DNA of 60,252 nt from NCBI GenBank assembly GCA_019637875.1, contig JAHBUW010000020.1, positions 1 to 60,252 of the forward strand, written 5' to 3'. The number at the start of each line of letters is the position of its first letter. Position 1 is the stretch's first letter. This document shows, in pieces, positions 1-60,252 of this stretch. Under the pieces are notes generated by a model that was not told the origin of the DNA, made no database searches, and saw nothing but the letters and a program-made list of their open reading frames with translations. The DNA is from Pseudobdellovibrionaceae bacterium. GTDB lineage: Bacteria > Bdellovibrionota > Bdellovibrionia > Bdellovibrionales > Bdellovibrionaceae. The position numbers were made by a program, and so were the translations under genes.

Positions 1-171
1 CCGCTCTCAGAAGGACTGTGCTGTGGTTTCGATCCGGAGATCCCTGTTAGGTGTACACCCAGGAAGTAACTCGGCCCAACACAGCCCATCTCAAAGCGCC
101 CTCTCGTGGACCCCGGGCCAGGGATAGCAAATGCTGCCGGAGGCGCGCACTCCCACGGTTTTTGGTTTTTT
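1..171. other. Left-edge stretch without an assignable gene
   Basis: No gene can be assigned with confidence here. A minus-strand frame opens with ATG at 89 and stays open to the window edge (it begins MGCVGPSYFLG), but its upstream sequence has only a weak Shine-Dalgarno match, so it may be a partial gene or chance. It lies downstream of the minus-strand small-gene run ending at 172, so it could be the continuation of that operon. Confidence 0.2.
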
Positions 172-327
172 CTACTCCTCCACCTCAATGCTGTGGCCCT
201 CGGTAAAGAGCCGCTGCTTGTTCACTGTGTCCGTTTGCCAACTCGCGAACTGTTTCTCCGTTACGAAAGTCGGATCGAGCGACACATGGCCGTTCGGGTG
301 AGTCGTAAGGACTTGGTAGGCTTTCAC
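172..327 (-). CDS. Small hypothetical protein (51 aa), mobile-element operon
   Basis: This short frame is proposed from its coupling. It starts with GTG whose last two bases form, with the next base, the TGA stop of the upstream small gene (GTGA overlap at 324-327). It encodes 51 residues beginning MKAYQVLTTHPNG and ending HSIEVEE, soluble and acidic at the C terminus. I recognise no family. The overlap continues the pattern of every gene from 2536 leftwards, which is the main support. Its function is unknown, and a chance open frame cannot be excluded at this length. Confidence 0.45.
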   Translation of the reverse strand: MKAYQVLTTHPNGHVSLDPTFVTEKQFASWQTDTVNKQRLFTEGHSIEVEE

Positions 328-449
328 CTCATCCAGTGCATTGCGAGCGCGACTCCCCAGAGAAGACCCAGCGCGAAAGCAACCGCAGCGTACTCCGCCG
401 CGATCTTCGCCTCTCGAATCTTGGTCTGACGGTCCAGGAAGTCGCGCAT
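324..449 (-). CDS. Small single-span membrane protein (41 aa)
   Basis: An ATG at 449, four bases after the stop of the upstream gene, opens a 41-residue frame starting MRDFLDRQTKIREAKI. A charged, helical N-terminal third is followed by one hydrophobic segment (about residues 19-38, AAVAFALGLLWGVALAMHW) and a terminal Arg. The layout fits a small inner-membrane protein with a short cytoplasmic helix, as seen among small phage or plasmid proteins. No family is recognised. Its stop overlaps the GTG of the next gene, so translational coupling is likely. Confidence 0.5.
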   Translation of the reverse strand: MRDFLDRQTKIREAKIAAEYAAVAFALGLLWGVALAMHWMR

Positions 450-453
450 GGTT

Positions 454-849
454 CTACTCAGCCACCAGCGCAGAGACTGTGCGGCGCTTACGGTCTTTTG
501 ACATATTCGAGGCGAAGATCATCTCGATGAGGTCGACTGCGTCTTTGACGGCTGCGTCGCCTTTAGCGGTGATGTTCACTGCTTGAATCTTTGCGGGCAG
601 GGATGTGTCTTGAGCCTTCACTTGCCGGCGTTTACGCAGCTTGGGCGCGCCTGTCGACACGCGGTAGTTGTGCAGGAACGCGCGGTAGAGCTGAATCGTC
701 CAATGGTTTCCACGCACCGTGAACATCCCTTCCCGATTGAGCACATCGACGATCGAGATCGGCTTCAGGCCCTTGTTATTTAGTTCTGTGATGCGGCGAT
801 AAATCGCTGCGCGCTTGTTCATGTTTCGTGCTTCTTTTCCTTCGTTCAT
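454..849 (-). CDS. Hypothetical protein with a serine-recombinase 'Recombinase'-like segment
   Basis: The 131-residue protein is basic. Residues about 30-65 read VLNREGMFTVRGNHWT followed by a Tyr/Arg-rich helix. This resembles the pattern of the Recombinase domain of large serine recombinases (LN..G..T.RG..W....+R..L.N), but the catalytic serine resolvase domain is absent, so this is not a full recombinase. It could be a DNA-binding accessory protein of the element or a decayed fragment. The start at 849 overlaps the upstream TGA (ATGA) and has a GAGGAAAG sequence just upstream; an internal Met at residue 10 is the alternative. The family link is an inference from pattern only. Confidence 0.6.
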   Translation of the reverse strand: MNEGKEARNMNKRAAIYRRITELNNKGLKPISIVDVLNREGMFTVRGNHWTIQLYRAFLHNYRVSTGAPKLRKRRQVKAQDTSLPAKIQAVNITAKGDAAVKDAVDLIEMIFASNMSKDRKRRTVSALVAE

Positions 850-1082
850 CTTTCCTCCAGCCCCTCTCTGAGGCGTTTTCTCAGTTTGTATAGTCTCAGG
901 GTGAACCTAGAGTGCTGCCCCAGGTGCCCCAGTCTTTGCTTCACTTTCAGTCGGGCTTCCGTTTCCGTGAGCCCTTTCACTTCGACGAGCCAAACAATGC
1001 GGTAAACAGCGAGCACCGTGTCTCGGGTCTTCACCGTCAGCATCTCTTTGAAGATGGCCTGTCTGGTCGCTTTCGAGTTCAT
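846..1082 (-). CDS. Small basic hypothetical protein, mobile-element operon
   Basis: The 78-residue protein begins MNSKATRQAIFKEML and is rich in Arg, Lys and Leu, predicted all-helical, with a highly basic C terminus (LRLYKLRKRLREGLEER). The start at 1082 lies four bases after the upstream stop at 1087-1089 and is preferred to the longer frame, which would overlap the upstream gene. Its stop overlaps the ATG of the next gene. I recognise no family; a small phage DNA-binding or regulatory protein is possible. Confidence 0.6.
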   Translation of the reverse strand: MNSKATRQAIFKEMLTVKTRDTVLAVYRIVWLVEVKGLTETEARLKVKQRLGHLGQHSRFTLRLYKLRKRLREGLEER

Positions 1083-1086
1083 CCGT

Positions 1087-1443
1087 TCACTCTTTTTTCT
1101 GCGAGGGAGCGGCCTTCCTGACTGCCTCCTCAATTGTCTTCACCCCGTATTTGTTCAGAATCTCTTGCAGCTGTGCTTCGGTTGCCGGGTTCCGTGCTTC
1201 TTCTTTGAAGTAGCGGTCGGCGTCCGTGTTTTTGATGGTCATGGCTGCGCTTCGAAACTCATCAGGAGTCGGCGGCCAGTTCCCCATGGTGTCGAGGAAG
1301 TGGTTCACCAGACGCTCGAATTGTTTGTCGTTCAGATCTCTGACCGCTTCTAGGTAACGAAGGAGTCTCGCTTTCACGAGGACCTTCGGTTGCACCTCTC
1401 CAAGTTTATTCATTCCCTCCAGAAACTTTTTCTCGCTCAGCAT
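1087..1443 (-). CDS. Phage replication-associated protein, helicase-loader-like (putative)
   Basis: This 118-residue protein has a helical N-terminal part (FLEGMNKLGEVQPKVLVKAR) and the motif NWPPTPDEFRSAA near residues 54-66. Phage replication proteins of the helicase loader/inhibitor type carry a comparable F/W-P-P-T-x-x-E-F/I turn between helices, so a role in loading or regulating a replicative helicase is suggested. That is a weak pattern match. The ATG at 1443 has a good Shine-Dalgarno (AGAGGG, spacing 4-5) and lies within the 3' end of the upstream gene (38-base overlap). The following gene starts four bases after its stop. Confidence 0.6.
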   Translation of the reverse strand: MLSEKKFLEGMNKLGEVQPKVLVKARLLRYLEAVRDLNDKQFERLVNHFLDTMGNWPPTPDEFRSAAMTIKNTDADRYFKEEARNPATEAQLQEILNKYGVKTIEEAVRKAAPSQKKE

Positions 1444-1825
1444 CTTGCCCTCTTAGTAACGATCGCAGCTCATCTTCAGTGACGAGTGCGGGATTGCTTT
1501 TCAGTGTCGCGGAGTACCTGTCCCAGCCGCGTTTAAACCAATTGTTGAAGTATTGGCCCCAGTTTTGTTTCGTCTTGTGCGGGTTCGCGAGGATGTAGTT
1601 CCGCGCGGCTTTCCATTCGTGTTGCAGATATTCAGGCGGGTAGGTGTCGGCCCACGACTGCATGAGTTCCTTCGAGATGTTGATCGCGATGGAAGGCGTC
1701 AGTTGGATCGGTTCGGTTACGACGAGCGCGCGAGAAGGCCTGGGCTTCTTCTTTGCCGCCTCGAGCTTTGCCACGCGTTCTTCAAGCTGCTTCACCTTCT
1801 CAGCCAGCATCTCGATCACGGACAT
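1406..1825 (-). CDS. Phage replisome-organiser-like protein (putative)
   Basis: The 139-residue protein begins with a heptad-rich coiled coil (MLAEKVKQLEERVAKLE, residues 6-22), then a Lys/Pro linker. A Trp-rich helical region follows (residues about 74-110) with the motif NWGQYFNNWFKRGWD. The signature W....W..AR.YI..NP.KT..NW..YF.NWF.R is common in the C-terminal part of phage replication-initiation and replisome-organiser proteins. The coiled coil would serve oligomerisation. A GAGGG site seven bases before ATG 1825 supports the start. The gene overlaps its neighbours on both sides, as phage early genes often do. The specific role is inferred. Confidence 0.65.
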   Translation of the reverse strand: MSVIEMLAEKVKQLEERVAKLEAAKKKPRPSRALVVTEPIQLTPSIAINISKELMQSWADTYPPEYLQHEWKAARNYILANPHKTKQNWGQYFNNWFKRGWDRYSATLKSNPALVTEDELRSLLRGQDAEREKVSGGNE

Positions 1826-2082
1826 ACGATGTCCCTCGTTGCGAGCTCTGCTCCGACGCGATTACACACCTGAAGTTTGCGATAAACTTCGCGCAGGTGA
1901 TGGCTCACAGTCTTAATGCTATCGTTCTGCCCGAGCGCGATGACCTTGATCGTCGTACCTTCATGGAGCGCCTTGCAGACGCGCGCCTGGTGAGGCGTCA
2001 TCTGGTAGGTATCGCAGAGAGCTTTGATCTTGGGGCATGAGTCGTAGAGGGCCGTCGCGGCTCCGGGGCCAGCGAAGGTCAT
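1816..2082 (-). CDS. LuxR-type helix-turn-helix regulator (small)
   Basis: Starting at ATG 2082 the protein has 88 residues and is little more than one LuxR-family DNA-binding domain. Residues about 28-80 follow the GerE/LuxR pattern: MTPHQARVCKALHEG, then the HTH region IKVIALGQNDSIKTVSHHLR and EVYRKLQVCNRVGAELA. It has no receiver or autoinducer domain, as in stand-alone regulators of mobile elements. The longer frame to 2178 is rejected because ATG 2082 forms an ATGA overlap with the stop of the upstream gene. It likely regulates genes of this operon or the host. Confidence 0.75.
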   Translation of the reverse strand: MTFAGPGAATALYDSCPKIKALCDTYQMTPHQARVCKALHEGTTIKVIALGQNDSIKTVSHHLREVYRKLQVCNRVGAELATRDIVCP

Positions 2083-2330
2083 GTGGCCTCCCCATTGAGC
2101 GCTCTGATTAGCTCGTCGGCGTATTCGACAGCTTGTGCAGCGGCCACTGAAGCGTGTGTTCGCCCGCCGTCCTGCCAAAATCGAACAGTCGCCTGTAGTG
2201 CAGCAGCGGCGAAATACTCGCGCTTCGTTAAACCCTCATAGACAAAATCTACGGTTTCTTCAGTAAGTCGATCTGACGTTCTAACCGTTGTTGCGAAGGC
2301 ACAGTCGTATGGATGTGTCGGCACGCTCAT
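2079..2330 (-). CDS. Small phage-type hypothetical protein
   Basis: This 83-residue protein has a central stretch LTKREYFAAAALQATVRF and a C terminus AVEYADELIRALN. The combination LTKREYFAA.AL..........A...YADALI.AL is typical of small uncharacterised early proteins in phages and prophages of many proteobacteria. Function is unknown. The start ATG at 2330 overlaps the TGA of the preceding gene and the stop overlaps the start of the LuxR-type gene, so it sits inside a translationally coupled chain. Confidence 0.65.
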   Translation of the reverse strand: MSVPTHPYDCAFATTVRTSDRLTEETVDFVYEGLTKREYFAAAALQATVRFWQDGGRTHASVAAAQAVEYADELIRALNGEAT

Positions 2331-2536
2331 GCGTCCCCCCGAGGCTTCATCGGAAACGCGATGACACGGGCAGGGGCGGACTCGGGGTTACGATCAAGCA
2401 GAAGGCCGTCAACGAGGCCCTCAAGCTGCGTGATTCTACGGTCCTGATCTTGGATGTAGTTCTCAAGATTTGTAACGCGCGTGGCGAGTTTTACGATCAA
2501 CTCGCGGTCGGTGTACTCGGTCAGTTCTATGCTCAT
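2327..2536 (-). CDS. Coiled-coil small protein, first gene of the mobile-element operon
   Basis: From ATG 2536 the protein has 69 residues. Residues about 10-45 form a heptad-patterned helix (IVKLATRVTNLENYIQDQ, then RRITQLEGLVDGLL), suggesting a coiled-coil oligomer. The upstream in-frame Met at 2581 would place the start inside the inverted repeat at 2561-2583, so 2536 is chosen. No family is recognised. As promoter-proximal gene behind a candidate operator, it may be a small regulator or structural adaptor. Confidence 0.5.
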   Translation of the reverse strand: MSIELTEYTDRELIVKLATRVTNLENYIQDQDRRITQLEGLVDGLLLDRNPESAPARVIAFPMKPRGDA

Positions 2537-2560
2537 CGCCCCACCTCTGCATTTGCCAAA

Positions 2561-2583
2561 ATTTGACAAAAATGCGGTCAAAT
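2561..2583. promoter_or_regulatory. Inverted repeat, candidate operator of the small-gene operon
   Basis: ATTTGAC (2561-2567) and GTCAAAT (2577-2583) are perfect inverted arms separated by nine bases. A third half-site-like ATTTGCC lies at 2551-2557. The site lies 25-47 bases upstream of the first gene of the minus-strand operon. The minus strand also reads TTGACC, a plausible -35 element, within the repeat. Binding by a phage-type repressor or by the LuxR-type protein is inferred. Confidence 0.45.
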
Positions 2584-2639
2584 GGGGGTGCCTTAAGACG
2601 ATAGCGTGCTTTTACGGGCGCCGAATCAACGCCGTGAAG

Positions 2640-3497
2640 TCACTGAAGATTTCCAAAATCTCTCTCGTCCCGTGGTGTTGTGTGCTTGATCCTGAAGGCG
2701 TTCAGGTAAATCTTATTTAAGTTCTCTCGGGGCAGGATCGTCAAGAAGTCGATACACTTGAAATCGGGATCATAAGCGGGTTCGCCGCCCAGATACGCCC
2801 CGGCCTTCAGATACGCGCGCGCGAGCGGGGGGATCATGGACTCGACCTTTTCGAGATCCTCCGCGGTGATCCCTTGCGAGAACTTCTCGATCCACAACTC
2901 CAGCTGCGGCATGGAATAACGCAGCGTGGGCGGGCACCAGTAGTTCGAATGGAAGCGGCCGTCGCGTTGGAAGTAATGATAAAGAAGGGCGGTTTCGCGG
3001 GCACTTTCGGTTTTGATGCTGGCGCAGCCGAACAGGATTTTCGAGTCCGTCGCCACCATGTATTCCGCGATTCCGCGCCACAGAAGCGAAATTACGAGGC
3101 CTTTGCGGAAATCCTGGTGGATGCAGGCACGCCCCAGTTCCAATTTCGCACCGGGTTCTTCCATCACGCGGCGAAGATTGAATTCTTGCGCCGAGTAGAA
3201 GTTCTGTGAGAACAGGCTGCAGTTGAGTCGGTAGGTGCCGATGATGCGCCCGGATTTTTTGTCGATGATCGCCAGGTGGTCGCAGATGAAGTCGTATTCG
3301 TCGACGTCGATCCCGGTGGGCTTCGACTTGCCGAGCATTTCGCGATGGAACACTTGGTAACGCAGGCGCAGCGCTTCGATGAGTTCGTCGGAGTTCGAAA
3401 TCGTTTTCAAGATGAAGGGTCCTTTATCCGAGTGGATCTTCACCTTGGCTTGGAACTTGTGGATCTTGTTGCGACGAAGTTTCACGTAGTCGAGCAT
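2640..3497 (-). CDS. olsB: OlsB-like N-acyltransferase (GNAT superfamily, Acetyltransf_5)
   Basis: The protein resembles ornithine N-alpha-acyltransferases, which move a 3-hydroxyacyl chain from acyl carrier protein to ornithine to form lyso-ornithine lipid. Family features visible are LRYQVFHREM near the N terminus, DEYDFICDHLAIID, IIGTYRL, and the acceptor/CoA-fold segment LELGRACIHQDFRKG followed by LLWRGIAEYM and LFGCASI. From ATG 3497 the protein is 285 residues, usual for the family. That start has AAGGAGGGACC directly upstream, whereas the longer frame to 3545 lacks one. No olsA partner is adjacent, so use of ornithine as substrate is inferred; related 'hemolysin-like' acyltransferases share the fold. 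Confidence 0.75.
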   Translation of the reverse strand: MLDYVKLRRNKIHKFQAKVKIHSDKGPFILKTISNSDELIEALRLRYQVFHREMLGKSKPTGIDVDEYDFICDHLAIIDKKSGRIIGTYRLNCSLFSQNFYSAQEFNLRRVMEEPGAKLELGRACIHQDFRKGLVISLLWRGIAEYMVATDSKILFGCASIKTESARETALLYHYFQRDGRFHSNYWCPPTLRYSMPQLELWIEKFSQGITAEDLEKVESMIPPLARAYLKAGAYLGGEPAYDPDFKCIDFLTILPRENLNKIYLNAFRIKHTTPRDERDFGNLQ

Positions 3498-3665
3498 GGT
3501 CCCTCCTTGGGTCTTGAGCGAACAACCGCGTTTTCGTGACTTCATCTTATCGTCTGTTGCGACGACCTCGCCGTCAGATTCTGGTCATGGATTCTTTCAG
3601 TTTCTTAACGCAATACTGCAAATTCCATTGCCCGAACCTCGAAATGGGGTAAATTGCGAGCCAAC

Positions 3666-5072
3666 ATGAACGGAAAAGGATCGCTCTCTTGGTCGGACCG
3701 GATCGTTAAGTCTCTCGCGTCGCTGAAGCTCGCGGTTTTCGTGATATTGGCGCTCGCCACGATCACCGCCGTCGGCACTTTCGTCGAATCCAGTTACAAT
3801 GCCCCCATCGCGAAGAAGTGGGTGTACGACACGTTGTGGATGTACGCCATCATGGGGCTTTTGTGCGTGAACTTGATCGCGGTCATGGTGGATCGTTGGC
3901 CGTGGAAACGCCGTCATATCGCTTTCGTGTCGGCGCATATCGGAATTTTGGTCCTTCTTTTCGGATCTTTTCTGACGTGGCGTTATGGTCTGGACGGAAG
4001 TTTGCGTGTCGGAATCGGTCAGTCGAATCGTTTCGTCACGCTTCCAGAAACGGACTTCAGTGTCTGGACTTCGTTCGACGGCGATCAGTTCGCGAAACTC
4101 ATGGAAACACCGGTCGACTTCGACCGCCGCGATCCCAAAAAACATCCCGTCGAGATCGTGACGGATGCGGGACCGCTCAAGATCACGGCTTACCGTCCGT
4201 TTGTCGTGACCTCGCGTAAGGTCATTCCCAGCGACAATCCGCGTCTGGGGCCCGCGCTGCGGTTTCAAGTCGTCAATTCACGCGTGAATGTGATCGAGTG
4301 GCTCGTGCAAAAACGCGACGGCGACATCGTCGAGCACGACTTCGGGCCCGCGAAGGTCTTCTTCGGCGAGATTCCGCAGAATCGTCAGGATGCGAACGAA
4401 GTCTTCTTCAAGTTGCGGCCCGACGGGGCGCTTGATTATAAGGTCTTTTATAAAGACGAAGGACGAAAACCCCTGACCGGCGTGGTGAAAGAAGGCGACA
4501 ACTTCAATCCGGGCTGGATGGATTTGGAGTTCCGAGTTTTGCGGGTTTTCGCGAAAGCCGAAGAGACTTGGGATTTTCAAGATCTCGATCGTCCGACCGA
4601 ACTTTCGAACTCGGCCATCGAAGTTGATTTCCAAGGCAAGAAGCACTGGTTGCAGCTGAATGACACGCTCAAGATGTTCACCGATCGCGCCGTCTATATT
4701 GTGGCGTTCGGAAATCGTCGCGTGGATTTGGGCTTCGATGTTTTCCTGAAGAAGTTTGAAGTCGGTCGCTATCAGGGCACTATGCGGGCGGCCAGTTACG
4801 CGAGTTTGGTGGAAGTTCCGGGCGTGGGCGAGCAGATGATTTCGATGAACGAGCCGCTCAAACACATGGGCAAAACCGTTTATCAGGCGAGCTTTCAAGA
4901 CGGTCCTGACGGTCAGCCCATCGCCTCGATTTTTTCGATCAACGACGATCCGGGACGTTGGATTAAGTATCTGGGAAGTCTGATCATCTCGTTCGGGGTG
5001 ATTTGGCTCTTTTACGATAAACGCCGTAGCGCCCGTGCGATCGCCCCCACGACCATGAAAGAGGACTTCTGA
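3666..5072 (+). CDS. resB: Cytochrome c biogenesis protein ResB (system II)
   Basis: ResB/Ccs1 pairs with CcsA/ResC in the system II haem-lyase complex, which delivers haem across the cytoplasmic membrane and attaches it to CXXCH cysteines of apocytochromes c. The protein (468 residues from ATG 3666) has the family layout. A first transmembrane helix follows SLKLAVFVILALATITAVGT and precedes FVESSYNA. Two more helices lie at about residues 60-115 (MYAIMGLLCVNLIAV and HIGILVLLFGSFLTW). A large periplasmic domain follows, then a C-terminal helix near residue 440 (IKYLGSLIISFGVIWLFY). A TTG at 3654 in the same frame, five bases after GGGG, is a possible earlier start. The stop overlaps the ATG of ccsA by one base. 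Confidence 0.9.
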   Translation: MNGKGSLSWSDRIVKSLASLKLAVFVILALATITAVGTFVESSYNAPIAKKWVYDTLWMYAIMGLLCVNLIAVMVDRWPWKRRHIAFVSAHIGILVLLFGSFLTWRYGLDGSLRVGIGQSNRFVTLPETDFSVWTSFDGDQFAKLMETPVDFDRRDPKKHPVEIVTDAGPLKITAYRPFVVTSRKVIPSDNPRLGPALRFQVVNSRVNVIEWLVQKRDGDIVEHDFGPAKVFFGEIPQNRQDANEVFFKLRPDGALDYKVFYKDEGRKPLTGVVKEGDNFNPGWMDLEFRVLRVFAKAEETWDFQDLDRPTELSNSAIEVDFQGKKHWLQLNDTLKMFTDRAVYIVAFGNRRVDLGFDVFLKKFEVGRYQGTMRAASYASLVEVPGVGEQMISMNEPLKHMGKTVYQASFQDGPDGQPIASIFSINDDPGRWIKYLGSLIISFGVIWLFYDKRRSARAIAPTTMKEDF

Positions 5073-6700
5073 TGATTCGCCGAAATCTCCTCGCTCTGTT
5101 GACGCTTCTTTTCCCCCTTTTCGTTTTCGCGAGCCTGGCTCAGGCCTCCTCGCCGCTGGACCGGTTGCCGGTCCAAGAGGGCGGACGGATCAAACCCTAC
5201 GACACCTTCGCGCGCGAACACCTGGCGCTGATCTACGGAAAGCAGTCCTTCGAGGAAAAGCCCGCGACCGAAATCGTGATGACCTGGATCCTGCAGCCGA
5301 AGGCGTGGGAGGAAAAACAGTTCTTCGAAATCCGTCACCACCTGGTGAAACGCGGTCTGAAATTGGAAGAGACGCGGATGCATTTTTCGCCGCAGGAGAT
5401 TCTGTCGAGCGATCGCCTCAGCGTCGTCATGCGCGATCTGCAGGCCAAGCGCGAGACCAAAGAGAAGCTCGACCCTTACTTCCAAGCCATCCAACGGTTG
5501 GAAAATCAGCTCTTCACCTTCCGTGAAATTGCCAGCGGTCGGATGTTGCGGATCTTGCCGCCGAAAGAAGGCGAGACCTGGATCGCGCTGAACGAAATGC
5601 CGCAGCCCTTCCAAGACAAGTTCATGGAGATCACGAAGGAGTTCGTGGGAACCTTGAACCCTGAAGGCGATACGTCGGCCGCGCGGGCGGCGCTGAAGAC
5701 CCACGTGGACGAGTTCATCGCGCTCGTCCAAGCGGAAAACCCCGCGCTCTTTCCGAGCATGACGAAGGTGGATACCGAGGTCAGCTACAACCGCGTGCAT
5801 CCCTTCCGCTACGCTTACACCTCTTATCTGCTTGCGCTCGTGGCGATGGGCTTTTTCTGGATGTTCAAAAAACCCGGCTTCGTGACGGCGACCTGGGTGT
5901 TTTCGGTGATCGGGCTTTTGCTGCACATTTACGGCTTCGGCGTGCGCACCTATCTGACCGATCGCGCGCCGGTGACCAATATGTACGAGACCGTCGTGTG
6001 GGTGAGTTTGGGGACGGTCGTCTTCGCCATGATCATCGAATGGATCTACCGTTGGCGTTTCATCATCACGGCGGGCGCGGCCGTGGGCGCGTTCTGTTTG
6101 ATTCTGGCGGACATGGCGCCCGCGGTCTTGGACGCGAGCATTCAGCCGCTTGAGCCCGTTTTGCGTTCGAACTTCTGGCTGACCACGCACGTTCTCACCA
6201 TCACGATCAGCTACGCGGCGTTTTTCCTGGCGTTCGCGCTCGGGGATTACGGTCTTTACCTTTTCCTGCGCGACGAAAAACGTTTTCAAGATCGCATTCG
6301 CGGCATCACGCTCGCGCTTTACCGCGCGATCCAAATCGGCATCGCGTTTTTGGCTCCGGGAATTATCTTGGGCGGAATCTGGGCCGACTACTCTTGGGGC
6401 CGCTTCTGGGGTTGGGATCCGAAAGAGACCTGGGCGCTCATCGCGCTTCTGGGCTACCTCGCGGTTCTGCACGGACGCCTGGCGGGACTGTTACGTAATT
6501 TCGGGATGTGTGCCGCGGCCATCTTGACGTTCTCATTGGTCATCATGGCTTGGTACGGAGTGAATTACGTTCTTGGCGCAGGGCTTCATTCCTACGGCTT
6601 TGGCGCCGGGGGCGTGGAGTACGTGGCGGGTTTTGTGGCCCTCCATATTTTGTACGTCGTGTTCGTCGGAGTCGTTCGTCGCGACAGCATTCGGAGCTAA
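5072..6700 (+). CDS. ccsA: Cytochrome c biogenesis protein CcsA/ResC (system II)
   Basis: This is the haem-handling partner of ResB. The tryptophan-rich WWD-type signature WGRFWGWDPKETWALI is present at about residues 445-460, the hallmark of CcsA/CcmC/CcmF proteins. The protein has an N-terminal signal-like helix, a periplasmic region of about 220 residues, then eight or so transmembrane segments with conserved His residues such as in TTHVLTITISYAAFFL, where external haem ligands are expected. It is longer (542 residues) than minimal CcsA because of the periplasmic N-terminal part, similar to ResC-type proteins of delta-proteobacteria and relatives. It overlaps resB by one base and ends before a strong terminator. 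It serves at least ActA and ActE encoded next door. Confidence 0.92.
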   Translation: MIRRNLLALLTLLFPLFVFASLAQASSPLDRLPVQEGGRIKPYDTFAREHLALIYGKQSFEEKPATEIVMTWILQPKAWEEKQFFEIRHHLVKRGLKLEETRMHFSPQEILSSDRLSVVMRDLQAKRETKEKLDPYFQAIQRLENQLFTFREIASGRMLRILPPKEGETWIALNEMPQPFQDKFMEITKEFVGTLNPEGDTSAARAALKTHVDEFIALVQAENPALFPSMTKVDTEVSYNRVHPFRYAYTSYLLALVAMGFFWMFKKPGFVTATWVFSVIGLLLHIYGFGVRTYLTDRAPVTNMYETVVWVSLGTVVFAMIIEWIYRWRFIITAGAAVGAFCLILADMAPAVLDASIQPLEPVLRSNFWLTTHVLTITISYAAFFLAFALGDYGLYLFLRDEKRFQDRIRGITLALYRAIQIGIAFLAPGIILGGIWADYSWGRFWGWDPKETWALIALLGYLAVLHGRLAGLLRNFGMCAAAILTFSLVIMAWYGVNYVLGAGLHSYGFGAGGVEYVAGFVALHILYVVFVGVVRRDSIRS

Positions 6701-6784
6701 GAAGTCCGCACCGAGTTCGCGAAAATGTTGTGGGACAAGGTTTTCCGGACTGCCGCTCAATTCGGCAAAATTTAAAAATCATCA

Positions 6785-6818
6785 AGGCCCGTGATGTTCT
6801 TCACGGGCCTCTTTTTTT
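6785..6818 (+). terminator. Rho-independent terminator after ccsA
   Basis: A perfect 10-bp stem (AGGCCCGTGA, 6785-6794, with TCACGGGCCT, 6801-6810) with a six-base loop is followed by CTTTTTTT. It ends the resB-ccsA transcript. The rest of the 6701-6995 gap is AT-richer and should hold the act-operon promoter, but I see no convincing -35/-10 pair. Confidence 0.9.
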
Positions 6819-6995
6819 GGCATCGCTGTCGGCGAATTCCCCAGTTGTCGTAACGACTTTCGTTCTCAACAGGCTTTCAAAAAGAAAGTTGATTCTAAGT
6901 ATTGATTAGTCCATGAATAAAGAAACGTTTAAGAAATAGAGACTTACGTCAATAGACTCAACTCGACTCTCCACTGAGGACAAGCAGGATTACGT

Positions 6996-7532
6996 ATGCA
7001 ACGAAAGGTTATTCAACGGAGTCTTCGCGGGGCGATCTTCGCCTTGATCGCGGCTTCGTGCTTCCTCGCGGGCTGTAAATTTCAGTTCGGCGTCGGCTAC
7101 AACCAAGGCTACCAACCGGATCAACCGATTGCGTTCTCGCACGAACTCCACGTCGGTCAAAACCAAATCCAGTGTCAGTATTGCCACTCGCAAGTCGAGC
7201 GCTCCAATCACTCGAATATTCCGGCGCTTTCGACCTGCATGAACTGCCACATGGTCGTCAAAACGGACAGCCCCGAAATTCAAAAACTGCGCGATGCTTA
7301 CGACGCTGGAAAGTCGATCGCGTGGACCAAAGTTCACATGCTTCCCGATCACGTCAAATTCTCGCACCAAGCTCACGTCCAAAAAGGCGTGAATTGCCAG
7401 ACTTGCCATGGCGAAATCGAGAAGATGGCGAAGGTTTATCAGCATGCGGATCTGAGCATGGGTTGGTGCGTGAACTGTCACCGCGAACCCGAGAACAAAG
7501 CGCCGCTGAACTGCTCGACCTGCCACCACTAG
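6996..7532 (+). CDS. actA: Alternative complex III subunit ActA, pentahaem cytochrome c
   Basis: ActA is the multihaem cytochrome of alternative complex III (quinol:electron acceptor oxidoreductase). Five CXXCH haem sites are visible: residues 60-64, 81-85, 134-138, 158-162 and 173-177, with additional His residues for bis-His ligation. The N terminus has a hydrophobic signal ending in the lipobox LAGC (Cys27), so the mature protein is probably a periplasmic lipoprotein rather than held by an uncleaved helix. It is the first gene of actABCDEF and depends on the adjacent ccsA-resB for haem attachment. The protein ends four residues after its last haem cysteine. Confidence 0.93.
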   Translation: MQRKVIQRSLRGAIFALIAASCFLAGCKFQFGVGYNQGYQPDQPIAFSHELHVGQNQIQCQYCHSQVERSNHSNIPALSTCMNCHMVVKTDSPEIQKLRDAYDAGKSIAWTKVHMLPDHVKFSHQAHVQKGVNCQTCHGEIEKMAKVYQHADLSMGWCVNCHREPENKAPLNCSTCHH

Positions 7533-7569
7533 GTTTGACGTAAAGATCTCGATCAAGAGGAAAAGACGG

Positions 7570-10500
7570 ATGTCACTCGATCACAATCATCACGACAAAG
7601 AAAAGTCCCCGCACCCTTCGGCCGGCGAACGCGATGCGCGTTACTGGAACAGCCTGGAGCAGTGGGGCCAAGATCCCGAGTTCCAAAAGCTCGCGGAAGC
7701 GGAATTCAACAGCTCGCCTTTGCGTGAGAATTCCAACGAAGAAGGCTGGGCTCGCCGCGAATTCCTGAAGCTGATGGGGGCGTCGCTCGCGCTGTCGGCT
7801 TCGGGTTGCATTCGCCGCCCGGTACAGAAAATCGTTCCTTACAACAAACAGCCCGAAGAGGTCGTGCTCGGCCAAGCCAGCTACTACTCGTCGGTGTACT
7901 CGGACGGTCTGGACACTTCGGGCGTTCTGATCCGTACCCGTGAGGGACGTCCGCTGATGGTCGAAGGGAACAAGAAATTCCCCACCGGTTACGGCGTCTC
8001 TTCGCGCGGTCATGCGCACATCCTGTCGTTGTACGATCCGGATCGCTCGCGCTCGCCCCTGCACAACCTGCAACGTTACGACAAAAACGACGCCACGAAA
8101 AACCGCACCAACCGCGACACCATCACGGTGAAGTGGGAAGCGGCGGATGAAGCGATCGTGAAGCAACTCAAAGAGGGCGGCGTCGCCCTTTTGATCCCGG
8201 GCGTCAGCTCGCCCACCACGAACGCCTTGATCGGGGATTTCGCGCAGGCCTTCGGCGCGAAAGTCTACGGTTACGACGACGTTTCGGTCGACAGCGTGCG
8301 CGCGGGTCAGGAAGCGTCCTACGGCACGCGCCAGATCCCGAACCTGCGTCTGGATCGCGCGAAGATGATCATCTCGGTGGACGGGGACTTCCTCGGCACC
8401 TACCACATGACCAATCAGCTTTCGAAACAGTTCGCCGACGGTCGCCGCGATCCCAAGACGATGAACCGTCTGGTGGCGTTCGAATCGACCTATTCACTGA
8501 CGGGCGCGAACGCGGATATCCGCGTGCGCATCAAGCCCACGCAGCAGCTCGACGTCGTCATGGGTCTGGCTCATGATCTCGTCGTCGGCAAGAAGATCTC
8601 GGCCTTCGCCGGGAACGGTGATGTCGCATCGGTGCTTCGTCCCTTCGCGGGCGCGGCAGCGAAATTGGGTGTTGAACAGGCGCTCTGGGACCAGATGGTT
8701 TCGGATCTCGCGAAAATGGACGGCGAGACTCTCGTTGTTGCGGGTGGGCCGCAAACCGAAACCGTCGATGGGATCTCGCTGCAAGTGGCGGTGAATTTCC
8801 TGAACTCGGTTCTCGGGAACGACGGCAAAACGGTCGAGCATGGCCGCGCCCTTGGAGTGCAATCGCCGAATATCGGTCTTGCGGACTTGATCGCGGACAT
8901 CAACGCGGGTGCGGTGAAGACCTTGATCATGCATGGTTCGGTGAACCCGGTTTACTCTTCGCCGCTTGCGAAAGATTTCGTCGAGGCGCTCAAGAAAGTG
9001 AAGCTGGTCGTCTCGACCGCGGATCGCAATGATGAGACTTCGCAATACGCGGATTACGTTCTTCCCGATAACCACGTGATGGAAGGTTGGAACGACGCTC
9101 AGCCCGTTGAAGGCTTGTTCGTTCTGCAGCAACCGACCATCCGTCCGATGTACGATACCCGCTCGTTCCAGCTGACGCTGATGTCGTGGGCGTACCTCGC
9201 GGAAAAAGGTCCGAAACGTCTGACCGAATTTGAAACTTACTACGATTATCTCCGCGCTTACTGGCGCACCGAGATCGCGCCCAAAGTCGGCGGCGGCAAA
9301 GCCTTCGACGATTTCTGGGACCAGACTCTGCAAAACGGTTTCGCGGGCACGGCCCTCGAAGGTTCGGCGGGCAGTGCGCGTTCGTTCCGAACGGCGGCGC
9401 TCTCGCAAGTGAAACCCTCGGCCGCGGTCGAAGGTTACCAGCTCGTTTTGTACCCCACGTCGATGTTTGCGGGCGGAACGCTCACGAACGTGTCGTGGCT
9501 GCACGAGCAACCCGATCCCGTGACTAAAATCTGCTGGGACAACTACGTTTCGGTGTCGCTGAAAGTGGCCGAAAAAGAGAAGTTGAAAGAAGGCGATATC
9601 GTTGAACTGAAAGTCGGCGACAAGTCGATTGAAGTTCCCGTGCATATCCAGCCCGGTCAGCATGACGAAGCGCTCGCACTCGCGATCGGTTACGGACGCA
9701 CCCACACGGGTCAGGTCGGTAACAAGATCGGCGTCAGCGCGGTTCCGCTCATGGTCATGAATGGGAAACGAGTGATCACCGCAGGTCAGGCCGTCACGTT
9801 GAAAAAGACCGGCAAGAACATGAAGCTCGCGTCGGTGCAGAGCCACCACACGATGGAAGGTCGTAAGATCGTCGTCGAAGCGACTCTCAAGCAGTACTTG
9901 AAGAACGAAGCGACTGGAAACGCTCCCGGCCACGTTTGGTCGATGTGGAGCGGTCACCAATACAATGGTCACAAGTGGGCCATGGCGGTGGACCTCAATA
10001 CCTGTAACGGTTGCGGGTCTTGCCAAGTCGCCTGCCAGTCGGAAAACAACATTCCCGTCGTCGGTAAACGCTACGTGATCGAAGGCCGCGAAATGCAGTG
10101 GCTGCGCATCGACCGTTACTACGTCGGTACGCCCGAGAATCCCGAAGTCGTCTTCCAGCCGGTGATGTGCCAGCAGTGCGACAACGCGCCTTGCGAAACG
10201 GTGTGCCCGGTCCTCGCGACCGTCCACTCGTCGGAAGGTCTGAACGACATGGTTTACAACCGTTGTGTCGGAACTCGTTATTGCTCGAACAACTGCCCCT
10301 ACAAAGTTCGCCGCTTCAACTGGTTCAACTACGCGAAGAACATCCAAAAGCCGCTCCACTTGGCGCTGAACCCGGACGTCACGGTCCGTTCGCGCGGGGT
10401 CATGGAGAAGTGCACGTTCTGCGTTCACCGGATCAAAGAAGCGAAGCTCGTGGCGAAACTCGAAAAGCGCGATCTGCGTGACGGAGACGCGACGACAGCT

Positions 10501-10730
10501 TGTGAAGCGAGCTGCGCTGCGGGCGCCATCATTTTCGGTGACATGAACGATCCCAACAGCCGGGTGTCGAAGGCCATGAAGCAACAGCGTGCGTACGCAC
10601 TGCTGGAAGAGTTCGGCGCGGCTCCCAGCGTTCGCTACCTGACGAAGATCCGGAATAACTACCAGGAGACTCGTTTCCAGGACGGCGCGCACCAAGGACA
10701 AAAGACTGAGAAGCACGAGGACACACACTC

Positions 10731-10734
<4 letters not shown>
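7570..10734 (+). CDS. actB: Alternative complex III subunit ActB, Fe-S/molybdopterin-fold protein
   Basis: ActB is a fusion of a molybdopterin-oxidoreductase-like domain (B1), which in characterised complexes lacks the cofactor, and an Fe-S domain (B2). The N terminus carries a twin-arginine-like motif RREFLKLMG at residues 62-70 placed after about 60 cytoplasmic-type residues, the 'TAT-variant' signal typical of this subunit. Cluster cysteines lie in the C-terminal part: [11 protein letters not shown] near 812-822, [14 protein letters not shown] near 866-879, [14 protein letters not shown] near 899-912, and CTFC plus CEASCAAGA near 948-983. This supports three [4Fe-4S] and one [3Fe-4S] centres as in known ActB. 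Its last four bases overlap actC. Confidence 0.94.
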
Positions 10735-12094
<1,360 letters not shown>

Positions 12095-12095
<1 letters not shown>

Positions 12096-12616
12096 TGGCT
12101 AAATATCAAAGCGGCATCGCCGCGATCTTCACGACCGAAGAAGCCTTCGTGAAAGCCGCGAAAGCGACTTACGATTCGGGCTTCCGCAAGTTCGACGCGA
12201 TCAGCCCCTATCCCGTGCACGGCATGGAAGAGGCTTGTCACATCAAGCGCAGCTGGATTCCCTACGTGAGCTTTACCATGGGCTTGGCGGGACTGCTCGG
12301 CGCCTTGGCGCTGACTTACTGGACGTCGGCGGTCAACTGGCCGCTCAACGTGGGTGGTAAGCCGTTCTTCTCGTTGCCCGCATTCATCCCGATCATGTTC
12401 GAATTGACGATCCTGTTCGCGGCGCTTTCGGCCGTCGTGTCGCTCTTCGTGGCGACGGGCATTCCGAAGTTCGATCCGCCGACCATCGATCCCGATCTGA
12501 CCTCGCACAAGTTCGCGATTTTCATTCCGCAAAACGATGCGGGCTTTAATGAGTCCAAAGTCGAAGAGCTCTTCCGCTCGCTCGGCGCCGTCGAGATCAA
12601 GAAGGCGCAGCACTAA
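12095..12616 (+). CDS. actD: Alternative complex III subunit ActD (DUF3341)
   Basis: ActD is a small membrane subunit that packs against ActC and ActF. The 173-residue protein matches the DUF3341 layout. A soluble N-terminal domain contains the family segments FDAISPYPVHGMEEA and IKRSWIPYVSF. It is followed by two transmembrane helices (FTMGLAGLLGALALTYWTS and MFELTILFAALSAVVSLF) separated by WPLNVGGKPFFSLPAFIPI. A short C-terminal soluble tail ends in VEELFRSLGAVEIKKA. It starts on the last base of the actC stop and overlaps actE by one base. Confidence 0.92.
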
Positions 12617-13203
12617 TGGGCACGAAGAGTAAAAAGATGGAGAAAGCCATGAACCGACTCCTTCCCGTGATTTACATCGGCGCCGTCGCGGCGGCGCTCG
12701 CGCTTTCGGGCTGCGGTCCGCGCGGCAACTCGCCGAACGTGGAACTGATTCAAGATATGATGGAGCAACCCGCGGTCGACGCTCAAGAGGCGGACGACAC
12801 TTGGGGTGACGGGATGAGCGCACGCGTGCCGCCCGAGCACACTCAGCCCATCGGCTTCAAGCCCTACCGCTGGCCCACCGATATCGAAGGCGCGGTTCGC
12901 GACAATAAAAACCCCATGGCGGGCGATTTCAGCGATGAAATCCTGCTGACGGGTCAGAACTACTACAATACGAACTGCATGATCTGCCACGGCGTGAAAG
13001 GTGACGGAAGCGGTCCCATCAAGGGCAAGTATCCGCTCCCGATCCCTTCGCTGCTGACCGACAAGATCAAGAACTGGCCCGATGCCCATGTTTACCACGT
13101 GGTCACCATGGGGCAGGGAACCATGGGGCCTTACGCTTCGATGGTGCCCGAAAAAGTTCGTTGGCAGCTTGTGAACTACATTCGTCATCTGCAGAAACAA
13201 TAA
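12616..13203 (+). CDS. actE: Alternative complex III subunit ActE, monohaem lipoprotein cytochrome c
   Basis: ActE is the class I cytochrome c of the complex that relays electrons out of ActA. A single haem site CMICH is at residues 121-125, followed by GVKGDGSGP, and a Met-rich loop (MGQGTMGPYASMV) near 160-175 supplies the sixth ligand. The N terminus holds a signal peptide ending in the lipobox LSGC (Cys33), so it is a lipoprotein. Two later in-frame Met codons (residues 8 and 12) could also start it. ATG 12616 is kept because it forms a TAATG junction with actD. The next gene begins 11 bases downstream. Confidence 0.92.
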   Translation: MGTKSKKMEKAMNRLLPVIYIGAVAAALALSGCGPRGNSPNVELIQDMMEQPAVDAQEADDTWGDGMSARVPPEHTQPIGFKPYRWPTDIEGAVRDNKNPMAGDFSDEILLTGQNYYNTNCMICHGVKGDGSGPIKGKYPLPIPSLLTDKIKNWPDAHVYHVVTMGQGTMGPYASMVPEKVRWQLVNYIRHLQKQ

Positions 13204-13214
13204 GGTAGGAAGAG

Positions 13215-14417
13215 ATGGCAGGCGCATCGCACTCTGAAAAACTCTTTGTCGGCAAATTCGAACCTTCGAATCTGTTGCAAATCATCGTCATCGCGCTGGC
13301 GGGCCTCGGCACCATCGGCACGGGCATCGGCATCTACATGAACCCCGAGCGGGGTTGGGCCGGTTACCTGATGGCATTCTTCTTCTTCTCGTGTTTGGCG
13401 CTGGGAGGTCTGTTCTTCGCGGTGATCAATCACATCGCGAACGCGGGCTGGAGCGTGACGGTTCGCCGTTTCGCCGAGTCCATGACGGCCTTCCTGCCCA
13501 TGATCCTGATCGGCGGACTCGTCTTGATGTTGGGCGTGAAGCACCTGTACCCCTGGACGGATCCCGAGGTCCTCGAGAAATTCCCGATGGTCGCGGCGAA
13601 AACCGCCTACCTGAACGTGCCGTTCATGATCCTGCGGATCGTGGTCTTCGCGGTGGGGGTTTTCCTGTTCGCGCGCGCGATCGTTGGCAACTCGCTGAAA
13701 CAAGATAAAGACGGTTCGGAAGAGCACACCAAAAAGAACGTCGGTCTGTCGGTCGCGTACTGCCTGTTCTTCGCGATCTTCTTCTCGCTCTTTACGGTCG
13801 ATTTGCTGATGTCGCTTCTGCCGACCTGGTATTCGACGATCTTCGGGATCTACGGCTTCTCGGGTATGTTCCAAAGCTCGATGGCGTTTTTGATCCTGCT
13901 GATGTTGTACGTTCGTCGCAGCGGCTTCATTAGCGGTTACCTGAACATCGAGCACATCCATGACGTCGCGAAGTATATGAAGGGCTTCACGATCTTCTGG
14001 GCGTACATCGCGTTCTCGCAGTTCATGCTGATCTGGTACGCGAACATTCCCGAGGAAACCGAGTTCTATTTGATGCGTTCGCAGAACGGTTGGACTCAGC
14101 TGTCGCTGGTGCTGCTGATCGGTCGCTTCGTCATTCCGTTCCTGGCGCTTTTGCCCCGGGGATGGAAACGGAACCCCGCGCACCTCGCGATCGTGTCGGT
14201 GTGGATCCTGATGATGCAATTCCTGGATATTTACTGGTTGGTGTTCCCGAACTTCAACCACAACCATCTGGCATTCGGTCTGTACGAGATCCTGCCGATG
14301 GCGGCCTTCGCGGGAATTTTCCTGCTGATGGTCGGTCGTTTCCTGCGCCAAAACAGCCTGGTCCCGTTGAAGGACCCGCGCCTGAACGAAGCGCTGAACC
14401 ACCACGTTACCTACTAA
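13215..14417 (+). CDS. actF: Alternative complex III subunit ActF, second NrfD-like membrane subunit
   Basis: ActF is the paralogous quinol-oxidoreductase membrane subunit that pairs with ActC. The 400-residue protein shows ten hydrophobic helices, including LLQIIVIALAGLGTIGTGIGIY, FFFFSCLALGGLFFAVIN and the segment AHLAIVSVWILMMQFLDIYW. The HIANAGWSVTVRRFAE motif after the second helix and the HDVAKYMKGFTIFWAYIAFSQ region are typical of ActF. It is the last gene of the operon: a terminator follows, and no caa3 or other terminal oxidase genes are attached, unlike the extended act operons of several phyla. Confidence 0.93.
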   Translation: MAGASHSEKLFVGKFEPSNLLQIIVIALAGLGTIGTGIGIYMNPERGWAGYLMAFFFFSCLALGGLFFAVINHIANAGWSVTVRRFAESMTAFLPMILIGGLVLMLGVKHLYPWTDPEVLEKFPMVAAKTAYLNVPFMILRIVVFAVGVFLFARAIVGNSLKQDKDGSEEHTKKNVGLSVAYCLFFAIFFSLFTVDLLMSLLPTWYSTIFGIYGFSGMFQSSMAFLILLMLYVRRSGFISGYLNIEHIHDVAKYMKGFTIFWAYIAFSQFMLIWYANIPEETEFYLMRSQNGWTQLSLVLLIGRFVIPFLALLPRGWKRNPAHLAIVSVWILMMQFLDIYWLVFPNFNHNHLAFGLYEILPMAAFAGIFLLMVGRFLRQNSLVPLKDPRLNEALNHHVTY

Positions 14418-14477
14418 GGGGAGCGGCGCCCGCGCCGCTCGTCCTTCGCCTAGCCGGCCGCGGACATCTCCGCATTC

Positions 14478-14510
14478 AAACGCCACCCCTTGGGTGGCGT
14501 TTTTGTTTTT
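14478..14510 (+). terminator. Rho-independent terminator after actF
   Basis: A perfect 11-bp stem, AAACGCCACCC (14478-14488) with GGGTGGCGTTT (14492-14502), has a three-base loop and is followed by TTGTTTTT. It closes the actABCDEF transcript. Confidence 0.9.
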
Positions 14511-14565
14511 CCGGGTGCCGGACTTCGTCCGGTCGGCGCGCGGCTGCGCCTGCCGAAGACCGGAG

Positions 14566-14620
14566 GGTAGCATCTACTTTCCGGAAGGTACCTGCTACCT
14601 TCCGGAAAGTAGATGCTACC
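14566..14620. repeat. REP-like perfect palindrome, copy 1
   Basis: Two perfect 25-bp inverted arms (14566-14590 and 14596-14620) are separated by five bases (CCTGC). Each arm contains the sub-palindrome CTACTTTCCGGAAGGTA, and the ends read GGTAGCATCTAC / GTAGATGCTACC. Closely related sequence occurs at 24130-24168, 30138-30158 and 31966-31985. The form (extragenic position, GTAG-type ends, nested palindromes) suggests a REP family. No RAYT transposase is in the window. Confidence 0.75.
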
Positions 14621-14624
14621 AAAA

Positions 14625-14657
14625 GAAGGTGCCCGAGGCTTGTCGAAGGCCTCGGGC
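14625..14657 (-). terminator. Hairpin downstream of the secreted-protein gene (minus strand)
   Basis: GCCCGAGGC (14631-14639) pairs with GCCTCGGGC (14649-14657). Reading the minus strand, the hairpin is followed by ACCTTCTTTT, a modest T tract. It lies 54 bases past the stop of the gene at 14711-15106 and is its likely terminator. Confidence 0.5.
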
Positions 14658-14710
14658 GTGGGATTTCCGGGGTATTGTCGTTGGTTGTGGGTTGTTGCTT
14701 CCTTTTTTGA

Positions 14711-15106
14711 TTATTGATTGGTGCCGATGACGCCGAAGTAGCCTGCGGAGCCGGGGCCGGTGATGGCGCTGCCGCCTTTGTGTTTCACCGAGTAGAGGAC
14801 CGTCGCCTCGCCGCCGCTTCGGAGGAATGTGTTGTAGGCGCTGTACACGACTTGATTGCCGAACGGATCGCTGCAGTAGTTGAACCACTCGACCGCGCGT
14901 TGGGCGCAGCGGGCGGCGTTGTTTTGCGCCATCGGGTCACCGTCTTGGTACCAGCCCAGAGCGGGGTGATAGCCGAGGTTGTTGTGGCAAGGACGGGTGA
15001 CGTGGATGTAGCACTTGCCGTTCGGGCCGTCGGCTTTCGCCACTTCGCCGATGAGGGCGCTGAGAGCCAGAACCGAGACCGCGATCATCATCTTGAGTTG
15101 TTTCAT
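14711..15106 (-). CDS. Secreted hypothetical protein, Cys-containing
   Basis: From ATG 15106 the protein has 131 residues. It begins with a signal peptide (MKQLKMMIAVSVLALSALIG, then cleavage near VAKA-DG). The mature part of about 105 residues contains four Cys residues (in GKCYIHVTRPC, ARCAQRAV and WFNYCSDP), which could form two disulfides. No family is recognised. The start is chosen for the strong AAGGGGAAGCAG sequence upstream; the longer frame to 15202 would place a hydrophilic stretch before the signal. It is likely exported to the periplasm or beyond. Confidence 0.7.
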   Translation of the reverse strand: MKQLKMMIAVSVLALSALIGEVAKADGPNGKCYIHVTRPCHNNLGYHPALGWYQDGDPMAQNNAARCAQRAVEWFNYCSDPFGNQVVYSAYNTFLRSGGEATVLYSVKHKGGSAITGPGSAGYFGVIGTNQ

Positions 15107-15313
15107 CTGCTTCCCCTTTATTTTTGAATCCGTCGTTTCCGAATTCGTGTTGTTCCTGATGAACTCAGAATACGGGGGGACGGGTTCCGGTTCGCCTGAC
15201 AAAGGCGCGGAGAACGTTTCAGAAATGGGAAAAACGGGTCAAGGGTCTCAGCTTGAGACGTGAAAACGGGCGAGGGGGCTCGATTCTGCGCTTGGCCAAA
15301 TTGAGGAAACACC

Positions 15314-15814
15314 CTAGCGGGCGGGGCGGCGTGAGCTGGAGGTCGGACGTCGGGGCGATTTCACCACGGGTTTGGCCGCGTTCGGTTTGAGACGACGTGT
15401 GGACTCATTGTGTTTTGCCGCAATGGTGTTCACGCATTCGAGTTCGGCGTCGTTGTAGTTCGCGACGTACAGCGAGAGCTCGGTGGGCATCGGCGGAAGC
15501 GACGCCCGGGCGCCGCGAAGTTCGAGATTCACGACCTGGACGTAGTTGACGTTTTTTTCGCGACGGAAGTGGGTCGTCGTGCAGTCGCAAACCTGATTCG
15601 TGAGCTCTTCATTCTGTTTGAAGTCGGGAGTGAGGGTGGCGACGGCGTGCGAGATCCGCCGCACGCAAAGTCCACGGTAGGCGTCGAGTTGCGTTTGGAG
15701 TGTGGTGCGGGCCTTCCCTAGCCAAGGCGACGGATCGAATGGCGGGAAGTCCGAGTTCCCCAGGGCCGGGAGCGCGCAGAGCGTGGAAAAAAGAAGGGCC
15801 ACCCGAGCTTTCAT
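15314..15814 (-). CDS. Secreted small partner protein, copy 2 of the duplicated M23 module
   Basis: The 166-residue protein has a signal peptide (MKARVALLFSTLCALPALG). Its mature domain contains CVRRISHAV, VCDCTTTHF and YVQVVNLELRGARASLPPMPTELSLYV. It ends in a basic, Ser/Pro/Arg tail. The middle segment matches the gene at 16995-17543, where the equivalent reads CKCVIRFF and YVQIVNMELRGALKSMPALPAELSMYL, so the two are paralogues. The start two bases after the stop of the pseudo-M23 gene implies co-translation. Function is unknown. The fixed pairing with M23-type proteins suggests a chaperone, inhibitor or cofactor of the peptidase. Confidence 0.75.
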   Translation of the reverse strand: MKARVALLFSTLCALPALGNSDFPPFDPSPWLGKARTTLQTQLDAYRGLCVRRISHAVATLTPDFKQNEELTNQVCDCTTTHFRREKNVNYVQVVNLELRGARASLPPMPTELSLYVANYNDAELECVNTIAAKHNESTRRLKPNAAKPVVKSPRRPTSSSRRPAR

Positions 15815-15816
15815 CT

Positions 15817-16998
15817 CTAGCGGGTACCTTCGTTCCATTTCGGGGGAACGGCGAAGCTGTCTGAGCGAACATGGTCGCGGCTATGATCGGAGGCGGTGGC
15901 GCTACAGCGGGAGTTCTTACTGGAGCCTTCGGCGAACCGAGTGATCGCGCACTCATACGTTTTCGTCAGCGCCACTTTGTCCGGGGTCGTTCTCATCTCG
16001 AAAGCGATCTTCGACTTTTTATCGGTTTTCGTATGGCCGATCTTCGTGTCTTTGGTCACGTCGGCGGGGAGGGTGGTGAAGTTCGTGTCCTTAGGGCACT
16101 TCCCATCTTCACCGACATCCAGGTCTCCGTAGGACGAATAGCAGGGCCCACTGGCGGCGACGCCGACGATGGGACAGGTGTCGTGCTTGATGACGACCCG
16201 GCATTTGTAGGCGGTATTTTTGTCGATCGCGACGATTTTTCCGGATGCGATCGGGTAGACGTTGATGTTCTGTCCGCCACCTTTTTTGACCTGCAGTTGC
16301 AGGGCGTAAGGGCCGCCGGCGGCGGGATCCGAGGTGCAAGATTTGAGTTGAAGGCCCGAGCGGAACGGCGGCGTGATTTTGTCCTTGTCGGCGTCCTTAT
16401 AGTCCGCACATTTTTTCGCGTCGGCCTGATCGTTGCGGACCGCCGGGGTGGCGTTCGCCGGATTGCTGCTGGTCGACGCGGGCGTGGTATTCGCCGCGGG
16501 AGTCGTATTGTTATTGGTGGTGGACGCGGTGTTCGGGTTGTTGTTGGTCGCGGCCGTATTGGTCGAACCGTTCGTTTTGGCTCCGCCTCCGCCCAGGGCG
16601 CTCGCGAGCGCACCGAGGAGCATGGGGAGCATACTTTGATCGCTCGAAGTGGTGGGGACGATGCCCGTCACGGCCGTCGCCGCGACGACGGGCGTGACGA
16701 CGCCCCCGCGACCGGCGCTCAGTAAAGTCGCCGTGTTGTCAGAGGATCTACCGGTCACTGCGGTCAAGCCGGTTCCGGCGGTCTGGCCGGGGATCGCGGA
16801 CTTCGTCGCTCCGCCGTCAGTTCCGTAAATTTCCGGACTGGCTCCGCCGCCCGTGGTGGTCGTGCCGTCGACGGGTGCCGTGGTTTGAACGCTGAGTCCT
16901 TCTTCGCGAACGACGCGACGAGATTTCTGCGCGAAGGCCGCAACCGCGGTCGAGGCGAAGACGAGGGCCATCATTCCGGCGACGACGCGGGTGTTCAT
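15817..16998 (-). CDS. Secreted M23-like pseudo-peptidase, copy 2
   Basis: The 393-residue protein has a signal peptide (MNTRVVAGMMALVFASTAVA), a low-complexity Asn/Thr/Ala linker (about residues 140-190) and a C-terminal LytM-like region. This aligns with the upstream active copy at INVYPIASGKIVAID, KCRVVIKHDTCP, GPCYSSYGDL and FEMRT. All zinc and catalytic positions are lost: no HxxxD motif, YAHL is replaced by YGDL, and HLHFEVR is replaced by KIAFEMR. It should bind but not cleave peptidoglycan, or serve a purely structural role. The ATG overlaps the stop of the preceding small gene. Extra Cys residues near the C terminus (YEC, SRC) are specific to this copy. Confidence 0.8.
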   Translation of the reverse strand: MNTRVVAGMMALVFASTAVAAFAQKSRRVVREEGLSVQTTAPVDGTTTTGGGASPEIYGTDGGATKSAIPGQTAGTGLTAVTGRSSDNTATLLSAGRGGVVTPVVAATAVTGIVPTTSSDQSMLPMLLGALASALGGGGAKTNGSTNTAATNNNPNTASTTNNNTTPAANTTPASTSSNPANATPAVRNDQADAKKCADYKDADKDKITPPFRSGLQLKSCTSDPAAGGPYALQLQVKKGGGQNINVYPIASGKIVAIDKNTAYKCRVVIKHDTCPIVGVAASGPCYSSYGDLDVGEDGKCPKDTNFTTLPADVTKDTKIGHTKTDKKSKIAFEMRTTPDKVALTKTYECAITRFAEGSSKNSRCSATASDHSRDHVRSDSFAVPPKWNEGTR

Positions 16999-17543
16999 TC
17001 ACGGGCCTCGCTTTTGTCCTTTTGCGGACGGTGAGGAAGATGGGGCTTGGATTTGTCGAGGGGCCGCATCTTGTTCTTTTTCTGATCGGCGTGACGTCGA
17101 GCCTCTTCTTGTTCGGCGCGCTGATCCAGTTCGGTTTGGCTCACGTGACGAGGATTGGCCTCGCAAGCGGCGCGCGGGGCTTCCCATTCCTCGAGGTACA
17201 TGGACAGTTCCGCGGGAAGCGCGGGCATGGACTTCAGCGCTCCGCGAAGCTCCATGTTCACGATCTGCACGTACATGGGATCGTCTTTCGCCTTGAAGAA
17301 TCGAATGACGCATTTGCAGTGATCGCGGGTCCACTGTTCGGCGACGTCGTAAGGTTTTTTCTTTTTCTCGATCTGCGGAAGGTAAAAACGCTCACAGGAC
17401 TGCTGGAAGTTCTTCAGCAGTGTGGGCATATCCTTCGGCTCACGACCGACCCATTGATTGTAGTCGATATCTTCCTGCGCGAAAGACAGCGTCGAAAAAA
17501 GCAGAGCCACCGTGAGAACGATCCATGTTTTAGTTGACGCCAT
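16995..17543 (-). CDS. Secreted small partner protein, copy 1 of the duplicated M23 module
   Basis: From ATG 17543 the protein has 182 residues. A signal peptide (STKTWIVLTVALLFSTLSFA) precedes a domain with CERFYLPQI, HCKCVIRFF and the shared YVQIVNMELRGAL segment. It ends in a long, strongly charged Lys/Arg/Glu-rich tail (from about residue 140). No family is recognised. It overlaps the 3' end of the M23 gene by 14 bases and its own TGA overlaps the start of the pseudo-M23 gene, so all four genes are coupled. The basic tail could bind nucleic acid, lipopolysaccharide or teichoic-type polymers. That is speculation. Confidence 0.75.
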   Translation of the reverse strand: MASTKTWIVLTVALLFSTLSFAQEDIDYNQWVGREPKDMPTLLKNFQQSCERFYLPQIEKKKKPYDVAEQWTRDHCKCVIRFFKAKDDPMYVQIVNMELRGALKSMPALPAELSMYLEEWEAPRAACEANPRHVSQTELDQRAEQEEARRHADQKKNKMRPLDKSKPHLPHRPQKDKSEARE

Positions 17544-18603
17544 TTGTGTTACGTCCTCCAGGTGTTTGCATGCGGGCGGGGGCCCGGCCATTGCCGACGG
17601 TCCCGCAGCTGCTCGCCTCGTAATTGTAGTTCGAGTGCGCTTGCCATTCACGGAAATGCGTGACGGGATCTTTCGCGGTGGAGCTTTCGGGGCCCGTGCG
17701 GACCTCGAAGTGCAGATGCGCGCCGTCGCTCGCGCCGGTATTCCCCATGGTGGCGATCTTCGTGCAGGCGTTGACCTTTTGACCTTCGCCGCCGGGACAG
17801 CGTCCATTTTCTTTCTTCAAATGGGCGTACTGAGAATAACACTTGTTCCCGCCGATGGCGGCGGGGCAGGAGTCGTGCTCGATAATGATCTGGCAGCCGT
17901 AGCCTCCCGCGACGCCGGCTTTGATGATCTTTCCGGGAGCGACGGGATTGATGCTCTTCGAGCCCTCCATCACCATATCGATGCCGTTGTGGTGGCGTCC
18001 GCCTTTGCTGGCGCGTGAGCCGAAACAACTTGTCACTCGGAATTTTTCTTTGCTGGGCGGCTGCCATGTTTTTCTGGTTTCGGAGCAGTCGCGGTCCCGG
18101 ACGTTGGTGTCTTGCGGCAGCGGCGCATTGGAGGTCGGCGTGTCCGCGGAGGTCCCCGGGGTCGTGCCGTTGTTGACCGGATTCGTTCCATTGGTCGTTC
18201 CCGTCGTCGTCCCGGTATTCGTTCCCGTGTTCGTGCCGGTGTTGGTTCCGGTGTTGGTCCCGGTCCCACTCGCGGCGGGTTGTCCCTGTCCCGAAAACGC
18301 GCTCATCAGGCCCTGCAGCATTTGCATCTGGTCTTGATTCGTTGCTCCGGTTGTTCCCGTGATCGCCACCACGCCGGTGCTTGCGGTGGGGTGGGCGGGT
18401 TTGGGCTGCCAGCCGATGCCCGCCGCCGAAGTATCAACGACGCCGCCCGCGACGGGATCTTTTTTCGCAGTCTCGTCGACTTTGACGGAGGTCTGAGTGG
18501 CGAGGTCGCGTTTCAGCACGCGCTTCGAACGCTGCGCGTGCGCGACGTGAACGGAGCTCACCGCAAGAAACACCGAAAATAAAATGAGAATATGGCGATT
18601 CAC
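17530..18603 (-). CDS. Secreted M23 (LytM-type) peptidoglycan endopeptidase, copy 1
   Basis: The predicted enzyme cleaves peptide crosslinks of peptidoglycan using one zinc ion. From GTG 18603 it has 357 residues: signal peptide (MNRHILILFSVFLAVSS...AHA), a disordered region with a perfect Thr-Gly-Thr-Asn repeat (about 114-141), and a C-terminal M23 domain. Metal and catalytic residues are intact: HNGID (His205, Asp209), YAHL (His near 261) and HLHFEVR (His296, His298). The GTG start is preferred because AGGGG lies nine bases upstream and the signal peptide then begins at once; the frame extends to 18711. It heads a four-gene coupled set. In a predatory bacterium such enzymes may act on prey wall, but the target is not shown here. 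Confidence 0.85.
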   Translation of the reverse strand: MNRHILILFSVFLAVSSVHVAHAQRSKRVLKRDLATQTSVKVDETAKKDPVAGGVVDTSAAGIGWQPKPAHPTASTGVVAITGTTGATNQDQMQMLQGLMSAFSGQGQPAASGTGTNTGTNTGTNTGTNTGTTTGTTNGTNPVNNGTTPGTSADTPTSNAPLPQDTNVRDRDCSETRKTWQPPSKEKFRVTSCFGSRASKGGRHHNGIDMVMEGSKSINPVAPGKIIKAGVAGGYGCQIIIEHDSCPAAIGGNKCYSQYAHLKKENGRCPGGEGQKVNACTKIATMGNTGASDGAHLHFEVRTGPESSTAKDPVTHFREWQAHSNYNYEASSCGTVGNGRAPARMQTPGGRNTNGVN

Positions 18604-18943
18604 TTGTTTCAACCCCTGTTCCCCGTCGTCCAATTCCGCGAGACGATCAAACCCAAGACTCGATTGAGCAAACGGGACACCAACCTGCTTATCGGTCCAG
18701 GAGTGAGACAACTTGAGGTTTTCTCAGAATGAGACGGGGCGAGCGGCCCTTGAGGGCGTTGGGACGCCGGGCCTCACGGATTTTTCAATTTTCCCTCTGA
18801 AAATCGGTCTCGGTCGGGGGACCGTGGAGTGCTCACTCTAACAGGAGGGTGATGAGATCTTAGTCAGCCTCAACGCAGGGCAAAAGTCCTCGAATCCCGC
18901 GTCGGTTCCGCCTAAAACAAAGCCCTCAAACAAAGGGACTGAC
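18604..18943. other. Divergent intergenic region between the M23 module and icd
   Basis: This 340-base gap must carry promoters for both directions, but no convincing -35/-10 pair stands out. It holds a small hairpin (CGGTC, 18811-18815, with GACCG, 18820-18824). It also holds a very strong Shine-Dalgarno, AGGAGGGTG, placed before a three-codon ORF ATG-AGA-TCT-TAG at 18852-18863. No longer coding frame is supported. Confidence 0.4.
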
Positions 18944-20173
18944 ATGAAGAAAATCAAAGTCGCGAATCCGGTTGTCGAAATGGACGGGGACGAAATGACC
19001 CGCGTGATCTGGTCGTTCATCAAAGAACGCCTGATCCTGCCTTACCTCGATATCGACATTAAGTACTACGACCTGGGTATGGAGTACCGGGATAAAACCG
19101 ACGACAAAGTCACCGTCGAGGCCGCGGAAGCGATCAAAAAATACGGCGTCGGCATCAAGTGCGCGACCATCACTCCCGACGAAGCGCGAGTCGAAGAATT
19201 CAAACTCAAGAAAATGTGGAAATCGCCGAACGGCACCATCCGCAATATTCTGGACGGAACCGTCTTCCGCGAGCCGATCATCTGCACGAACGTTCCGCGC
19301 CTAGTCCCGAACTGGACGCACCCGATCGTCGTCGGCCGTCACGCCTTCGGTGATCAGTACCGCGCAACTGACGTGAAGACCAAAGGCAAAGGCAAGTTCA
19401 CGATGACCTTCACGCCCGAAGGCGGCGGCGCTCCCGAATCGTGGGACGTCTTCAATATGCCTGGCGACGGCGTCATCATGGGGATGTACAACACCCGCGA
19501 GTCGGTCGAAGGCTTCGCGCGCTCGTGCTTCAACTACGCTTTGATGAAGGGCTGGCCGCTCTATCTCTCGACGAAGAACACGATCCTGAAGCAGTACGAC
19601 GGCTTCTTCAAAGACATCTTCCAAGAGATCTACGAGAAAGAGTGGAAGACGAAGTTCGCGGAAAAAGGCATCACCTACGAACACCGCTTGATCGACGACA
19701 TGGTCGCGTCGGCGCTGAAGTGGCACGGTGAATTCGTCTGGGCTTGTAAGAACTATGACGGCGACGTCCAGTCGGACTCGGTCGCTCAAGGTTTCGGCTC
19801 GCTCGGCATGATGACGTCGGTCCTGATCACGCCCGACGGCAAGATCATGGAGTCCGAGGCGGCTCACGGCACCGTGACCCGTCACTTCCGTCAGCACCAA
19901 AAAGGTCAGCCGACGTCGACAAACCCGATCGCGTCGATCTTCGCGTGGACCCGGGGCCTCGCGTTCCGCGGCAAACTCGATAACAACGCCGAGCTCATCC
20001 ACTTCGCCCAGACGCTGGAGAAGGTCTGCGTGCAGACCGTCGAAAGTGGGAAAATGACGAAGGACCTCGCGGTCTGCATCCACGGCGAAAAAGTCGCGGA
20101 AAAGGACTATATGATGACTCAAGATTTCTTGAAGCTCTTGGCGACGAACCTGGAAAAAGCGCTCGCGAGTTGA
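18944..20173 (+). CDS. icd: NADP-dependent isocitrate dehydrogenase (eukaryote-type, subfamily II)
   Basis: The enzyme oxidatively decarboxylates isocitrate to 2-oxoglutarate in the TCA cycle. The 409-residue protein follows the homodimeric NADP-IDH pattern shared by eukaryotic and some bacterial enzymes. It has [11 protein letters not shown] near residue 13, the substrate loop [19 protein letters not shown] near 92-112, [12 protein letters not shown], and the metal-binding stretch [31 protein letters not shown] near the C terminus contains the coenzyme-contacting residues. It differs from E. coli Icd, which lacks this N-terminal signature. It stands alone and is followed by a strong terminator. 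Confidence 0.95.
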
Positions 20174-20231
20174 TGCACGTCACGGCTCCGCCGTCGACGC
20201 ATTCGCCTAAAGGCTTTAAAACGGCGAAATG

Positions 20232-20265
20232 GACCCGGAAATGCTGAATTTCCGGGTCTTTTTTT
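20232..20265 (+). terminator. Rho-independent terminator after icd
   Basis: An 11-bp perfect stem, GACCCGGAAAT (20232-20242) with ATTTCCGGGTC (20248-20258), has a five-base loop and is followed by seven T residues. It separates icd from thrS. Confidence 0.93.
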
Positions 20266-20360
20266 GTCCAAAGCGGGAGACGGGGACAGAGCTTAAAACT
20301 TGACCTTCCCTGGGCCGAGGGTAAGATTGGCGCCATGCTTCAGGGTCTGCAAAGTTAATT

Positions 20361-22346
20361 ATGTCGATCAAAATCAGTCTTCCGGACAACTCTGTCCGCG
20401 AGTTCCCTACGAATCCCACGGCTCTGGATGTCGCGAAAAGTATCGGCTCCCGTTTGGCGCAGGACACGCTCGGCGTGCGCATCAACGGCGATCCCGAGAT
20501 CCGCGACCTGCGCCTTCCTTTGAACGACGGCGATAAGATCGAGCTCATCACGACCAAGTCTCCCGACGCGAACGAAGTGATCCGTCACTCCGCCGCCCAC
20601 GTGATGGCGCAGGCGGTGCAGGCTTTGTGGCCCGACGTGAAGGTGACCATCGGTCCCGTCATCGAAAACGGTTTTTTCTACGACTTCGATTCACCGCGGA
20701 CCTTCAACGAAGAGGACTTCGCGAAAATCGAAGCTGAGATGAAGAAAATCACCTCCGCCGACTATCCCTTGAATAAAGAAGTCTGGCCGATCGACAAAGC
20801 GATCGAGACTTTCGAGAAGATGGGCGAGCGCTTCAAGGTCGAGATCATCAAAGATCTGGCGGCGAAGGGCGAAAAAGAGGTTTCGATCTACCACCAAGGT
20901 CCTTGGTTCGACCTGTGCCGTGGCCCGCACATCCAGAAGACCGGACAGATCAAGGCCTTCAAGGTTCTTTCGAACGCGGGCGCCTACTGGCGCGGCGACG
21001 AGAAAAACCCCATGCTCCAGCGTTTGTACGCGACGGCTTTCCGCGATCCGAAGGATCTGGAAGAGTATCTGCACAACATCGAAGAGGCGAAAAAACGCGA
21101 TCACCGCAAGCTGGGTAAAGAGCTGGGCCTTTTCCAGTTCCACCAGATCGCTCCGGGTTCGCCGTTCTTCACCGCGAAGGGCGCGACGATCTACAACGAG
21201 CTTCTGAAGTACATGCGCGAAATGTATTTCAAGTACGGCTACGGCGAAGTGATCACGCCGCAGATTTTCGACGTCGAGATGTTCAAGACGTCGGGACACT
21301 TCCAGAACTACAAAGACAATATGTACTTCATGGAGGTCGACGAAAGACAATTCGCGACCAAACCCATGAACTGTCCGTCCCACTGTATGATGTTCGGCGC
21401 CGAACGCCACTCGTACCGCGAGCTTCCCATGCGTATGGCCGACTTCGGCAGACTTCACCGCTACGAGCGCGCGGGCGCGATGCACGGGCTGACGCGCGTG
21501 CGGACCTTCTGTCAGGACGACGCGCACATCTTCTGCACGACCGATCAGCTGCAAACCGAGATCGCTTCGTTCATTAAACTTCTGAACGAGGTCTACGCGA
21601 TCCTCGGCATGAGCGATTACAAGATCTTCCTGTCGACTCGCCCGGAAAACCGCGTGGGTTCGGACGAGGTTTGGGATCGCGCGGAAGGCGCGCTCTCGAA
21701 AGCTTTGGAAGAGCTGAATCTGCCTTTCACGGTGAACGAAGGCGACGGCGCTTTCTATGGCCCCAAACTCGACATCATGTTCGTCGATGCTTTGAAACGT
21801 CCGTGGCAGCTGGGAACTTTGCAGCTCGATTTCAATATGCCGCAGCTCTTCGACCTGAAATACACGGGCGAAGACAACGGCGAGCACCGTCCGGTCATGC
21901 TCCACCGCGCGATCCTGGGATCGCTCGAGCGCTTCATCGGCGTTTACCTCGAGCACATGGCGGGACATTTGCCCACGTGGATGTCGCCGACCCAGGCGAT
22001 CATCTTGAACGTCACGGACCGCGTGAACGAGTCGGCGGAAGCGATTCTCGCGGGGCTGAAAGAGCGCGGCGTGCGCGCCGAGTTCGATCGTCGCTCGGAA
22101 AAATTGAATTTTAAAATCCGCGAAGCCCAACTCCAGAAGATCCCCTACATGGTGATCCTCGGGGATAAGGAAGCGGAGTCCGGTCAGGTCTCGATCCGTC
22201 TGCGTGACGGTCGCATGATCAACGGATTGTCTCTAGATGCGTTTTATAAAATGATTGAGACCGACATCCAAAGCCGTCAGCTTGAGCCAGGCCCGGATGC
22301 GGGACGAAACGTCGCTGCACAAACCACCAAGGAGGTTTCCCATTAG
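20361..22346 (+). CDS. thrS: Threonyl-tRNA synthetase
   Basis: The enzyme charges tRNA-Thr and edits mischarged Ser-tRNA-Thr. All domains are present: TGS (residues 1-60), the editing domain with HSAAHVMAQ near 74-82 and the downstream Cys/His motif, and the class II catalytic core. The core includes CPSHCMMF (zinc Cys), the motif 2 region FGRLHRYERAGAMHGLTRVR, and motif 3 GSLERFIGVYLEH. The C-terminal anticodon-binding domain follows. Length (661) is normal. The last three bases overlap the AUU start of infC, and the Shine-Dalgarno of infC lies inside the thrS coding sequence, so the two are co-transcribed. Confidence 0.97.
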   Translation: MSIKISLPDNSVREFPTNPTALDVAKSIGSRLAQDTLGVRINGDPEIRDLRLPLNDGDKIELITTKSPDANEVIRHSAAHVMAQAVQALWPDVKVTIGPVIENGFFYDFDSPRTFNEEDFAKIEAEMKKITSADYPLNKEVWPIDKAIETFEKMGERFKVEIIKDLAAKGEKEVSIYHQGPWFDLCRGPHIQKTGQIKAFKVLSNAGAYWRGDEKNPMLQRLYATAFRDPKDLEEYLHNIEEAKKRDHRKLGKELGLFQFHQIAPGSPFFTAKGATIYNELLKYMREMYFKYGYGEVITPQIFDVEMFKTSGHFQNYKDNMYFMEVDERQFATKPMNCPSHCMMFGAERHSYRELPMRMADFGRLHRYERAGAMHGLTRVRTFCQDDAHIFCTTDQLQTEIASFIKLLNEVYAILGMSDYKIFLSTRPENRVGSDEVWDRAEGALSKALEELNLPFTVNEGDGAFYGPKLDIMFVDALKRPWQLGTLQLDFNMPQLFDLKYTGEDNGEHRPVMLHRAILGSLERFIGVYLEHMAGHLPTWMSPTQAIILNVTDRVNESAEAILAGLKERGVRAEFDRRSEKLNFKIREAQLQKIPYMVILGDKEAESGQVSIRLRDGRMINGLSLDAFYKMIETDIQSRQLEPGPDAGRNVAAQTTKEVSH

Positions 22347-23007
22347 CGGCCCCTTTCAACGCTTTCCCGGACGCGATTTCCGCGGAAAGAAACAAGATAA
22401 AGACGGACTGCGGGTCAACCGCGAGATCCGCGCGCCCCAAGTTCGCGTCATCGATGAAGAAGGCGGGATGCTCGGCGTGATGACGGTTCCGGAAGGAATC
22501 CGTATGGCCGAAGAGCGCGGCCTCGATTTGATCGAAATCGCTCCCACCGCTTCGCCGCCCACATGTAAAATCATGGATTACGGCAAGTGGAAATACGAGA
22601 ACAAGAAGAAGCAGGCGGCCGCTCGTAAGAAGCAGGTCATCGTTTCGGTGAAGGAAGTCCAGCTGCGTCCCCGTACGGACCAGCACGACTTCGACACCAA
22701 GATGAAACACGCCCGTCGCTTCATCCTTGAAGGCGACAAAGTGAAGGTGAACTTGCGCTTCATGGGTCGCGAAATGGCCCACCAAGAGCTGGGTCTCGTG
22801 CTTTTGAAGAAGGTCATCGAGCAGCTGAAGGACATCGCGACGCCTGAAAACAATCCGAAAACGGAAGGTCGTCAGATGTTCGTTCTGGTCGCTCCGGATC
22901 CCGTCAAGGTGAAGGACTATCTGAAGGCGAACCCGAAGCCCACGGGCCCCGTGCCCGAGTCGGAGCCGTCGGATGACGACGACGATATGGCCGAGGACGG
23001 CGAGTAA
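22342..23007 (+). CDS. infC: Translation initiation factor IF-3, AUU start
   Basis: IF-3 binds the 30S subunit, prevents premature 50S joining and rejects non-standard start codons. I place the start at ATT 22342-22344. AAGGAGG at 22329-22335 sits six bases before it, it is in frame with the conserved N terminus (VNREIRAPQVRVIDEEG), and no ATG or GTG at the right position exists. The 221-residue product has the N-domain, the Lys-rich linker (KYENKKKQAAARKKQ) and the C-domain (VKEVQLRPRTDQHDFDTK), plus an acidic tail (DDDDDMAEDGE) longer than in E. coli. The AUU start, known from E. coli infC, allows IF-3 to repress its own translation. Confidence 0.95.
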   Translation: MSGPFQRFPGRDFRGKKQDKDGLRVNREIRAPQVRVIDEEGGMLGVMTVPEGIRMAEERGLDLIEIAPTASPPTCKIMDYGKWKYENKKKQAAARKKQVIVSVKEVQLRPRTDQHDFDTKMKHARRFILEGDKVKVNLRFMGREMAHQELGLVLLKKVIEQLKDIATPENNPKTEGRQMFVLVAPDPVKVKDYLKANPKPTGPVPESEPSDDDDDMAEDGE

Positions 23008-23035
23008 GATTTGCTGACTTCCGCTTCGGAAACAA

Positions 23036-23067
23036 AAACCCCGCTCGCAAGGCGGGGTTTTCGTTTT
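23036..23067 (+). terminator. Rho-independent terminator after infC
   Basis: AAACCCCGC (23036-23044) pairs perfectly with GCGGGGTTT (23052-23060) over a seven-base loop and is followed by TCGTTTTT. It implies that rpmI-rplT have their own promoter downstream. Confidence 0.88.
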
Positions 23068-23103
23068 TCGCGGGTCCGCGTTTGGAAAGGTCGTCGGAGG
23101 CGT

Positions 23104-23172
23104 CTAGCCGAGCGTGATGCGAACGGCGAGAAGGAGGATCAGAAGGGCCACCAGGCGCGCCGAGATCGTCAC
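23104..23172 (-). CDS. Possible 22-aa hydrophobic peptide
   Basis: A GTG whose bases overlap the TGA of the Sel1-repeat gene (GTGA) opens a 22-residue frame reading MTISARLVALLILLLAVRITLG, a single hydrophobic helix. The overlap and the composition suggest a small membrane peptide translated by coupling. At this length chance is a real alternative, and no family is known. Confidence 0.3.
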   Translation of the reverse strand: MTISARLVALLILLLAVRITLG

Positions 23173-23984
23173 TGCGATTTTTCGCCTTCGCCGAGGTACC
23201 CCACGCGTTTCCGTTCGTTGTGGAAGTGGCGCGCTTCCGCGTCGCCACGGTCGGCGGCGATGCCGAGCCACTCGGTGGATTTCACGGGGTTGATCGGCGT
23301 GCCGTAGCCGTAGTCGTGCATGACCGATAGGGTTTTCGCGGCCGCGGCCGAGGGGTCCTTTTCGAGTTCCGGCAGGAGGCCCGCGAGCGTCTCGGCCTCA
23401 CGACCTAACGTTTGCGCGATGACCTTGAGCGCGTAGCCTTCGAGATCTTCGGTGAAGCCTTCGTCTTTCAGGCCGTCGAGGCTTTCCTGGATGACCTCGG
23501 CGACGTGTTTTTCGCCGGCGCGTTCGGCGAGCCTCATCATGTGGATCGCGTCCTGATTCATGCCGCGATCGAGAAAGAAAAAGCCGAGCAGCAAATACGC
23601 GACGCCCTGACCTTCTTTGGCGGCGAAGCGCATCCACATGAGCGCTTGCTCGTCCGAGGCCGGCCAGTAGTTCCCGGAGAGGTAGGATTTCGCGAGCTCG
23701 ATCTGGGATTTGACGTGGCCGGTGTAGGCCGCCTTTTCCAGAAGTTGGCGTGCGAGCTCAAGATTTTCGGGCGACTTTCCGCCTTGATCCAGTTGGTAGA
23801 CGGCCAGGAAAAACATGGCCTCGGGATGCCCGCCGGCGGCGGATTCGCGGATATGGCCGAGACCCGCCTTCAGGTCCTGGGCGACGAAACGCCCCTGCAC
23901 CAGCGCCAGGCCGTACATCAGTTTCGAGGTGGTATCTCCAGATTCTGCACCTTGTTTCAGCACTTCAATCTGATCGGGTCTCAT
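23169..23984 (-). CDS. Sel1/TPR-like repeat protein
   Basis: From ATG 23984 the protein has 271 residues and no signal peptide, so it is probably cytoplasmic. It consists of helical repeats of about 36 residues with Sel1-like features: MYGLALVQGRFVAQD, AMFFLAVYQLDQGGKS, LARQLLEKAAYTGH, ALMWMRFAAKEGQG, YLLLGFFFLDRG and WLGIAADRGDAEARHF. Such repeats build a superhelix for protein binding. The frame extends upstream to 24050, but ATG 23984 has AAAGGA upstream and begins directly with the first repeat. It lies on the opposite strand between infC and rpmI, an unusual insertion in this otherwise conserved operon. Confidence 0.8.
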   Translation of the reverse strand: MRPDQIEVLKQGAESGDTTSKLMYGLALVQGRFVAQDLKAGLGHIRESAAGGHPEAMFFLAVYQLDQGGKSPENLELARQLLEKAAYTGHVKSQIELAKSYLSGNYWPASDEQALMWMRFAAKEGQGVAYLLLGFFFLDRGMNQDAIHMMRLAERAGEKHVAEVIQESLDGLKDEGFTEDLEGYALKVIAQTLGREAETLAGLLPELEKDPSAAAAKTLSVMHDYGYGTPINPVKSTEWLGIAADRGDAEARHFHNERKRVGYLGEGEKSQ

Positions 23985-24129
23985 GGCGGAGGGGGTCCTT
24001 TCGGGCGCAAATCCGCCCTTCAGCTTAGGTTCTGCGGCAGCGCATTCCAAAAGGGAAGCGGCTACCTTCTGAAATGCGCCGCGAAATTGAGGGTTTAGGG
24101 GGCCTCCCGAGGATCCGGAAAGGGAGCTT

Positions 24130-24168
24130 CTACCTTCCAGAAAGTAGCTGCTACTTTCTGGAAGGTAG
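24130..24168. repeat. REP-like perfect palindrome, copy 2
   Basis: An 18-bp perfect inverted repeat (24130-24147 and 24151-24168) with a CTG loop is built from CTACCTTCCAGAAAGTAG and its complement. It differs from the core of copy 1 (14566-14620) at few positions, and the changes are matched on both arms, which suggests selection for the hairpin or recent mobility. GGTACC follows at 24171-24176. Confidence 0.75.
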
Positions 24169-24258
24169 AGGGTACCTTAAACCCCGAATTTTCCTTGCCT
24201 CTTCGGCCGGAATCCACGAGATTGCCAAACTCAAATGAACGTCGACGGCACCTAAGAG

Positions 24259-24275
24259 TCACCGATGGTCGGTGA
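24259..24275 (+). promoter_or_regulatory. Hairpin in the rpmI-rplT leader
   Basis: TCACCGA (24259-24265) pairs perfectly with TCGGTGA (24269-24275) around a TGG loop, 25 bases before the rpmI start. The rpmI-rplT mRNA leader is bound by L20 for autoregulation in many bacteria. This hairpin is a candidate part of such a site, though I cannot show the conserved L20 motif. Confidence 0.35.
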
Positions 24276-24299
24276 ACGCCCCGTACGAGAAAGGCCATT

Positions 24300-24500
24300 A
24301 TGGCTAAGATTAAGCAGAAGACCCACTCGGGTGCGAAGAAGCGTTTCCAGCTCCTCAAGAGCGGAAAAGTAAAGCGGAAGCAGACTCGGATGCGCCACTT
24401 GAACTCCCACATGAGTTCGAAAGTGAAGCGTCACTTGGGCGACATGATTTATGTCGATCAAGCCAACATGTTGCAAATCAAGCGTCAGCTTGTTTTCTAG
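24300..24500 (+). CDS. rpmI: 50S ribosomal protein L35 (bL35)
   Basis: The 66-residue basic protein matches bL35: MAKIKQKTHSGAKKRFQ at the N terminus, KRKQTRMRHLNSHMSSK in the middle and a short C terminus ending KRQLVF. It has the length and order expected for the family and sits 11 bases before rplT, its normal partner. Confidence 0.96.
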   Translation: MAKIKQKTHSGAKKRFQLLKSGKVKRKQTRMRHLNSHMSSKVKRHLGDMIYVDQANMLQIKRQLVF

Positions 24501-24511
24501 GAGTTTGAGTC

Positions 24512-24856
24512 ATGCGCGTTAAAGGTGGATTTACAAATCGTCGTCGTCACAAAAAAGTTCTGAAGCGTGCGAGTGGTTACTACTCGGCGAATTCGCGTTG
24601 CTACACTCATGCGGTCGAGATGAACGACCGTGGTATGGCTTACGCGTACAAGCACCGCAAAATGAAGAAACGTGAGTTCCGCGCCCTGTGGACTCAACGG
24701 ATCAATGCGGCCGCTCGTATCAACGGAACCACATACTCGCGTCTGATGGGCGGTCTGTTGAAGGCCGGCATCACTCTCGATCGTAAAGTTCTGGCCGATA
24801 TGGCAGTTCGCGATACCGCTGGTTTCGCGGCTCTTTGCAAAAACGCCCTGGCTTAG
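24512..24856 (+). CDS. rplT: 50S ribosomal protein L20 (bL20)
   Basis: bL20 binds 23S rRNA early in 50S assembly and commonly represses its own operon. The 114-residue protein shows the family landmarks [34 protein letters not shown] and [20 protein letters not shown] clear Shine-Dalgarno (AGGAG) lies upstream. The N-terminal extension is highly basic, as usual. The mevalonate genes begin 28 bases downstream with no terminator between, so read-through into fni is possible. Confidence 0.96.
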
Positions 24857-24884
24857 TCGCCAGGGTCTTTCCGGGATGGATCTC

Positions 24885-25919
24885 ATGAGCGATCCGACGC
24901 AATTCGAGTCTCGCAAAAAAGAGCACCTCAAAATCGCGTTGTCCCCGGAATCCCAAACCCCGCATCTGGCGGGGTTCGATCGGGTCCGGCTGGCCCACGA
25001 AGCTTTGCCGGACCTTGATTTCTCGAAGGTCGACATCTCGTCGACATTTCTTAAAGACTCTCTGAAAACTCCGTTTCTCGTCAGCAGCATGACCGCCGGT
25101 CATGGCGACGCCGTCGCGCTCAACGCGATGATGGCGAGGGTCGCCGAGGCGCGCGGTTGGATGATGGGCGTGGGCTCGCAGCGCCGCGAGCTTTTCGATG
25201 CCGCCGCGAAGGCCGAGTGGCGCGAAGTGCGTAAAGCGGCGCCCCGGGCGGTGCTCTTGGGGAATCTCGGGATCGCGCAGGTGATCCAGACTCCGGTGAA
25301 GGTCATTCGCGAGCTCGTCGACAATCTTGAGGCGCAGGCGTTTTTCGTGCATCTGAATCCGCTGCAGGAATGCCTGCAACCCGAAGGGAACACCGACTTC
25401 ACGGGTTCTTTCACGGCGCTCGCGAAACTCGTGAAAGAGATCGGCGTGCCGGTCGTCATCAAAGAAACGGGCTGCGGTTTTTCCGAGAAGACTTTGCGCC
25501 GTCTGAACGAAACGGGCGCCTTGGCGATCGACGTGGCCGGCACCGGTGGCACCCACTGGGGTCGCGTGGAAGGACTGCGTAGCCCGAATGGGGGGCTTCT
25601 GCGCCAGGCGGCCGAGACCTACCGCGATTGGGGCTACTCGACGCTTGAGTCGCTCTCCTGTGCGAAAAAACAAAATCTAAAAGCCGAGATTTGGGCATCG
25701 GGCGGCGTGCGTTCCGGCCTGGATGCGGCGAAACTCTTGGCCATGGGCGCGCAAAAAGTCGGGTTCGCAAAACCCGTCCTTGAAGCGGCGCTGAAGGGCG
25801 AGCGTGACCTCGATGAAACGATGGCGCGCTTTGAGTTTGAACTGAAAGTGGCGATGTTCTGCAGCGGCCACGGCTCGCTTCAAGAATTTCAAAACGCGGG
25901 AGTGTGGGAATGGATCTGA
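24885..25919 (+). CDS. fni: Type 2 isopentenyl-diphosphate isomerase (FMN-dependent)
   Basis: The enzyme interconverts isopentenyl and dimethylallyl diphosphate using reduced FMN. Landmarks are SRKKEHLKIAL at the N terminus (substrate-binding Lys and His), PFLVSSMTAG, GVGSQRREL, HLNPLQECLQPEG (with the catalytic Gln region), VIKETGCGFS, GTGGTHWGRVEG and the FMN-phosphate loop WASGGVRSGLDAAK. ATG 24885 gives the usual N terminus; an in-frame ATG at 24876 adds three residues. It is the first gene of a five-gene mevalonate set and overlaps the next gene by 10 bases. Confidence 0.93.
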   Translation: MSDPTQFESRKKEHLKIALSPESQTPHLAGFDRVRLAHEALPDLDFSKVDISSTFLKDSLKTPFLVSSMTAGHGDAVALNAMMARVAEARGWMMGVGSQRRELFDAAAKAEWREVRKAAPRAVLLGNLGIAQVIQTPVKVIRELVDNLEAQAFFVHLNPLQECLQPEGNTDFTGSFTALAKLVKEIGVPVVIKETGCGFSEKTLRRLNETGALAIDVAGTGGTHWGRVEGLRSPNGGLLRQAAETYRDWGYSTLESLSCAKKQNLKAEIWASGGVRSGLDAAKLLAMGAQKVGFAKPVLEAALKGERDLDETMARFEFELKVAMFCSGHGSLQEFQNAGVWEWI

Positions 25920-27256
25920 CCCCCATAGACAATGAACTCAACGAGTACAAAGACCTGGGCAAGGACTTCAGCGAGTCGTTCAAAGGTTTCTCGAAACTGA
26001 ACCGCGAAGACCGACTGCGCGAGCTCTACAAGATGGGCGTTCTGAGCGCGGACGACGTGCGCTTTCTGGATCGCGGCGGTTTGCAAGACCCCGCGCTCGG
26101 CGAAAAGTTCATCGAGAACGTCATCGGTTACTTCCAGCTGCCTTTGGGCGTGGTGACCAACTTCCGCATCGACGGCGAGGATCTGGTGATCCCGCTCGCG
26201 GTCGAAGAGACCTCCATCGTCGCCGCGGCCTCGAAAACCGCGAAGTGGATCCGTGAGTCGGGCCGCATCGAAACCTCGCAGATCGGTCAGACCATCATCG
26301 GCCAGATCCAGATCGCGAAAGTGAAGGACCTGGCGAAGCTCCGTCAGGTGATCGCGGCCCGCAAACAAGAGATGATCGACAACTCGAACCGTGAGGTCGC
26401 CTTCGGGCTGGTCCGTCGCGGCGGGGGCGTCAAAGACGTGACCCTGCGCGAGCTTCAGCGTCCCGACGGTCTGACCATGGCCGTGATCCACGTCCAGATG
26501 GATGCGGTGGACGCCATGGGCGCGAACATCATGAATCAGGTCTGCGAATACCTGAAACATCCGATTCAAGAGTGGACCGGTGAAACGGTCACGATGTGCA
26601 TTCTTTCGAACCTTGTGGATACGAAGCTCACCCGCGCGCGCGTGGTGATCGATAAAATCGACCCCGAGCTCGCCGAAAAAATCGAAGAGGCTTCGATCTT
26701 CGCGGAAATCGATCCGTACCGCGCGGCGACCGGGAACAAAGGCGTCTTGAACGGCATGGACCCGATTTTGATCGCGACCGGCAACGACTGGCGTGCGGTC
26801 GAAGCGGGCGTGCACGCTTACGCGTCCCGCGACGGTCAGTACCGTTCGATCACGAAGTGGCGCCGTCAGGGCACGTCGCTCGTGGGTGAACTTATCGCGC
26901 CGATCATCGTCGGCACCGTGGGGGGCGTCACCACGCTTCATCCGACCGCGAAGCTTTCGCTGCGGATGATGGGCTCGCCCTCGGCCGCACGGCTTTCGCA
27001 GATCATCGCGAGCGTCGGGCTGGTTCAGAATTTGGGTGCGCTGAAAGCGCTCACGACCGTCGGGATCATCGAAGGTCACATGAAGCTGCATATCAAAAAC
27101 CTCTCTTTGGGCGCGGGTGCGGAAGAGAAAGAAATGCCGTCCATGGTCAGTCGTCTGGAAGAGATTCTGGCACTGAAAAAACGCATTTCGCTGTCGAACG
27201 CGATCGAAGTTTTGAAAGAGATCCGGGCCACGAAGCCCGTCATCACACCGCAGTAA
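25910..27256 (+). CDS. mvaA: Hydroxymethylglutaryl-CoA reductase (class II-like)
   Basis: The enzyme reduces HMG-CoA to mevalonate, or may run in reverse. Catalytic features of HMG-CoA reductases are visible: the Glu in EKFIENVIGYFQLPLG near residue 66, the Lys in GNKGVLNG near 277, the Asp in the DAMGANIMN region near 201, and the His in GHMKLH near 387. The cofactor loop GTVGGVTT is present. Length (448) and the absence of membrane segments fit soluble bacterial class II enzymes. ATG 25910 has GGGAG seven bases upstream; GTG 25904 in the same frame is less likely. The position before kinases and decarboxylase implies a biosynthetic role. Confidence 0.92.
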   Translation: MDLTPIDNELNEYKDLGKDFSESFKGFSKLNREDRLRELYKMGVLSADDVRFLDRGGLQDPALGEKFIENVIGYFQLPLGVVTNFRIDGEDLVIPLAVEETSIVAAASKTAKWIRESGRIETSQIGQTIIGQIQIAKVKDLAKLRQVIAARKQEMIDNSNREVAFGLVRRGGGVKDVTLRELQRPDGLTMAVIHVQMDAVDAMGANIMNQVCEYLKHPIQEWTGETVTMCILSNLVDTKLTRARVVIDKIDPELAEKIEEASIFAEIDPYRAATGNKGVLNGMDPILIATGNDWRAVEAGVHAYASRDGQYRSITKWRRQGTSLVGELIAPIIVGTVGGVTTLHPTAKLSLRMMGSPSAARLSQIIASVGLVQNLGALKALTTVGIIEGHMKLHIKNLSLGAGAEEKEMPSMVSRLEEILALKKRISLSNAIEVLKEIRATKPVITPQ

Positions 27257-27265
27257 GGGGGCGCG

Positions 27266-28195
27266 ATGATGATCAGTCTGTCCGCTCCGGGAAAGACCTT
27301 CCTGTGCGGTGAATATCTGGCACTCAACGGCGGGCCTGCGGTTTTGATCGCGAGTGAGCCGCGTTTTCGTTTGGAGGTCCGTGCGGGAACGGGCCAGCAT
27401 CCATTTCATCCCGACAGCCCCGCGGGCCGTTATCTAGCGGCGAACGCGGCGGCCTTCGCCAGCTACGATTTGAAATTCATCGATCCCTACAAGACGGGAG
27501 GCTTCGGCGGCTCCACGGCCGAGTTTCTGCTCGTCCGCGCCCTTCATCAGTTCGGGGCCGGCGTGATGACCGAGCATCAGCTGGATCTGGACGTGCGCGC
27601 GGCGTGGAACGAGTACCGTGAGCTGCATGCGGGCGCCGCCCTTCCGCCGAGCGGGGCGGATCTGGTGGGGCAGGCCTGCGGCTTGGTGACGGCGTTTGAG
27701 CGCCGCACGGGGAAGATTCAGGTTTTCACTTGGCCCTTCCAGAATCTGGGCTTCGTTCTTTTCAAAACCGCGATCAAACTTCCCACGCATACTCATCTGC
27801 AGGACTTTGCGAAAGCTGAGGTCGCGGAAAGTCTGGAAGTGCTGGAGCCTGCCTGCCAACGGGTTTGGGATGGTCTGCGCAAATCCAGCGAAGGTCAGTT
27901 CTTGATCGGCCTCAATGAAGTGACTCGTCATCTTGAAAATCTGGGTTTGCAATCCGATGAGGTGCGTCCGCGCACCAAGGCGCTGCGCCAGGTTCCGGGG
28001 ATTCGCGCGGCGAAGGGTTGCGGCGCCATGGGCGCGGACGTCGTGCTGGTCGTTTTTGATCAGCGCGAGATCCGTCGTCACGAAGTGCTCGAGGCCGGAC
28101 GCGCGCAGGACCTGGTCCCCGTGGCCACCGAAAATGAACTGGGGTTGGGACTCGAAAAAGACCCCGCGCAAAAACCGAAGGAGATCCATCCGTGA
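27266..28195 (+). CDS. mvaK2: GHMP kinase, probable phosphomevalonate kinase
   Basis: The 309-residue protein is a GHMP-superfamily kinase: APGKTFLCGEYLALNGGPAV at the N terminus (substrate loop), GGFGGSTAEFLL near 77-88 (ATP loop, with Phe-Gly-Gly in place of the common G-L-G-S-S), and KGCGAMGADVVLVV near the C terminus (motif 3). With mevalonate kinase and diphosphomevalonate decarboxylase encoded next, the missing step is phosphorylation of phosphomevalonate, so that role is assigned by context. A second ATG follows immediately. The last bases overlap mvaD in a GTGA junction. Confidence 0.8.
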   Translation: MMISLSAPGKTFLCGEYLALNGGPAVLIASEPRFRLEVRAGTGQHPFHPDSPAGRYLAANAAAFASYDLKFIDPYKTGGFGGSTAEFLLVRALHQFGAGVMTEHQLDLDVRAAWNEYRELHAGAALPPSGADLVGQACGLVTAFERRTGKIQVFTWPFQNLGFVLFKTAIKLPTHTHLQDFAKAEVAESLEVLEPACQRVWDGLRKSSEGQFLIGLNEVTRHLENLGLQSDEVRPRTKALRQVPGIRAAKGCGAMGADVVLVVFDQREIRRHEVLEAGRAQDLVPVATENELGLGLEKDPAQKPKEIHP

Positions 28196-29172
28196 AAGTC
28201 GTCGCGACGGCCCCCAGCAACATCGCCTTGATCAAGTACATGGGGAAAACCGATACGCTGGACAACTTGCCCGCGAACTCCTCGCTGTCGTGGACGCTGG
28301 AGTCTTTGCGTTCGACCGTGGAGATGGAATACGTCGAGGGACTGAGCGCCGATGAATGGGCGCCGTTGGATGGGGAAAAACTCGAACTCAGTGAAACGGG
28401 CCGCGCGAAATTTCTGAAGCACGTCGCGCGCGTGAAGGCCGAAGCCGGGGTCACCGGGAATTTCCGCGTGCGCTCGGCGAACAACTTTCCCTCGGACTGC
28501 GGGATCGCCTCGTCGGCTTCGAGTTTCGCGGCCTTGACGAAGGCTTGTTATCAGATCTTTGAGGCCCTGGATACGAACTACCAAGCCCCTTCGGTACGTG
28601 AGCAGGCCGAGATGTCGCGGAAGGGCTCGGGCTCGAGCTGCCGCTCGTTCTTCGCCCCTTGGGCGATGTGGACCCGCGAAGGCGTGCGTCCCCTGGAACT
28701 TCCCGTGCAGCGGATGGTCCACCAGGTCGCGATCTTGAATACCGCGAAGAAGGAAGTCTCTTCTTCGGATGCGCACAAACGTTGCGTGACGAGCCTTTTG
28801 TTTAAGGGACGTCCCCAGCGCGCGGAAGAACGTCTGGCGGAGTTCATGCAGGCTTTGCGCAAGAACGACTGGCCGCGCGCCTTCGACATCACCTGGGCGG
28901 AATTCCAAGACATGCACGCCCTGTTCGAGACCTCGCAGCCCGCTTTCGGTTACTGGCATCCCGACAGTGTGAAGGTGCTGGCTTTAACTCGTGAGTATTG
29001 GCGCGAGCAAAAAGATGGCCCCTTGGTCACCATGGATGCGGGTGCGAACGTGCATCTTCTGTGGCGTGCGGACCAGGCCGCGAAAGCCGAGGCGTTCGGC
29101 TCGCATTTGGCCGAGGACTATCGCCTTCTTTCGACGGCGGCGGATGGTGCCTTCAAGGACTCGCGCGCGTGA
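28192..29172 (+). CDS. mvaD: Diphosphomevalonate decarboxylase
   Basis: The enzyme converts diphosphomevalonate to isopentenyl diphosphate with ATP. Diagnostic motifs are APSNIALIKYMGK at residues 6-18, NNFPSDCGIASSASSFAALT (ATP loop) near 101-120, and SRKGSGSSCRS near 142-152 with the substrate-binding Ser/Arg residues. Further on come HPDSVKVLALTR and TMDAGANVHLL containing the catalytic Asp. Length (326) is typical. It starts with GTG overlapping the TGA of the upstream kinase and ends in a GTGA overlap with mvaK1. Confidence 0.93.
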   Translation: MKVVATAPSNIALIKYMGKTDTLDNLPANSSLSWTLESLRSTVEMEYVEGLSADEWAPLDGEKLELSETGRAKFLKHVARVKAEAGVTGNFRVRSANNFPSDCGIASSASSFAALTKACYQIFEALDTNYQAPSVREQAEMSRKGSGSSCRSFFAPWAMWTREGVRPLELPVQRMVHQVAILNTAKKEVSSSDAHKRCVTSLLFKGRPQRAEERLAEFMQALRKNDWPRAFDITWAEFQDMHALFETSQPAFGYWHPDSVKVLALTREYWREQKDGPLVTMDAGANVHLLWRADQAAKAEAFGSHLAEDYRLLSTAADGAFKDSRA

Positions 29173-30071
29173 GTTTTAAGTTCAAACACGAATTCGAAAC
29201 GACCACGACCGGCAAGTGGATCATGATCGGCGAGCACGCGGTTTTGCGTGGATCGCCGGCTTTGGTTTTTCCGCTGTCGTCGGCGACCATGCATTTTCGT
29301 TTCACGCCGAATGCCAAAGGCGACATCTCGCTGAAGTTGTCCGGTCCCCATGGTCCGGAGCTGGAACTTCTGTTCTGGGGCGTTTTGGAAAAGGCCTGCG
29401 CGATGACGGGTCTTCACCGCAGTGAACTTTCGGGTGAGCTCGAGATCGAAAGCCGCATTCCCGTCGGTGCGGGGATGGGTGCCTCGGCGGCTTTTTGCGT
29501 GGCCGTGGCGCGTTGGTTCTCGGTCGAAGGTTACGTCGCCGAGTCCGAGATCGAAAACTTCGGCCGTCAGCTGGAGGATCTGTTCCACGGCGAGAGCTCG
29601 GGACTCGATATCGCGGTCGTGCACGGCGGAAAGCCTATCCGTTTCACGCGCGCGGGTGAGCGCAAGCCGCTTCATTTGCAGTGGAATCCGAAGTGCTATC
29701 TGTCCTACTCGGGCCAGCGTGGCGTCACGCGCGAATGCGTGAATCAGGTCAAAGACCTGGGGTTGAAAGATCCCGCGCGCGGCAAACAACTCGACGATCA
29801 GATGCGGGACGCGGTGGCGCTCGCGGAGTTCGCGCTGGGTCTTCCCGAGGCGGACGGACTCCCGCAGCTCGAGAAGGCTTTGGCGTCGGCGGCTTCGTGC
29901 TTTGAGCAGTGGGGACTCGTCGATCGCCTCTCCGAATCCAAAATGAAAGATCTGAAGGCGCGCGGCGCCCAGGTCGTGAAGCCCACGGGCTCGGGTGGCG
30001 GCGGCTATCTTTTGTCGCTGTGGAAAGAGGCTCCCGCTCCGGCCGACGATCTCATCGCCTGCTTCCGTTAG
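29169..30071 (+). CDS. mvaK1: Mevalonate kinase (GHMP family)
   Basis: The enzyme phosphorylates mevalonate. From GTG 29169 it has 300 residues with GKWIMIGEHAVLRGSPALVFP (start of the mevalonate-kinase motif), IPVGAGMGASAAFCVAVARW (ATP loop, motif 2), GESSGLDIAVVHGG with the catalytic Asp, and KPTGSGGGGYLLSLW (motif 3). The frame is open much further upstream to 28998, but that part lies within mvaD. The GTGA overlap fixes the start. It is the last gene of the mevalonate set. Confidence 0.9.
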   Translation: MSFKFKHEFETTTTGKWIMIGEHAVLRGSPALVFPLSSATMHFRFTPNAKGDISLKLSGPHGPELELLFWGVLEKACAMTGLHRSELSGELEIESRIPVGAGMGASAAFCVAVARWFSVEGYVAESEIENFGRQLEDLFHGESSGLDIAVVHGGKPIRFTRAGERKPLHLQWNPKCYLSYSGQRGVTRECVNQVKDLGLKDPARGKQLDDQMRDAVALAEFALGLPEADGLPQLEKALASAASCFEQWGLVDRLSESKMKDLKARGAQVVKPTGSGGGGYLLSLWKEAPAPADDLIACFR

Positions 30072-30137
30072 TTCCGTTCTTCACTTCGGTGCGGCGAACA
30101 TGTCATCCACTTGGACTTTGACGCAGTCGCGACACCC

Positions 30138-30158
30138 AAGGGTAGATGCTACCTTTTT
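30138..30158. terminator. Hairpin with T tract between mvaK1 and the SpoU gene; REP-related
   Basis: GGTAG-ATG-CTACC at 30141-30153, extendable with flanking AAG/CTT to an eight-pair stem with one G-U, is followed by TTTTTT. It can terminate the mevalonate transcript. The hairpin sequence is the same 12-mer found at the ends of the REP-like palindrome 14566-14620, so the terminator may have been recruited from that repeat family. Confidence 0.6.
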
Positions 30159-30961
30159 TCGCGGGAGCTGATTTCGTAAAGCGCGATCGAGGTCGCGACC
30201 GCGGCGTTGAGCGACTCGACCCCGTGCGTGGGGATCGTCAGTCGCGGGAGTTTTGTGAGCTCCGGGATGCCGGGGCCTTCTTCGCCGCAAACCAGATAGA
30301 GATTTTCGGGGAGTTGAGCTTGGCGCAGATTTTCGCCTTCGGTGTCGAGTACGAAGACCTGTTTTGCGAAGGGCGACGAGGCCCAGGCGTTCAGGCATTC
30401 GGAGAGTTTCGGTAGACGGGCGATCTCGAGATCGAGCGTCGCGCCTGCCGAGGCTTTCAGCGCCTTCGGCAGATAGGGCGACGCCGCGTCCGCCGTGAGC
30501 AGAAGCCGCCGCACGCCGAAGGCGCGCGCGCTGCGGGCGATGGCGCCCAGGTTCCGCGGGTCGCCGACGGGGCAGACGAGTTCGAAGCCCTTGGGCGCGG
30601 TCGAAGTGTCCTCGGTGCGGATTTCGGGAGTCCTCATAAGGAGCAGCGGGCCGTGGGTGCCCAACTCATCCAACTCTTCAAAAAGATGATCGGCGAGTTC
30701 GATCTCGGTGATGTCGAGGTGCGGCCGGCTCAGGCCGGCGGGCCAGGTGAAGCCGTGCTGGCCGCCCGCGCTTTTCGGCAAGAGGATCGAGCGGACGAGG
30801 TTCGCGCCGGGGCCTGCGAGTCGCTCGGCAATGAGCTTGCGGCCGCTCAGGATCAGCTCACCTTCGGCTTTGATGCCCTTGCTGCTCAGGAGCGACGCCA
30901 GTCGTTTGAAGGTCGCGTTGGCGGGGCTTTCGATTTCGAGTTTGCGGCGCGGACGTTCCAT
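30149..30961 (-). CDS. TrmH/SpoU-family RNA methyltransferase
   Basis: The protein (270 residues) belongs to the SPOUT class that 2'-O-methylates ribose in rRNA or tRNA. An N-terminal substrate-binding domain (KRLASLLSSKGIKAEG, then LILSGRKLIAERL) precedes the knotted catalytic domain. The three SpoU motifs are visible: GDPRNLGAIARSARAFG with catalytic Asn/Arg, LYLVCGEEGPGIPEL, and IPTHGVESLNAAVATSIALY. It is separated from rsmG by nine bases and may be co-transcribed with it. The RNA target cannot be told from sequence alone. Confidence 0.88.
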   Translation of the reverse strand: MERPRRKLEIESPANATFKRLASLLSSKGIKAEGELILSGRKLIAERLAGPGANLVRSILLPKSAGGQHGFTWPAGLSRPHLDITEIELADHLFEELDELGTHGPLLLMRTPEIRTEDTSTAPKGFELVCPVGDPRNLGAIARSARAFGVRRLLLTADAASPYLPKALKASAGATLDLEIARLPKLSECLNAWASSPFAKQVFVLDTEGENLRQAQLPENLYLVCGEEGPGIPELTKLPRLTIPTHGVESLNAAVATSIALYEISSREKR

Positions 30962-30970
30962 ATGCGGCGA

Positions 30971-32140
30971 TTATCCCAGGTGAGTTTTGAATTTCGCAAG
31001 CCAGCGGGCGTCGGCGCGCAGCTCATCCGAAGTTTCGCCCATCCAGGGTTCGTCGTCGGGGTTCGGGAAGTCGTGGGCTTTGATCTTCTCAAAGACGACG
31101 AGGCGGCGGGGGAGGCCCGACTCGGGCAGTTCGTACTCGATGTCTTCGACGAGTTTGTAGTGTTCGGCGAGTTCGGTTTGCGCTTGGGCGACCTCGGGGC
31201 CGACGTTCGGTCCCTTCATGAAGTAGACGCGGCCCCCGGTGGACAGGCAGTTGCGCACGTTGCGGAGCGTGTTCCCGACGTCTTCCACGGCGCGGGTGAT
31301 GACGCCGTTCACGGGGTAGAAGGTCCACTCGTTGACGTTGCGGCCCAGGATCGGAAGCTGTTTGAGTTCCAGGTCTTCGCGGACTTCCTTCAGGAACTCC
31401 ACGCGCTTTTGCACGCCCTCGGCGAGGACGATTTTTTCGTCCGGGAATTGGATTTTCAGCGGGATGCCGGGAAGTCCGGGGCCGGTTCCCAGATCCATCA
31501 GGGGGAACTTCAGCTTTGTGAGCCGGGCGACCATGAGGCAGTCCACGAAATGTTTGAGGCCCACCTCACGCAGGGTGAGGAGCCGGGTCATATTGACCTC
31601 GTTCTGCTTCAGCATCAGGAGTCGGTAGTACTGCGCGAGCTGGCGGCGCTTCGCGTGGGGGAAGTCCCCGAGCCCGTGGTTGCGGAACAGATCGTAGAGG
31701 CGGTCGTTGGCCTCTTCGAGTTCGAAGATCTGGTCGGCGCGTCGGTGGGAGCCTCGCGCACCGCTCGGGTGCTGGCCTCGCGTGCCGCTCGGGTGGGAGC
31801 CTCGCGCGCCACTGGTGCGGGGGCTGCCGCCGGGGCCTTGATCCGAGCCCGCGCCGGTGTCCGTCGGGCGGGCATAGGTCTTTCCGGTCAGGGCGGGATG
31901 ACGTCCTTTCGGGCGGTCGACGGGTGCGCTTTTGCTGCTTGCCGCGGACGCGTTGTGGGCCGATTTACTTCCGGCGCCGGAAGTAGATTCTGGGCGCGAG
32001 CCCTCAGTTCCTTGGAGCTGACGCGAATTTGGGCGGGCAGAGCCGACCGAATCGGCGGCGCCCGACGGTCCCAGTCCTTTACCGGCCTTCTGGCGGCGGG
32101 TTTTGTAGGGCGAGATGTTGGTTTTGTTTTTGTGCGCCAT
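30971..32140 (-). CDS. rsmG: 16S rRNA (guanine-527-N7) methyltransferase RsmG with a long basic N-terminal extension
   Basis: RsmG methylates G527 of 16S rRNA. The C-terminal 250 residues are a normal GidB domain: LLMLKQNEVNMTRLL, PLMDLGTGPGLPGIPL (AdoMet loop), VLAEGVQKRVEFLKE and VNGVITRAVEDV. The first 140 or so residues are unlike the family. They are rich in Gly, Ser, Arg, Lys and His, with a nine- to ten-residue repeat (SGARGSHP, SGTRGQHP, SGARGSH) at about 110-135. Such an extension may help RNA or ribosome binding. A 20-bp palindrome related to the REP-like repeats lies in this part of the gene. Confidence 0.88.
   Translation of the reverse strand: MAHKNKTNISPYKTRRQKAGKGLGPSGAADSVGSARPNSRQLQGTEGSRPESTSGAGSKSAHNASAASSKSAPVDRPKGRHPALTGKTYARPTDTGAGSDQGPGGSPRTSGARGSHPSGTRGQHPSGARGSHRRADQIFELEEANDRLYDLFRNHGLGDFPHAKRRQLAQYYRLLMLKQNEVNMTRLLTLREVGLKHFVDCLMVARLTKLKFPLMDLGTGPGLPGIPLKIQFPDEKIVLAEGVQKRVEFLKEVREDLELKQLPILGRNVNEWTFYPVNGVITRAVEDVGNTLRNVRNCLSTGGRVYFMKGPNVGPEVAQAQTELAEHYKLVEDIEYELPESGLPRRLVVFEKIKAHDFPNPDDEPWMGETSDELRADARWLAKFKTHLG
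31966..31985. repeat. REP-related palindrome inside the rsmG extension
   Basis: TACTTCCGGC followed by GCCGGAAGTA forms a perfect 20-bp palindrome. Its TACTTCCGG half resembles the CTACTTTCCGG half of the extragenic copies at 14566 and 24130. It lies in frame in the low-complexity N-terminal part of rsmG, where it encodes SGAGSK-type residues. The relationship is suggestive only. Confidence 0.4.
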
Positions 32141-32185
32141 GCGTTGTGTTGCTCATTCGAAATTCTTCAATGATACTTGCAAGCT

Positions 32186-33256
32186 ATGTCACAAAGTGAA
32201 AGTGGGCAAACAAAAGCCATGACCCTTCAAGCCGCCGCGGAATTCCTTCAAACCCTGAAATCGGAGGCGAGCTCGGCGTTTGAGAAGGCCGACAGCCGTA
32301 AATCCCTGTACGAATTCAAAGTCGAATTCCTGGGGAAAACCGGCAAACTCACGACCATCATGAAAGAGATGGCGGCCCTGCCGAAGGAAGAAAAACCCGC
32401 CTTCGGGAAAACCGTCAACGAGGTCAAAAGCGCCCTGGAGGAGCTGTACTCCCGCCGCGAGCAGGAGCTCGGTCAGAAAGAGATCGAGGCCCGCATGCTG
32501 GCGGAGGAGGTCGACCTGTCCCTGACGGCCGGCCCCGGCACCGCCGGCACCGAACACCCCGTGCAGAAGGTCATGAACGAGATCGTCTCGATCCTGTCGC
32601 GGGTCGGATACTCCTTGAAGCTCGGCCCCGCGGTCGAAAAAGACTACTACAACTTCGAAGCCCTGAACCTGCCGGCGGATCACCCCGCGCGCGATATGCA
32701 GGACACTTTCTTCGTGGATGACACCCACGTCCTGCGTACCCACACGAGCCCCGTCTGGTCGCGCGCGCTCGAGAAAGAGAAGCCCCCCTTCCGCATCCTG
32801 GGTGGGGGAGCGGTCTTCCGTGTCGATTCGGACATCTCGCACTTACCGCACTTCCATCAGTTCGAAGGCGTCTGCGTGGACGAGAAGGTCTCGATGGCCG
32901 ATCTGAAAGGCACGATCACGTTCTTCGTGCGCGAGTTCTTCGGGCCGGGTCTGAAAACCCGTTTCCGTCCCAGCTACTTCCCGTTCACCGAGCCTTCGGC
33001 CGAGGTCGACTGCACCTGCCCCGTTTGTCGCGGGAACGGCTGTCAGATGTGCAAACAGTCGGGCTGGATCGAGATCGGCGGCTGCGGACTCATTCACCCG
33101 AAGGTTTTTGAGAAAGCGAACCTCGAATATCCGAAGTGGCAGGGCTTCGCTTGGGGCTTCGGCGTCGAGCGCATGGCCATCATCAAGTACGGGATCGACG
33201 ACATCCGCCTGATTCCCGAAAACGACGTCCGCTTCCTGGGTCAGTTCCCCTCTTAA
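32186..33256 (+). CDS. pheS: Phenylalanyl-tRNA synthetase alpha subunit
   Basis: PheS carries the class II catalytic core that charges tRNA-Phe together with PheT. The N-terminal coiled coil (about 1-95) is followed by the core with [36 protein letters not shown] and the motif 3 segment [19 protein letters not shown] Cys-rich insertion [14 protein letters not shown] near residues 271-284, probably zinc-binding, is found in several delta-type lineages. ATG 32186 is chosen; TTG 32177 and ATG 32219 share the frame. It is 20 bases ahead of pheT. Confidence 0.95.
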
Positions 33257-33275
33257 GGCGCAAAGGCAATCGAGT

Positions 33276-35750
33276 ATGAAAATCAGTTTGAAATGGCTCT
33301 GTGATTTCGTCGACGTCAGCGACTACCTGAAAAAGCCCGAACCGCTCGCGGAGATTCTGACCCGCGCGGGCCTCGAGGTCGAGGACATCCAAAACCGCGC
33401 GAAGGACTACGCCTTCGTCGTGACGGGGATCATCCTCAAAAAAGAACAGCATCCCAACGCGGATAAACTCAGCGTCTGCCAGGTCATGACCGGCGAGGGC
33501 ATCGTGCACCAGATCGTCTGCGGCGCGAAGAACCACAAAGAGAACGACAAGGTCGTGGCGGCGCTTCCGGGCGCGATCCTGCCGGGAAATTTCGCGATCC
33601 AAAAGACCGTGCTTCGCGGAGTCGACTCGGGCGGAATGCTCTGTTCGACGAAAGAGCTCGGCGTCGCGGGTGAAGACAGCGGCATCATGATCCTGCCCGC
33701 CGACACGCCCATCGGTTTGCCCTTCGCGCAGTACGCGGGTCTTGAGGACGTGACCTTCGAGCTGAAGGTCACGCCGAACCGCGCGGACTGTCTGAGTCAC
33801 TTCGGGCTTTCGCGCGAGATCGCGTGCCTGCTCGGTCGCGAGCTCAAACGCAAATCGCCAATGTTCGCGCAGTCCGCGGCCTCGACGAAAGAAAAGATCG
33901 CGCTCGAAGTCCAAGACACGAAGGCCTGCCCCCGTTACGCGGGCCGCTTCATCGCGGGCGTGAAGATCGGCGCGACCCCCGCGTGGCTGAAGGCCCGTCT
34001 GGAGTCGGTCGGCATGAAGTCGATCAACAACGTGGTCGACGTCACGAATTACGTGATGATGGAGCTGGGACAACCGCTGCACGCCTTCGACGCGAATGAA
34101 ATCAAAGGCAAAAAGATCATCGTCCGTAAAAGCGAAAAGGGCGAAGCCTTCAAGACCCTCGACGGCACCGAGCTGAAGCTCACCGGCGACGAGCTCGTGA
34201 TCGCGGATCAAGAGCGCGCGGTGGCCATGGCGGGCGTGATCGGGGGCCTGAACTCGGGCGTTTCCGACGCGACTCAGGATATCTTCCTGGAGAGCGCCTA
34301 CTTCCAGCCCGCGACCGTGCGTCGCAGCTCGCGCCGCTTCGGGATCAATACCGACTCTTGCTACCGCTTCGTGCGCGGCGTGGATCCCGAAGGGACCCGT
34401 CAGGCACTGGACCGCGCGACCGAACTTCTGCTCGAAGTGGCGGGCGGTGAAGCTTACGGTGACAGCCATGACGTTTACCCCGAACCCGTGACGAAACAAC
34501 CCGTCACGATCTCGACCCAGATGATCACGGACCGCCTGGGCTATCCGTGCGACGCGAAGGTCTTCGAGGACTGGATGCGCCGTCTGGGCTGCGACGTGAA
34601 AGCGCTCGGCGGGGATTCATTCGAGGTGCTGCCGCCGACTTTCCGCTTCGATCTGGAAATGCAGATGGATCTGGTGGAAGAGTACGCGCGCCTGAACGGT
34701 TACGATCATATCCCCGAGTCGTTCCCGGCCCTTCGCAAAGAGCCGCTCGCGAACGATCCGATGTGGAACGCCGTGGGCCGCATGGTGCAGGCGCTGCGCG
34801 CGCAGGGCTTCAGTCAAGCCTCGAATTACGCCTTCGTCGGCGAGAAGGGCGAGAAGACCTTCCTGGCGAACGAAACCCTGCTCACGCGCGCGGGTTTCGG
34901 TCTGCCGCTGAAGTCGGTGCGCCTGCGCAATCCGCTTTCGGAAGACTGGAACGTCATGCGTCGCACGCTGACCTACGGTCTTTACAAGAACGTGGTCCAC
35001 AACTTCCATCAAGGCCAAGAATCAGGAATGCTCTTCGAGGTCGGTCCCTGCTTCGGCGAGGAAAAGCCCGGCGATTACCGTGAGGAGTATCGCGTGGCGG
35101 GAATCCTGTGGGGCGAGCCCGAGAACATGTGGGTCGTGAACAAAAAGGGCGCGGGTCTTTTCAAAATGAAGGCTGCTCTCGAGGCGATCTACCAAAACTT
35201 CTGGCTGCAGGGCTTCGGCCTCATGCAACCGAAAGAAAGAGGCGAGCTGCCGCAGTTCCTGCACCGCGGACAAGCGGGCTGGGTCATGCACCAGGCGCGC
35301 GCGGATGAAAAGTCCGGCGAGGCGACGAGCTTCGACGGTTATCTCGGCTCGATCCATCCTCAGCTTTTGGATGACGACAAGATCCGCGTCCCCGTGACGG
35401 TCTTCGAACTCACGATGCGTCCCTTCGCGACCGCGAAGGCGCCGCTGCAAACTTACCGCGGTTTCTCGCGCCAACCCGCGGTCACGCGCGATCTGTCGCT
35501 CGTGATGCCGAAGACGCTGGCGGTGGGGGATGTGATGTCCACCATGCGCGAAGCGGGGGGCGAGCTCCTGAAGAACGTGTCGGTCTTTGACGTCTTTGAA
35601 GGCGGCAACCTCGAGCCGGGGCAGAAGTCGGTTTCCTTCCGTTTGCGCTTCCAAGATAAGGCCTCCACTCTGCAAGATGAGGCCGTTCTGGGGCGAATGA
35701 CGCAGGTTCTCGACTCGGTGAAACAAAAATGGGGTCTCGCGACGCGATAA
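33276..35750 (+). CDS. pheT: Phenylalanyl-tRNA synthetase beta subunit
   Basis: PheT supplies editing and tRNA binding. The 824-residue protein has the standard order. It opens with MKISLKWLCDFVD and an EMAP/tRNA-binding-like domain (VVTGIILKKEQHPNADKLSVCQV). The B3/B4 editing domain follows with VTPNRADCLSHFGLSREIACLLG, then the B5 domain, the inactive synthetase-like domain, and the C-terminal ferredoxin-fold anticodon-binding domain (YRGFSRQPAVTRDLSLVMP). It lies between pheS and ihfA, the conserved order of many proteobacteria. Confidence 0.96.
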   Translation: MKISLKWLCDFVDVSDYLKKPEPLAEILTRAGLEVEDIQNRAKDYAFVVTGIILKKEQHPNADKLSVCQVMTGEGIVHQIVCGAKNHKENDKVVAALPGAILPGNFAIQKTVLRGVDSGGMLCSTKELGVAGEDSGIMILPADTPIGLPFAQYAGLEDVTFELKVTPNRADCLSHFGLSREIACLLGRELKRKSPMFAQSAASTKEKIALEVQDTKACPRYAGRFIAGVKIGATPAWLKARLESVGMKSINNVVDVTNYVMMELGQPLHAFDANEIKGKKIIVRKSEKGEAFKTLDGTELKLTGDELVIADQERAVAMAGVIGGLNSGVSDATQDIFLESAYFQPATVRRSSRRFGINTDSCYRFVRGVDPEGTRQALDRATELLLEVAGGEAYGDSHDVYPEPVTKQPVTISTQMITDRLGYPCDAKVFEDWMRRLGCDVKALGGDSFEVLPPTFRFDLEMQMDLVEEYARLNGYDHIPESFPALRKEPLANDPMWNAVGRMVQALRAQGFSQASNYAFVGEKGEKTFLANETLLTRAGFGLPLKSVRLRNPLSEDWNVMRRTLTYGLYKNVVHNFHQGQESGMLFEVGPCFGEEKPGDYREEYRVAGILWGEPENMWVVNKKGAGLFKMKAALEAIYQNFWLQGFGLMQPKERGELPQFLHRGQAGWVMHQARADEKSGEATSFDGYLGSIHPQLLDDDKIRVPVTVFELTMRPFATAKAPLQTYRGFSRQPAVTRDLSLVMPKTLAVGDVMSTMREAGGELLKNVSVFDVFEGGNLEPGQKSVSFRLRFQDKASTLQDEAVLGRMTQVLDSVKQKWGLATR

Positions 35751-35833
35751 ACTTGATTGTTTTCAACATCTTGCTAGCCTGTTTATGAAGGGCGGAGTCA
35801 GGACTGGATTCCGCCTCAGTGAAGGAGAACACC

Positions 35834-36187
35834 ATGGCGGGGCAGAACATCGGTAAATCGACCATGACCAAGGCGGACATCGTCGAGAAAGTCTACGAGA
35901 AGATCGGCTTCTCGAAGAAAGAGGCCTCCGAGCTTGTGGAATCCGTGTTTGAGAGCCTGAAGGGCGTCTTGATCAAAGGTGAAAAGGTCAAGATTTCGGG
36001 TTTCGGGAACTTCGTCGTGCGCGGCAAGAACGAGCGCGTCGGCCGTAACCCCCAAACCGGCGAGCAGATCACGATCAGCGCCCGCCGCGTTCTCACTTTC
36101 CGTCCGAGCCAGGTGCTCAAAGCCATGCTGAATGGCGAAGAGTTCGAGCACTTGAAAGACTCCGACGACGATGATGACGAGGATTAA
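35834..36187 (+). CDS. ihfA: Integration host factor alpha subunit / HU-family protein
   Basis: The DNA-bending protein has the HU/IHF fold: MTKADIVEKVYEKIGFSKKEA, then ISGFGNFVVRGKNERVGRNP with the Pro that intercalates DNA, and ARRVLTFRPSQVLK. The position after pheT and before a MerR-type gene is the classical ihfA context, which decides alpha over beta or HU. ATG 35834 has GAAGGAGAA upstream. A strongly acidic tail (DSDDDDDED) follows the core and is not usual in E. coli IhfA. Confidence 0.9.
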   Translation: MAGQNIGKSTMTKADIVEKVYEKIGFSKKEASELVESVFESLKGVLIKGEKVKISGFGNFVVRGKNERVGRNPQTGEQITISARRVLTFRPSQVLKAMLNGEEFEHLKDSDDDDDED

Positions 36188-36192
36188 TCAGG

Positions 36193-37239
36193 ATGAGTGG
36201 ATCCGTTGAGTCGCAGCGCCAAATCCAGCTGACCTTTCAGGACAAATCGACCGACAAAAATCTTTCGGTCGAAGTCACACGTGAGTCGTGGCTGAACGAA
36301 GTCCAAGCCGAACTGCAAAACGCGGGCGGCGCCACCGCCGGTGGCGCAACCCATTCCGCCGCCACCGCCGGAGCTCCCGTCTGGGACGAGCCCGCACCGC
36401 GCGCGGAAGAACAGCCCGTTCCCACGCCGCAAGAGGCGTCGGGAGTTGAGGGGCAGGCCACCTCCAGCATCTCTTTTAAACATCTGAACGGGATCGCCGA
36501 GGGCTTCGCGGTCGTCGAAGAGGTCCCCGAAAAGTCGGCCGAGATCGCGCAAGCGGAACTCGCGATGGAGTCGATCGTGAATGAGGACGCGGAATTTAAG
36601 ACCCCGGTGGATCACAGCCCGTCGGTGGATGACGTCCAAGTCCAAGTTTCCGATGTCACGCAGATCGATGCGAACGAGGCCTCATTGCAAGAGGAACTCG
36701 CGTCGGCCCCCGACAATGCGGTCATCGATCACGATGACGTGCACCCGCGCGAAGAGCTCGATTTCGGCGCAGAGCCGTTGCCCGAGCCTCTGACGGAAGC
36801 GTCGAGCATGATCACGACCCATCTGGGCTCGTTGACCTTGCCGGCGGCGCTTTGTGACGATCAGCTTTTGGAAGAGCTCGCGAGCATCCCCGAAAAAATG
36901 GGTTTCAAGATCGGCGAGGTCGCGGAATTGCTGGGGATCAAGCAGTACGTTCTGCGCTACTGGGAGACCGAGTTCGACGTGCTGAAGCCGAAGAAGGCCG
37001 CGAACAACCAACGCTACTACACTAAAAAAGACGTCGAGAACGTCTACCTGATCCGTAAACTCCTGCACCGCGACCGCTTCTCGATTGAGGGCGCGCGCGC
37101 GGCGCTGAAAGACCTGAAGTCCGTCGTCAAAAAAGAGAAGGACTGGAGCCAGGTCAACAACCGCGTGGAAGCGATGAACGAGCGTGTGGACCACTTGATC
37201 GTGGATCTGCGTAAGCTCCGTCAGCTCTTCGCAGACTAA
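36193..37239 (+). CDS. MerR-family regulator with a long acidic N-terminal extension
   Basis: A MerR-type winged helix lies at the C-terminal end (residues about 237-305): GFKIGEVAELLGIKQYVLRYWETEFDVLKPKKA, NNQRYYTKKDVENVYLIRKL and FSIEGARAAL. It ends in a coiled coil (about 310-345) for dimerisation. A small MerR gene normally follows ihfA. Here about 230 residues of acidic, Ala/Glu/Val-rich, probably disordered sequence precede the DNA-binding domain, making the protein 348 residues against about 110-130 usually. The start lies five bases after ihfA, so they are co-transcribed. Function of the extension is unknown; it might recruit partners or regulate DNA binding. Confidence 0.85.
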   Translation: MSGSVESQRQIQLTFQDKSTDKNLSVEVTRESWLNEVQAELQNAGGATAGGATHSAATAGAPVWDEPAPRAEEQPVPTPQEASGVEGQATSSISFKHLNGIAEGFAVVEEVPEKSAEIAQAELAMESIVNEDAEFKTPVDHSPSVDDVQVQVSDVTQIDANEASLQEELASAPDNAVIDHDDVHPREELDFGAEPLPEPLTEASSMITTHLGSLTLPAALCDDQLLEELASIPEKMGFKIGEVAELLGIKQYVLRYWETEFDVLKPKKAANNQRYYTKKDVENVYLIRKLLHRDRFSIEGARAALKDLKSVVKKEKDWSQVNNRVEAMNERVDHLIVDLRKLRQLFAD

Positions 37240-37250
37240 GGAATCAAAAC

Positions 37251-37637
37251 ATGGCGACGATCGAAGTCACGGACGCGAATTTTTCGGAGCTGCTCGAAAA
37301 GCACGAGACGCTCTTTCTGGATTTCTGGGCGCCGTGGTGCGGACCCTGCCGTCAGTTCACGCCGATCTTCGAGCGTGTCGCCGAAAAACATCCGAACGTC
37401 GCGTTCGGTAAAGTGAACTCCGACGAGCAGCAGAAGCTTGCGGGCTATTTCGGCATCCGCTCGATCCCGACGCTGATCATTCTTCGGCAAAAGATCGTCA
37501 TCGAACAGGCCAGCGGCGTGATTCCCGAGGACACCCTCGATGAAGCGGTCACGAAAGTGCTGGCGCTGGACATGGAAAAGATCGCGGCCGAAGTGGAAGC
37601 GGAAGACGCTTCCGGCGCGCCGAAAACCGAAGGCTGA
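37251..37637 (+). CDS. trxA: Thioredoxin
   Basis: A cytoplasmic disulfide reductase of the thioredoxin fold. The active site WCGPC is at residues 29-33 (FWAPWCGPCRQF), followed by FGKVNSDEQQKLAGYFGIRS and the cis-Pro segment RSIPTLIIL. The C-terminal 20 or so residues are an acidic tail beyond the usual 108-residue fold (VEAEDASGAPKTEG). AAGGAATC lies upstream of the start. It lies 11 bases after the MerR gene and converges with the membrane-protein genes. Confidence 0.93.
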   Translation: MATIEVTDANFSELLEKHETLFLDFWAPWCGPCRQFTPIFERVAEKHPNVAFGKVNSDEQQKLAGYFGIRSIPTLIILRQKIVIEQASGVIPEDTLDEAVTKVLALDMEKIAAEVEAEDASGAPKTEG

Positions 37638-37646
37638 TTCGTCCAT

Positions 37647-39449
37647 CTATTTCGATTTCAATTCGCGGCAGGCGGCAAGGCGCGCACCGAGCTCGGGCTT
37701 CGGACGCATGAGGAGCTGCGGCACGCCCCAACCCGTGGGCGGATTGAGCTGCACCATCGCCTCGTAGTCCTCCACCGACGCGCCGAAGGAATTCAGGATT
37801 GCGGGGCTGAGCGCGATCGGGCTTCCGGGTTCGGCGATGAGCCAGGCGCTGAGCAGAACTTCGCAATCCACACTTTTGATCGCGTAGGTGAGCATGTCGG
37901 TGGTGCCGGGATAGCCCCCGATCCACCACGGGATGCCCGGCGTTTTTCCTCCTAAAATGTAGGTCAGGCCCGGCGAGCGTCCGGTGAAATCCAAAATCCA
38001 TGCTCCTTCGGCAAGACCCTCCTTCCGGGCGAGCGCGCGGCTTTGCTCGACGTAGTTCGCGAGATCGGCGGTCACGCGCAGTCGCCCGCCGAGATGTCCG
38101 AGATCAATTTCGCGATCGGCGAGATCGAGACTCGCGGTTTGGCGGTAGGGGACCGCGATGGCGAGATGGACGGTGACGCCGACGTAAACGAGGGCGAGCG
38201 CGACCACGGGCACGAAGGCTTCGACTTCACGTTTCGCGGGAAGGAGCGGGCGCATCAGCAAAAGGGCGCTCGCGATCCAGAAGAGCGCGTGCTGGCTTGC
38301 GGCCCCCCACGTGTTGTTGTTGGTGCCGAAGGCCGCGGCGAAAGGGAACAGCAAAAAGAGAAGTCCGGCGATCAGACTGACGCGAAGTTCGGGGAGCGGC
38401 CGTCCGCGAAGATGTTGAATGGCAAGCGCTAAAAGCGCCGCGACCGGTAGGGCGAGCGTCGGCATCAAGCGCAGATAGGCGAAGACCCCTTCTTTCGAGA
38501 ACTCCGGTGCGCGCCCGGGCTGCGCCAAGATCAAAAACGCAATTCCGAAAAGGGTGACGCCCAGGCCGGCGAAAGCGGGAAGGCGCGAGCGCCCGTGCAA
38601 AGTCAGGAGCCACAAAACTCCGGCCAGTCCCATCGCGCCCATGACGATGTTTTCGATGGGCGTTGTCTGGAAGGCGTCCACGCGAAAAAGATCGCCCAGA
38701 CTGTGATTCGAGCCGAGAAGGCGCATGATGGTCGCGCCTTCGGGAAGCCGGTGGGCGTAGACCGTGACCGAGCCGTCGATGTAGAGCGCGAAAAGGACGA
38801 GTCCCACGAGCGCGCTTGCGCCCGCGATCAGAAAAGGCAAAAGGGCGCGGCGGCGTTCCGTGATGAAAAAAACGAGGGCCATAAGCCCCAGCGCCGCGGC
38901 CGCCGTCGGCTTCGCTTGAAACGCGAGAACGCCTCCGGCGCCCATCAGCAGTCCGCCGACGACGCGCGCGGGGGTTCCGGCGGAGCGAATCAGGTCAAAC
39001 GAAATCCCGATCAAGAGCGCGGCCTGCATGATGAGCGAGTTGTAGCTCGGGGTCGGGATCCACGAAGCGGGGAACGCGAACGCGGTGCCCGCCAAGCCCA
39101 CCGCGAGAAGTCCGTGGAGCCAAGGACGTTCACGCGGACTCAGGTTGCGAAAAAGACAAAACCCGAAGGCCACGGACAAGAAAAAGGTGATCAGAAAATT
39201 AATCTGCCGCAGAAGCTCAATGCTGCCGTCCAGGAGTTGGTAAAGGCCGTGGTAAACGAATCCGAACTGCGTCGCCGAGGCGGTATAGACCCAAGGGTCA
39301 CGTAACCACAAGAGATAGAAGCCCTCGTCGGTGAGTTCCAGTCCCGCACCGCTCACGTCGAGCACGGTCCACAGAAGATAAAATCCTCCGAGGGCAAGAG
39401 TCGCGGCGCCCGCGATCCGGATCCAGCGCGCAGAGGGCTGATCGTTCAT
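37647..39449 (-). CDS. Polytopic membrane protein, possible GT39-like glycosyltransferase
   Basis: The 600-residue protein has about twelve transmembrane segments. Near the first extracytoplasmic loop it reads LELTDEGFYLLWLRDP, which recalls the D-E motif after helix 1 of lipid-linked-sugar glycosyltransferases (PMT/ArnT type). A periplasmic C-terminal domain follows the last helix (LADREIDLGHLGGRLRV onward). The start overlaps the stop of the upstream membrane gene (ATGA), so the two form an operon. Transfer of a sugar to a surface glycan or lipid is likely, but substrate and donor are unknown. Confidence 0.65.
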   Translation of the reverse strand: MNDQPSARWIRIAGAATLALGGFYLLWTVLDVSGAGLELTDEGFYLLWLRDPWVYTASATQFGFVYHGLYQLLDGSIELLRQINFLITFFLSVAFGFCLFRNLSPRERPWLHGLLAVGLAGTAFAFPASWIPTPSYNSLIMQAALLIGISFDLIRSAGTPARVVGGLLMGAGGVLAFQAKPTAAAALGLMALVFFITERRRALLPFLIAGASALVGLVLFALYIDGSVTVYAHRLPEGATIMRLLGSNHSLGDLFRVDAFQTTPIENIVMGAMGLAGVLWLLTLHGRSRLPAFAGLGVTLFGIAFLILAQPGRAPEFSKEGVFAYLRLMPTLALPVAALLALAIQHLRGRPLPELRVSLIAGLLFLLFPFAAAFGTNNNTWGAASQHALFWIASALLLMRPLLPAKREVEAFVPVVALALVYVGVTVHLAIAVPYRQTASLDLADREIDLGHLGGRLRVTADLANYVEQSRALARKEGLAEGAWILDFTGRSPGLTYILGGKTPGIPWWIGGYPGTTDMLTYAIKSVDCEVLLSAWLIAEPGSPIALSPAILNSFGASVEDYEAMVQLNPPTGWGVPQLLMRPKPELGARLAACRELKSK

Positions 39450-41242
39450 CGTAACCTCAGCACAGAGTAGCGGCCTTTTTCTTCGATGATTTCAAAAGGC
39501 GTTTGGGTTTTCGCGCGCATGAAGTACTCGCCCAGTTCGCGGCAGGCGGGCTGCGCGAGCAGCGACCAGTTCAGGATCACGACGTCGACGCGCGCGGTTT
39601 TCAACGCCGTCGTCAATTCCCGCGTGAGCTGCGCGAAATTTTCCGGCGAGGCATTCGCGCGCGTGTAGTCGATCTGCGGCGTGGGGCCGCAGTCCAAGGC
39701 CAAGAAGACGGGATGGGTATTGATGTAGGCGAGCGTCTCTTCCGTCATCAGCGTGTAGCTGACGTAGCCGTTGATGAGCTTGCGTCCGTGAAAGCCCTGC
39801 AGGAAATTTTGCGTCGGATCGGCCATCAGTGCGAGGGGGAGTTGCACGGCGTAGCCGGTTCCGGCCTCGGTCCGCAGTTGCGTCAGCCCCGCTTCGGGAA
39901 TGAGGGGGCGGTAGTCTTCGACGTAGGCGCGAATCGACCGGGGCGAGAAAAGACCTACGCCCGCCATCGTCAACGCGACGAGAGCAAGGCTCGCTACGGT
40001 TGCGACCCCGCGTTTGAACTGACGTCGCGACCACCATCCGTCCAATCCCAGAAACGCGAGCGCGGTGACGAGGCCGATCGCGACCGTCGCGTAACGACCC
40101 GGCGTGCGGGATGCGGAAAACGGCGGCAGCGATGAAAGCCAATTGAAGGCGGGATTGTCGAAGAGCACCACGTTTCCGAAACGAATCTGCGAGCCCAAAG
40201 ACAATACGAAATAAATGCCCGCGAGGGGGAGAAACCACTTCAAATAGGGCCGCAAACGCGCGCGCTCAATGACGACGAAGGGGAGCAGCAGAAGCACCAC
40301 GAACTCGAAGGAGTTCAAATTCTCGAGCAGCCCCTGTTGCACGGGATAGAGTTCACCCAGAAGCGACGTGCTCTGCTGAAACACCGGCGAGAAAGGGCCG
40401 GGGATCAGATACGACAACAGATCCGAATTGAAGATGGCGCGTCCCGCCTCGGAGAGGTCCTGGCGTAGGTTGGATTCACGCGCGGCACGGATGAGGGGGG
40501 CCATGAAAAAAGCGGCCAAAGCCAACGCGGCGGGAAGCAGGGCGAGCGTGCGGAGTAAGAGTTGGCGGCGTGCGGGATGAATCCCGAGCTGCCTTAGAAT
40601 GAGTACGATGAATAAAATAGCGAAGGTCGGGAGAGTCTGGATCGAGGTCAGGAAAACCAATGTTGCCAGAAGGCCGCGGGGCAAAAGCTTTCGCCAGTCC
40701 AGAGGAAGTGGATCCCAGAGAAGGAGCCAGAGTGCGAAACCGCCCCACGCGAGTGGAAAAAGATTGTAATGTCCCAGGGATCGCACCTGGATGAAGGCGC
40801 CGAATGAGATTGCCATGACGAAGGCGACGGCCGGACCCCAATTTTGCAGATATCGGCGCGCCCACAAGATCAGAACGGCCCAAAGAAAAATCCACTGCAG
40901 GGCCGCGTAGAAGTGAAATCGGGCGGTCGGATTTTTCGTGGGCCAAAGGCAAGCGAGTCCACTCATCAGTGGACTATCGTTCATTAAGCCGGCCGCGACC
41001 CCCTTGGGCGCGAAAAGATAGTCGAGGCGGTTTTCGCCGAACCCGGGGAAAGAGTCGCAATGGCTGGCTAGCAAGCGACTGTGCGCGACGGCGTCCTGGC
41101 CAAAAAGACCCACGTGATGGCCCGGCTCGATCAGCGAGCTCAGAAAAAATACGGCTCCCGCAACCGCGAGTGCCCAGGCGAGTTTCGGCCTCAAGTTGAT
41201 CCTCCGCAACTCATTCTCCAAAAATGCGTTGGGCTTGTCCAC
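39446..41242 (-). CDS. Polytopic membrane protein, possible glycosyltransferase (GT-C type)
   Basis: The protein (598 residues) has about eleven hydrophobic helices and a C-terminal extracytoplasmic domain. The first loop reads LFGQDAVAHSRLLASHCDSFPG; an Asp in this loop is typical for GT-C enzymes. It is not similar enough to a named family for me to assign one. The gene is translationally coupled with the GT39-like gene downstream and is divergent from a family 2 glycosyltransferase 50 bases away, which supports a role in surface polysaccharide or lipid glycosylation. Confidence 0.6.
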   Translation of the reverse strand: MDKPNAFLENELRRINLRPKLAWALAVAGAVFFLSSLIEPGHHVGLFGQDAVAHSRLLASHCDSFPGFGENRLDYLFAPKGVAAGLMNDSPLMSGLACLWPTKNPTARFHFYAALQWIFLWAVLILWARRYLQNWGPAVAFVMAISFGAFIQVRSLGHYNLFPLAWGGFALWLLLWDPLPLDWRKLLPRGLLATLVFLTSIQTLPTFAILFIVLILRQLGIHPARRQLLLRTLALLPAALALAAFFMAPLIRAARESNLRQDLSEAGRAIFNSDLLSYLIPGPFSPVFQQSTSLLGELYPVQQGLLENLNSFEFVVLLLLPFVVIERARLRPYLKWFLPLAGIYFVLSLGSQIRFGNVVLFDNPAFNWLSSLPPFSASRTPGRYATVAIGLVTALAFLGLDGWWSRRQFKRGVATVASLALVALTMAGVGLFSPRSIRAYVEDYRPLIPEAGLTQLRTEAGTGYAVQLPLALMADPTQNFLQGFHGRKLINGYVSYTLMTEETLAYINTHPVFLALDCGPTPQIDYTRANASPENFAQLTRELTTALKTARVDVVILNWSLLAQPACRELGEYFMRAKTQTPFEIIEEKGRYSVLRLR

Positions 41243-41292
41243 GGGATTTCCTTGGCGTTTGTCGAGGGCTTCGGTGAGAATACCGAGTATCT

Positions 41293-42075
41293 ATGTCCGC
41301 GAGATTCGCTTTCGTCATTCCGGTCTACAATGAGGAGCCACGCATCGCCGTGCTTCTGGAGGAGCTTTTGCCCTTCGTGCGCTCGCGTCCCGGAAGTTTG
41401 GTTGTCGTATCGGACAATGCGAGTTCGGACGGCACCGTGGCCCAAGTGCGCGCGAGGATGAATCCCGACAATGCCCACTGCTTGCATTTGATCGAAGCTC
41501 CCGCGAAGGGGCAGGGCGTCGCCTATGAGCGGGGAATGGCGCATATCCAGTCACTCGGCGTGTCCGCCGACACCTGGGTGGTTTTAAGTGCGGCCGATCT
41601 GCCCTTTTATTTTTCGGATGCGTTGGGAGTTGAAACTTGGGGTGAAGGTTATGACCTCGTTATCGGCTCCAAAGCGCATCCCCGCAGTCGTATCGCGCGG
41701 GGGCCGCTGCGCGGGATCTTGTCGCGCATCTTTTTGTGGATCCGGATTCTTCTTCTGAATATGCGCAGCCGCGATCCTCAGGGTTGTCTTTTCATTCGCG
41801 CGCGGCATTTGGGTTTGCGCACGCGCTGTGAAGCACGAAATTATTTTTTCGCGACTCAACTGGTTTATGAAATCGAGCGCGAGGGATTGAAGGTTCTAGA
41901 GGTTCCGGTCATCTTGCGTCCCGATGATCGCCCATCGAAGGTGCGGGTCGTTCGCGATTCCTTGGAGATCCTACGTCAGACGTGGGCATTTTCCCGCCGC
42001 CGGGGACGGATCCGGTCGCGGACGGCGACGGCCTGGGCACCGGGCGAGCCCCAAGGCCCCGACTGGCGCAGTTAG
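41293..42075 (+). CDS. Family 2 glycosyltransferase (polyprenyl-phosphate sugar type)
   Basis: The 260-residue protein has the GT-A fold of family 2: FAFVIPVYNEEPRIAVLLEE at the N terminus, VVVSDNASSDGT (nucleotide-sugar site) and GQGVAYERGM. The DXD-like position is AADLPFYF near residue 98. A hydrophobic segment (FLWIRILLLNM) follows at about 155-165, then the family stretch RDPQGCLFIRARH. It has no C-terminal transmembrane domain, as in dolichyl- or polyprenyl-phosphate mannose synthases. It would make lipid-linked sugar for the divergent GT-C-like proteins. The C-terminal 25 residues are basic and may be disordered. Confidence 0.85.
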   Translation: MSARFAFVIPVYNEEPRIAVLLEELLPFVRSRPGSLVVVSDNASSDGTVAQVRARMNPDNAHCLHLIEAPAKGQGVAYERGMAHIQSLGVSADTWVVLSAADLPFYFSDALGVETWGEGYDLVIGSKAHPRSRIARGPLRGILSRIFLWIRILLLNMRSRDPQGCLFIRARHLGLRTRCEARNYFFATQLVYEIEREGLKVLEVPVILRPDDRPSKVRVVRDSLEILRQTWAFSRRRGRIRSRTATAWAPGEPQGPDWRS

Positions 42076-42243
42076 CGGAAAATCTCCGTAAATCAATTAC
42101 ACCACGTTGCGTTTTTCCCCGTCATTGCCGTGAGCTGAGGCGGCGGGATGTCATTTTGGGAGAGCCGAGCCTGTTCCATGCTGGCCGCCTGATTGCTCTA
42201 AGGGATCTCGCCTTTATCCCCTGTGAACTGTTAGGAGGTTCCA

Positions 42244-42897
42244 ATGATGAAACGTATGATGATGATTGGCGCGGCTCTGCTTCTGACCGCCGCTTGTAAC
42301 CGCAACACCGACCCCGTGTCGAACGTCGTCGAGGCGTCGGAAGATCCGGGCCTGCAACAAAAGAACTTCACTTCGAAGTGCTCGATCACACCGATCGACG
42401 CGATCGTGAGCGGAATTCTGACCGGTGGTGACGCCGCGATGAAATCGACTTCGACCGTTTACCGTTTCCAAGGTGAGGGCTTGACCCGCACCACGAATAT
42501 CTACGAATCGTCGGATTGCTCGGGTGAAGTCGCGCTCGTTTTCACCGAGACCGGGAAGTTCGACATCTTGGACGATAACCAAACTCCCGAAGGCGCGCGC
42601 CTCGTGAACTTCGGTTACGAGAAAGTCACTTTGAAAGTGCAAAACGCGAAAGGCGTGGAAGCGGCGAACGCGCTCTCGCTGTGCGGAACGAACAACTGGG
42701 TCGACAATCAAGAAGCGGACGTCACGACCCGTGCGGCCGACCTGACTTGCTACAATGCGACGGTCCCGCGCCTGGTCGCGAACATCTACAAGCTTGAAGG
42801 CAGTATCCTTTATCTGGGAACTCCGTCGAAAGACGGCGTTGGCGAGGCTTCGCGCCCCACGAGCCTTGACCGCAATCAAGCTTACATCGAGCGCTAA
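42244..42897 (+). CDS. Hypothetical lipoprotein
   Basis: A signal peptide with lipobox LTAAC (Cys18) marks a lipoprotein of 217 residues. The mature part has Cys residues in TSKCSITPIDA, SSDCSGEVAL, LSLCGTNNW and LTCYNATV. The last four-fifths appears beta-rich, with a terminal stretch LEGSILYLGTPSKDG. No family is recognised. GGAGG lies before the start. A strong terminator follows 86 bases downstream, so it is a single-gene transcript. Confidence 0.75.
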   Translation: MMKRMMMIGAALLLTAACNRNTDPVSNVVEASEDPGLQQKNFTSKCSITPIDAIVSGILTGGDAAMKSTSTVYRFQGEGLTRTTNIYESSDCSGEVALVFTETGKFDILDDNQTPEGARLVNFGYEKVTLKVQNAKGVEAANALSLCGTNNWVDNQEADVTTRAADLTCYNATVPRLVANIYKLEGSILYLGTPSKDGVGEASRPTSLDRNQAYIER

Positions 42898-42983
42898 TCG
42901 GGTGGTCGGTCATGGGACCGAATTCGGCCCGCTCGCGCAAAACTCTGAGCGATGACCGACACTCCCATGTTTCGTTTGATGTC

Positions 42984-43014
42984 GCCGCCGGGCAAACTCC
43001 GGCGGCTTTTTTTT
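42984..43014 (+). terminator. Rho-independent terminator after the lipoprotein gene
   Basis: GCCGCCGG (42984-42991) pairs with CCGGCGGC (42999-43006) over a seven-base loop and is followed by eight T residues (43007-43014). Confidence 0.92.
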
Positions 43015-43028
43015 AAGGAGATCCCCCC

Positions 43029-43220
43029 ATGAGTCGTAAAACCCTCGCCCTTTGGGCCACGATCATGATCATCGTCTTTACGGTCACGATCATCGTTTAT
43101 CCGCTGATCTACAATCCGCAGAACATCGACCGCGTTTTGCCCGCGCCCGGCCAAGAGGTGCCGCTGCCGAGTGGGCCCATCGGTCCCGGCTCGCCGCCGG
43201 CGCTGCCGCCCGCGAAATAG
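43029..43220 (+). CDS. Small single-span membrane protein (63 aa)
   Basis: The 63-residue frame has an excellent Shine-Dalgarno (AAGGAGAT) eight bases before ATG 43029. An N-terminal hydrophobic helix (LALWATIMIIVFTVTIIVYPLI, about 6-27) is followed by a Pro/Gly-rich tail (PGQEVPLPSGPIGPGSPPALPP). No family is recognised. The Pro-rich tail outside or inside the membrane could bind partner proteins. The next gene follows after 38 bases. Confidence 0.7.
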   Translation: MSRKTLALWATIMIIVFTVTIIVYPLIYNPQNIDRVLPAPGQEVPLPSGPIGPGSPPALPPAK

Positions 43221-43258
43221 TTTGCCCCGACGCGATTCCTTTGGCGAAGTGGACTTCG

Positions 43259-43645
43259 ATGACCACGAGCCCACTCCTTCGTCGCTATCTTTTGGTGGAT
43301 GCCTGCTTCGCCTTGGCGGGCGGGCTTCTTTACGTTTTTCTTTTCAATTTCTTGATCACGACCTTAGGGCTTCCCGAGGAGCTGGCGCGATTTCAGCTGA
43401 CCGCGAACTGGGTCTACGCGGGCATGGGATTTTTCTTTTTCTTTCGACGACCGGAACAGACCGCGCGTGCGCTGGCGTTGATCGCGCGGATGAACCTCGC
43501 TTACAGCGGGGTTTGTGGGTTGGCGGGGGTGTGGCTGCTGGCGACGACCCGGCCTTGGGGGACCGCGCTTTTGTTCGCCGAGGGGCTCGGGATCGCGGGG
43601 CTCGCGTTGATGGAACGACGGGCACTCGCGCGCGAAATGCCGTAA
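43259..43645 (+). CDS. Small four-helix membrane protein
   Basis: From ATG 43259 the protein has 128 residues and four predicted transmembrane helices: LVDACFALAGGLLYVFLFNFL, NWVYAGMGFFFFFRR, ARMNLAYSGVCGLAGVWLL and TALLFAEGLGIAGLALMER. The frame is open from 43052, but that part overlaps the preceding small gene. Function is unknown. The compact four-helix plan resembles DoxX-like or small quinone-reactive membrane proteins in outline, which is too weak for assignment. Confidence 0.65.
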   Translation: MTTSPLLRRYLLVDACFALAGGLLYVFLFNFLITTLGLPEELARFQLTANWVYAGMGFFFFFRRPEQTARALALIARMNLAYSGVCGLAGVWLLATTRPWGTALLFAEGLGIAGLALMERRALAREMP

Positions 43646-43715
43646 GCCTCAGCAAAGACGTTAATTGCGGCGCGTTATTTCATGGAAATCTCAGTCTTTC
43701 CTCAGGGTCGGAGCG

Positions 43716-43744
43716 TTGATTTCGCGGCTGATTTTGAATAGGTT
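43716..43744 (+). promoter_or_regulatory. Candidate promoter of tRNA-Pro
   Basis: TTGATT (43716-43721) and TAGGTT (43739-43744) are spaced by 17 bases and would start transcription about 20 bases before the tRNA. The -35 is a good match, the -10 only fair. Confidence 0.35.
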
Positions 43745-43770
43745 GATCGCTCTTCAGTTTGTGAAGATGT

Positions 43771-43847
43771 CGGCGTGTGGCGCAGTCTGGTAGCGCACTT
43801 GCTTGGGGTGCAAGGGGTCGTCGGTTCAAATCCGGCCACGCCGACCA
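43771..43847 (+). tRNA. tRNA-Pro (anticodon GGG)
   Basis: The 77-nt sequence folds as a tRNA. The acceptor stem CGGCGTG pairs with CACGCCG, followed by discriminator A and encoded CCA. The D-arm carries GCGCAG..GGTAGCGC, the anticodon stem is CTTGC/GCAAG with loop TTGGGGT (anticodon GGG), and the T-arm contains GGTTCAAATCC. The C1-G72 pair is typical of bacterial tRNA-Pro. It reads CCC and CCU. Confidence 0.97.
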
Positions 43848-43865
43848 ACTTTGATTCTGAAAATA

Positions 43866-43899
43866 AAAAGCCCGTACGGAGTGATCCGCACGGGCTTTT
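43866..43899. terminator. Terminator after tRNA-Pro, bidirectional
   Basis: AAAAGCCCGT pairs with ACGGGCTTTT, with an inner CGGA/TCCG stem, and T-rich sequence follows on both strands (TTTTCCTTTTT on plus, CTTTTTATTTT on minus). It can end both the tRNA transcript and the minus-strand gene starting at 44863. Confidence 0.85.
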
Positions 43900-43921
43900 C
43901 CTTTTTCAGCGGTCTTCCGCC

Positions 43922-44863
43922 TCAAGGCGCGCCACGGAAATAAGTCGCATCCTCTTTCGCACCGACCAGGTTGTCTTTCTTGTCCCGGGCGTCCACGTCC
44001 GTCGTCAGCGCGGCTTTCAGCTCCGGCGCGCAGCGCTCACGCAAAATCGAATCGATGGTACCGATCGCGACCTGCAAAATGGTCGAGCCGGTCATGACGT
44101 GTTTGTTCAGGATCAAATCCACGTTCGGGTTCGCGGCTTCGAGGCTCGCGCGGTAATGGCCTTCGGTTTCGCAACCGAGTACGCCGAAGGCTTTGATCTT
44201 GCGGCTGGCGCGAAGGGCGTCGGTGCTGCCGCGCAAAGGGTTGCGGAAGACGATATTGAGCGCGTCGTTCACGAGATTCGCCGGGAAAAATCCCATGCCG
44301 CCGCCGTAACGGGCGTGGCCCAGGTACAGGACGACGTCGGACTCTCGAATCGCTTGGTTGAATTTCTGACGGATGCGGTGGCTGGCCGCTTCTTGCTGGG
44401 TGGCGAGCTCGCCGGAGTTCCGGTTATCGTCGATGGTGAGCGCCGAGTAACGCAGATCGACCGTGACCGAACGACCGCCGGGCAACGACTTGCGCAAACG
44501 GTAGGCCTGCACCGCTTGGTGCGTGAGTTTGAAGCCGCAGGCCGTAATGCCGGGCATGCAGGGCTCACGCAAAACGTGCATGAAAGCCTCGGCCTCGTAG
44601 GGATCGAAGGCGTAAGGCTCGAAATTCGAGTAGCCGAAATACAGGTCGATCGTCAGGTCCTTCACCGCGCGGAATTTACGGTAGTCGGCGGGACAAGTGC
44701 GGGGATTCAGCGAGCGCAACTTATCGAGGTGCTCGAAGAGCGACTCGGCCGTTTCGCCGACCGAGGGCGGCTCGGCGGGGGGCTGCGCGGTGGCGAAAGC
44801 GGGGGAGGTCATCGTCAGACCGGTTAAGAAAAGCGCGCTTGAGAGCAGGAATTTCGTATTCAC
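43922..44863 (-). CDS. Secreted protein, candidate caspase-fold (clan CD-like) hydrolase
   Basis: From GTG 44863 the protein has 313 residues. A signal peptide (MNTKFLLSSALFLTGL, cleavage near AFATA) precedes a domain where strand-like VVLYLGHARYGGGMGF is followed, about 50 residues later, by IKAFGVLGCETEGHY. In clan CD peptidases a His at the end of one strand (…GHxxxG) and a Cys at the end of the next (…xxxC) form the dyad, and the spacing here fits. I infer the fold from that pattern only; substrate is unknown. The GTG start is preferred because AAAGGA lies eight bases upstream. The frame continues to 45031 without a better signal. Confidence 0.6.
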   Translation of the reverse strand: MNTKFLLSSALFLTGLTMTSPAFATAQPPAEPPSVGETAESLFEHLDKLRSLNPRTCPADYRKFRAVKDLTIDLYFGYSNFEPYAFDPYEAEAFMHVLREPCMPGITACGFKLTHQAVQAYRLRKSLPGGRSVTVDLRYSALTIDDNRNSGELATQQEAASHRIRQKFNQAIRESDVVLYLGHARYGGGMGFFPANLVNDALNIVFRNPLRGSTDALRASRKIKAFGVLGCETEGHYRASLEAANPNVDLILNKHVMTGSTILQVAIGTIDSILRERCAPELKAALTTDVDARDKKDNLVGAKEDATYFRGAP

Positions 44864-45045
44864 GGGTCCCATCCTTTGGTTGATCTGAAGAAGCCCATTG
44901 CGAACTCCATTCCGTGCCTGACGGGCCGTAGGACCCCTCTTTGGCTGAACCCGTCTGTTCACGGGATGGACACCCCGGGTAGTCCCTTCATTTTGCCGGG
45001 TCGCGCGGGCTTGCGGGGGGCGAAACGTCACCGTAAACTTCGGGT

Positions 45046-46026
45046 ATGCAAACCGGAACCGTTTCGCAAGTCGTTGGCCGCACGCCGCTGATCAAAATCC
45101 ATTCGCTGTCGGAGATGACCGGCTGCGAGATCTTCGGCAAAGCCGAGCACCTCAATCCCGGAGGCAGCGTGAAGGATCGCGCCGCACGCGGGATCATCGA
45201 CGAAGCCGAAAAAAACGGTGAGCTTCGTCCCGGTGGTCTGATCGTCGAAGGTACGGCGGGCAACACGGGCATCGGCCTTGCGACCATCGCGGCCCAGCGC
45301 GGTTACCGCACGGTCATCGTGATGCCGGACAACCAGGCGCGCGAAAAGTATGACACGATCAAAGCTCTGGGCGCCGAGCTGATCACGGTGCCGCCCACCG
45401 CGTTCGCGAACGAAGGGCACTTCTACCACACCGCCAAACGCGTGGCGGGGGAGCGGCCGGGCGCTTTCTGGGCCAATCAGTTCGAAAATCTGGCGAACTT
45501 TCGCGCGCACTACGCGACGACGGGACCCGAATTATGGGAGCAGACTCAAGGACGTTTGGACGCGTTCATCGCCGCCGCCGGCACGGGGGGAACCATCGCG
45601 GGCGTTTCGCGTTACCTGAAAGAGAAAAACCCGAAAGTCCACGTGCGGCTGGCCGACTGCGAAGGTTCGGGGCTGGATAGCTATCTGCGCACGGGGCAGA
45701 TGACGTCCGTGGGGACTTCGATCTCGGAAGGCATCGGCATCATGCGTTTGACCGCGAATTTCAAAGAGGCGCGCATCGACGACTCCGTACGCGTCACCGA
45801 TCAAGAGATGCTGGCGATGATCTATCACGTCGCCGCGCGCGACGGACTTTTGGTTGGCACCTCGGCCGCCATCAATTTGTTCGCCTGCTACCAATACGCT
45901 TTGAAGAATCGCGGTGCGCGGATCGTGACCGTCATTTGCGATTCGGCGCTTCGTTATCAGTCGAAGGTCTTTAATCCGGCGTTCCTGAGTGAAAAAGGGC
46001 TCACGGTCACGTCGATCTCGGGCTAG
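45046..46026 (+). CDS. cysK: Cysteine synthase (O-acetylserine sulfhydrylase, PLP-dependent)
   Basis: The enzyme makes cysteine from O-acetylserine and sulfide. PLP-binding Lys43 sits in LNPGGSVKDRAA. The substrate loop EGTAGNTGIGLA, the PLP-phosphate loop AAGTGGTIAG and the C-terminal CDSALRYQSKVF are all conserved. Length (326) is slightly longer than classical CysK, close to the group annotated cysteine synthase A / cystathionine beta-synthase-like, so the exact substrate is not certain. It stands alone, divergent from the caspase-fold candidate. Confidence 0.88.
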   Translation: MQTGTVSQVVGRTPLIKIHSLSEMTGCEIFGKAEHLNPGGSVKDRAARGIIDEAEKNGELRPGGLIVEGTAGNTGIGLATIAAQRGYRTVIVMPDNQAREKYDTIKALGAELITVPPTAFANEGHFYHTAKRVAGERPGAFWANQFENLANFRAHYATTGPELWEQTQGRLDAFIAAAGTGGTIAGVSRYLKEKNPKVHVRLADCEGSGLDSYLRTGQMTSVGTSISEGIGIMRLTANFKEARIDDSVRVTDQEMLAMIYHVAARDGLLVGTSAAINLFACYQYALKNRGARIVTVICDSALRYQSKVFNPAFLSEKGLTVTSISG

Positions 46027-46099
46027 CTCCCGTCGCCTCGACGTTGGTCGGGAAGCGCGTCTCCTTGCCGCTTCGGCGCGGGGAGCGTAGGCTTGGCGA

Positions 46100-46441
46100 A
46101 TGGATTTGTTCGTTACGCGTCTGCAAGCGACCCACGCCCCTCTGGAGCTGACCCCCAACGGTGGTTTGGAAATCAATCAATTCGGTCCCCAATTTATCGA
46201 AGTAAGCTTGGCGGCCCCCATCGCCGTCGGCACGCTCGTCAATCTGACGTTGGAGTTGCGCGGTGGCGCGCGCCAGCCCAGTTTGGACGCCGTAGGGAAA
46301 GTGACCAGCGTCACGGGAACGCGCGCGCACGTGCAGCTGCGCCAGTTCGACAACGATGTTTGGAAAGACATTCTGGAAAAGCTCGACACGCGCCAAGAGC
46401 ACGCCGACAAGATTTTCAAGAAGGTGAAGGGCGAGTCGTGA
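46100..46441 (+). CDS. PilZ-like domain protein
   Basis: The 113-residue protein resembles a PilZ domain in its middle part. NQFGPQFIEVSLAAPIAVGTLVNLTLEL follows the pattern D/N-x-S-x-x-G-(strand)-P-x-x-x-G-x-x-V-x-L-x-L, and DAVGKVTSVTGTRAHVQLRQF gives the later strands. The N-terminal RxxxR that binds cyclic di-GMP is not evident, so it may be a non-binding PilZ or act only as a partner. Its TGA overlaps the GTG of the pseudo-receiver gene, so they probably work together. Confidence 0.6.
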   Translation: MDLFVTRLQATHAPLELTPNGGLEINQFGPQFIEVSLAAPIAVGTLVNLTLELRGGARQPSLDAVGKVTSVTGTRAHVQLRQFDNDVWKDILEKLDTRQEHADKIFKKVKGES

Positions 46442-47754
46442 GCATCGAGAACGTCAAAGCATTCTTGGGGGACGGCGTATGCCTGCTGGTCGAACCCTCG
46501 CCCAGCTTCTCGGCCAGTTTGCAGAGTCTGCTCGCCGAAATCGGCGTGCCGCTTTCGCAAGTCATTGTCAGCCGCAAGTACGAAGACGCCCTGAAGGTCG
46601 TCGCGGACCGCAAACCGCGGCTTCTCGTCACCGAATACGACCTGCCGAATGGCGCGGGACTTTCGCTGATCGAGCAGCTTGAGCAGTTAAGCGAAGAGTC
46701 GCAGCGGATCGCGATCATCGTGACGAAAAACTCTTCGGATTCGGCCGTGGCCGAAGCCGCCGAGGGCGCGGTCGACGCGTTCATTTTGAAACCGTTTTCG
46801 ACCGAAGTGTTTCGCGCGAAACTTCTGGAGTGCCTGGCCCGCAAAACGCAGCCTTCGGATTACCAGAAGCAGTTAAGCGCCGGTCGCGCGCTTTTCAACG
46901 AGCAGAAATATCCCGAATCGCTGAAGGCCTTCCAGCGGGCGAAACCGCTGGATCCGAAGCCGAGCCTCGCCTGCTTCGGCGAGGGGCAAAGCTACGAAAG
47001 ACTCGAAGACGATGAAAAGGCGCTCGCGGCCTACCGCGAGGGGCGTAAACTGACGCCGCTTCACTACAAATGCCTGGTCGGCGAGTTCGATCTGCTGATG
47101 AAACTGAAACGTTTCGATGAAGCCTACCAAGGCGTGCCGGAGCTTCGGGACAATTACCCGATCCCGCCCGGGCGTTTGGGGGATCTGTTCACGGCGGCGG
47201 TTTTCACCTATCACTTCGACGATTTGCACCGCTACCATGAAGTGTATCTGAACTTCGACATGCGCTCGCCTTACCTCGTGAAGATGATGTCCGTCGGCTT
47301 CATGACGGCGGGGCGCTTCTATTTGCAGCGTCAGGAAGTCGCGCCCGCCTTGAAGTTCTTCGAGATGGGGATGAGCGTGCGCGGCCGCGAGATTACCTAC
47401 CTCGAGTCGATCTTCGATGAACTCATGCGCGCGGGCGCCGTGAAGGAAGCCGACACCGTACTGAACCGAGTGCTGCCCGCGGACGTCGGCACCAAGCTCT
47501 ACAACCAAATGCGCTTCCGGATGGAGCAAAGACGACTACCGGTCGATCAGTGGGTCGAGCGGGGACGTCGCTTGATTCAATCGGGGGAAGCGAACGCCGA
47601 GATTTACCGTCTGGTCGTCGAGGGGCTCACGAAAATGGGGCGCGCGACTTTGGCCGAAAGCGTGATCGCGCAAGCCGTGAAGGAAGATCCCGAGCTGCGG
47701 GTGCCGCTGTACGCGATCCTTGAGGGGAAAACCACGGAAGGTCAGGGCGAGTAA
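46438..47754 (+). CDS. Pseudo-receiver plus TPR-like repeat protein
   Basis: From GTG 46438 the protein has 438 residues. Residues 1-125 form a CheY-like receiver: GVCLLVEPSPSFSASL, RKPRLLVTEYDLPNGAG, IAIIVTKNSSD and VDAFILKPF. The Lys of the active site is kept, but the acidic pair is E-P instead of D-D and the phospho-acceptor Asp is replaced by Glu, so classical phosphorylation is unlikely. The remaining 300 residues are TPR-like helices (LSAGRALFNEQKYPESLKAF onward). It looks like a scaffold that mimics an active receiver. It is coupled to the PilZ-like gene, and the MutS-like gene starts one base after its stop codon. Confidence 0.8.
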   Translation: MSIENVKAFLGDGVCLLVEPSPSFSASLQSLLAEIGVPLSQVIVSRKYEDALKVVADRKPRLLVTEYDLPNGAGLSLIEQLEQLSEESQRIAIIVTKNSSDSAVAEAAEGAVDAFILKPFSTEVFRAKLLECLARKTQPSDYQKQLSAGRALFNEQKYPESLKAFQRAKPLDPKPSLACFGEGQSYERLEDDEKALAAYREGRKLTPLHYKCLVGEFDLLMKLKRFDEAYQGVPELRDNYPIPPGRLGDLFTAAVFTYHFDDLHRYHEVYLNFDMRSPYLVKMMSVGFMTAGRFYLQRQEVAPALKFFEMGMSVRGREITYLESIFDELMRAGAVKEADTVLNRVLPADVGTKLYNQMRFRMEQRRLPVDQWVERGRRLIQSGEANAEIYRLVVEGLTKMGRATLAESVIAQAVKEDPELRVPLYAILEGKTTEGQGE

Positions 47755-49548
47755 GTGCGCGATCACTATCTGCGTTTTCGGTCGCAAGCCTTGTCCGCAC
47801 GCCACGCGCGGTTACTGAAGGTTCGGAGCGGGGTCGCCGCCGCGATGGTGGTTTTGATCGGCCTCGCCATTTTCGAGGTGGAAGCTCGTTACACCTTGAT
47901 CGTCAGCTTCTTTCTTTTCGTCGTTTTTTTGATCTTGGTTTCGATTCACCGTCGGGTGCGCGGCATGCGTGAGCTTTACGCCACGCGCGCGCGGTTGGCC
48001 GCTCGGCAGTTGGCGCTCAAGAAACTAGACTGGGACGGTTTACCCGCCGTCGAGGCGACCGAAACATCGGACATGAATGAAAAGGCGTTCATTCACGATC
48101 TAAATCTGATCGGCGAGAGATCTCTCTTGCGCTTATTGGATCAAACCTTCAGTGACCGCGGGCGCCGTGTCTTGTGGGAGCGTTTGACGCTTTCGCGGCC
48201 CGGTCTGGCCGAGATCGAACGCCGACAATCGCTGACCCGCGAACTGCTGGCCGCGCGGGGATTGCGTTGGGGTTTGCTGACACGTCTGACCGCCCTGAAT
48301 ACCGAAACCGAGAAGGGTTTTCGGACCGAGCGTCTTCGTGAGCTTGCCGCCGATTCGTTTTCTCAAATCAAAGGCGTCGGGATTCTGATTCCTTTGATTC
48401 TGGTGCAGATGTTGATGCTGGTGGGATTGGGGTTCGCGGCGCTCGGGCAGGGACGGCCGTGGATGTCGATTCCGCTTTTGCTGGTGATCGGGGCGAACCT
48501 TTACCTGCGGGGGCGGGTGGACACGGGCAAAGCTTACCGTTGGTCGCTCTCGGCGGGACTGGAACTCGGGCGTTTTCGTGAGGCGGTTTATATTCTGGAG
48601 CGCTTCGCGAAAACTTCGAAACCCGTTCTGGGGAACACGTTAGCTCCGTTTCGCAATGATCTTTCGGCGAGCTCACGACTTCGTCGTTTAGAATCCTACG
48701 GCGGGTACTTGGGCGTGCGGCAGAACTTCATCGTGCAAATCCTGGTGAATTTAATTTGGCCGTGGGATTTGTGGTGGACGCAAAAACTCGACGGCGTGCG
48801 GGAAGAGATCCGCACCTCTCTTCCGAAGTGGATCGAAGCATTGGCGGAAGTCGAGGCGGGCGTCGCGATCGCGCAGTATTCTGAGGCCTTGGTCGCGGGC
48901 AGTTGGCCGGAGTTTAGGACTTCCGGTCCCGCCATCGTCGCGCGGGGTTTACGTCATCCACTCTTGGCTCCGGACGTGGCGATCGGCAACGATTTAGAAC
49001 TGGATGAAACGACCCGGACGCTTCTTTTGACCGGTTCGAATATGTCGGGCAAATCGACGTTTTTAAGAACCGTCGGCGCAAACTTCCTGTTGGCGCGCGC
49101 GGGGGCCCGCGTACCGGCGAAGGAGTTGATCGCCTGGGATCTGGAAATCCTGACCTCGCTGAGCGCGGCGGACTCTTTACAAGAGGGGCTTTCCAGTTTT
49201 TACGCCGAGGTCGTCCGTTTGAAATCGATTTTGCAGCGAGCCGAGGGCGGCGCTCCCGTACTCTTTCTGATCGACGAGATCTTCCGTGGCACCAATAACC
49301 GCGAACGTTTGGCGGGCAGCCGCGCCTATATCGAGGCGCTCGTCCGCACGGGCGCCCGTGGAATCGTGAGCTCCCATGATCTGGAGCTCGCGCATCTGGA
49401 AGAACTCGGGGTCGGCGTCGTGAACGCGCATTTCCGTGAAACGATCGCGCAAGGGAAAATGTCTTTCACCTACCGTTTGCAAAAGGGACCCTGCCCGACG
49501 ACGAACGCGTTGGAAGTCATGCGCGGTGCGGGCTTACCCGTTTCTTAG
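47755..49548 (+). CDS. Membrane-anchored MutS-like ATPase
   Basis: The 597-residue protein has a C-terminal MutS ATPase: LLLTGSNMSGKSTFLRT (Walker A) near residues 422-437, VLFLIDEIFRGTNNRERL (Walker B and signature) and GIVSSHDLELAHL. It has no mismatch-recognition domain. The N-terminal part holds a hydrophobic hairpin (about residues 28-66: VAAAMVVLIGLAIFEVEA, then TLIVSFFLFVVFLILVSI), and a second pair lies near 205-245. This is the layout of membrane MutS-family proteins known from several phyla but not studied in detail. It begins with GTG one base after the stop of the pseudo-receiver gene. A classical repair role is unlikely. Confidence 0.85.
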   Translation: MRDHYLRFRSQALSARHARLLKVRSGVAAAMVVLIGLAIFEVEARYTLIVSFFLFVVFLILVSIHRRVRGMRELYATRARLAARQLALKKLDWDGLPAVEATETSDMNEKAFIHDLNLIGERSLLRLLDQTFSDRGRRVLWERLTLSRPGLAEIERRQSLTRELLAARGLRWGLLTRLTALNTETEKGFRTERLRELAADSFSQIKGVGILIPLILVQMLMLVGLGFAALGQGRPWMSIPLLLVIGANLYLRGRVDTGKAYRWSLSAGLELGRFREAVYILERFAKTSKPVLGNTLAPFRNDLSASSRLRRLESYGGYLGVRQNFIVQILVNLIWPWDLWWTQKLDGVREEIRTSLPKWIEALAEVEAGVAIAQYSEALVAGSWPEFRTSGPAIVARGLRHPLLAPDVAIGNDLELDETTRTLLLTGSNMSGKSTFLRTVGANFLLARAGARVPAKELIAWDLEILTSLSAADSLQEGLSSFYAEVVRLKSILQRAEGGAPVLFLIDEIFRGTNNRERLAGSRAYIEALVRTGARGIVSSHDLELAHLEELGVGVVNAHFRETIAQGKMSFTYRLQKGPCPTTNALEVMRGAGLPVS

Positions 49549-49550
49549 TT

Positions 49551-50375
49551 TTAATCGGCGCTCCAGCGGAAAAGATCGAAGGACAAACCGTAGACCTCTT
49601 GTGCGGGCGCATCTTTGACCAGGCCTTCGATTTTCTTCAGGAAGGACAAGAACTCGCGCTGGATTTTCTCACGCGTTTCCGCGTCCGCGGAAAAGGTGAC
49701 GGCGAAGTTGAATTTTTCGTCGTCCGGTAGACCATGCTGCTGGCGCGTCGAGATTTGCGCGAGCAAGTTCTGGTGCGGAAGGCAGAGGGGCGACTCTTTG
49801 GGGAGGTGAAAATTGCGTTTCAGCTTTTCGAAGCCTTGCGGCGTCTTGCGCACGAAACCCATCTCGACCAGATCCTTCAACCACTGGTCCACCTGGCGCG
49901 GCGAAAGATTGAGGGCGGTCGCAAGCAAGCCCGGATCTTTGGCGTAACGTTCAACTCCTAAAAAGGCGTTGATCACCTTGTAGTAGGGGTTCAGGAAAAA
50001 CCGCGTCTCGTGTCCGTCTTGGGCCTGCACGATCTCTTTTTGCAGATGCGCTTTGGACTTCAACTTTTCACGGCGGATATTTTCAAGCTTCGCTTTCAGC
50101 TTTTGTTTGCGTGGACCGCTGCCGGATCTTTCCCACTCCAGCAGGAGCAAGAGGTAATCTAGTTCCTCGTCGGCAAGACCGATCTCGTGGCCGATGGCGA
50201 AGCTTTGGTCGGCGCTCAGGTGCGCGCGCTCTTTGAAAACGTTCGTGAGGTAAGGGGGCTGGATTGAGGTTTTGTGCGCGAGCTTCTGTAAAGTGAAGCC
50301 CGGTTTGCGGGTCTTGAGGGCCTGGCATTCGCTGGCGAGGAAGGCGCGGTAGTTCCACTGGCTATAGATCGACAC
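49551..50375 (-). CDS. TIGR02147-family protein (putative regulator)
   Basis: The 274-residue protein matches the TIGR02147 family, abundant in Fibrobacter and Bdellovibrio. It has the N-terminal segment YSQWNYRAFLASECQALK, a helix-turn-helix-like stretch FTLQKLAHKTSIQPPYLTNVFKERAHLS, a helical linker and the C-terminal domain with SPRQVDQWLKDLVEMGFVRK (winged-helix-like) and FHLPKES. Members are thought to be transcription regulators, but no function is proven. The start is 123 bases from the divergent exported gene, with an AT-rich palindrome between. It converges on the MutS-like gene with two bases between stops. Confidence 0.85.
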   Translation of the reverse strand: MSIYSQWNYRAFLASECQALKTRKPGFTLQKLAHKTSIQPPYLTNVFKERAHLSADQSFAIGHEIGLADEELDYLLLLLEWERSGSGPRKQKLKAKLENIRREKLKSKAHLQKEIVQAQDGHETRFFLNPYYKVINAFLGVERYAKDPGLLATALNLSPRQVDQWLKDLVEMGFVRKTPQGFEKLKRNFHLPKESPLCLPHQNLLAQISTRQQHGLPDDEKFNFAVTFSADAETREKIQREFLSFLKKIEGLVKDAPAQEVYGLSFDLFRWSAD

Positions 50376-50403
50376 GGGGACCTCGTTATAAATAAAGTAA
50401 TTC

Positions 50404-50426
50404 TATTTTAATAATATATTAAAATA
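50404..50426. promoter_or_regulatory. AT-rich palindrome in the divergent TIGR02147 / exported-protein region
   Basis: TATTTTAAT (50404-50412) and ATTAAAATA (50418-50426) are perfect nine-base inverted arms around AATAT. The site lies 28 bases upstream of the TIGR02147 start and about 75 bases upstream of the divergent exported gene. It is the most AT-rich spot in this GC-rich neighbourhood. It could be the operator of the TIGR02147 protein or the shared -10 region. Confidence 0.5.
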
Positions 50427-50498
50427 AAATGGAAGAAAAGGGGCGGTCGCCTTAGAAGGGTTTTCGTTCCCTTCACCCCCTTTCCAATAGGAGTTTTT

Positions 50499-50957
50499 AT
50501 GACAACGCTTCTTTCGTTGGTCCTGAGTTTCGGTCTTATCTCTGGTCTTTTCTCGACCGCCCACGCGTCCTGGTTCCAGGAGGGCTGCGCGAACGGCGAC
50601 GCCAGCGTGCGCACGGCCAGCGGCCACAACGCGAACTACGTCCAGTACACCGAACGCCGCTACGGGCAAGACGGCATGAAAGAAAAGATCGTCCGCGATG
50701 ACGAAGGCGAGATCCGCCTGGATCTGATCGAAGAAAAGTCTCTAAGCTCGGAAAGCCATAACGGCTGCGTCCCCGGTCAAGACTATGGCTTCGCGAGCTG
50801 GCGCGAGGTGAGCTACCGCAAAGTCGTCCTTCGCCGCGAGGATGGGAAGCCCTTCTCGAAGCATGCCGTGGGCGTTTCGAACGATCTCTTAACCATCACC
50901 GCGGATTTAATCTGTGAACAAGACGGCAATAGCGAAGTCATGTGTAAGAAAGAGTAG
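50499..50957 (+). CDS. Secreted hypothetical protein, divergent from TIGR02147 gene
   Basis: The 152-residue protein has a signal peptide (MTTLLSLVLSFGLISGLFSTAHA) and a mature domain with Cys residues in EGCANGD, HNGCVPGQ, LICEQD and MCKK that could form two disulfides. No family is recognised. It follows the AT-rich palindrome and is a candidate target of the TIGR02147 protein. An AGGAG site lies upstream. The next gene starts 41 bases downstream on the same strand. Confidence 0.7.
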   Translation: MTTLLSLVLSFGLISGLFSTAHASWFQEGCANGDASVRTASGHNANYVQYTERRYGQDGMKEKIVRDDEGEIRLDLIEEKSLSSESHNGCVPGQDYGFASWREVSYRKVVLRREDGKPFSKHAVGVSNDLLTITADLICEQDGNSEVMCKKE

Positions 50958-50997
50958 GCGCTGGCGGTCCCGGGGGGCCCGTGATAAAAGGTCCCCC

Positions 50998-51570
50998 ATG
51001 ACTTCCCTTCGCCGGTTACTTCAAGTCTCGATGCTCATGTTCTTGAGTGTTTCGGTGGACGCCCGCCAGCTGCGTGGCGACTGGGAAAGCTCCGGCGATC
51101 TGCCTTACATCTATACTCCCAAATATCCTTTCGCTTACGCCTGCCAGTTGGAAGTTTCGGACTTCCAGTTGCATTCGGTCGAGGGCGAAAACCGCCGCGT
51201 GTACGCGGTGGCGCAGGTGACATTGGATTCCGCGCGGAGTTCGGTTTCGGTCGAGGAGTTGCGTTGGGTGCCGGTCATCCGCGACTTCGATGCGGGCACC
51301 GATCGCGAGATCGTGGGGCCGCTGCCTTACGCGGTTCACGCGGGGCATGTGGGTCTGAGCTTCAATCAAATGCGGACGGGCGACGAAGTGACTCTGTACG
51401 CTTCGATCGGTTTGCAGGCGGGCGGCTTCGCCTTTGCCGACGACGGCCGGGCCACTTTCAAACGCACGGATAAAGTCCTCCGCACGAGCGCCGAGGTCGG
51501 CACCACCTCGGTCGCCGACGGCGAACGCCTCTATCGTCGTTTGTATGTGGAATGCGATAAAATCAAATAG
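50998..51570 (+). CDS. Secreted hypothetical protein
   Basis: From ATG 50998 the protein has 190 residues, a signal peptide (MTSLRRLLQVSMLMFLSVSVDA), and a beta-rich domain (VYAVAQVTLDSARSSVSVEEL, VTLYASIGLQAGGFAFADDGRA). Two Cys residues (YACQLEV and YVECDKIK) could form a disulfide joining both ends. No family is recognised. The in-frame upstream ATG at 50914 lies inside the preceding gene and is not preferred. It ends three bases before the convergent SH3-domain gene. Confidence 0.65.
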   Translation: MTSLRRLLQVSMLMFLSVSVDARQLRGDWESSGDLPYIYTPKYPFAYACQLEVSDFQLHSVEGENRRVYAVAQVTLDSARSSVSVEELRWVPVIRDFDAGTDREIVGPLPYAVHAGHVGLSFNQMRTGDEVTLYASIGLQAGGFAFADDGRATFKRTDKVLRTSAEVGTTSVADGERLYRRLYVECDKIK

Positions 51571-51573
51571 TCA

Positions 51574-52632
51574 TCACTGAACGGCGTCGGTCGCGCGTTC
51601 CGCGGACTCGCCCAATTGGACGTACCGTGTGCGGAGCTCGACGGGCGCGCGCACGTCCGCGCGGCGCGCGAGGTCCAGCGCCGCGAGCTTCACGAAGCCA
51701 TGTCCCTGACGGGCGCGGACATCCGCGAAGGCCGAATCGACACGCAAATTCGAGTCCAGATTGTTCAGTCCCGCCTGCAGTTTCCCCATGTCGGTGAAAC
51801 GCGAAAAGACGAACTTCGAGCGGCCGATGGCCTCGCAGTTTTCGCCGAGCCCTTTCGTTCGACGGTTGCTGCTCCAGTAGCAGATCTTGTCTCCATCCTT
51901 GCGGCTGAAGAGGACCATGTGCCCGGTCCCGTTCGCTCGATCGATCTTCACGATGTCGCCGGGTTTCGCCTCATTGATGTCGCGGAAGTTCTGGCCGCCC
52001 AGAAGTTCGATGACTTTTGCCGGCCCGTAACCGTTCGAGTTCCATACGTCGCGGAAAAGGCCCGAGTTGAGTGCCTTGCGGGCGTGTTCGGAGATGTCGA
52101 TGCGTCCTTGTTTATGCAGTTCCCCCAAAGTTTTCAGGAGGGCCGCGTGGGTCGCGGACGTGCAGTGCGATCTTTTCGATCCTTGAACGTTGATCTCGCC
52201 GTCGCGCTCGAGCTTCGCCCAGCCGACGGACTTCGTGAGCGTGAAGCCTCGACCGCGTCCGATCTCGTCGGTCTCGAGGCTTTTGGCGGTCGTGAGCATC
52301 AGCTGGCTGAGGTTCGCGGGCGTACGCGGGGTCGGGGAGGGCGTCGTCGCGCGATCCGCGCGGAGGTACTTCGTCCAGACGTAGCCCGTGCGCCCGCCAA
52401 GATCGACGCGCGAGTAGCCCGTCGGGTTGTGTTCGAGAATCCGTAGGGCGCGGCCGTTAGGCACGCATTCTGAAACCGCCGCGCCGGAGCGAGCTTGCGT
52501 GCGGACGTTCAAGCAAATGCGCCGGGGCGTTTCGACCTTGTGGACCACCGCGGTGGCGAACGCTTCGAATGAAAGGAGTGTGAAAAAGACGAGCGCGAGG
52601 GGCGCTGCTTGCGACCGGGTGTGTACCCACAT
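51574..52632 (-). CDS. Secreted SH3b-domain protein with a papain-like (NlpC/P60 or CHAP-type) C-terminal domain
   Basis: The 352-residue protein has a signal peptide (residues 1-27), an SH3b domain (about 35-92: RRICLNVRTQARSGAAVSEC, NPTGYSRVDLGGRTGYVWT) that commonly binds peptidoglycan, and a larger domain. In the larger domain, Cys in KRSHCTSATHAALLKTL and His in GDIVKIDRANGTGHMVLFS are placed like the catalytic Cys and His of NlpC/P60 or CHAP amidases. It may cleave peptidoglycan peptides. The family link is inferred from motif order. It may use the same promoter region as the exported protein at 52773-53192. Confidence 0.65.
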   Translation of the reverse strand: MWVHTRSQAAPLALVFFTLLSFEAFATAVVHKVETPRRICLNVRTQARSGAAVSECVPNGRALRILEHNPTGYSRVDLGGRTGYVWTKYLRADRATTPSPTPRTPANLSQLMLTTAKSLETDEIGRGRGFTLTKSVGWAKLERDGEINVQGSKRSHCTSATHAALLKTLGELHKQGRIDISEHARKALNSGLFRDVWNSNGYGPAKVIELLGGQNFRDINEAKPGDIVKIDRANGTGHMVLFSRKDGDKICYWSSNRRTKGLGENCEAIGRSKFVFSRFTDMGKLQAGLNNLDSNLRVDSAFADVRARQGHGFVKLAALDLARRADVRAPVELRTRYVQLGESAERATDAVQ

Positions 52633-52772
52633 TCAGACCTCCATGGTCAGTTCCCTTGTCCTCAATCGTTGCAAGTTCCGTTCATCCGCAGGCTCGTGAA
52701 TGGGCGGGCCTCGCGCGGGTTAAGGAACTCCGACCCGAGCCGATACTGATCAGCTGTCCAAAGCCTGGCCGT

Positions 52773-53192
52773 TTACGGTGTGCCCGTCTCCAGGGCTCCT
52801 TCAGAGCAGCCAATCGAAACCTGCGCGCCGTTGTCGGCGGGGTCGAAAAGGATTCCGACCCGGTGGAGCGCGCGATCCAAAGGACCCATGACGAAAAGAC
52901 CCTGGGCGATTTTGCGGCCGCCCTGGGTCCACGCGATGCCCAGCCAGGTGCCGTCCGCGATCACCTGCACGTCGTGCGCGCCGGTGGTGAAGGCGCGGGT
53001 TTCACCGCCGTGCGAACCTTCGGCTTTCAGGCTCGCTTGGAATTTCCAGCTTCCCTGGTCCGCGGGCACATCGTCCGCGACCAACAGGACTTCGCAGACA
53101 TAGGTGATCTCGGTCAGTTTTAGAGTCTGCGCTCCAGCGAACAGGGGCGCGGCAAACAAAAGCGAGGCAAAGACACGAAGGAATGTGTTCAT
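52773..53192 (-). CDS. Small secreted hypothetical protein
   Basis: From ATG 53192 the protein has 139 residues. A signal peptide (MNTFLRVFASLLFAAPLFAG) is followed by a beta-rich domain with VCEVLLVADDVPADQG, GGETRAFTTGAHDVQVIAD and VSIGCSEGA. The two Cys residues, near the first and last strands, could form one disulfide. No family is recognised. The gene is divergent from the aldo/keto reductase; the 107-base gap between them must hold both promoters. Confidence 0.65.
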   Translation of the reverse strand: MNTFLRVFASLLFAAPLFAGAQTLKLTEITYVCEVLLVADDVPADQGSWKFQASLKAEGSHGGETRAFTTGAHDVQVIADGTWLGIAWTQGGRKIAQGLFVMGPLDRALHRVGILFDPADNGAQVSIGCSEGALETGTP

Positions 53193-53299
53193 GAGCTTGC
53201 GCTTAGTGGAAGGGGGCGGGGTCTCCAATGGATAATGCGTGGGGTAATGTCATTTCCCGTTCCACAACGGTATAAGGAGGCTCTTTGAAAGGACCTCGT

Positions 53300-54265
53300 A
53301 TGGAATACCGTCGCCTTGGCAAATCCGGACTCAAAATTTCTCAGTTGTCTTTCGGTTCGTGGGTCACCTTCGGAAATCAGATGGACATCAAACCCGTCGT
53401 CGAGTCGATGGCGGTCGCGCGCGATCACGGCGTCAATTTTTTCGATAACGCCGAGGTCTACGCGGGCGGAAAATCCGAAGAGCTGATGGGCGCGGCGCTG
53501 AAAGAGCTGAAGTGGGCTCGTCACAGCTATTTGATTTCGACGAAGTTTTTCTGGGGGATTCACGACGGACCGAATACGAAAAATACGCTCAATCGCAAAT
53601 ATCTGCTCGAGGGGATGAACGCGAGCCTGAAGCGTTTGCAGCTCGATTACGTCGATCTGGTGTACTGTCACCGCGCCGATCCGCAAACGCCGCTGGAAGA
53701 GACCGTCTTCGCGATGCACGACCTGATCCAGCGCGGGCAAGCGCTGTACTGGGGAACTTCGGAGTGGACCGCGGACGAGATCCGCGGCGCCTGGTCGATC
53801 GCCGATAAGTACGGTTTGCACAAACCCATCGTCGAACAACCTCAGTACAATCTCTTTCACCGCGAGAAAGTCGAGAAAGAATTCGCGCGTCTTTACGATG
53901 AGGTGGGGTTGGGGCTCACGATCTGGAGCCCGCTCGCCAGCGGCATCCTGACCGGAAAATATCTGAACGGCATTCCCGAGCAGAGCCGGGGCGCCATGAT
54001 GGGCTGGGTCGGCGAAGAGGCAAAGAAGGCCGAGAAGATCGAGAAGACCAAGAAGTTCGTCGCGATCGCGCAAGAACTTGACGTGACGCCGGCGGCGCTC
54101 GCCATCGCTTGGTGTTCGTCAAATCCGCGGGTCTCGAGCGTGATCACGGGCGCGAGTCGCGTCTCGCAGGTCGGCGACAATATGAAGGCCTTGGCGGCGC
54201 TCCCGAAATTGACCATCGAGGTGCGGGAACGTTTAGAACAGATCTTCGGTGAAAACTCGAAGTAG
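53300..54265 (+). CDS. Aldo/keto reductase (AKR, Kv-beta-like)
   Basis: The protein (321 residues from ATG 53300) is an NADPH-dependent aldo/keto reductase with a TIM barrel. The catalytic tetrad is visible: Asp in [12 protein letters not shown], the following Tyr, Lys in YLISTKFF and His in VYCHRADP. The cofactor loop [15 protein letters not shown] and [14 protein letters not shown] match the subgroup related to potassium channel beta subunits and YghZ. AAAGGA lies six bases before the ATG; an in-frame TTG 15 bases upstream is not preferred. Substrate is unknown. Confidence 0.9.
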
Positions 54266-54326
54266 ACGTCTTGCCATCCGGGCTTTTTTAGTTCATGCTT
54301 GAAACATTCCTATCGCGGAGGTGCCT

Positions 54327-54404
54327 ATGAACAACAAAACTCAAAATCAAACTGAGATTGTGGTCAGCGCGTCCGCTCGTTCTTGCGAACAGCGCGGCGC
54401 CTGA
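54327..54404 (+). CDS. Candidate 25-aa leader peptide upstream of rsgA
   Basis: An ATG with a strong Shine-Dalgarno (CGGAGGTG, spacing 4-5) opens a 25-codon frame (MNNKTQNQTE, then IVVSASARSCEQRGA) that ends at TGA 54402-54404, 82 bases before rsgA. The ribosome-binding site is better than those of most genes nearby, so translation is likely. The 3' half of the frame contains a hairpin (around CGTTCTTGCGAAC), and competing hairpins follow the stop. A regulatory leader peptide is the simplest reading; a small functional protein is the alternative. Confidence 0.5.
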   Translation: MNNKTQNQTEIVVSASARSCEQRGA

Positions 54405-54472
54405 GGGCGTCTTTCGCTCAGTGAACGCCCGAATCTCAACATTTCAATTCTAAATCACTGAGTTTCCTTTTT
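54405..54472 (+). promoter_or_regulatory. Mutually exclusive hairpins (attenuator-like) before rsgA
   Basis: GGGCGT (54405-54410) can pair with ACGCCC (54425-54430). Alternatively CTCAGTGA (54417-54424) pairs perfectly with TCACTGAG (54455-54462), which is followed directly by TTTCCTTTTT. The two helices use overlapping sequence and cannot form together. The second has the look of a weak terminator with a 30-base loop. Together with the leader ORF this resembles transcription attenuation; the signal is unknown. Confidence 0.4.
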
Positions 54473-54486
54473 GAGGAGATTTCAGA

Positions 54487-55500
54487 ATGGCGATTTTATT
54501 CCGGGTCGTGACCGACTCGGGTTCGCATTACGGGGTCGTCGACCCCGACGGTGAATTTTGGCCCGCGCGACTGGCGGGTCGGTTTTTTAATATGGAAAAG
54601 TCCGCGCGCCCGGTCGTGGGTGACTGGGTGGAAGGACGTTTAGAGCCCGGTGGCTGGGTCTTCGTTGAAGAACGCCGGCCGCGCCAAACGCTCATCACGC
54701 GACGGGTGGGGCGTTTCGAAACGCAAGACCTCGCCGCGAACGTGGATCTGCTTTTGATCCTGAGTTCGCTGAACGAGGACTTCAATTTGAATCGTTTCGA
54801 CCGCTACCTTGCGCTCGCGCACCAGGCGGGCATCAAGGCGTGGATCGTGCTGACCAAGCTTGATCTCTGCACGGACGTCGCGACCTTTCGTGACGAAGCC
54901 CGCGCGCGTTTGGGTGGGGTGCCGCTTTACGCGGTCAGCGCCGAAACCGGCGAAGGGATCGCGGAGCTGGGGGAAGATCTCGCGCACGTGAGCCGGGCGG
55001 GCGGGACCATCGCGGTCCTGGGTTCGAGCGGGGTGGGAAAATCCACGCTCACGAACGTTTTGGTTCCGGAGGCGCGCATGAAAACGAGCGCGATCCGCGA
55101 ACACGACGGACGGGGGCGCCACACGACCACGCACCGTGAGATCTTGCGACTCGCGGACGGGGGCTGGTGGATGGACTCGCCCGGCTTGCGGGGACTGAAG
55201 CCCGAGTTCGGGACGGGCGAAGTGTCGGCCCACACCGAGGATCTGGAGGCTTTGATCCTCTCGTGCCGCTTCACCGACTGCGCGCACGTCGACGAACCCG
55301 GCTGTCGGGTCCGCGCCGCGATCGCGGAAGGCACTCTCGAGGAAGCGCGTTGGGAGAGTTTTTGGAAATTGAAGTCCGAAGAACTTCACCAAGAACGGAT
55401 GGAGGATCCCCTTGAGCGGCGCAAAGAGCGGGAACGTTTTCACCGGCAAGTTGCGGCGGCGACCGAGCACGCGAGGTTCCGGCGACGGGGCTTCAAATAA
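54487..55500 (+). CDS. rsgA: Ribosome small-subunit-dependent GTPase RsgA
   Basis: RsgA is a circularly permuted GTPase that helps 30S maturation. The 337-residue protein has the N-terminal OB-fold (VVDPDGEFWPARLAGRF, VVGDWVEGRL), G4 (VLTKLDLCTD) before G1 (GSSGVGKSTLTNVLVPE, about 179-195), and G3 (DSPGLRGLKPEF). A zinc-binding segment follows with CRFTDCAHVDEPGC near 259-272. The C-terminal helix is basic (ATEHARFRRRGFK). GAGGAG lies eight bases before the ATG, and a candidate leader peptide with alternative hairpins lies upstream. A terminator follows. Confidence 0.93.
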   Translation: MAILFRVVTDSGSHYGVVDPDGEFWPARLAGRFFNMEKSARPVVGDWVEGRLEPGGWVFVEERRPRQTLITRRVGRFETQDLAANVDLLLILSSLNEDFNLNRFDRYLALAHQAGIKAWIVLTKLDLCTDVATFRDEARARLGGVPLYAVSAETGEGIAELGEDLAHVSRAGGTIAVLGSSGVGKSTLTNVLVPEARMKTSAIREHDGRGRHTTTHREILRLADGGWWMDSPGLRGLKPEFGTGEVSAHTEDLEALILSCRFTDCAHVDEPGCRVRAAIAEGTLEEARWESFWKLKSEELHQERMEDPLERRKERERFHRQVAAATEHARFRRRGFK

Positions 55501-55502
55501 GA

Positions 55503-55526
55503 AAGGGGGCGTAAGCCCCCTTCTTT
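55503..55526 (+). terminator. Terminator after rsgA
   Basis: AAGGGGGC (55503-55510) and GCCCCCTT (55515-55522) form an eight-bp stem with a GTAA loop, followed by CTTT. The T tract is short, so efficiency is uncertain. Confidence 0.65.
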
Positions 55527-55530
55527 GATT

Positions 55531-55605
55531 GCGCTAGCTGCGCCAGCTGGTCCGTTGAGCTAGCTTCGCCAGCTGATTTACTGAGCTAGCTTCGCCAGCT
55601 GAGCG
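55531..55605. repeat. Three-copy 26-bp tandem repeat spanning the 3' end of the Rieske gene
   Basis: Units start at 55531, 55557 and 55583. Each contains (G/C)GCTAGCTTCGCCAGCTG-like sequence: GAGCTAGCTTCGCCAGCTGA in units 2 and 3, a slightly diverged form in unit 1. Unit 3 covers the last codons and stop of the Rieske gene (minus strand ...SWRS-stop), and units 1 and 2 are copies of this end downstream of the stop. Confidence 0.8.
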
Positions 55606-56650
55606 TCGTCTCTTTGACGGGGTGTTTGAATTCGGTGGCCGGGTCGGTTTCGAATTTGGTCCATTCGTCTTTCAGACGGAAGTACCACTTCGCTTGGGTG
55701 TCGGCGTCGTTGATCAGCATCAAGGTCGGATCCCACTTGAGGCCGTCTTGCTGTTGAGTCACGGCGTCTTGATCCTGTTTCAGGAAGACGCGCGCGAATT
55801 TGCGGATGAAGGGGCTCAGCAAAGTGAAAAACCACGAATCCCAGTAAACCATCTGCGTGATGCGGGTCAGCTTGTCGTTCACGGGAGTCAGCGCCGTGTA
55901 CGAATAGAAGTTGCGGGGGCCGACGACGACGTGTTCGGTGCGGGTCGCGGGCAATTGAAAGGAAATTTCGGTCGTGGGAGCGCCGCCCAACATCTTATAG
56001 GCTTTCGAGTTGGACGAAGGTTTGTGACGACTCATCTGAAAACCGAAAGGGATCGGACGGAAGGTTTTTTTCTTTTCGTAACTCGAGCGGCTCGAGCGCC
56101 AGAACCAGGATTTGTGAATGTAAGGGCCGTGCGCGGGATCCATCAGACCGATGACCGCGTGGTCGATGTGACACGGAAAATCGGCGTATTCGACGAAGCG
56201 CGGTTTCGCGTTCATCGGTAAAAAAGGAATGCGCGGAGGTTCGGGCGCAAGTTCACGGTCGAGCGTCGCTTGCGTGGCGCTGGCGGACTTGGGCGGCGTC
56301 AGGAAGACCCACACCATACCTTGGAATTCTTGGCAGTCGTACTGGCGCACTTTGATTTTACGGCAATCGAGTTTTTGATCCGTGGTCAGCGAGGGGATCG
56401 AGGTGCAGGTGCCTTGTTTGTCGAACGTCCAACCGTGGTAGGGGCATTCGACTTCGCCTTGGACCCAACGTCCGTAGGAAAGGGGAATTCCGCGGTGCGG
56501 GCAGATGTCGCGCAAGGCCGTGGGTTTTCCGTTCTCATCACGGAAAATCACGAGGGGCTCATCCGCGATCACGCGGTGGACCAGGGACTTCTCTTTGAGC
56601 TCGTCGGTGAGGCAGCCCAAATACCAGTGATTTTTCAGGATGGTTTCCAT
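55586..56650 (-). CDS. Rieske-type oxygenase (PAO/VanA-like)
   Basis: From ATG 56650 the protein has 354 residues. The Rieske [2Fe-2S] site is CPHRG (about 45-49) and CPYHGW (about 64-69). The C-terminal domain holds the mononuclear iron site: DHAVIGLMDPAHGPYIH near residue 160 provides the His residues, with an Asp further on. This architecture is shared by pheophorbide a oxygenase, vanillate demethylase and related oxygenases. Substrate is unknown. No ferredoxin reductase gene is adjacent. The first 51 codons of the longer frame (to 56803) are rejected: the ATG at 56650 begins METILKNHWYLG, the standard N terminus. Confidence 0.88.
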   Translation of the reverse strand: METILKNHWYLGCLTDELKEKSLVHRVIADEPLVIFRDENGKPTALRDICPHRGIPLSYGRWVQGEVECPYHGWTFDKQGTCTSIPSLTTDQKLDCRKIKVRQYDCQEFQGMVWVFLTPPKSASATQATLDRELAPEPPRIPFLPMNAKPRFVEYADFPCHIDHAVIGLMDPAHGPYIHKSWFWRSSRSSYEKKKTFRPIPFGFQMSRHKPSSNSKAYKMLGGAPTTEISFQLPATRTEHVVVGPRNFYSYTALTPVNDKLTRITQMVYWDSWFFTLLSPFIRKFARVFLKQDQDAVTQQQDGLKWDPTLMLINDADTQAKWYFRLKDEWTKFETDPATEFKHPVKETTLSWRS

Positions 56651-56660
56651 GCCCCGGGTT

Positions 56661-58193
56661 CTAGTGGGTGGGGGGCACGGGGTCAAAGCGGATTTTACGA
56701 GGGGCGGGCAGGCTGGCGCCGCGGTCCCAATAGATTCGTCGGTAGCCGAGTGCAAGGAGCTCCCGCGCAAGTTTTGGTGCATCCGTATCGTGAATTCCTT
56801 CACTCAAAATGACGAGCGCGTCGGACTCGGGCCGAGGTTCGCGGATCAACGCCAATTTTTCGCGCAAGGGGACGCCGCGGAGCTGGGGCGTGCGCACGAT
56901 GGAAGAACCTTGTCGCCAGGCAAGAGAGGCGGGGCGAAACACGATGGCGCCCGTGATGCGTAAATCTTTGTGGCGCTCGGGCGAGATGTCGATCACGCCG
57001 GGCAGGGAGTCAAAATACAGCGGCGGAGTCGGTGTGAATACGCGCAGCGCAGGTCGGGTTTGGCGTTTCTCGCGGAGAGTTTCGAGAGCGCCACGCCAGG
57101 CCGTCGTGGCCGCCGGGATTTCGACCGAGGCGCTTTGGACTTTGGCGGCCTCTTCGGGGCGACGGATCTTGACGGACTCTGCCGGTGCGGGTTGCGTTTC
57201 GATGTCCAGTCGGTTCGTGAGCCCGATCCACGCGATCCATCCGGTTTCGCGTGGATCGAACCACAGCCGTTGCACGAGCGTTTGCGCGCCGTCGACGCGC
57301 AAGATGCGTGCGAGTCCGATCACGAACGCGGTCTCGGCCGGTTTTTCGAAGCGGATCAAGCGAAGAGTGTCGCCCGGGGCGCAGGTTGTGGGGAGTGCGC
57401 GCGGCAGGAGCCGCATCTCTTCGCGCTCAAAAAAGGCGGCTTCGTCCGCGTCGAGGACGCGGTCGCCGCAGGTGCTGGTGGGCGGGGATTCGGCCGGGAA
57501 TAAGGCGTAGAAATTTTTGAGCCCCTGCGCCCCGGGATAGTACCAGTAAAGATTCATGTAGCCGCGCAGGCGGAGCTCACGCAGAAGATCGAAAATCCCC
57601 GCGTTGCGCAGATCGGGTGAATCCATGATCAGGACGAGCGGCGGTCCCGGCAGGGGTAGTTTTTCGAAGGCGAAGCGAGAGACGTCCTCGAAAGGAATCG
57701 GGCGGGCATCGGGGACTTCGAAGCGGGGACCTTCCCCGGTGCGTAAGTCGATGCGAACGTGCGGGACGGCGTTGACGGGAAGCTGCAAGAGCACCTCCGC
57801 GAGGCCAAGGCCGTCCGGAGCGAGCGTGCGCTCCAGCAAGAGCGGCGTGACTTCGACGCGGACGTGAATTTCCGATGAGCTTTCATTTTGTAGGGTCAGG
57901 CGCGCGCGTCCCCATACGATAGTTTGGTTTTTCGCGTTTCGTCGCGAGAGCGACAGATCCTGTCCCGTGCGTACACAATGTACGGACGGAAGGCGCCATA
58001 CGAGGGAGTGTTGCGAGGCGGCCTCGGCGCGTTGCTCTTCGGAGAGCTCGAGATTGAGAAGGACTCGTGCACCCGATTTCGAACAGGCGGAGGTCGCTTG
58101 CGGAACGGGAGCTTTCGCTTGGGCGGGGAGGCCGCCGAACATGAGCAGGAAGACGAGGACGAAGGCGAAATGAAAGAGGGCCGTTCTCTGCAT
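56661..58193 (-). CDS. Secreted protein with two degenerate rhodanese-like domains
   Basis: The 510-residue protein has a signal peptide (MQRTALFHFAFVLVFLLMFGGLPAQA). Two segments end in the same way: LLRELRLRGYMNLYWYYPGAQG (about residues 215-236) and LARELLALGYRRIYWDRGAS (about 477-496). Both recall the end of rhodanese domains (L...GY.N.Y.Y.GG...W), and each is preceded by a D-S/D-I-S-type strand (LIMDSPDLRNAG and GVIDISPERH). The catalytic Cys expected before the final helix is absent, so sulfur transfer is unlikely. It ends 10 bases before the Rieske start, so co-transcription is likely. I recognise no named family. Confidence 0.65.
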   Translation of the reverse strand: MQRTALFHFAFVLVFLLMFGGLPAQAKAPVPQATSACSKSGARVLLNLELSEEQRAEAASQHSLVWRLPSVHCVRTGQDLSLSRRNAKNQTIVWGRARLTLQNESSSEIHVRVEVTPLLLERTLAPDGLGLAEVLLQLPVNAVPHVRIDLRTGEGPRFEVPDARPIPFEDVSRFAFEKLPLPGPPLVLIMDSPDLRNAGIFDLLRELRLRGYMNLYWYYPGAQGLKNFYALFPAESPPTSTCGDRVLDADEAAFFEREEMRLLPRALPTTCAPGDTLRLIRFEKPAETAFVIGLARILRVDGAQTLVQRLWFDPRETGWIAWIGLTNRLDIETQPAPAESVKIRRPEEAAKVQSASVEIPAATTAWRGALETLREKRQTRPALRVFTPTPPLYFDSLPGVIDISPERHKDLRITGAIVFRPASLAWRQGSSIVRTPQLRGVPLREKLALIREPRPESDALVILSEGIHDTDAPKLARELLALGYRRIYWDRGASLPAPRKIRFDPVPPTH

Positions 58194-58248
58194 GACGGCC
58201 TCGGGATTTAGTCTTGACCCTCTGGCGGGGCAAGTTCAAATTACCCCG

Positions 58249-58905
58249 ATGGCGGGATCGCAGCTCCGGAACAACGCAATTGCAGGAATAAACAAAAAGG
58301 GCGGACTTTTAGTCTATCCGATTAAAAATAAGAAAGAGCCCGAGTCCATCTGGAGCGTGCTTTTCCCCCGTACGGAAATGCGCTGGTCCTGGGACGAGGA
58401 CGCCGACAATCGCGTGGGGCGCGTGTGGCTGTTGAAAGAAGAACTTTCGCGCTCGGGCGAGGTTGTCTACGGCAAGTGGTTCAAGGGGCGCGCGACATTT
58501 CTGTCCTTCGATGCTTTTAAAAACCTACGCGCCTATCTGCGGGAGGTCCCGCTTCGCCGTCCCGAAGCGCATCAGATGCTCGAAGTTCTGGAAATGGACT
58601 CGCCGCTTTCGACAAAACAGTTGAAGGTTGCGGTCGAGCTTCAGGGCCGCCTCTTCGAATCGACCTTCACGAAGGCCCAGAGGGAACTTTTCGAAAAACT
58701 AGAAATCGTCGGTTTCGGAGAAGTGGAAGACTCGGCCTTCCCTTCGATGGCGATCGGCGCTTCGAAACTCATCTTTGAAGAGTTGTGTTTAGCGAGCGAT
58801 GAAATCTCGTCGAGTGCGGCGGAAGAGTTTCTTCTAAACCTTTGGGGGGGGGAGCACCCTTTTATGCAATACGCTCACAAGATCCGTCGCAGATTTGATC
58901 CCTAA
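58249..58905 (+). CDS. AlkZ-related winged-helix protein (putative)
   Basis: From ATG 58249 the protein has 218 residues. It begins LRNNAIAGINKKGGLLVYPI and contains RVWLLKEELSRSGEVVYGKWFKGRATFLS, then a winged-helix-like part (PLSTKQLKVAVELQGRL, FTKAQRELFEKLEIVGFGE). The order of these segments follows proteins annotated as AlkZ-related, which share winged-helix DNA-binding domains with the AlkZ glycosylase. The key glycosylase residues cannot be confirmed. The frame extends to ATG 58192, whose CATG overlaps the divergent gene's start; neither start has a clear Shine-Dalgarno. Residues NKKGGLLVYPIKNKKE suggest a cytoplasmic protein. Confidence 0.55.
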   Translation: MAGSQLRNNAIAGINKKGGLLVYPIKNKKEPESIWSVLFPRTEMRWSWDEDADNRVGRVWLLKEELSRSGEVVYGKWFKGRATFLSFDAFKNLRAYLREVPLRRPEAHQMLEVLEMDSPLSTKQLKVAVELQGRLFESTFTKAQRELFEKLEIVGFGEVEDSAFPSMAIGASKLIFEELCLASDEISSSAAEEFLLNLWGGEHPFMQYAHKIRRRFDP

Positions 58906-58937
58906 GTTGTCTTTTCCTTAGTGCAAACACCGAATGA

Positions 58938-58966
58938 CTTGATGAAGGTCTGGCCTCTTCATCAAG
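58938..58966 (+). terminator. Hairpin after the winged-helix gene
   Basis: CTTGATGAAG (58938-58947) pairs perfectly with CTTCATCAAG (58957-58966) over a nine-base loop. No T tract follows at once (GTTTTATTTT appears about 15 bases on), so it may be a weak terminator or a regulatory hairpin. Confidence 0.4.
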
Positions 58967-59034
58967 AGTGTGTGAGCGTCGTTTTATTTTGAGCCGACGG
59001 CTTCAGTATGGGTTCTTTATTGTCGATGAGTTGA

Positions 59035-60252
<1,218 letters not shown>

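Follow-up and report, generated by a model that had tools for sequence, protein, structure and literature searches.

M23 peptidases cut cell walls and need restraint, and to our knowledge few dedicated protein partners have been found for them. Active and degenerate M23 pairs, degenerate LytM activators and gene pairs in which an inhibitor follows its enzyme have each been described separately. In Helicobacter pylori, csd1 and csd2 encode an active and a degenerate M23 protein that form a heterodimer (PDB 5J1L/5J1M; PMC5053510). Csd2 has lost its metal ligands and binds Csd1 (PMC5053510), and both the activity and the stability of Csd1 require Csd2 (PMC12468929). The degenerate LytM regulators EnvC, NlpD, ActS and DipM have the M23/LytM fold and no catalysis, and they act on another hydrolase (PMC9662197). 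In Bdellovibrio, the gene for the wall endopeptidase Bd3459 is followed just downstream by the gene for the exported inhibitor Bd3460, which binds and inhibits Bd3459 and thereby protects the predator's own wall (PMC4686830).

The window analysed here was a 60,252-nt stretch of DNA from a Pseudobdellovibrionaceae bacterium (contig JAHBUW010000020.1). An earlier note on this DNA had described four overlapping or abutting minus-strand genes in the order M23, partner, M23-like, partner, and this arrangement was borne out with all four open reading frames intact. In the order of transcription the genes encode M1 (17530..18603, 357 aa, GTG start), P1 (16995..17543, 182 aa), M2 (15817..16998, 393 aa) and P2 (15314..15814, 166 aa), all on the minus strand. 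The genes for M1 and P1 share 14 nt, those for P1 and M2 share 4 nt (ATGA), and a gap of 2 nt separates M2 from P2. Given this tight spacing, the four genes very probably form one transcript. The start of P2 was best set at 15814, instead of 15838 as in the earlier note, because translation from there yields a normal signal peptide and leaves the 2-nt gap after the M2 stop. By eye, all four proteins begin with a segment resembling a signal peptide. The set is bordered by an isocitrate dehydrogenase gene (named by eye; 18944, plus strand) and, just downstream, by the gene for a small exported cysteine-containing protein of 131 aa (14711-15106, minus strand) that had no Pfam match and lies outside the partner family. 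Scans for promoters and terminators found none above chance.

M1 is an exported, cysteine-rich M23 peptidase and is apparently active. The assignment draws on its codon usage, on a match to PF01551 with an E-value of 2e-18 (66.8 bits against a cut-off of 28.7), and on the complete M23 ligand set of HxxxD, second histidine and HxH, which was located at HNGID (17977-17991), YAHL (17818-17829) and HLHF (17707-17718) on the minus strand. At the corresponding sites of M2 (16288-16311, 16120-16131 and 16000-16011, minus strand) every zinc and catalytic ligand has been lost, with A and Q in place of the H and D of the first motif, D in YGDL, and K and A in KIAF. Pfam did not recognise M2 as an M23 protein, and the ligands expected of an M23 peptidase are absent from it, yet the copy remains alignable, as had been proposed from the sequence. 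The cores of M1 and M2 are 30% identical over 149 aa (E 3e-17), far above chance when compared to shuffled sequences (Z 24), and the similarity of the N-terminal regions is borderline (Z 5.6). Seven of the eight cysteines in M1 are present in M2. The codon usage of M2 is that of a genuine gene, with a GC3 of 0.75 and a CAI-like value of 0.62 compared to 0.26-0.40 in the shifted frames, and so is its codon-position composition. A simple decaying pseudogene was ruled out by the stop-free frame and the normal codon usage. Because M2 is intact, codon-typical and disulfide-conserving despite its low identity to M1, it appears to be an old copy that has nevertheless been maintained. The loss of all ligands and the occurrence in one genome only could also be read to mean that M2 and P2 are a redundant duplicate, functionless and in the process of being lost. 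We consider this very improbable, since neutral decay over 70% divergence would break the frame, whereas M2 has kept an intact 393-aa frame, host-like codons, a signal peptide and its cysteines.

The core of M2 was modelled with its relatives as the alignment, which gave a moderate pLDDT of 57.8 with the barrel better than the ends. When the model was searched with Foldseek, the first row was one chain of 5j1l, the Csd1-Csd2 dimer (E 2.2e-5), the next was the LytM domain of EnvC, and all 44 rows up to an E-value of about 0.01 were M23/LytM structures. The LytM domain of DipM was also among the matches. A VIA comparison gave Z 12.4 (rmsd 3.1, 132 residues) against 3nyy and Z 11.2 (rmsd 3.5, 122 residues) against EnvC (4bh5). 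Because the Foldseek rows and the VIA scores all point to M23/LytM structures, M2 is predicted to have the M23/LytM fold. The possibility, raised earlier, that copy 2 aligns better with a non-M23 fold was ruled out, as the structural matches were to M23/LytM only.

Like Csd1 and Csd2, whose locus numbers are consecutive (HP1543/HP1544), M1 and M2 are two M23-fold paralogues of which one is active and one is without metal ligands, and they are neighbours, but with a partner gene between them. KIAF in M2 has a lysine at the first histidine of HxH, as does Csd2, and in both cases the degenerate copy is confined to a narrow lineage. In contrast to the Csd proteins, M2 has lost all ligands, M1 and M2 carry several disulfide cysteines, and a cysteine-rich partner family is linked to them. 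The Csd proteins dimerise via helical domains that are not seen in M1 and M2, and no separate helical domain was evident in the moderate-confidence M2 model. EnvC, NlpD, ActS and DipM resemble M2 in having a non-catalytic M23/LytM fold, and the domains of EnvC and DipM match the M2 model. However, the enzymes that these regulators activate are amidases, and their architecture includes coiled-coil or LysM parts, whereas M2 adjoins an active M23 protein and was not recognised by their family models.

The relationship between the two partners, which had been noted from the CxC motif and a common segment, extends to four cysteines at identical residue numbers (50, 76, 78 and 127). P1 and P2 are homologous, with 32% identity (E 1e-19) and Z 26 against shuffled sequences. 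The CxC motif reads CKC in P1 (17310-17318) and CDC in P2 (15581-15589), and the common segment reads YVQIVNMELRGA in P1 (17238-17273) and YVQVVNLELRGA in P2 (15509-15544), all on the minus strand. The partner core was modelled as all-helical (pLDDT 92.6, pTM 0.81). In the model, the cysteines are spread over three of the long helices (the first, the second and the last), which is consistent with two disulfides stapling a helical bundle. The partner sequence matched no Pfam, NCBIfam or PHROG family, and there was no convincing PDB or viral match to the fold. We do not claim a new fold, because VIA Z scores of at most 4.6 reflect common helical arrangements only. All partners have a net basic C-terminal tail, and the motif KSPR[RK] within it is common to P2 (KSPRR, 15347-15361, minus strand) and a third partner (locus L008, 5936-6430). 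The tail is possibly a groove- or wall-binding element.

The CxC motif also fits a partner that acts as a folding or export chaperone for the cysteine-rich M23 protein, possibly in disulfide formation, in which case M2 would be an independent wall binder that needs its chaperone. That M1 and M2 are both disulfide-rich and have both kept a partner would suit such a fold-dependent role. This explanation is nonetheless distinctly unlikely, as the partner model is a helical bundle without a thioredoxin-like match, the four invariant cysteines fit structural disulfides equally well, and other cysteine-containing M23 proteins (with four cysteines) are found without such a partner.

The pair of M23 gene and partner gene recurs. 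A third pair was found on another contig of the same genome (L008), where an active M23 protein of 468 aa with a weak SH3-like N-terminal match is directly followed by a partner-type gene. A gene for a trypsin-like serine protease lies directly after this pair (L008 4981-5952, minus strand). The fourth pair comes from a second genus within the family (G008, on MAG contig PSRN01000215.1, which carries the label Bdellovibrio sp.), and the gene for a protein that looks serpin-like by eye lies two genes away from it (L074 295-1755, minus strand). The fifth pair was found in a further genus (G018). The association holds in both directions: the M23 subfamily has five members (M1, M2, M3 and the G008 and G018 proteins), each with a partner-type gene directly after its own, and each of the five partner genes found lies behind such an M23 gene. 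Each partner is exported, lies directly downstream of a cysteine-rich M23 gene and has the signature C-x25-CxC-x48-57-C, in which the four cysteines are invariant. P1, P2 and the third partner aligned without gaps over 95 columns with the four cysteines in register. Otherwise the partners diverge very fast, with only 9-28% identity to P1. The G008 partner is hardly similar to P1 in a pairwise comparison (Z 0.3) and scores Z 5.0 against the G018 partner, so that it was assigned to the family by its cysteine spacing, its position and the link to the G018 partner more than by sequence.

The M23 subfamily was scored with a four-row profile and compared to samples of the order and the phylum. The four active members reached 204-259 bits, and the next matches in the order and phylum samples reached 56-66 bits. 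Since everything else sampled stayed at or below 66 bits, the subfamily is, on profile scores, distinct, and it is patchy, with members in 3 of the 66 genera of the order. The linkage was controlled by scanning open reading frames of 100-300 aa for the pattern C-x21-28-CxC-x44-60-C, and no partner-type frame was found at 40 control M23 loci (163 open reading frames) or at 46 further loci (226 open reading frames). When a looser pattern was applied to 82 loci in 16 genomes, almost all of them surrounding other M23 genes, only six open reading frames fitted it, and by eye none of these resembles an exported protein downstream of an M23 gene. These scans agree with the earlier suggestion that the partner is dedicated, and not with partners scattered independently of M23 genes. 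Because the sequences diverge so fast, partners elsewhere may have been missed, and their absence at other loci is tentative. A separate group of M23 proteins, marked by four conserved cysteines (GGCxxGRxSCNGGAGN), is present in several genera of the family (L155, L186 and L188) and had no partner-type neighbour at these loci. The partner family and its strict tie to this M23 subfamily appear to be undescribed.

Searches of 100 relatives with the P1 and P2 sequences gave no convincing homologue, but these negative searches are weak because a three-row partner profile (A2) missed the G008 and G018 partners. A search of genome contigs with M1 gave no match, and a search of genome contigs with profile A4 recovered PSRN01000215.1, the G008 MAG contig, together with three further M23-type loci. 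The one of these three that was checked (L075) lies beside genes that look flagellar by eye and has no partner. None of the viral contigs matched. No homologue of M2 was found in 60 relatives, except for one marginal match broken by stop codons, or among 359 genomes of the phylum. The conserved four-gene order for which the earlier note called was therefore found in this genome only, whereas the two-gene pair does recur elsewhere, and this single-genome occurrence limits the weight that the dead copy can carry.

In G018, the M23 gene and its partner belong to an array with a second hydrolase-partner-like pair (L206, G018:C1, 7677-11068, minus strand). The array begins with a 350-aa exported protein whose N-terminus is 72% identical over 115 aa to the downstream M23 protein and whose C-terminal part is an unrelated Cys/His domain. 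By eye this domain appears CHAP/NlpC-like, but it matched nothing in Pfam, NCBIfam, PHROG or PDB. An exported CxxC protein of 142 aa is encoded 3 nt further on, followed by the M23 protein and the partner. The similarity of the N-terminal regions of M1 and M2 to G018 was not significant. The array supports a modular, effector-like view of hydrolase-partner pairs. A broader reading is that relatives of Bdellovibrio have a new, modular wall-hydrolase family with cognate disulfide-stapled helical inhibitors for self-protection, in which the catalytic domain can be swapped under a common N-terminal module and a maintained pair of pseudo-hydrolase and inhibitor works either by titration, as a decoy, or as a regulatory subunit; we regard this as speculative and doubtful.

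The strongest rival explanation, self-protection, draws in part on this modular pattern, in which two exported proteins with a shared N-terminus are each followed by their own small exported protein. Here, the M23 enzyme would be a weapon or prey-wall cutter, the partner would be its cognate periplasmic inhibitor acting as an immunity protein, and M2 would act as a decoy or would buffer the inhibitor. The tightly coupled order of enzyme and then partner and the very fast divergence of the partners around fixed cysteines are as expected from such a system, and bd3459/bd3460 is a direct precedent (PMC4686830) from the same bacterial group, with an exported wall endopeptidase and a small exported partner encoded downstream, as for M1 and P1. 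However, Bd3459 is a PBP-type DD-endopeptidase and not an M23 enzyme, its locus has no dead enzyme copy, and Bd3460 has ankyrin repeats whereas the partners here are a different helical bundle; none of the five partners had an ankyrin match in Pfam. In addition, a delivery system, toxicity and a predatory habit have to be assumed here, and P2 and the segment that it shares with P1 have been retained even though M2 offers no activity for an inhibitor to block. We consider self-protection of this kind rather unlikely, and it is not mutually exclusive with the explanation that we prefer.

The retention of P2 by a copy that cannot cut suggests that the partners act on a feature common to M1 and M2 outside the active site. 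It favours an escort, stabiliser or assembly factor over an active-site plug, and a role for M2 as a subunit or regulator. Our preferred explanation, which we hold tentatively, is that the module was duplicated as a pair, that copy 2 became a non-catalytic subunit or regulator, and that the partner is a binding escort or restraint. The ancestral unit would be a two-gene module that encoded a peptidoglycan hydrolase of the M23 type, exported and rich in disulfides, together with its own small exported helical partner, and this module would have been duplicated in tandem as a unit. The trees for both the M23 proteins and the partners group copy 1 with copy 2, and co-duplication of the two genes is indicated by the Z scores of 26 and 24 together with the agreement of both trees, whose support was under the threshold. 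Copy 1 would have stayed the active enzyme, and the partner would most likely bind the hydrolase in the periplasm and escort or restrain it until it is delivered to its target or needed. Copy 2 would have lost catalysis and kept its fold, disulfides and partner. M2 would then most likely be a non-catalytic subunit or regulator that assembles with copy 1, as Csd2 does with Csd1 and as degenerate LytM proteins act on other hydrolases.

The claim that no described system has this layout was too strong in view of csd1/csd2 (PMC5053510) and bd3459/bd3460 (PMC4686830). What appears to be undescribed is a partner that has been kept by a dead M23 copy. The partner family, together with a dead copy that has its own partner, offers a direct test of what the partner targets, namely the active site, as an inhibitor would, or the body of the enzyme, as an escort or subunit would. 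The answer may bear on how predators avoid digestion of their own wall.
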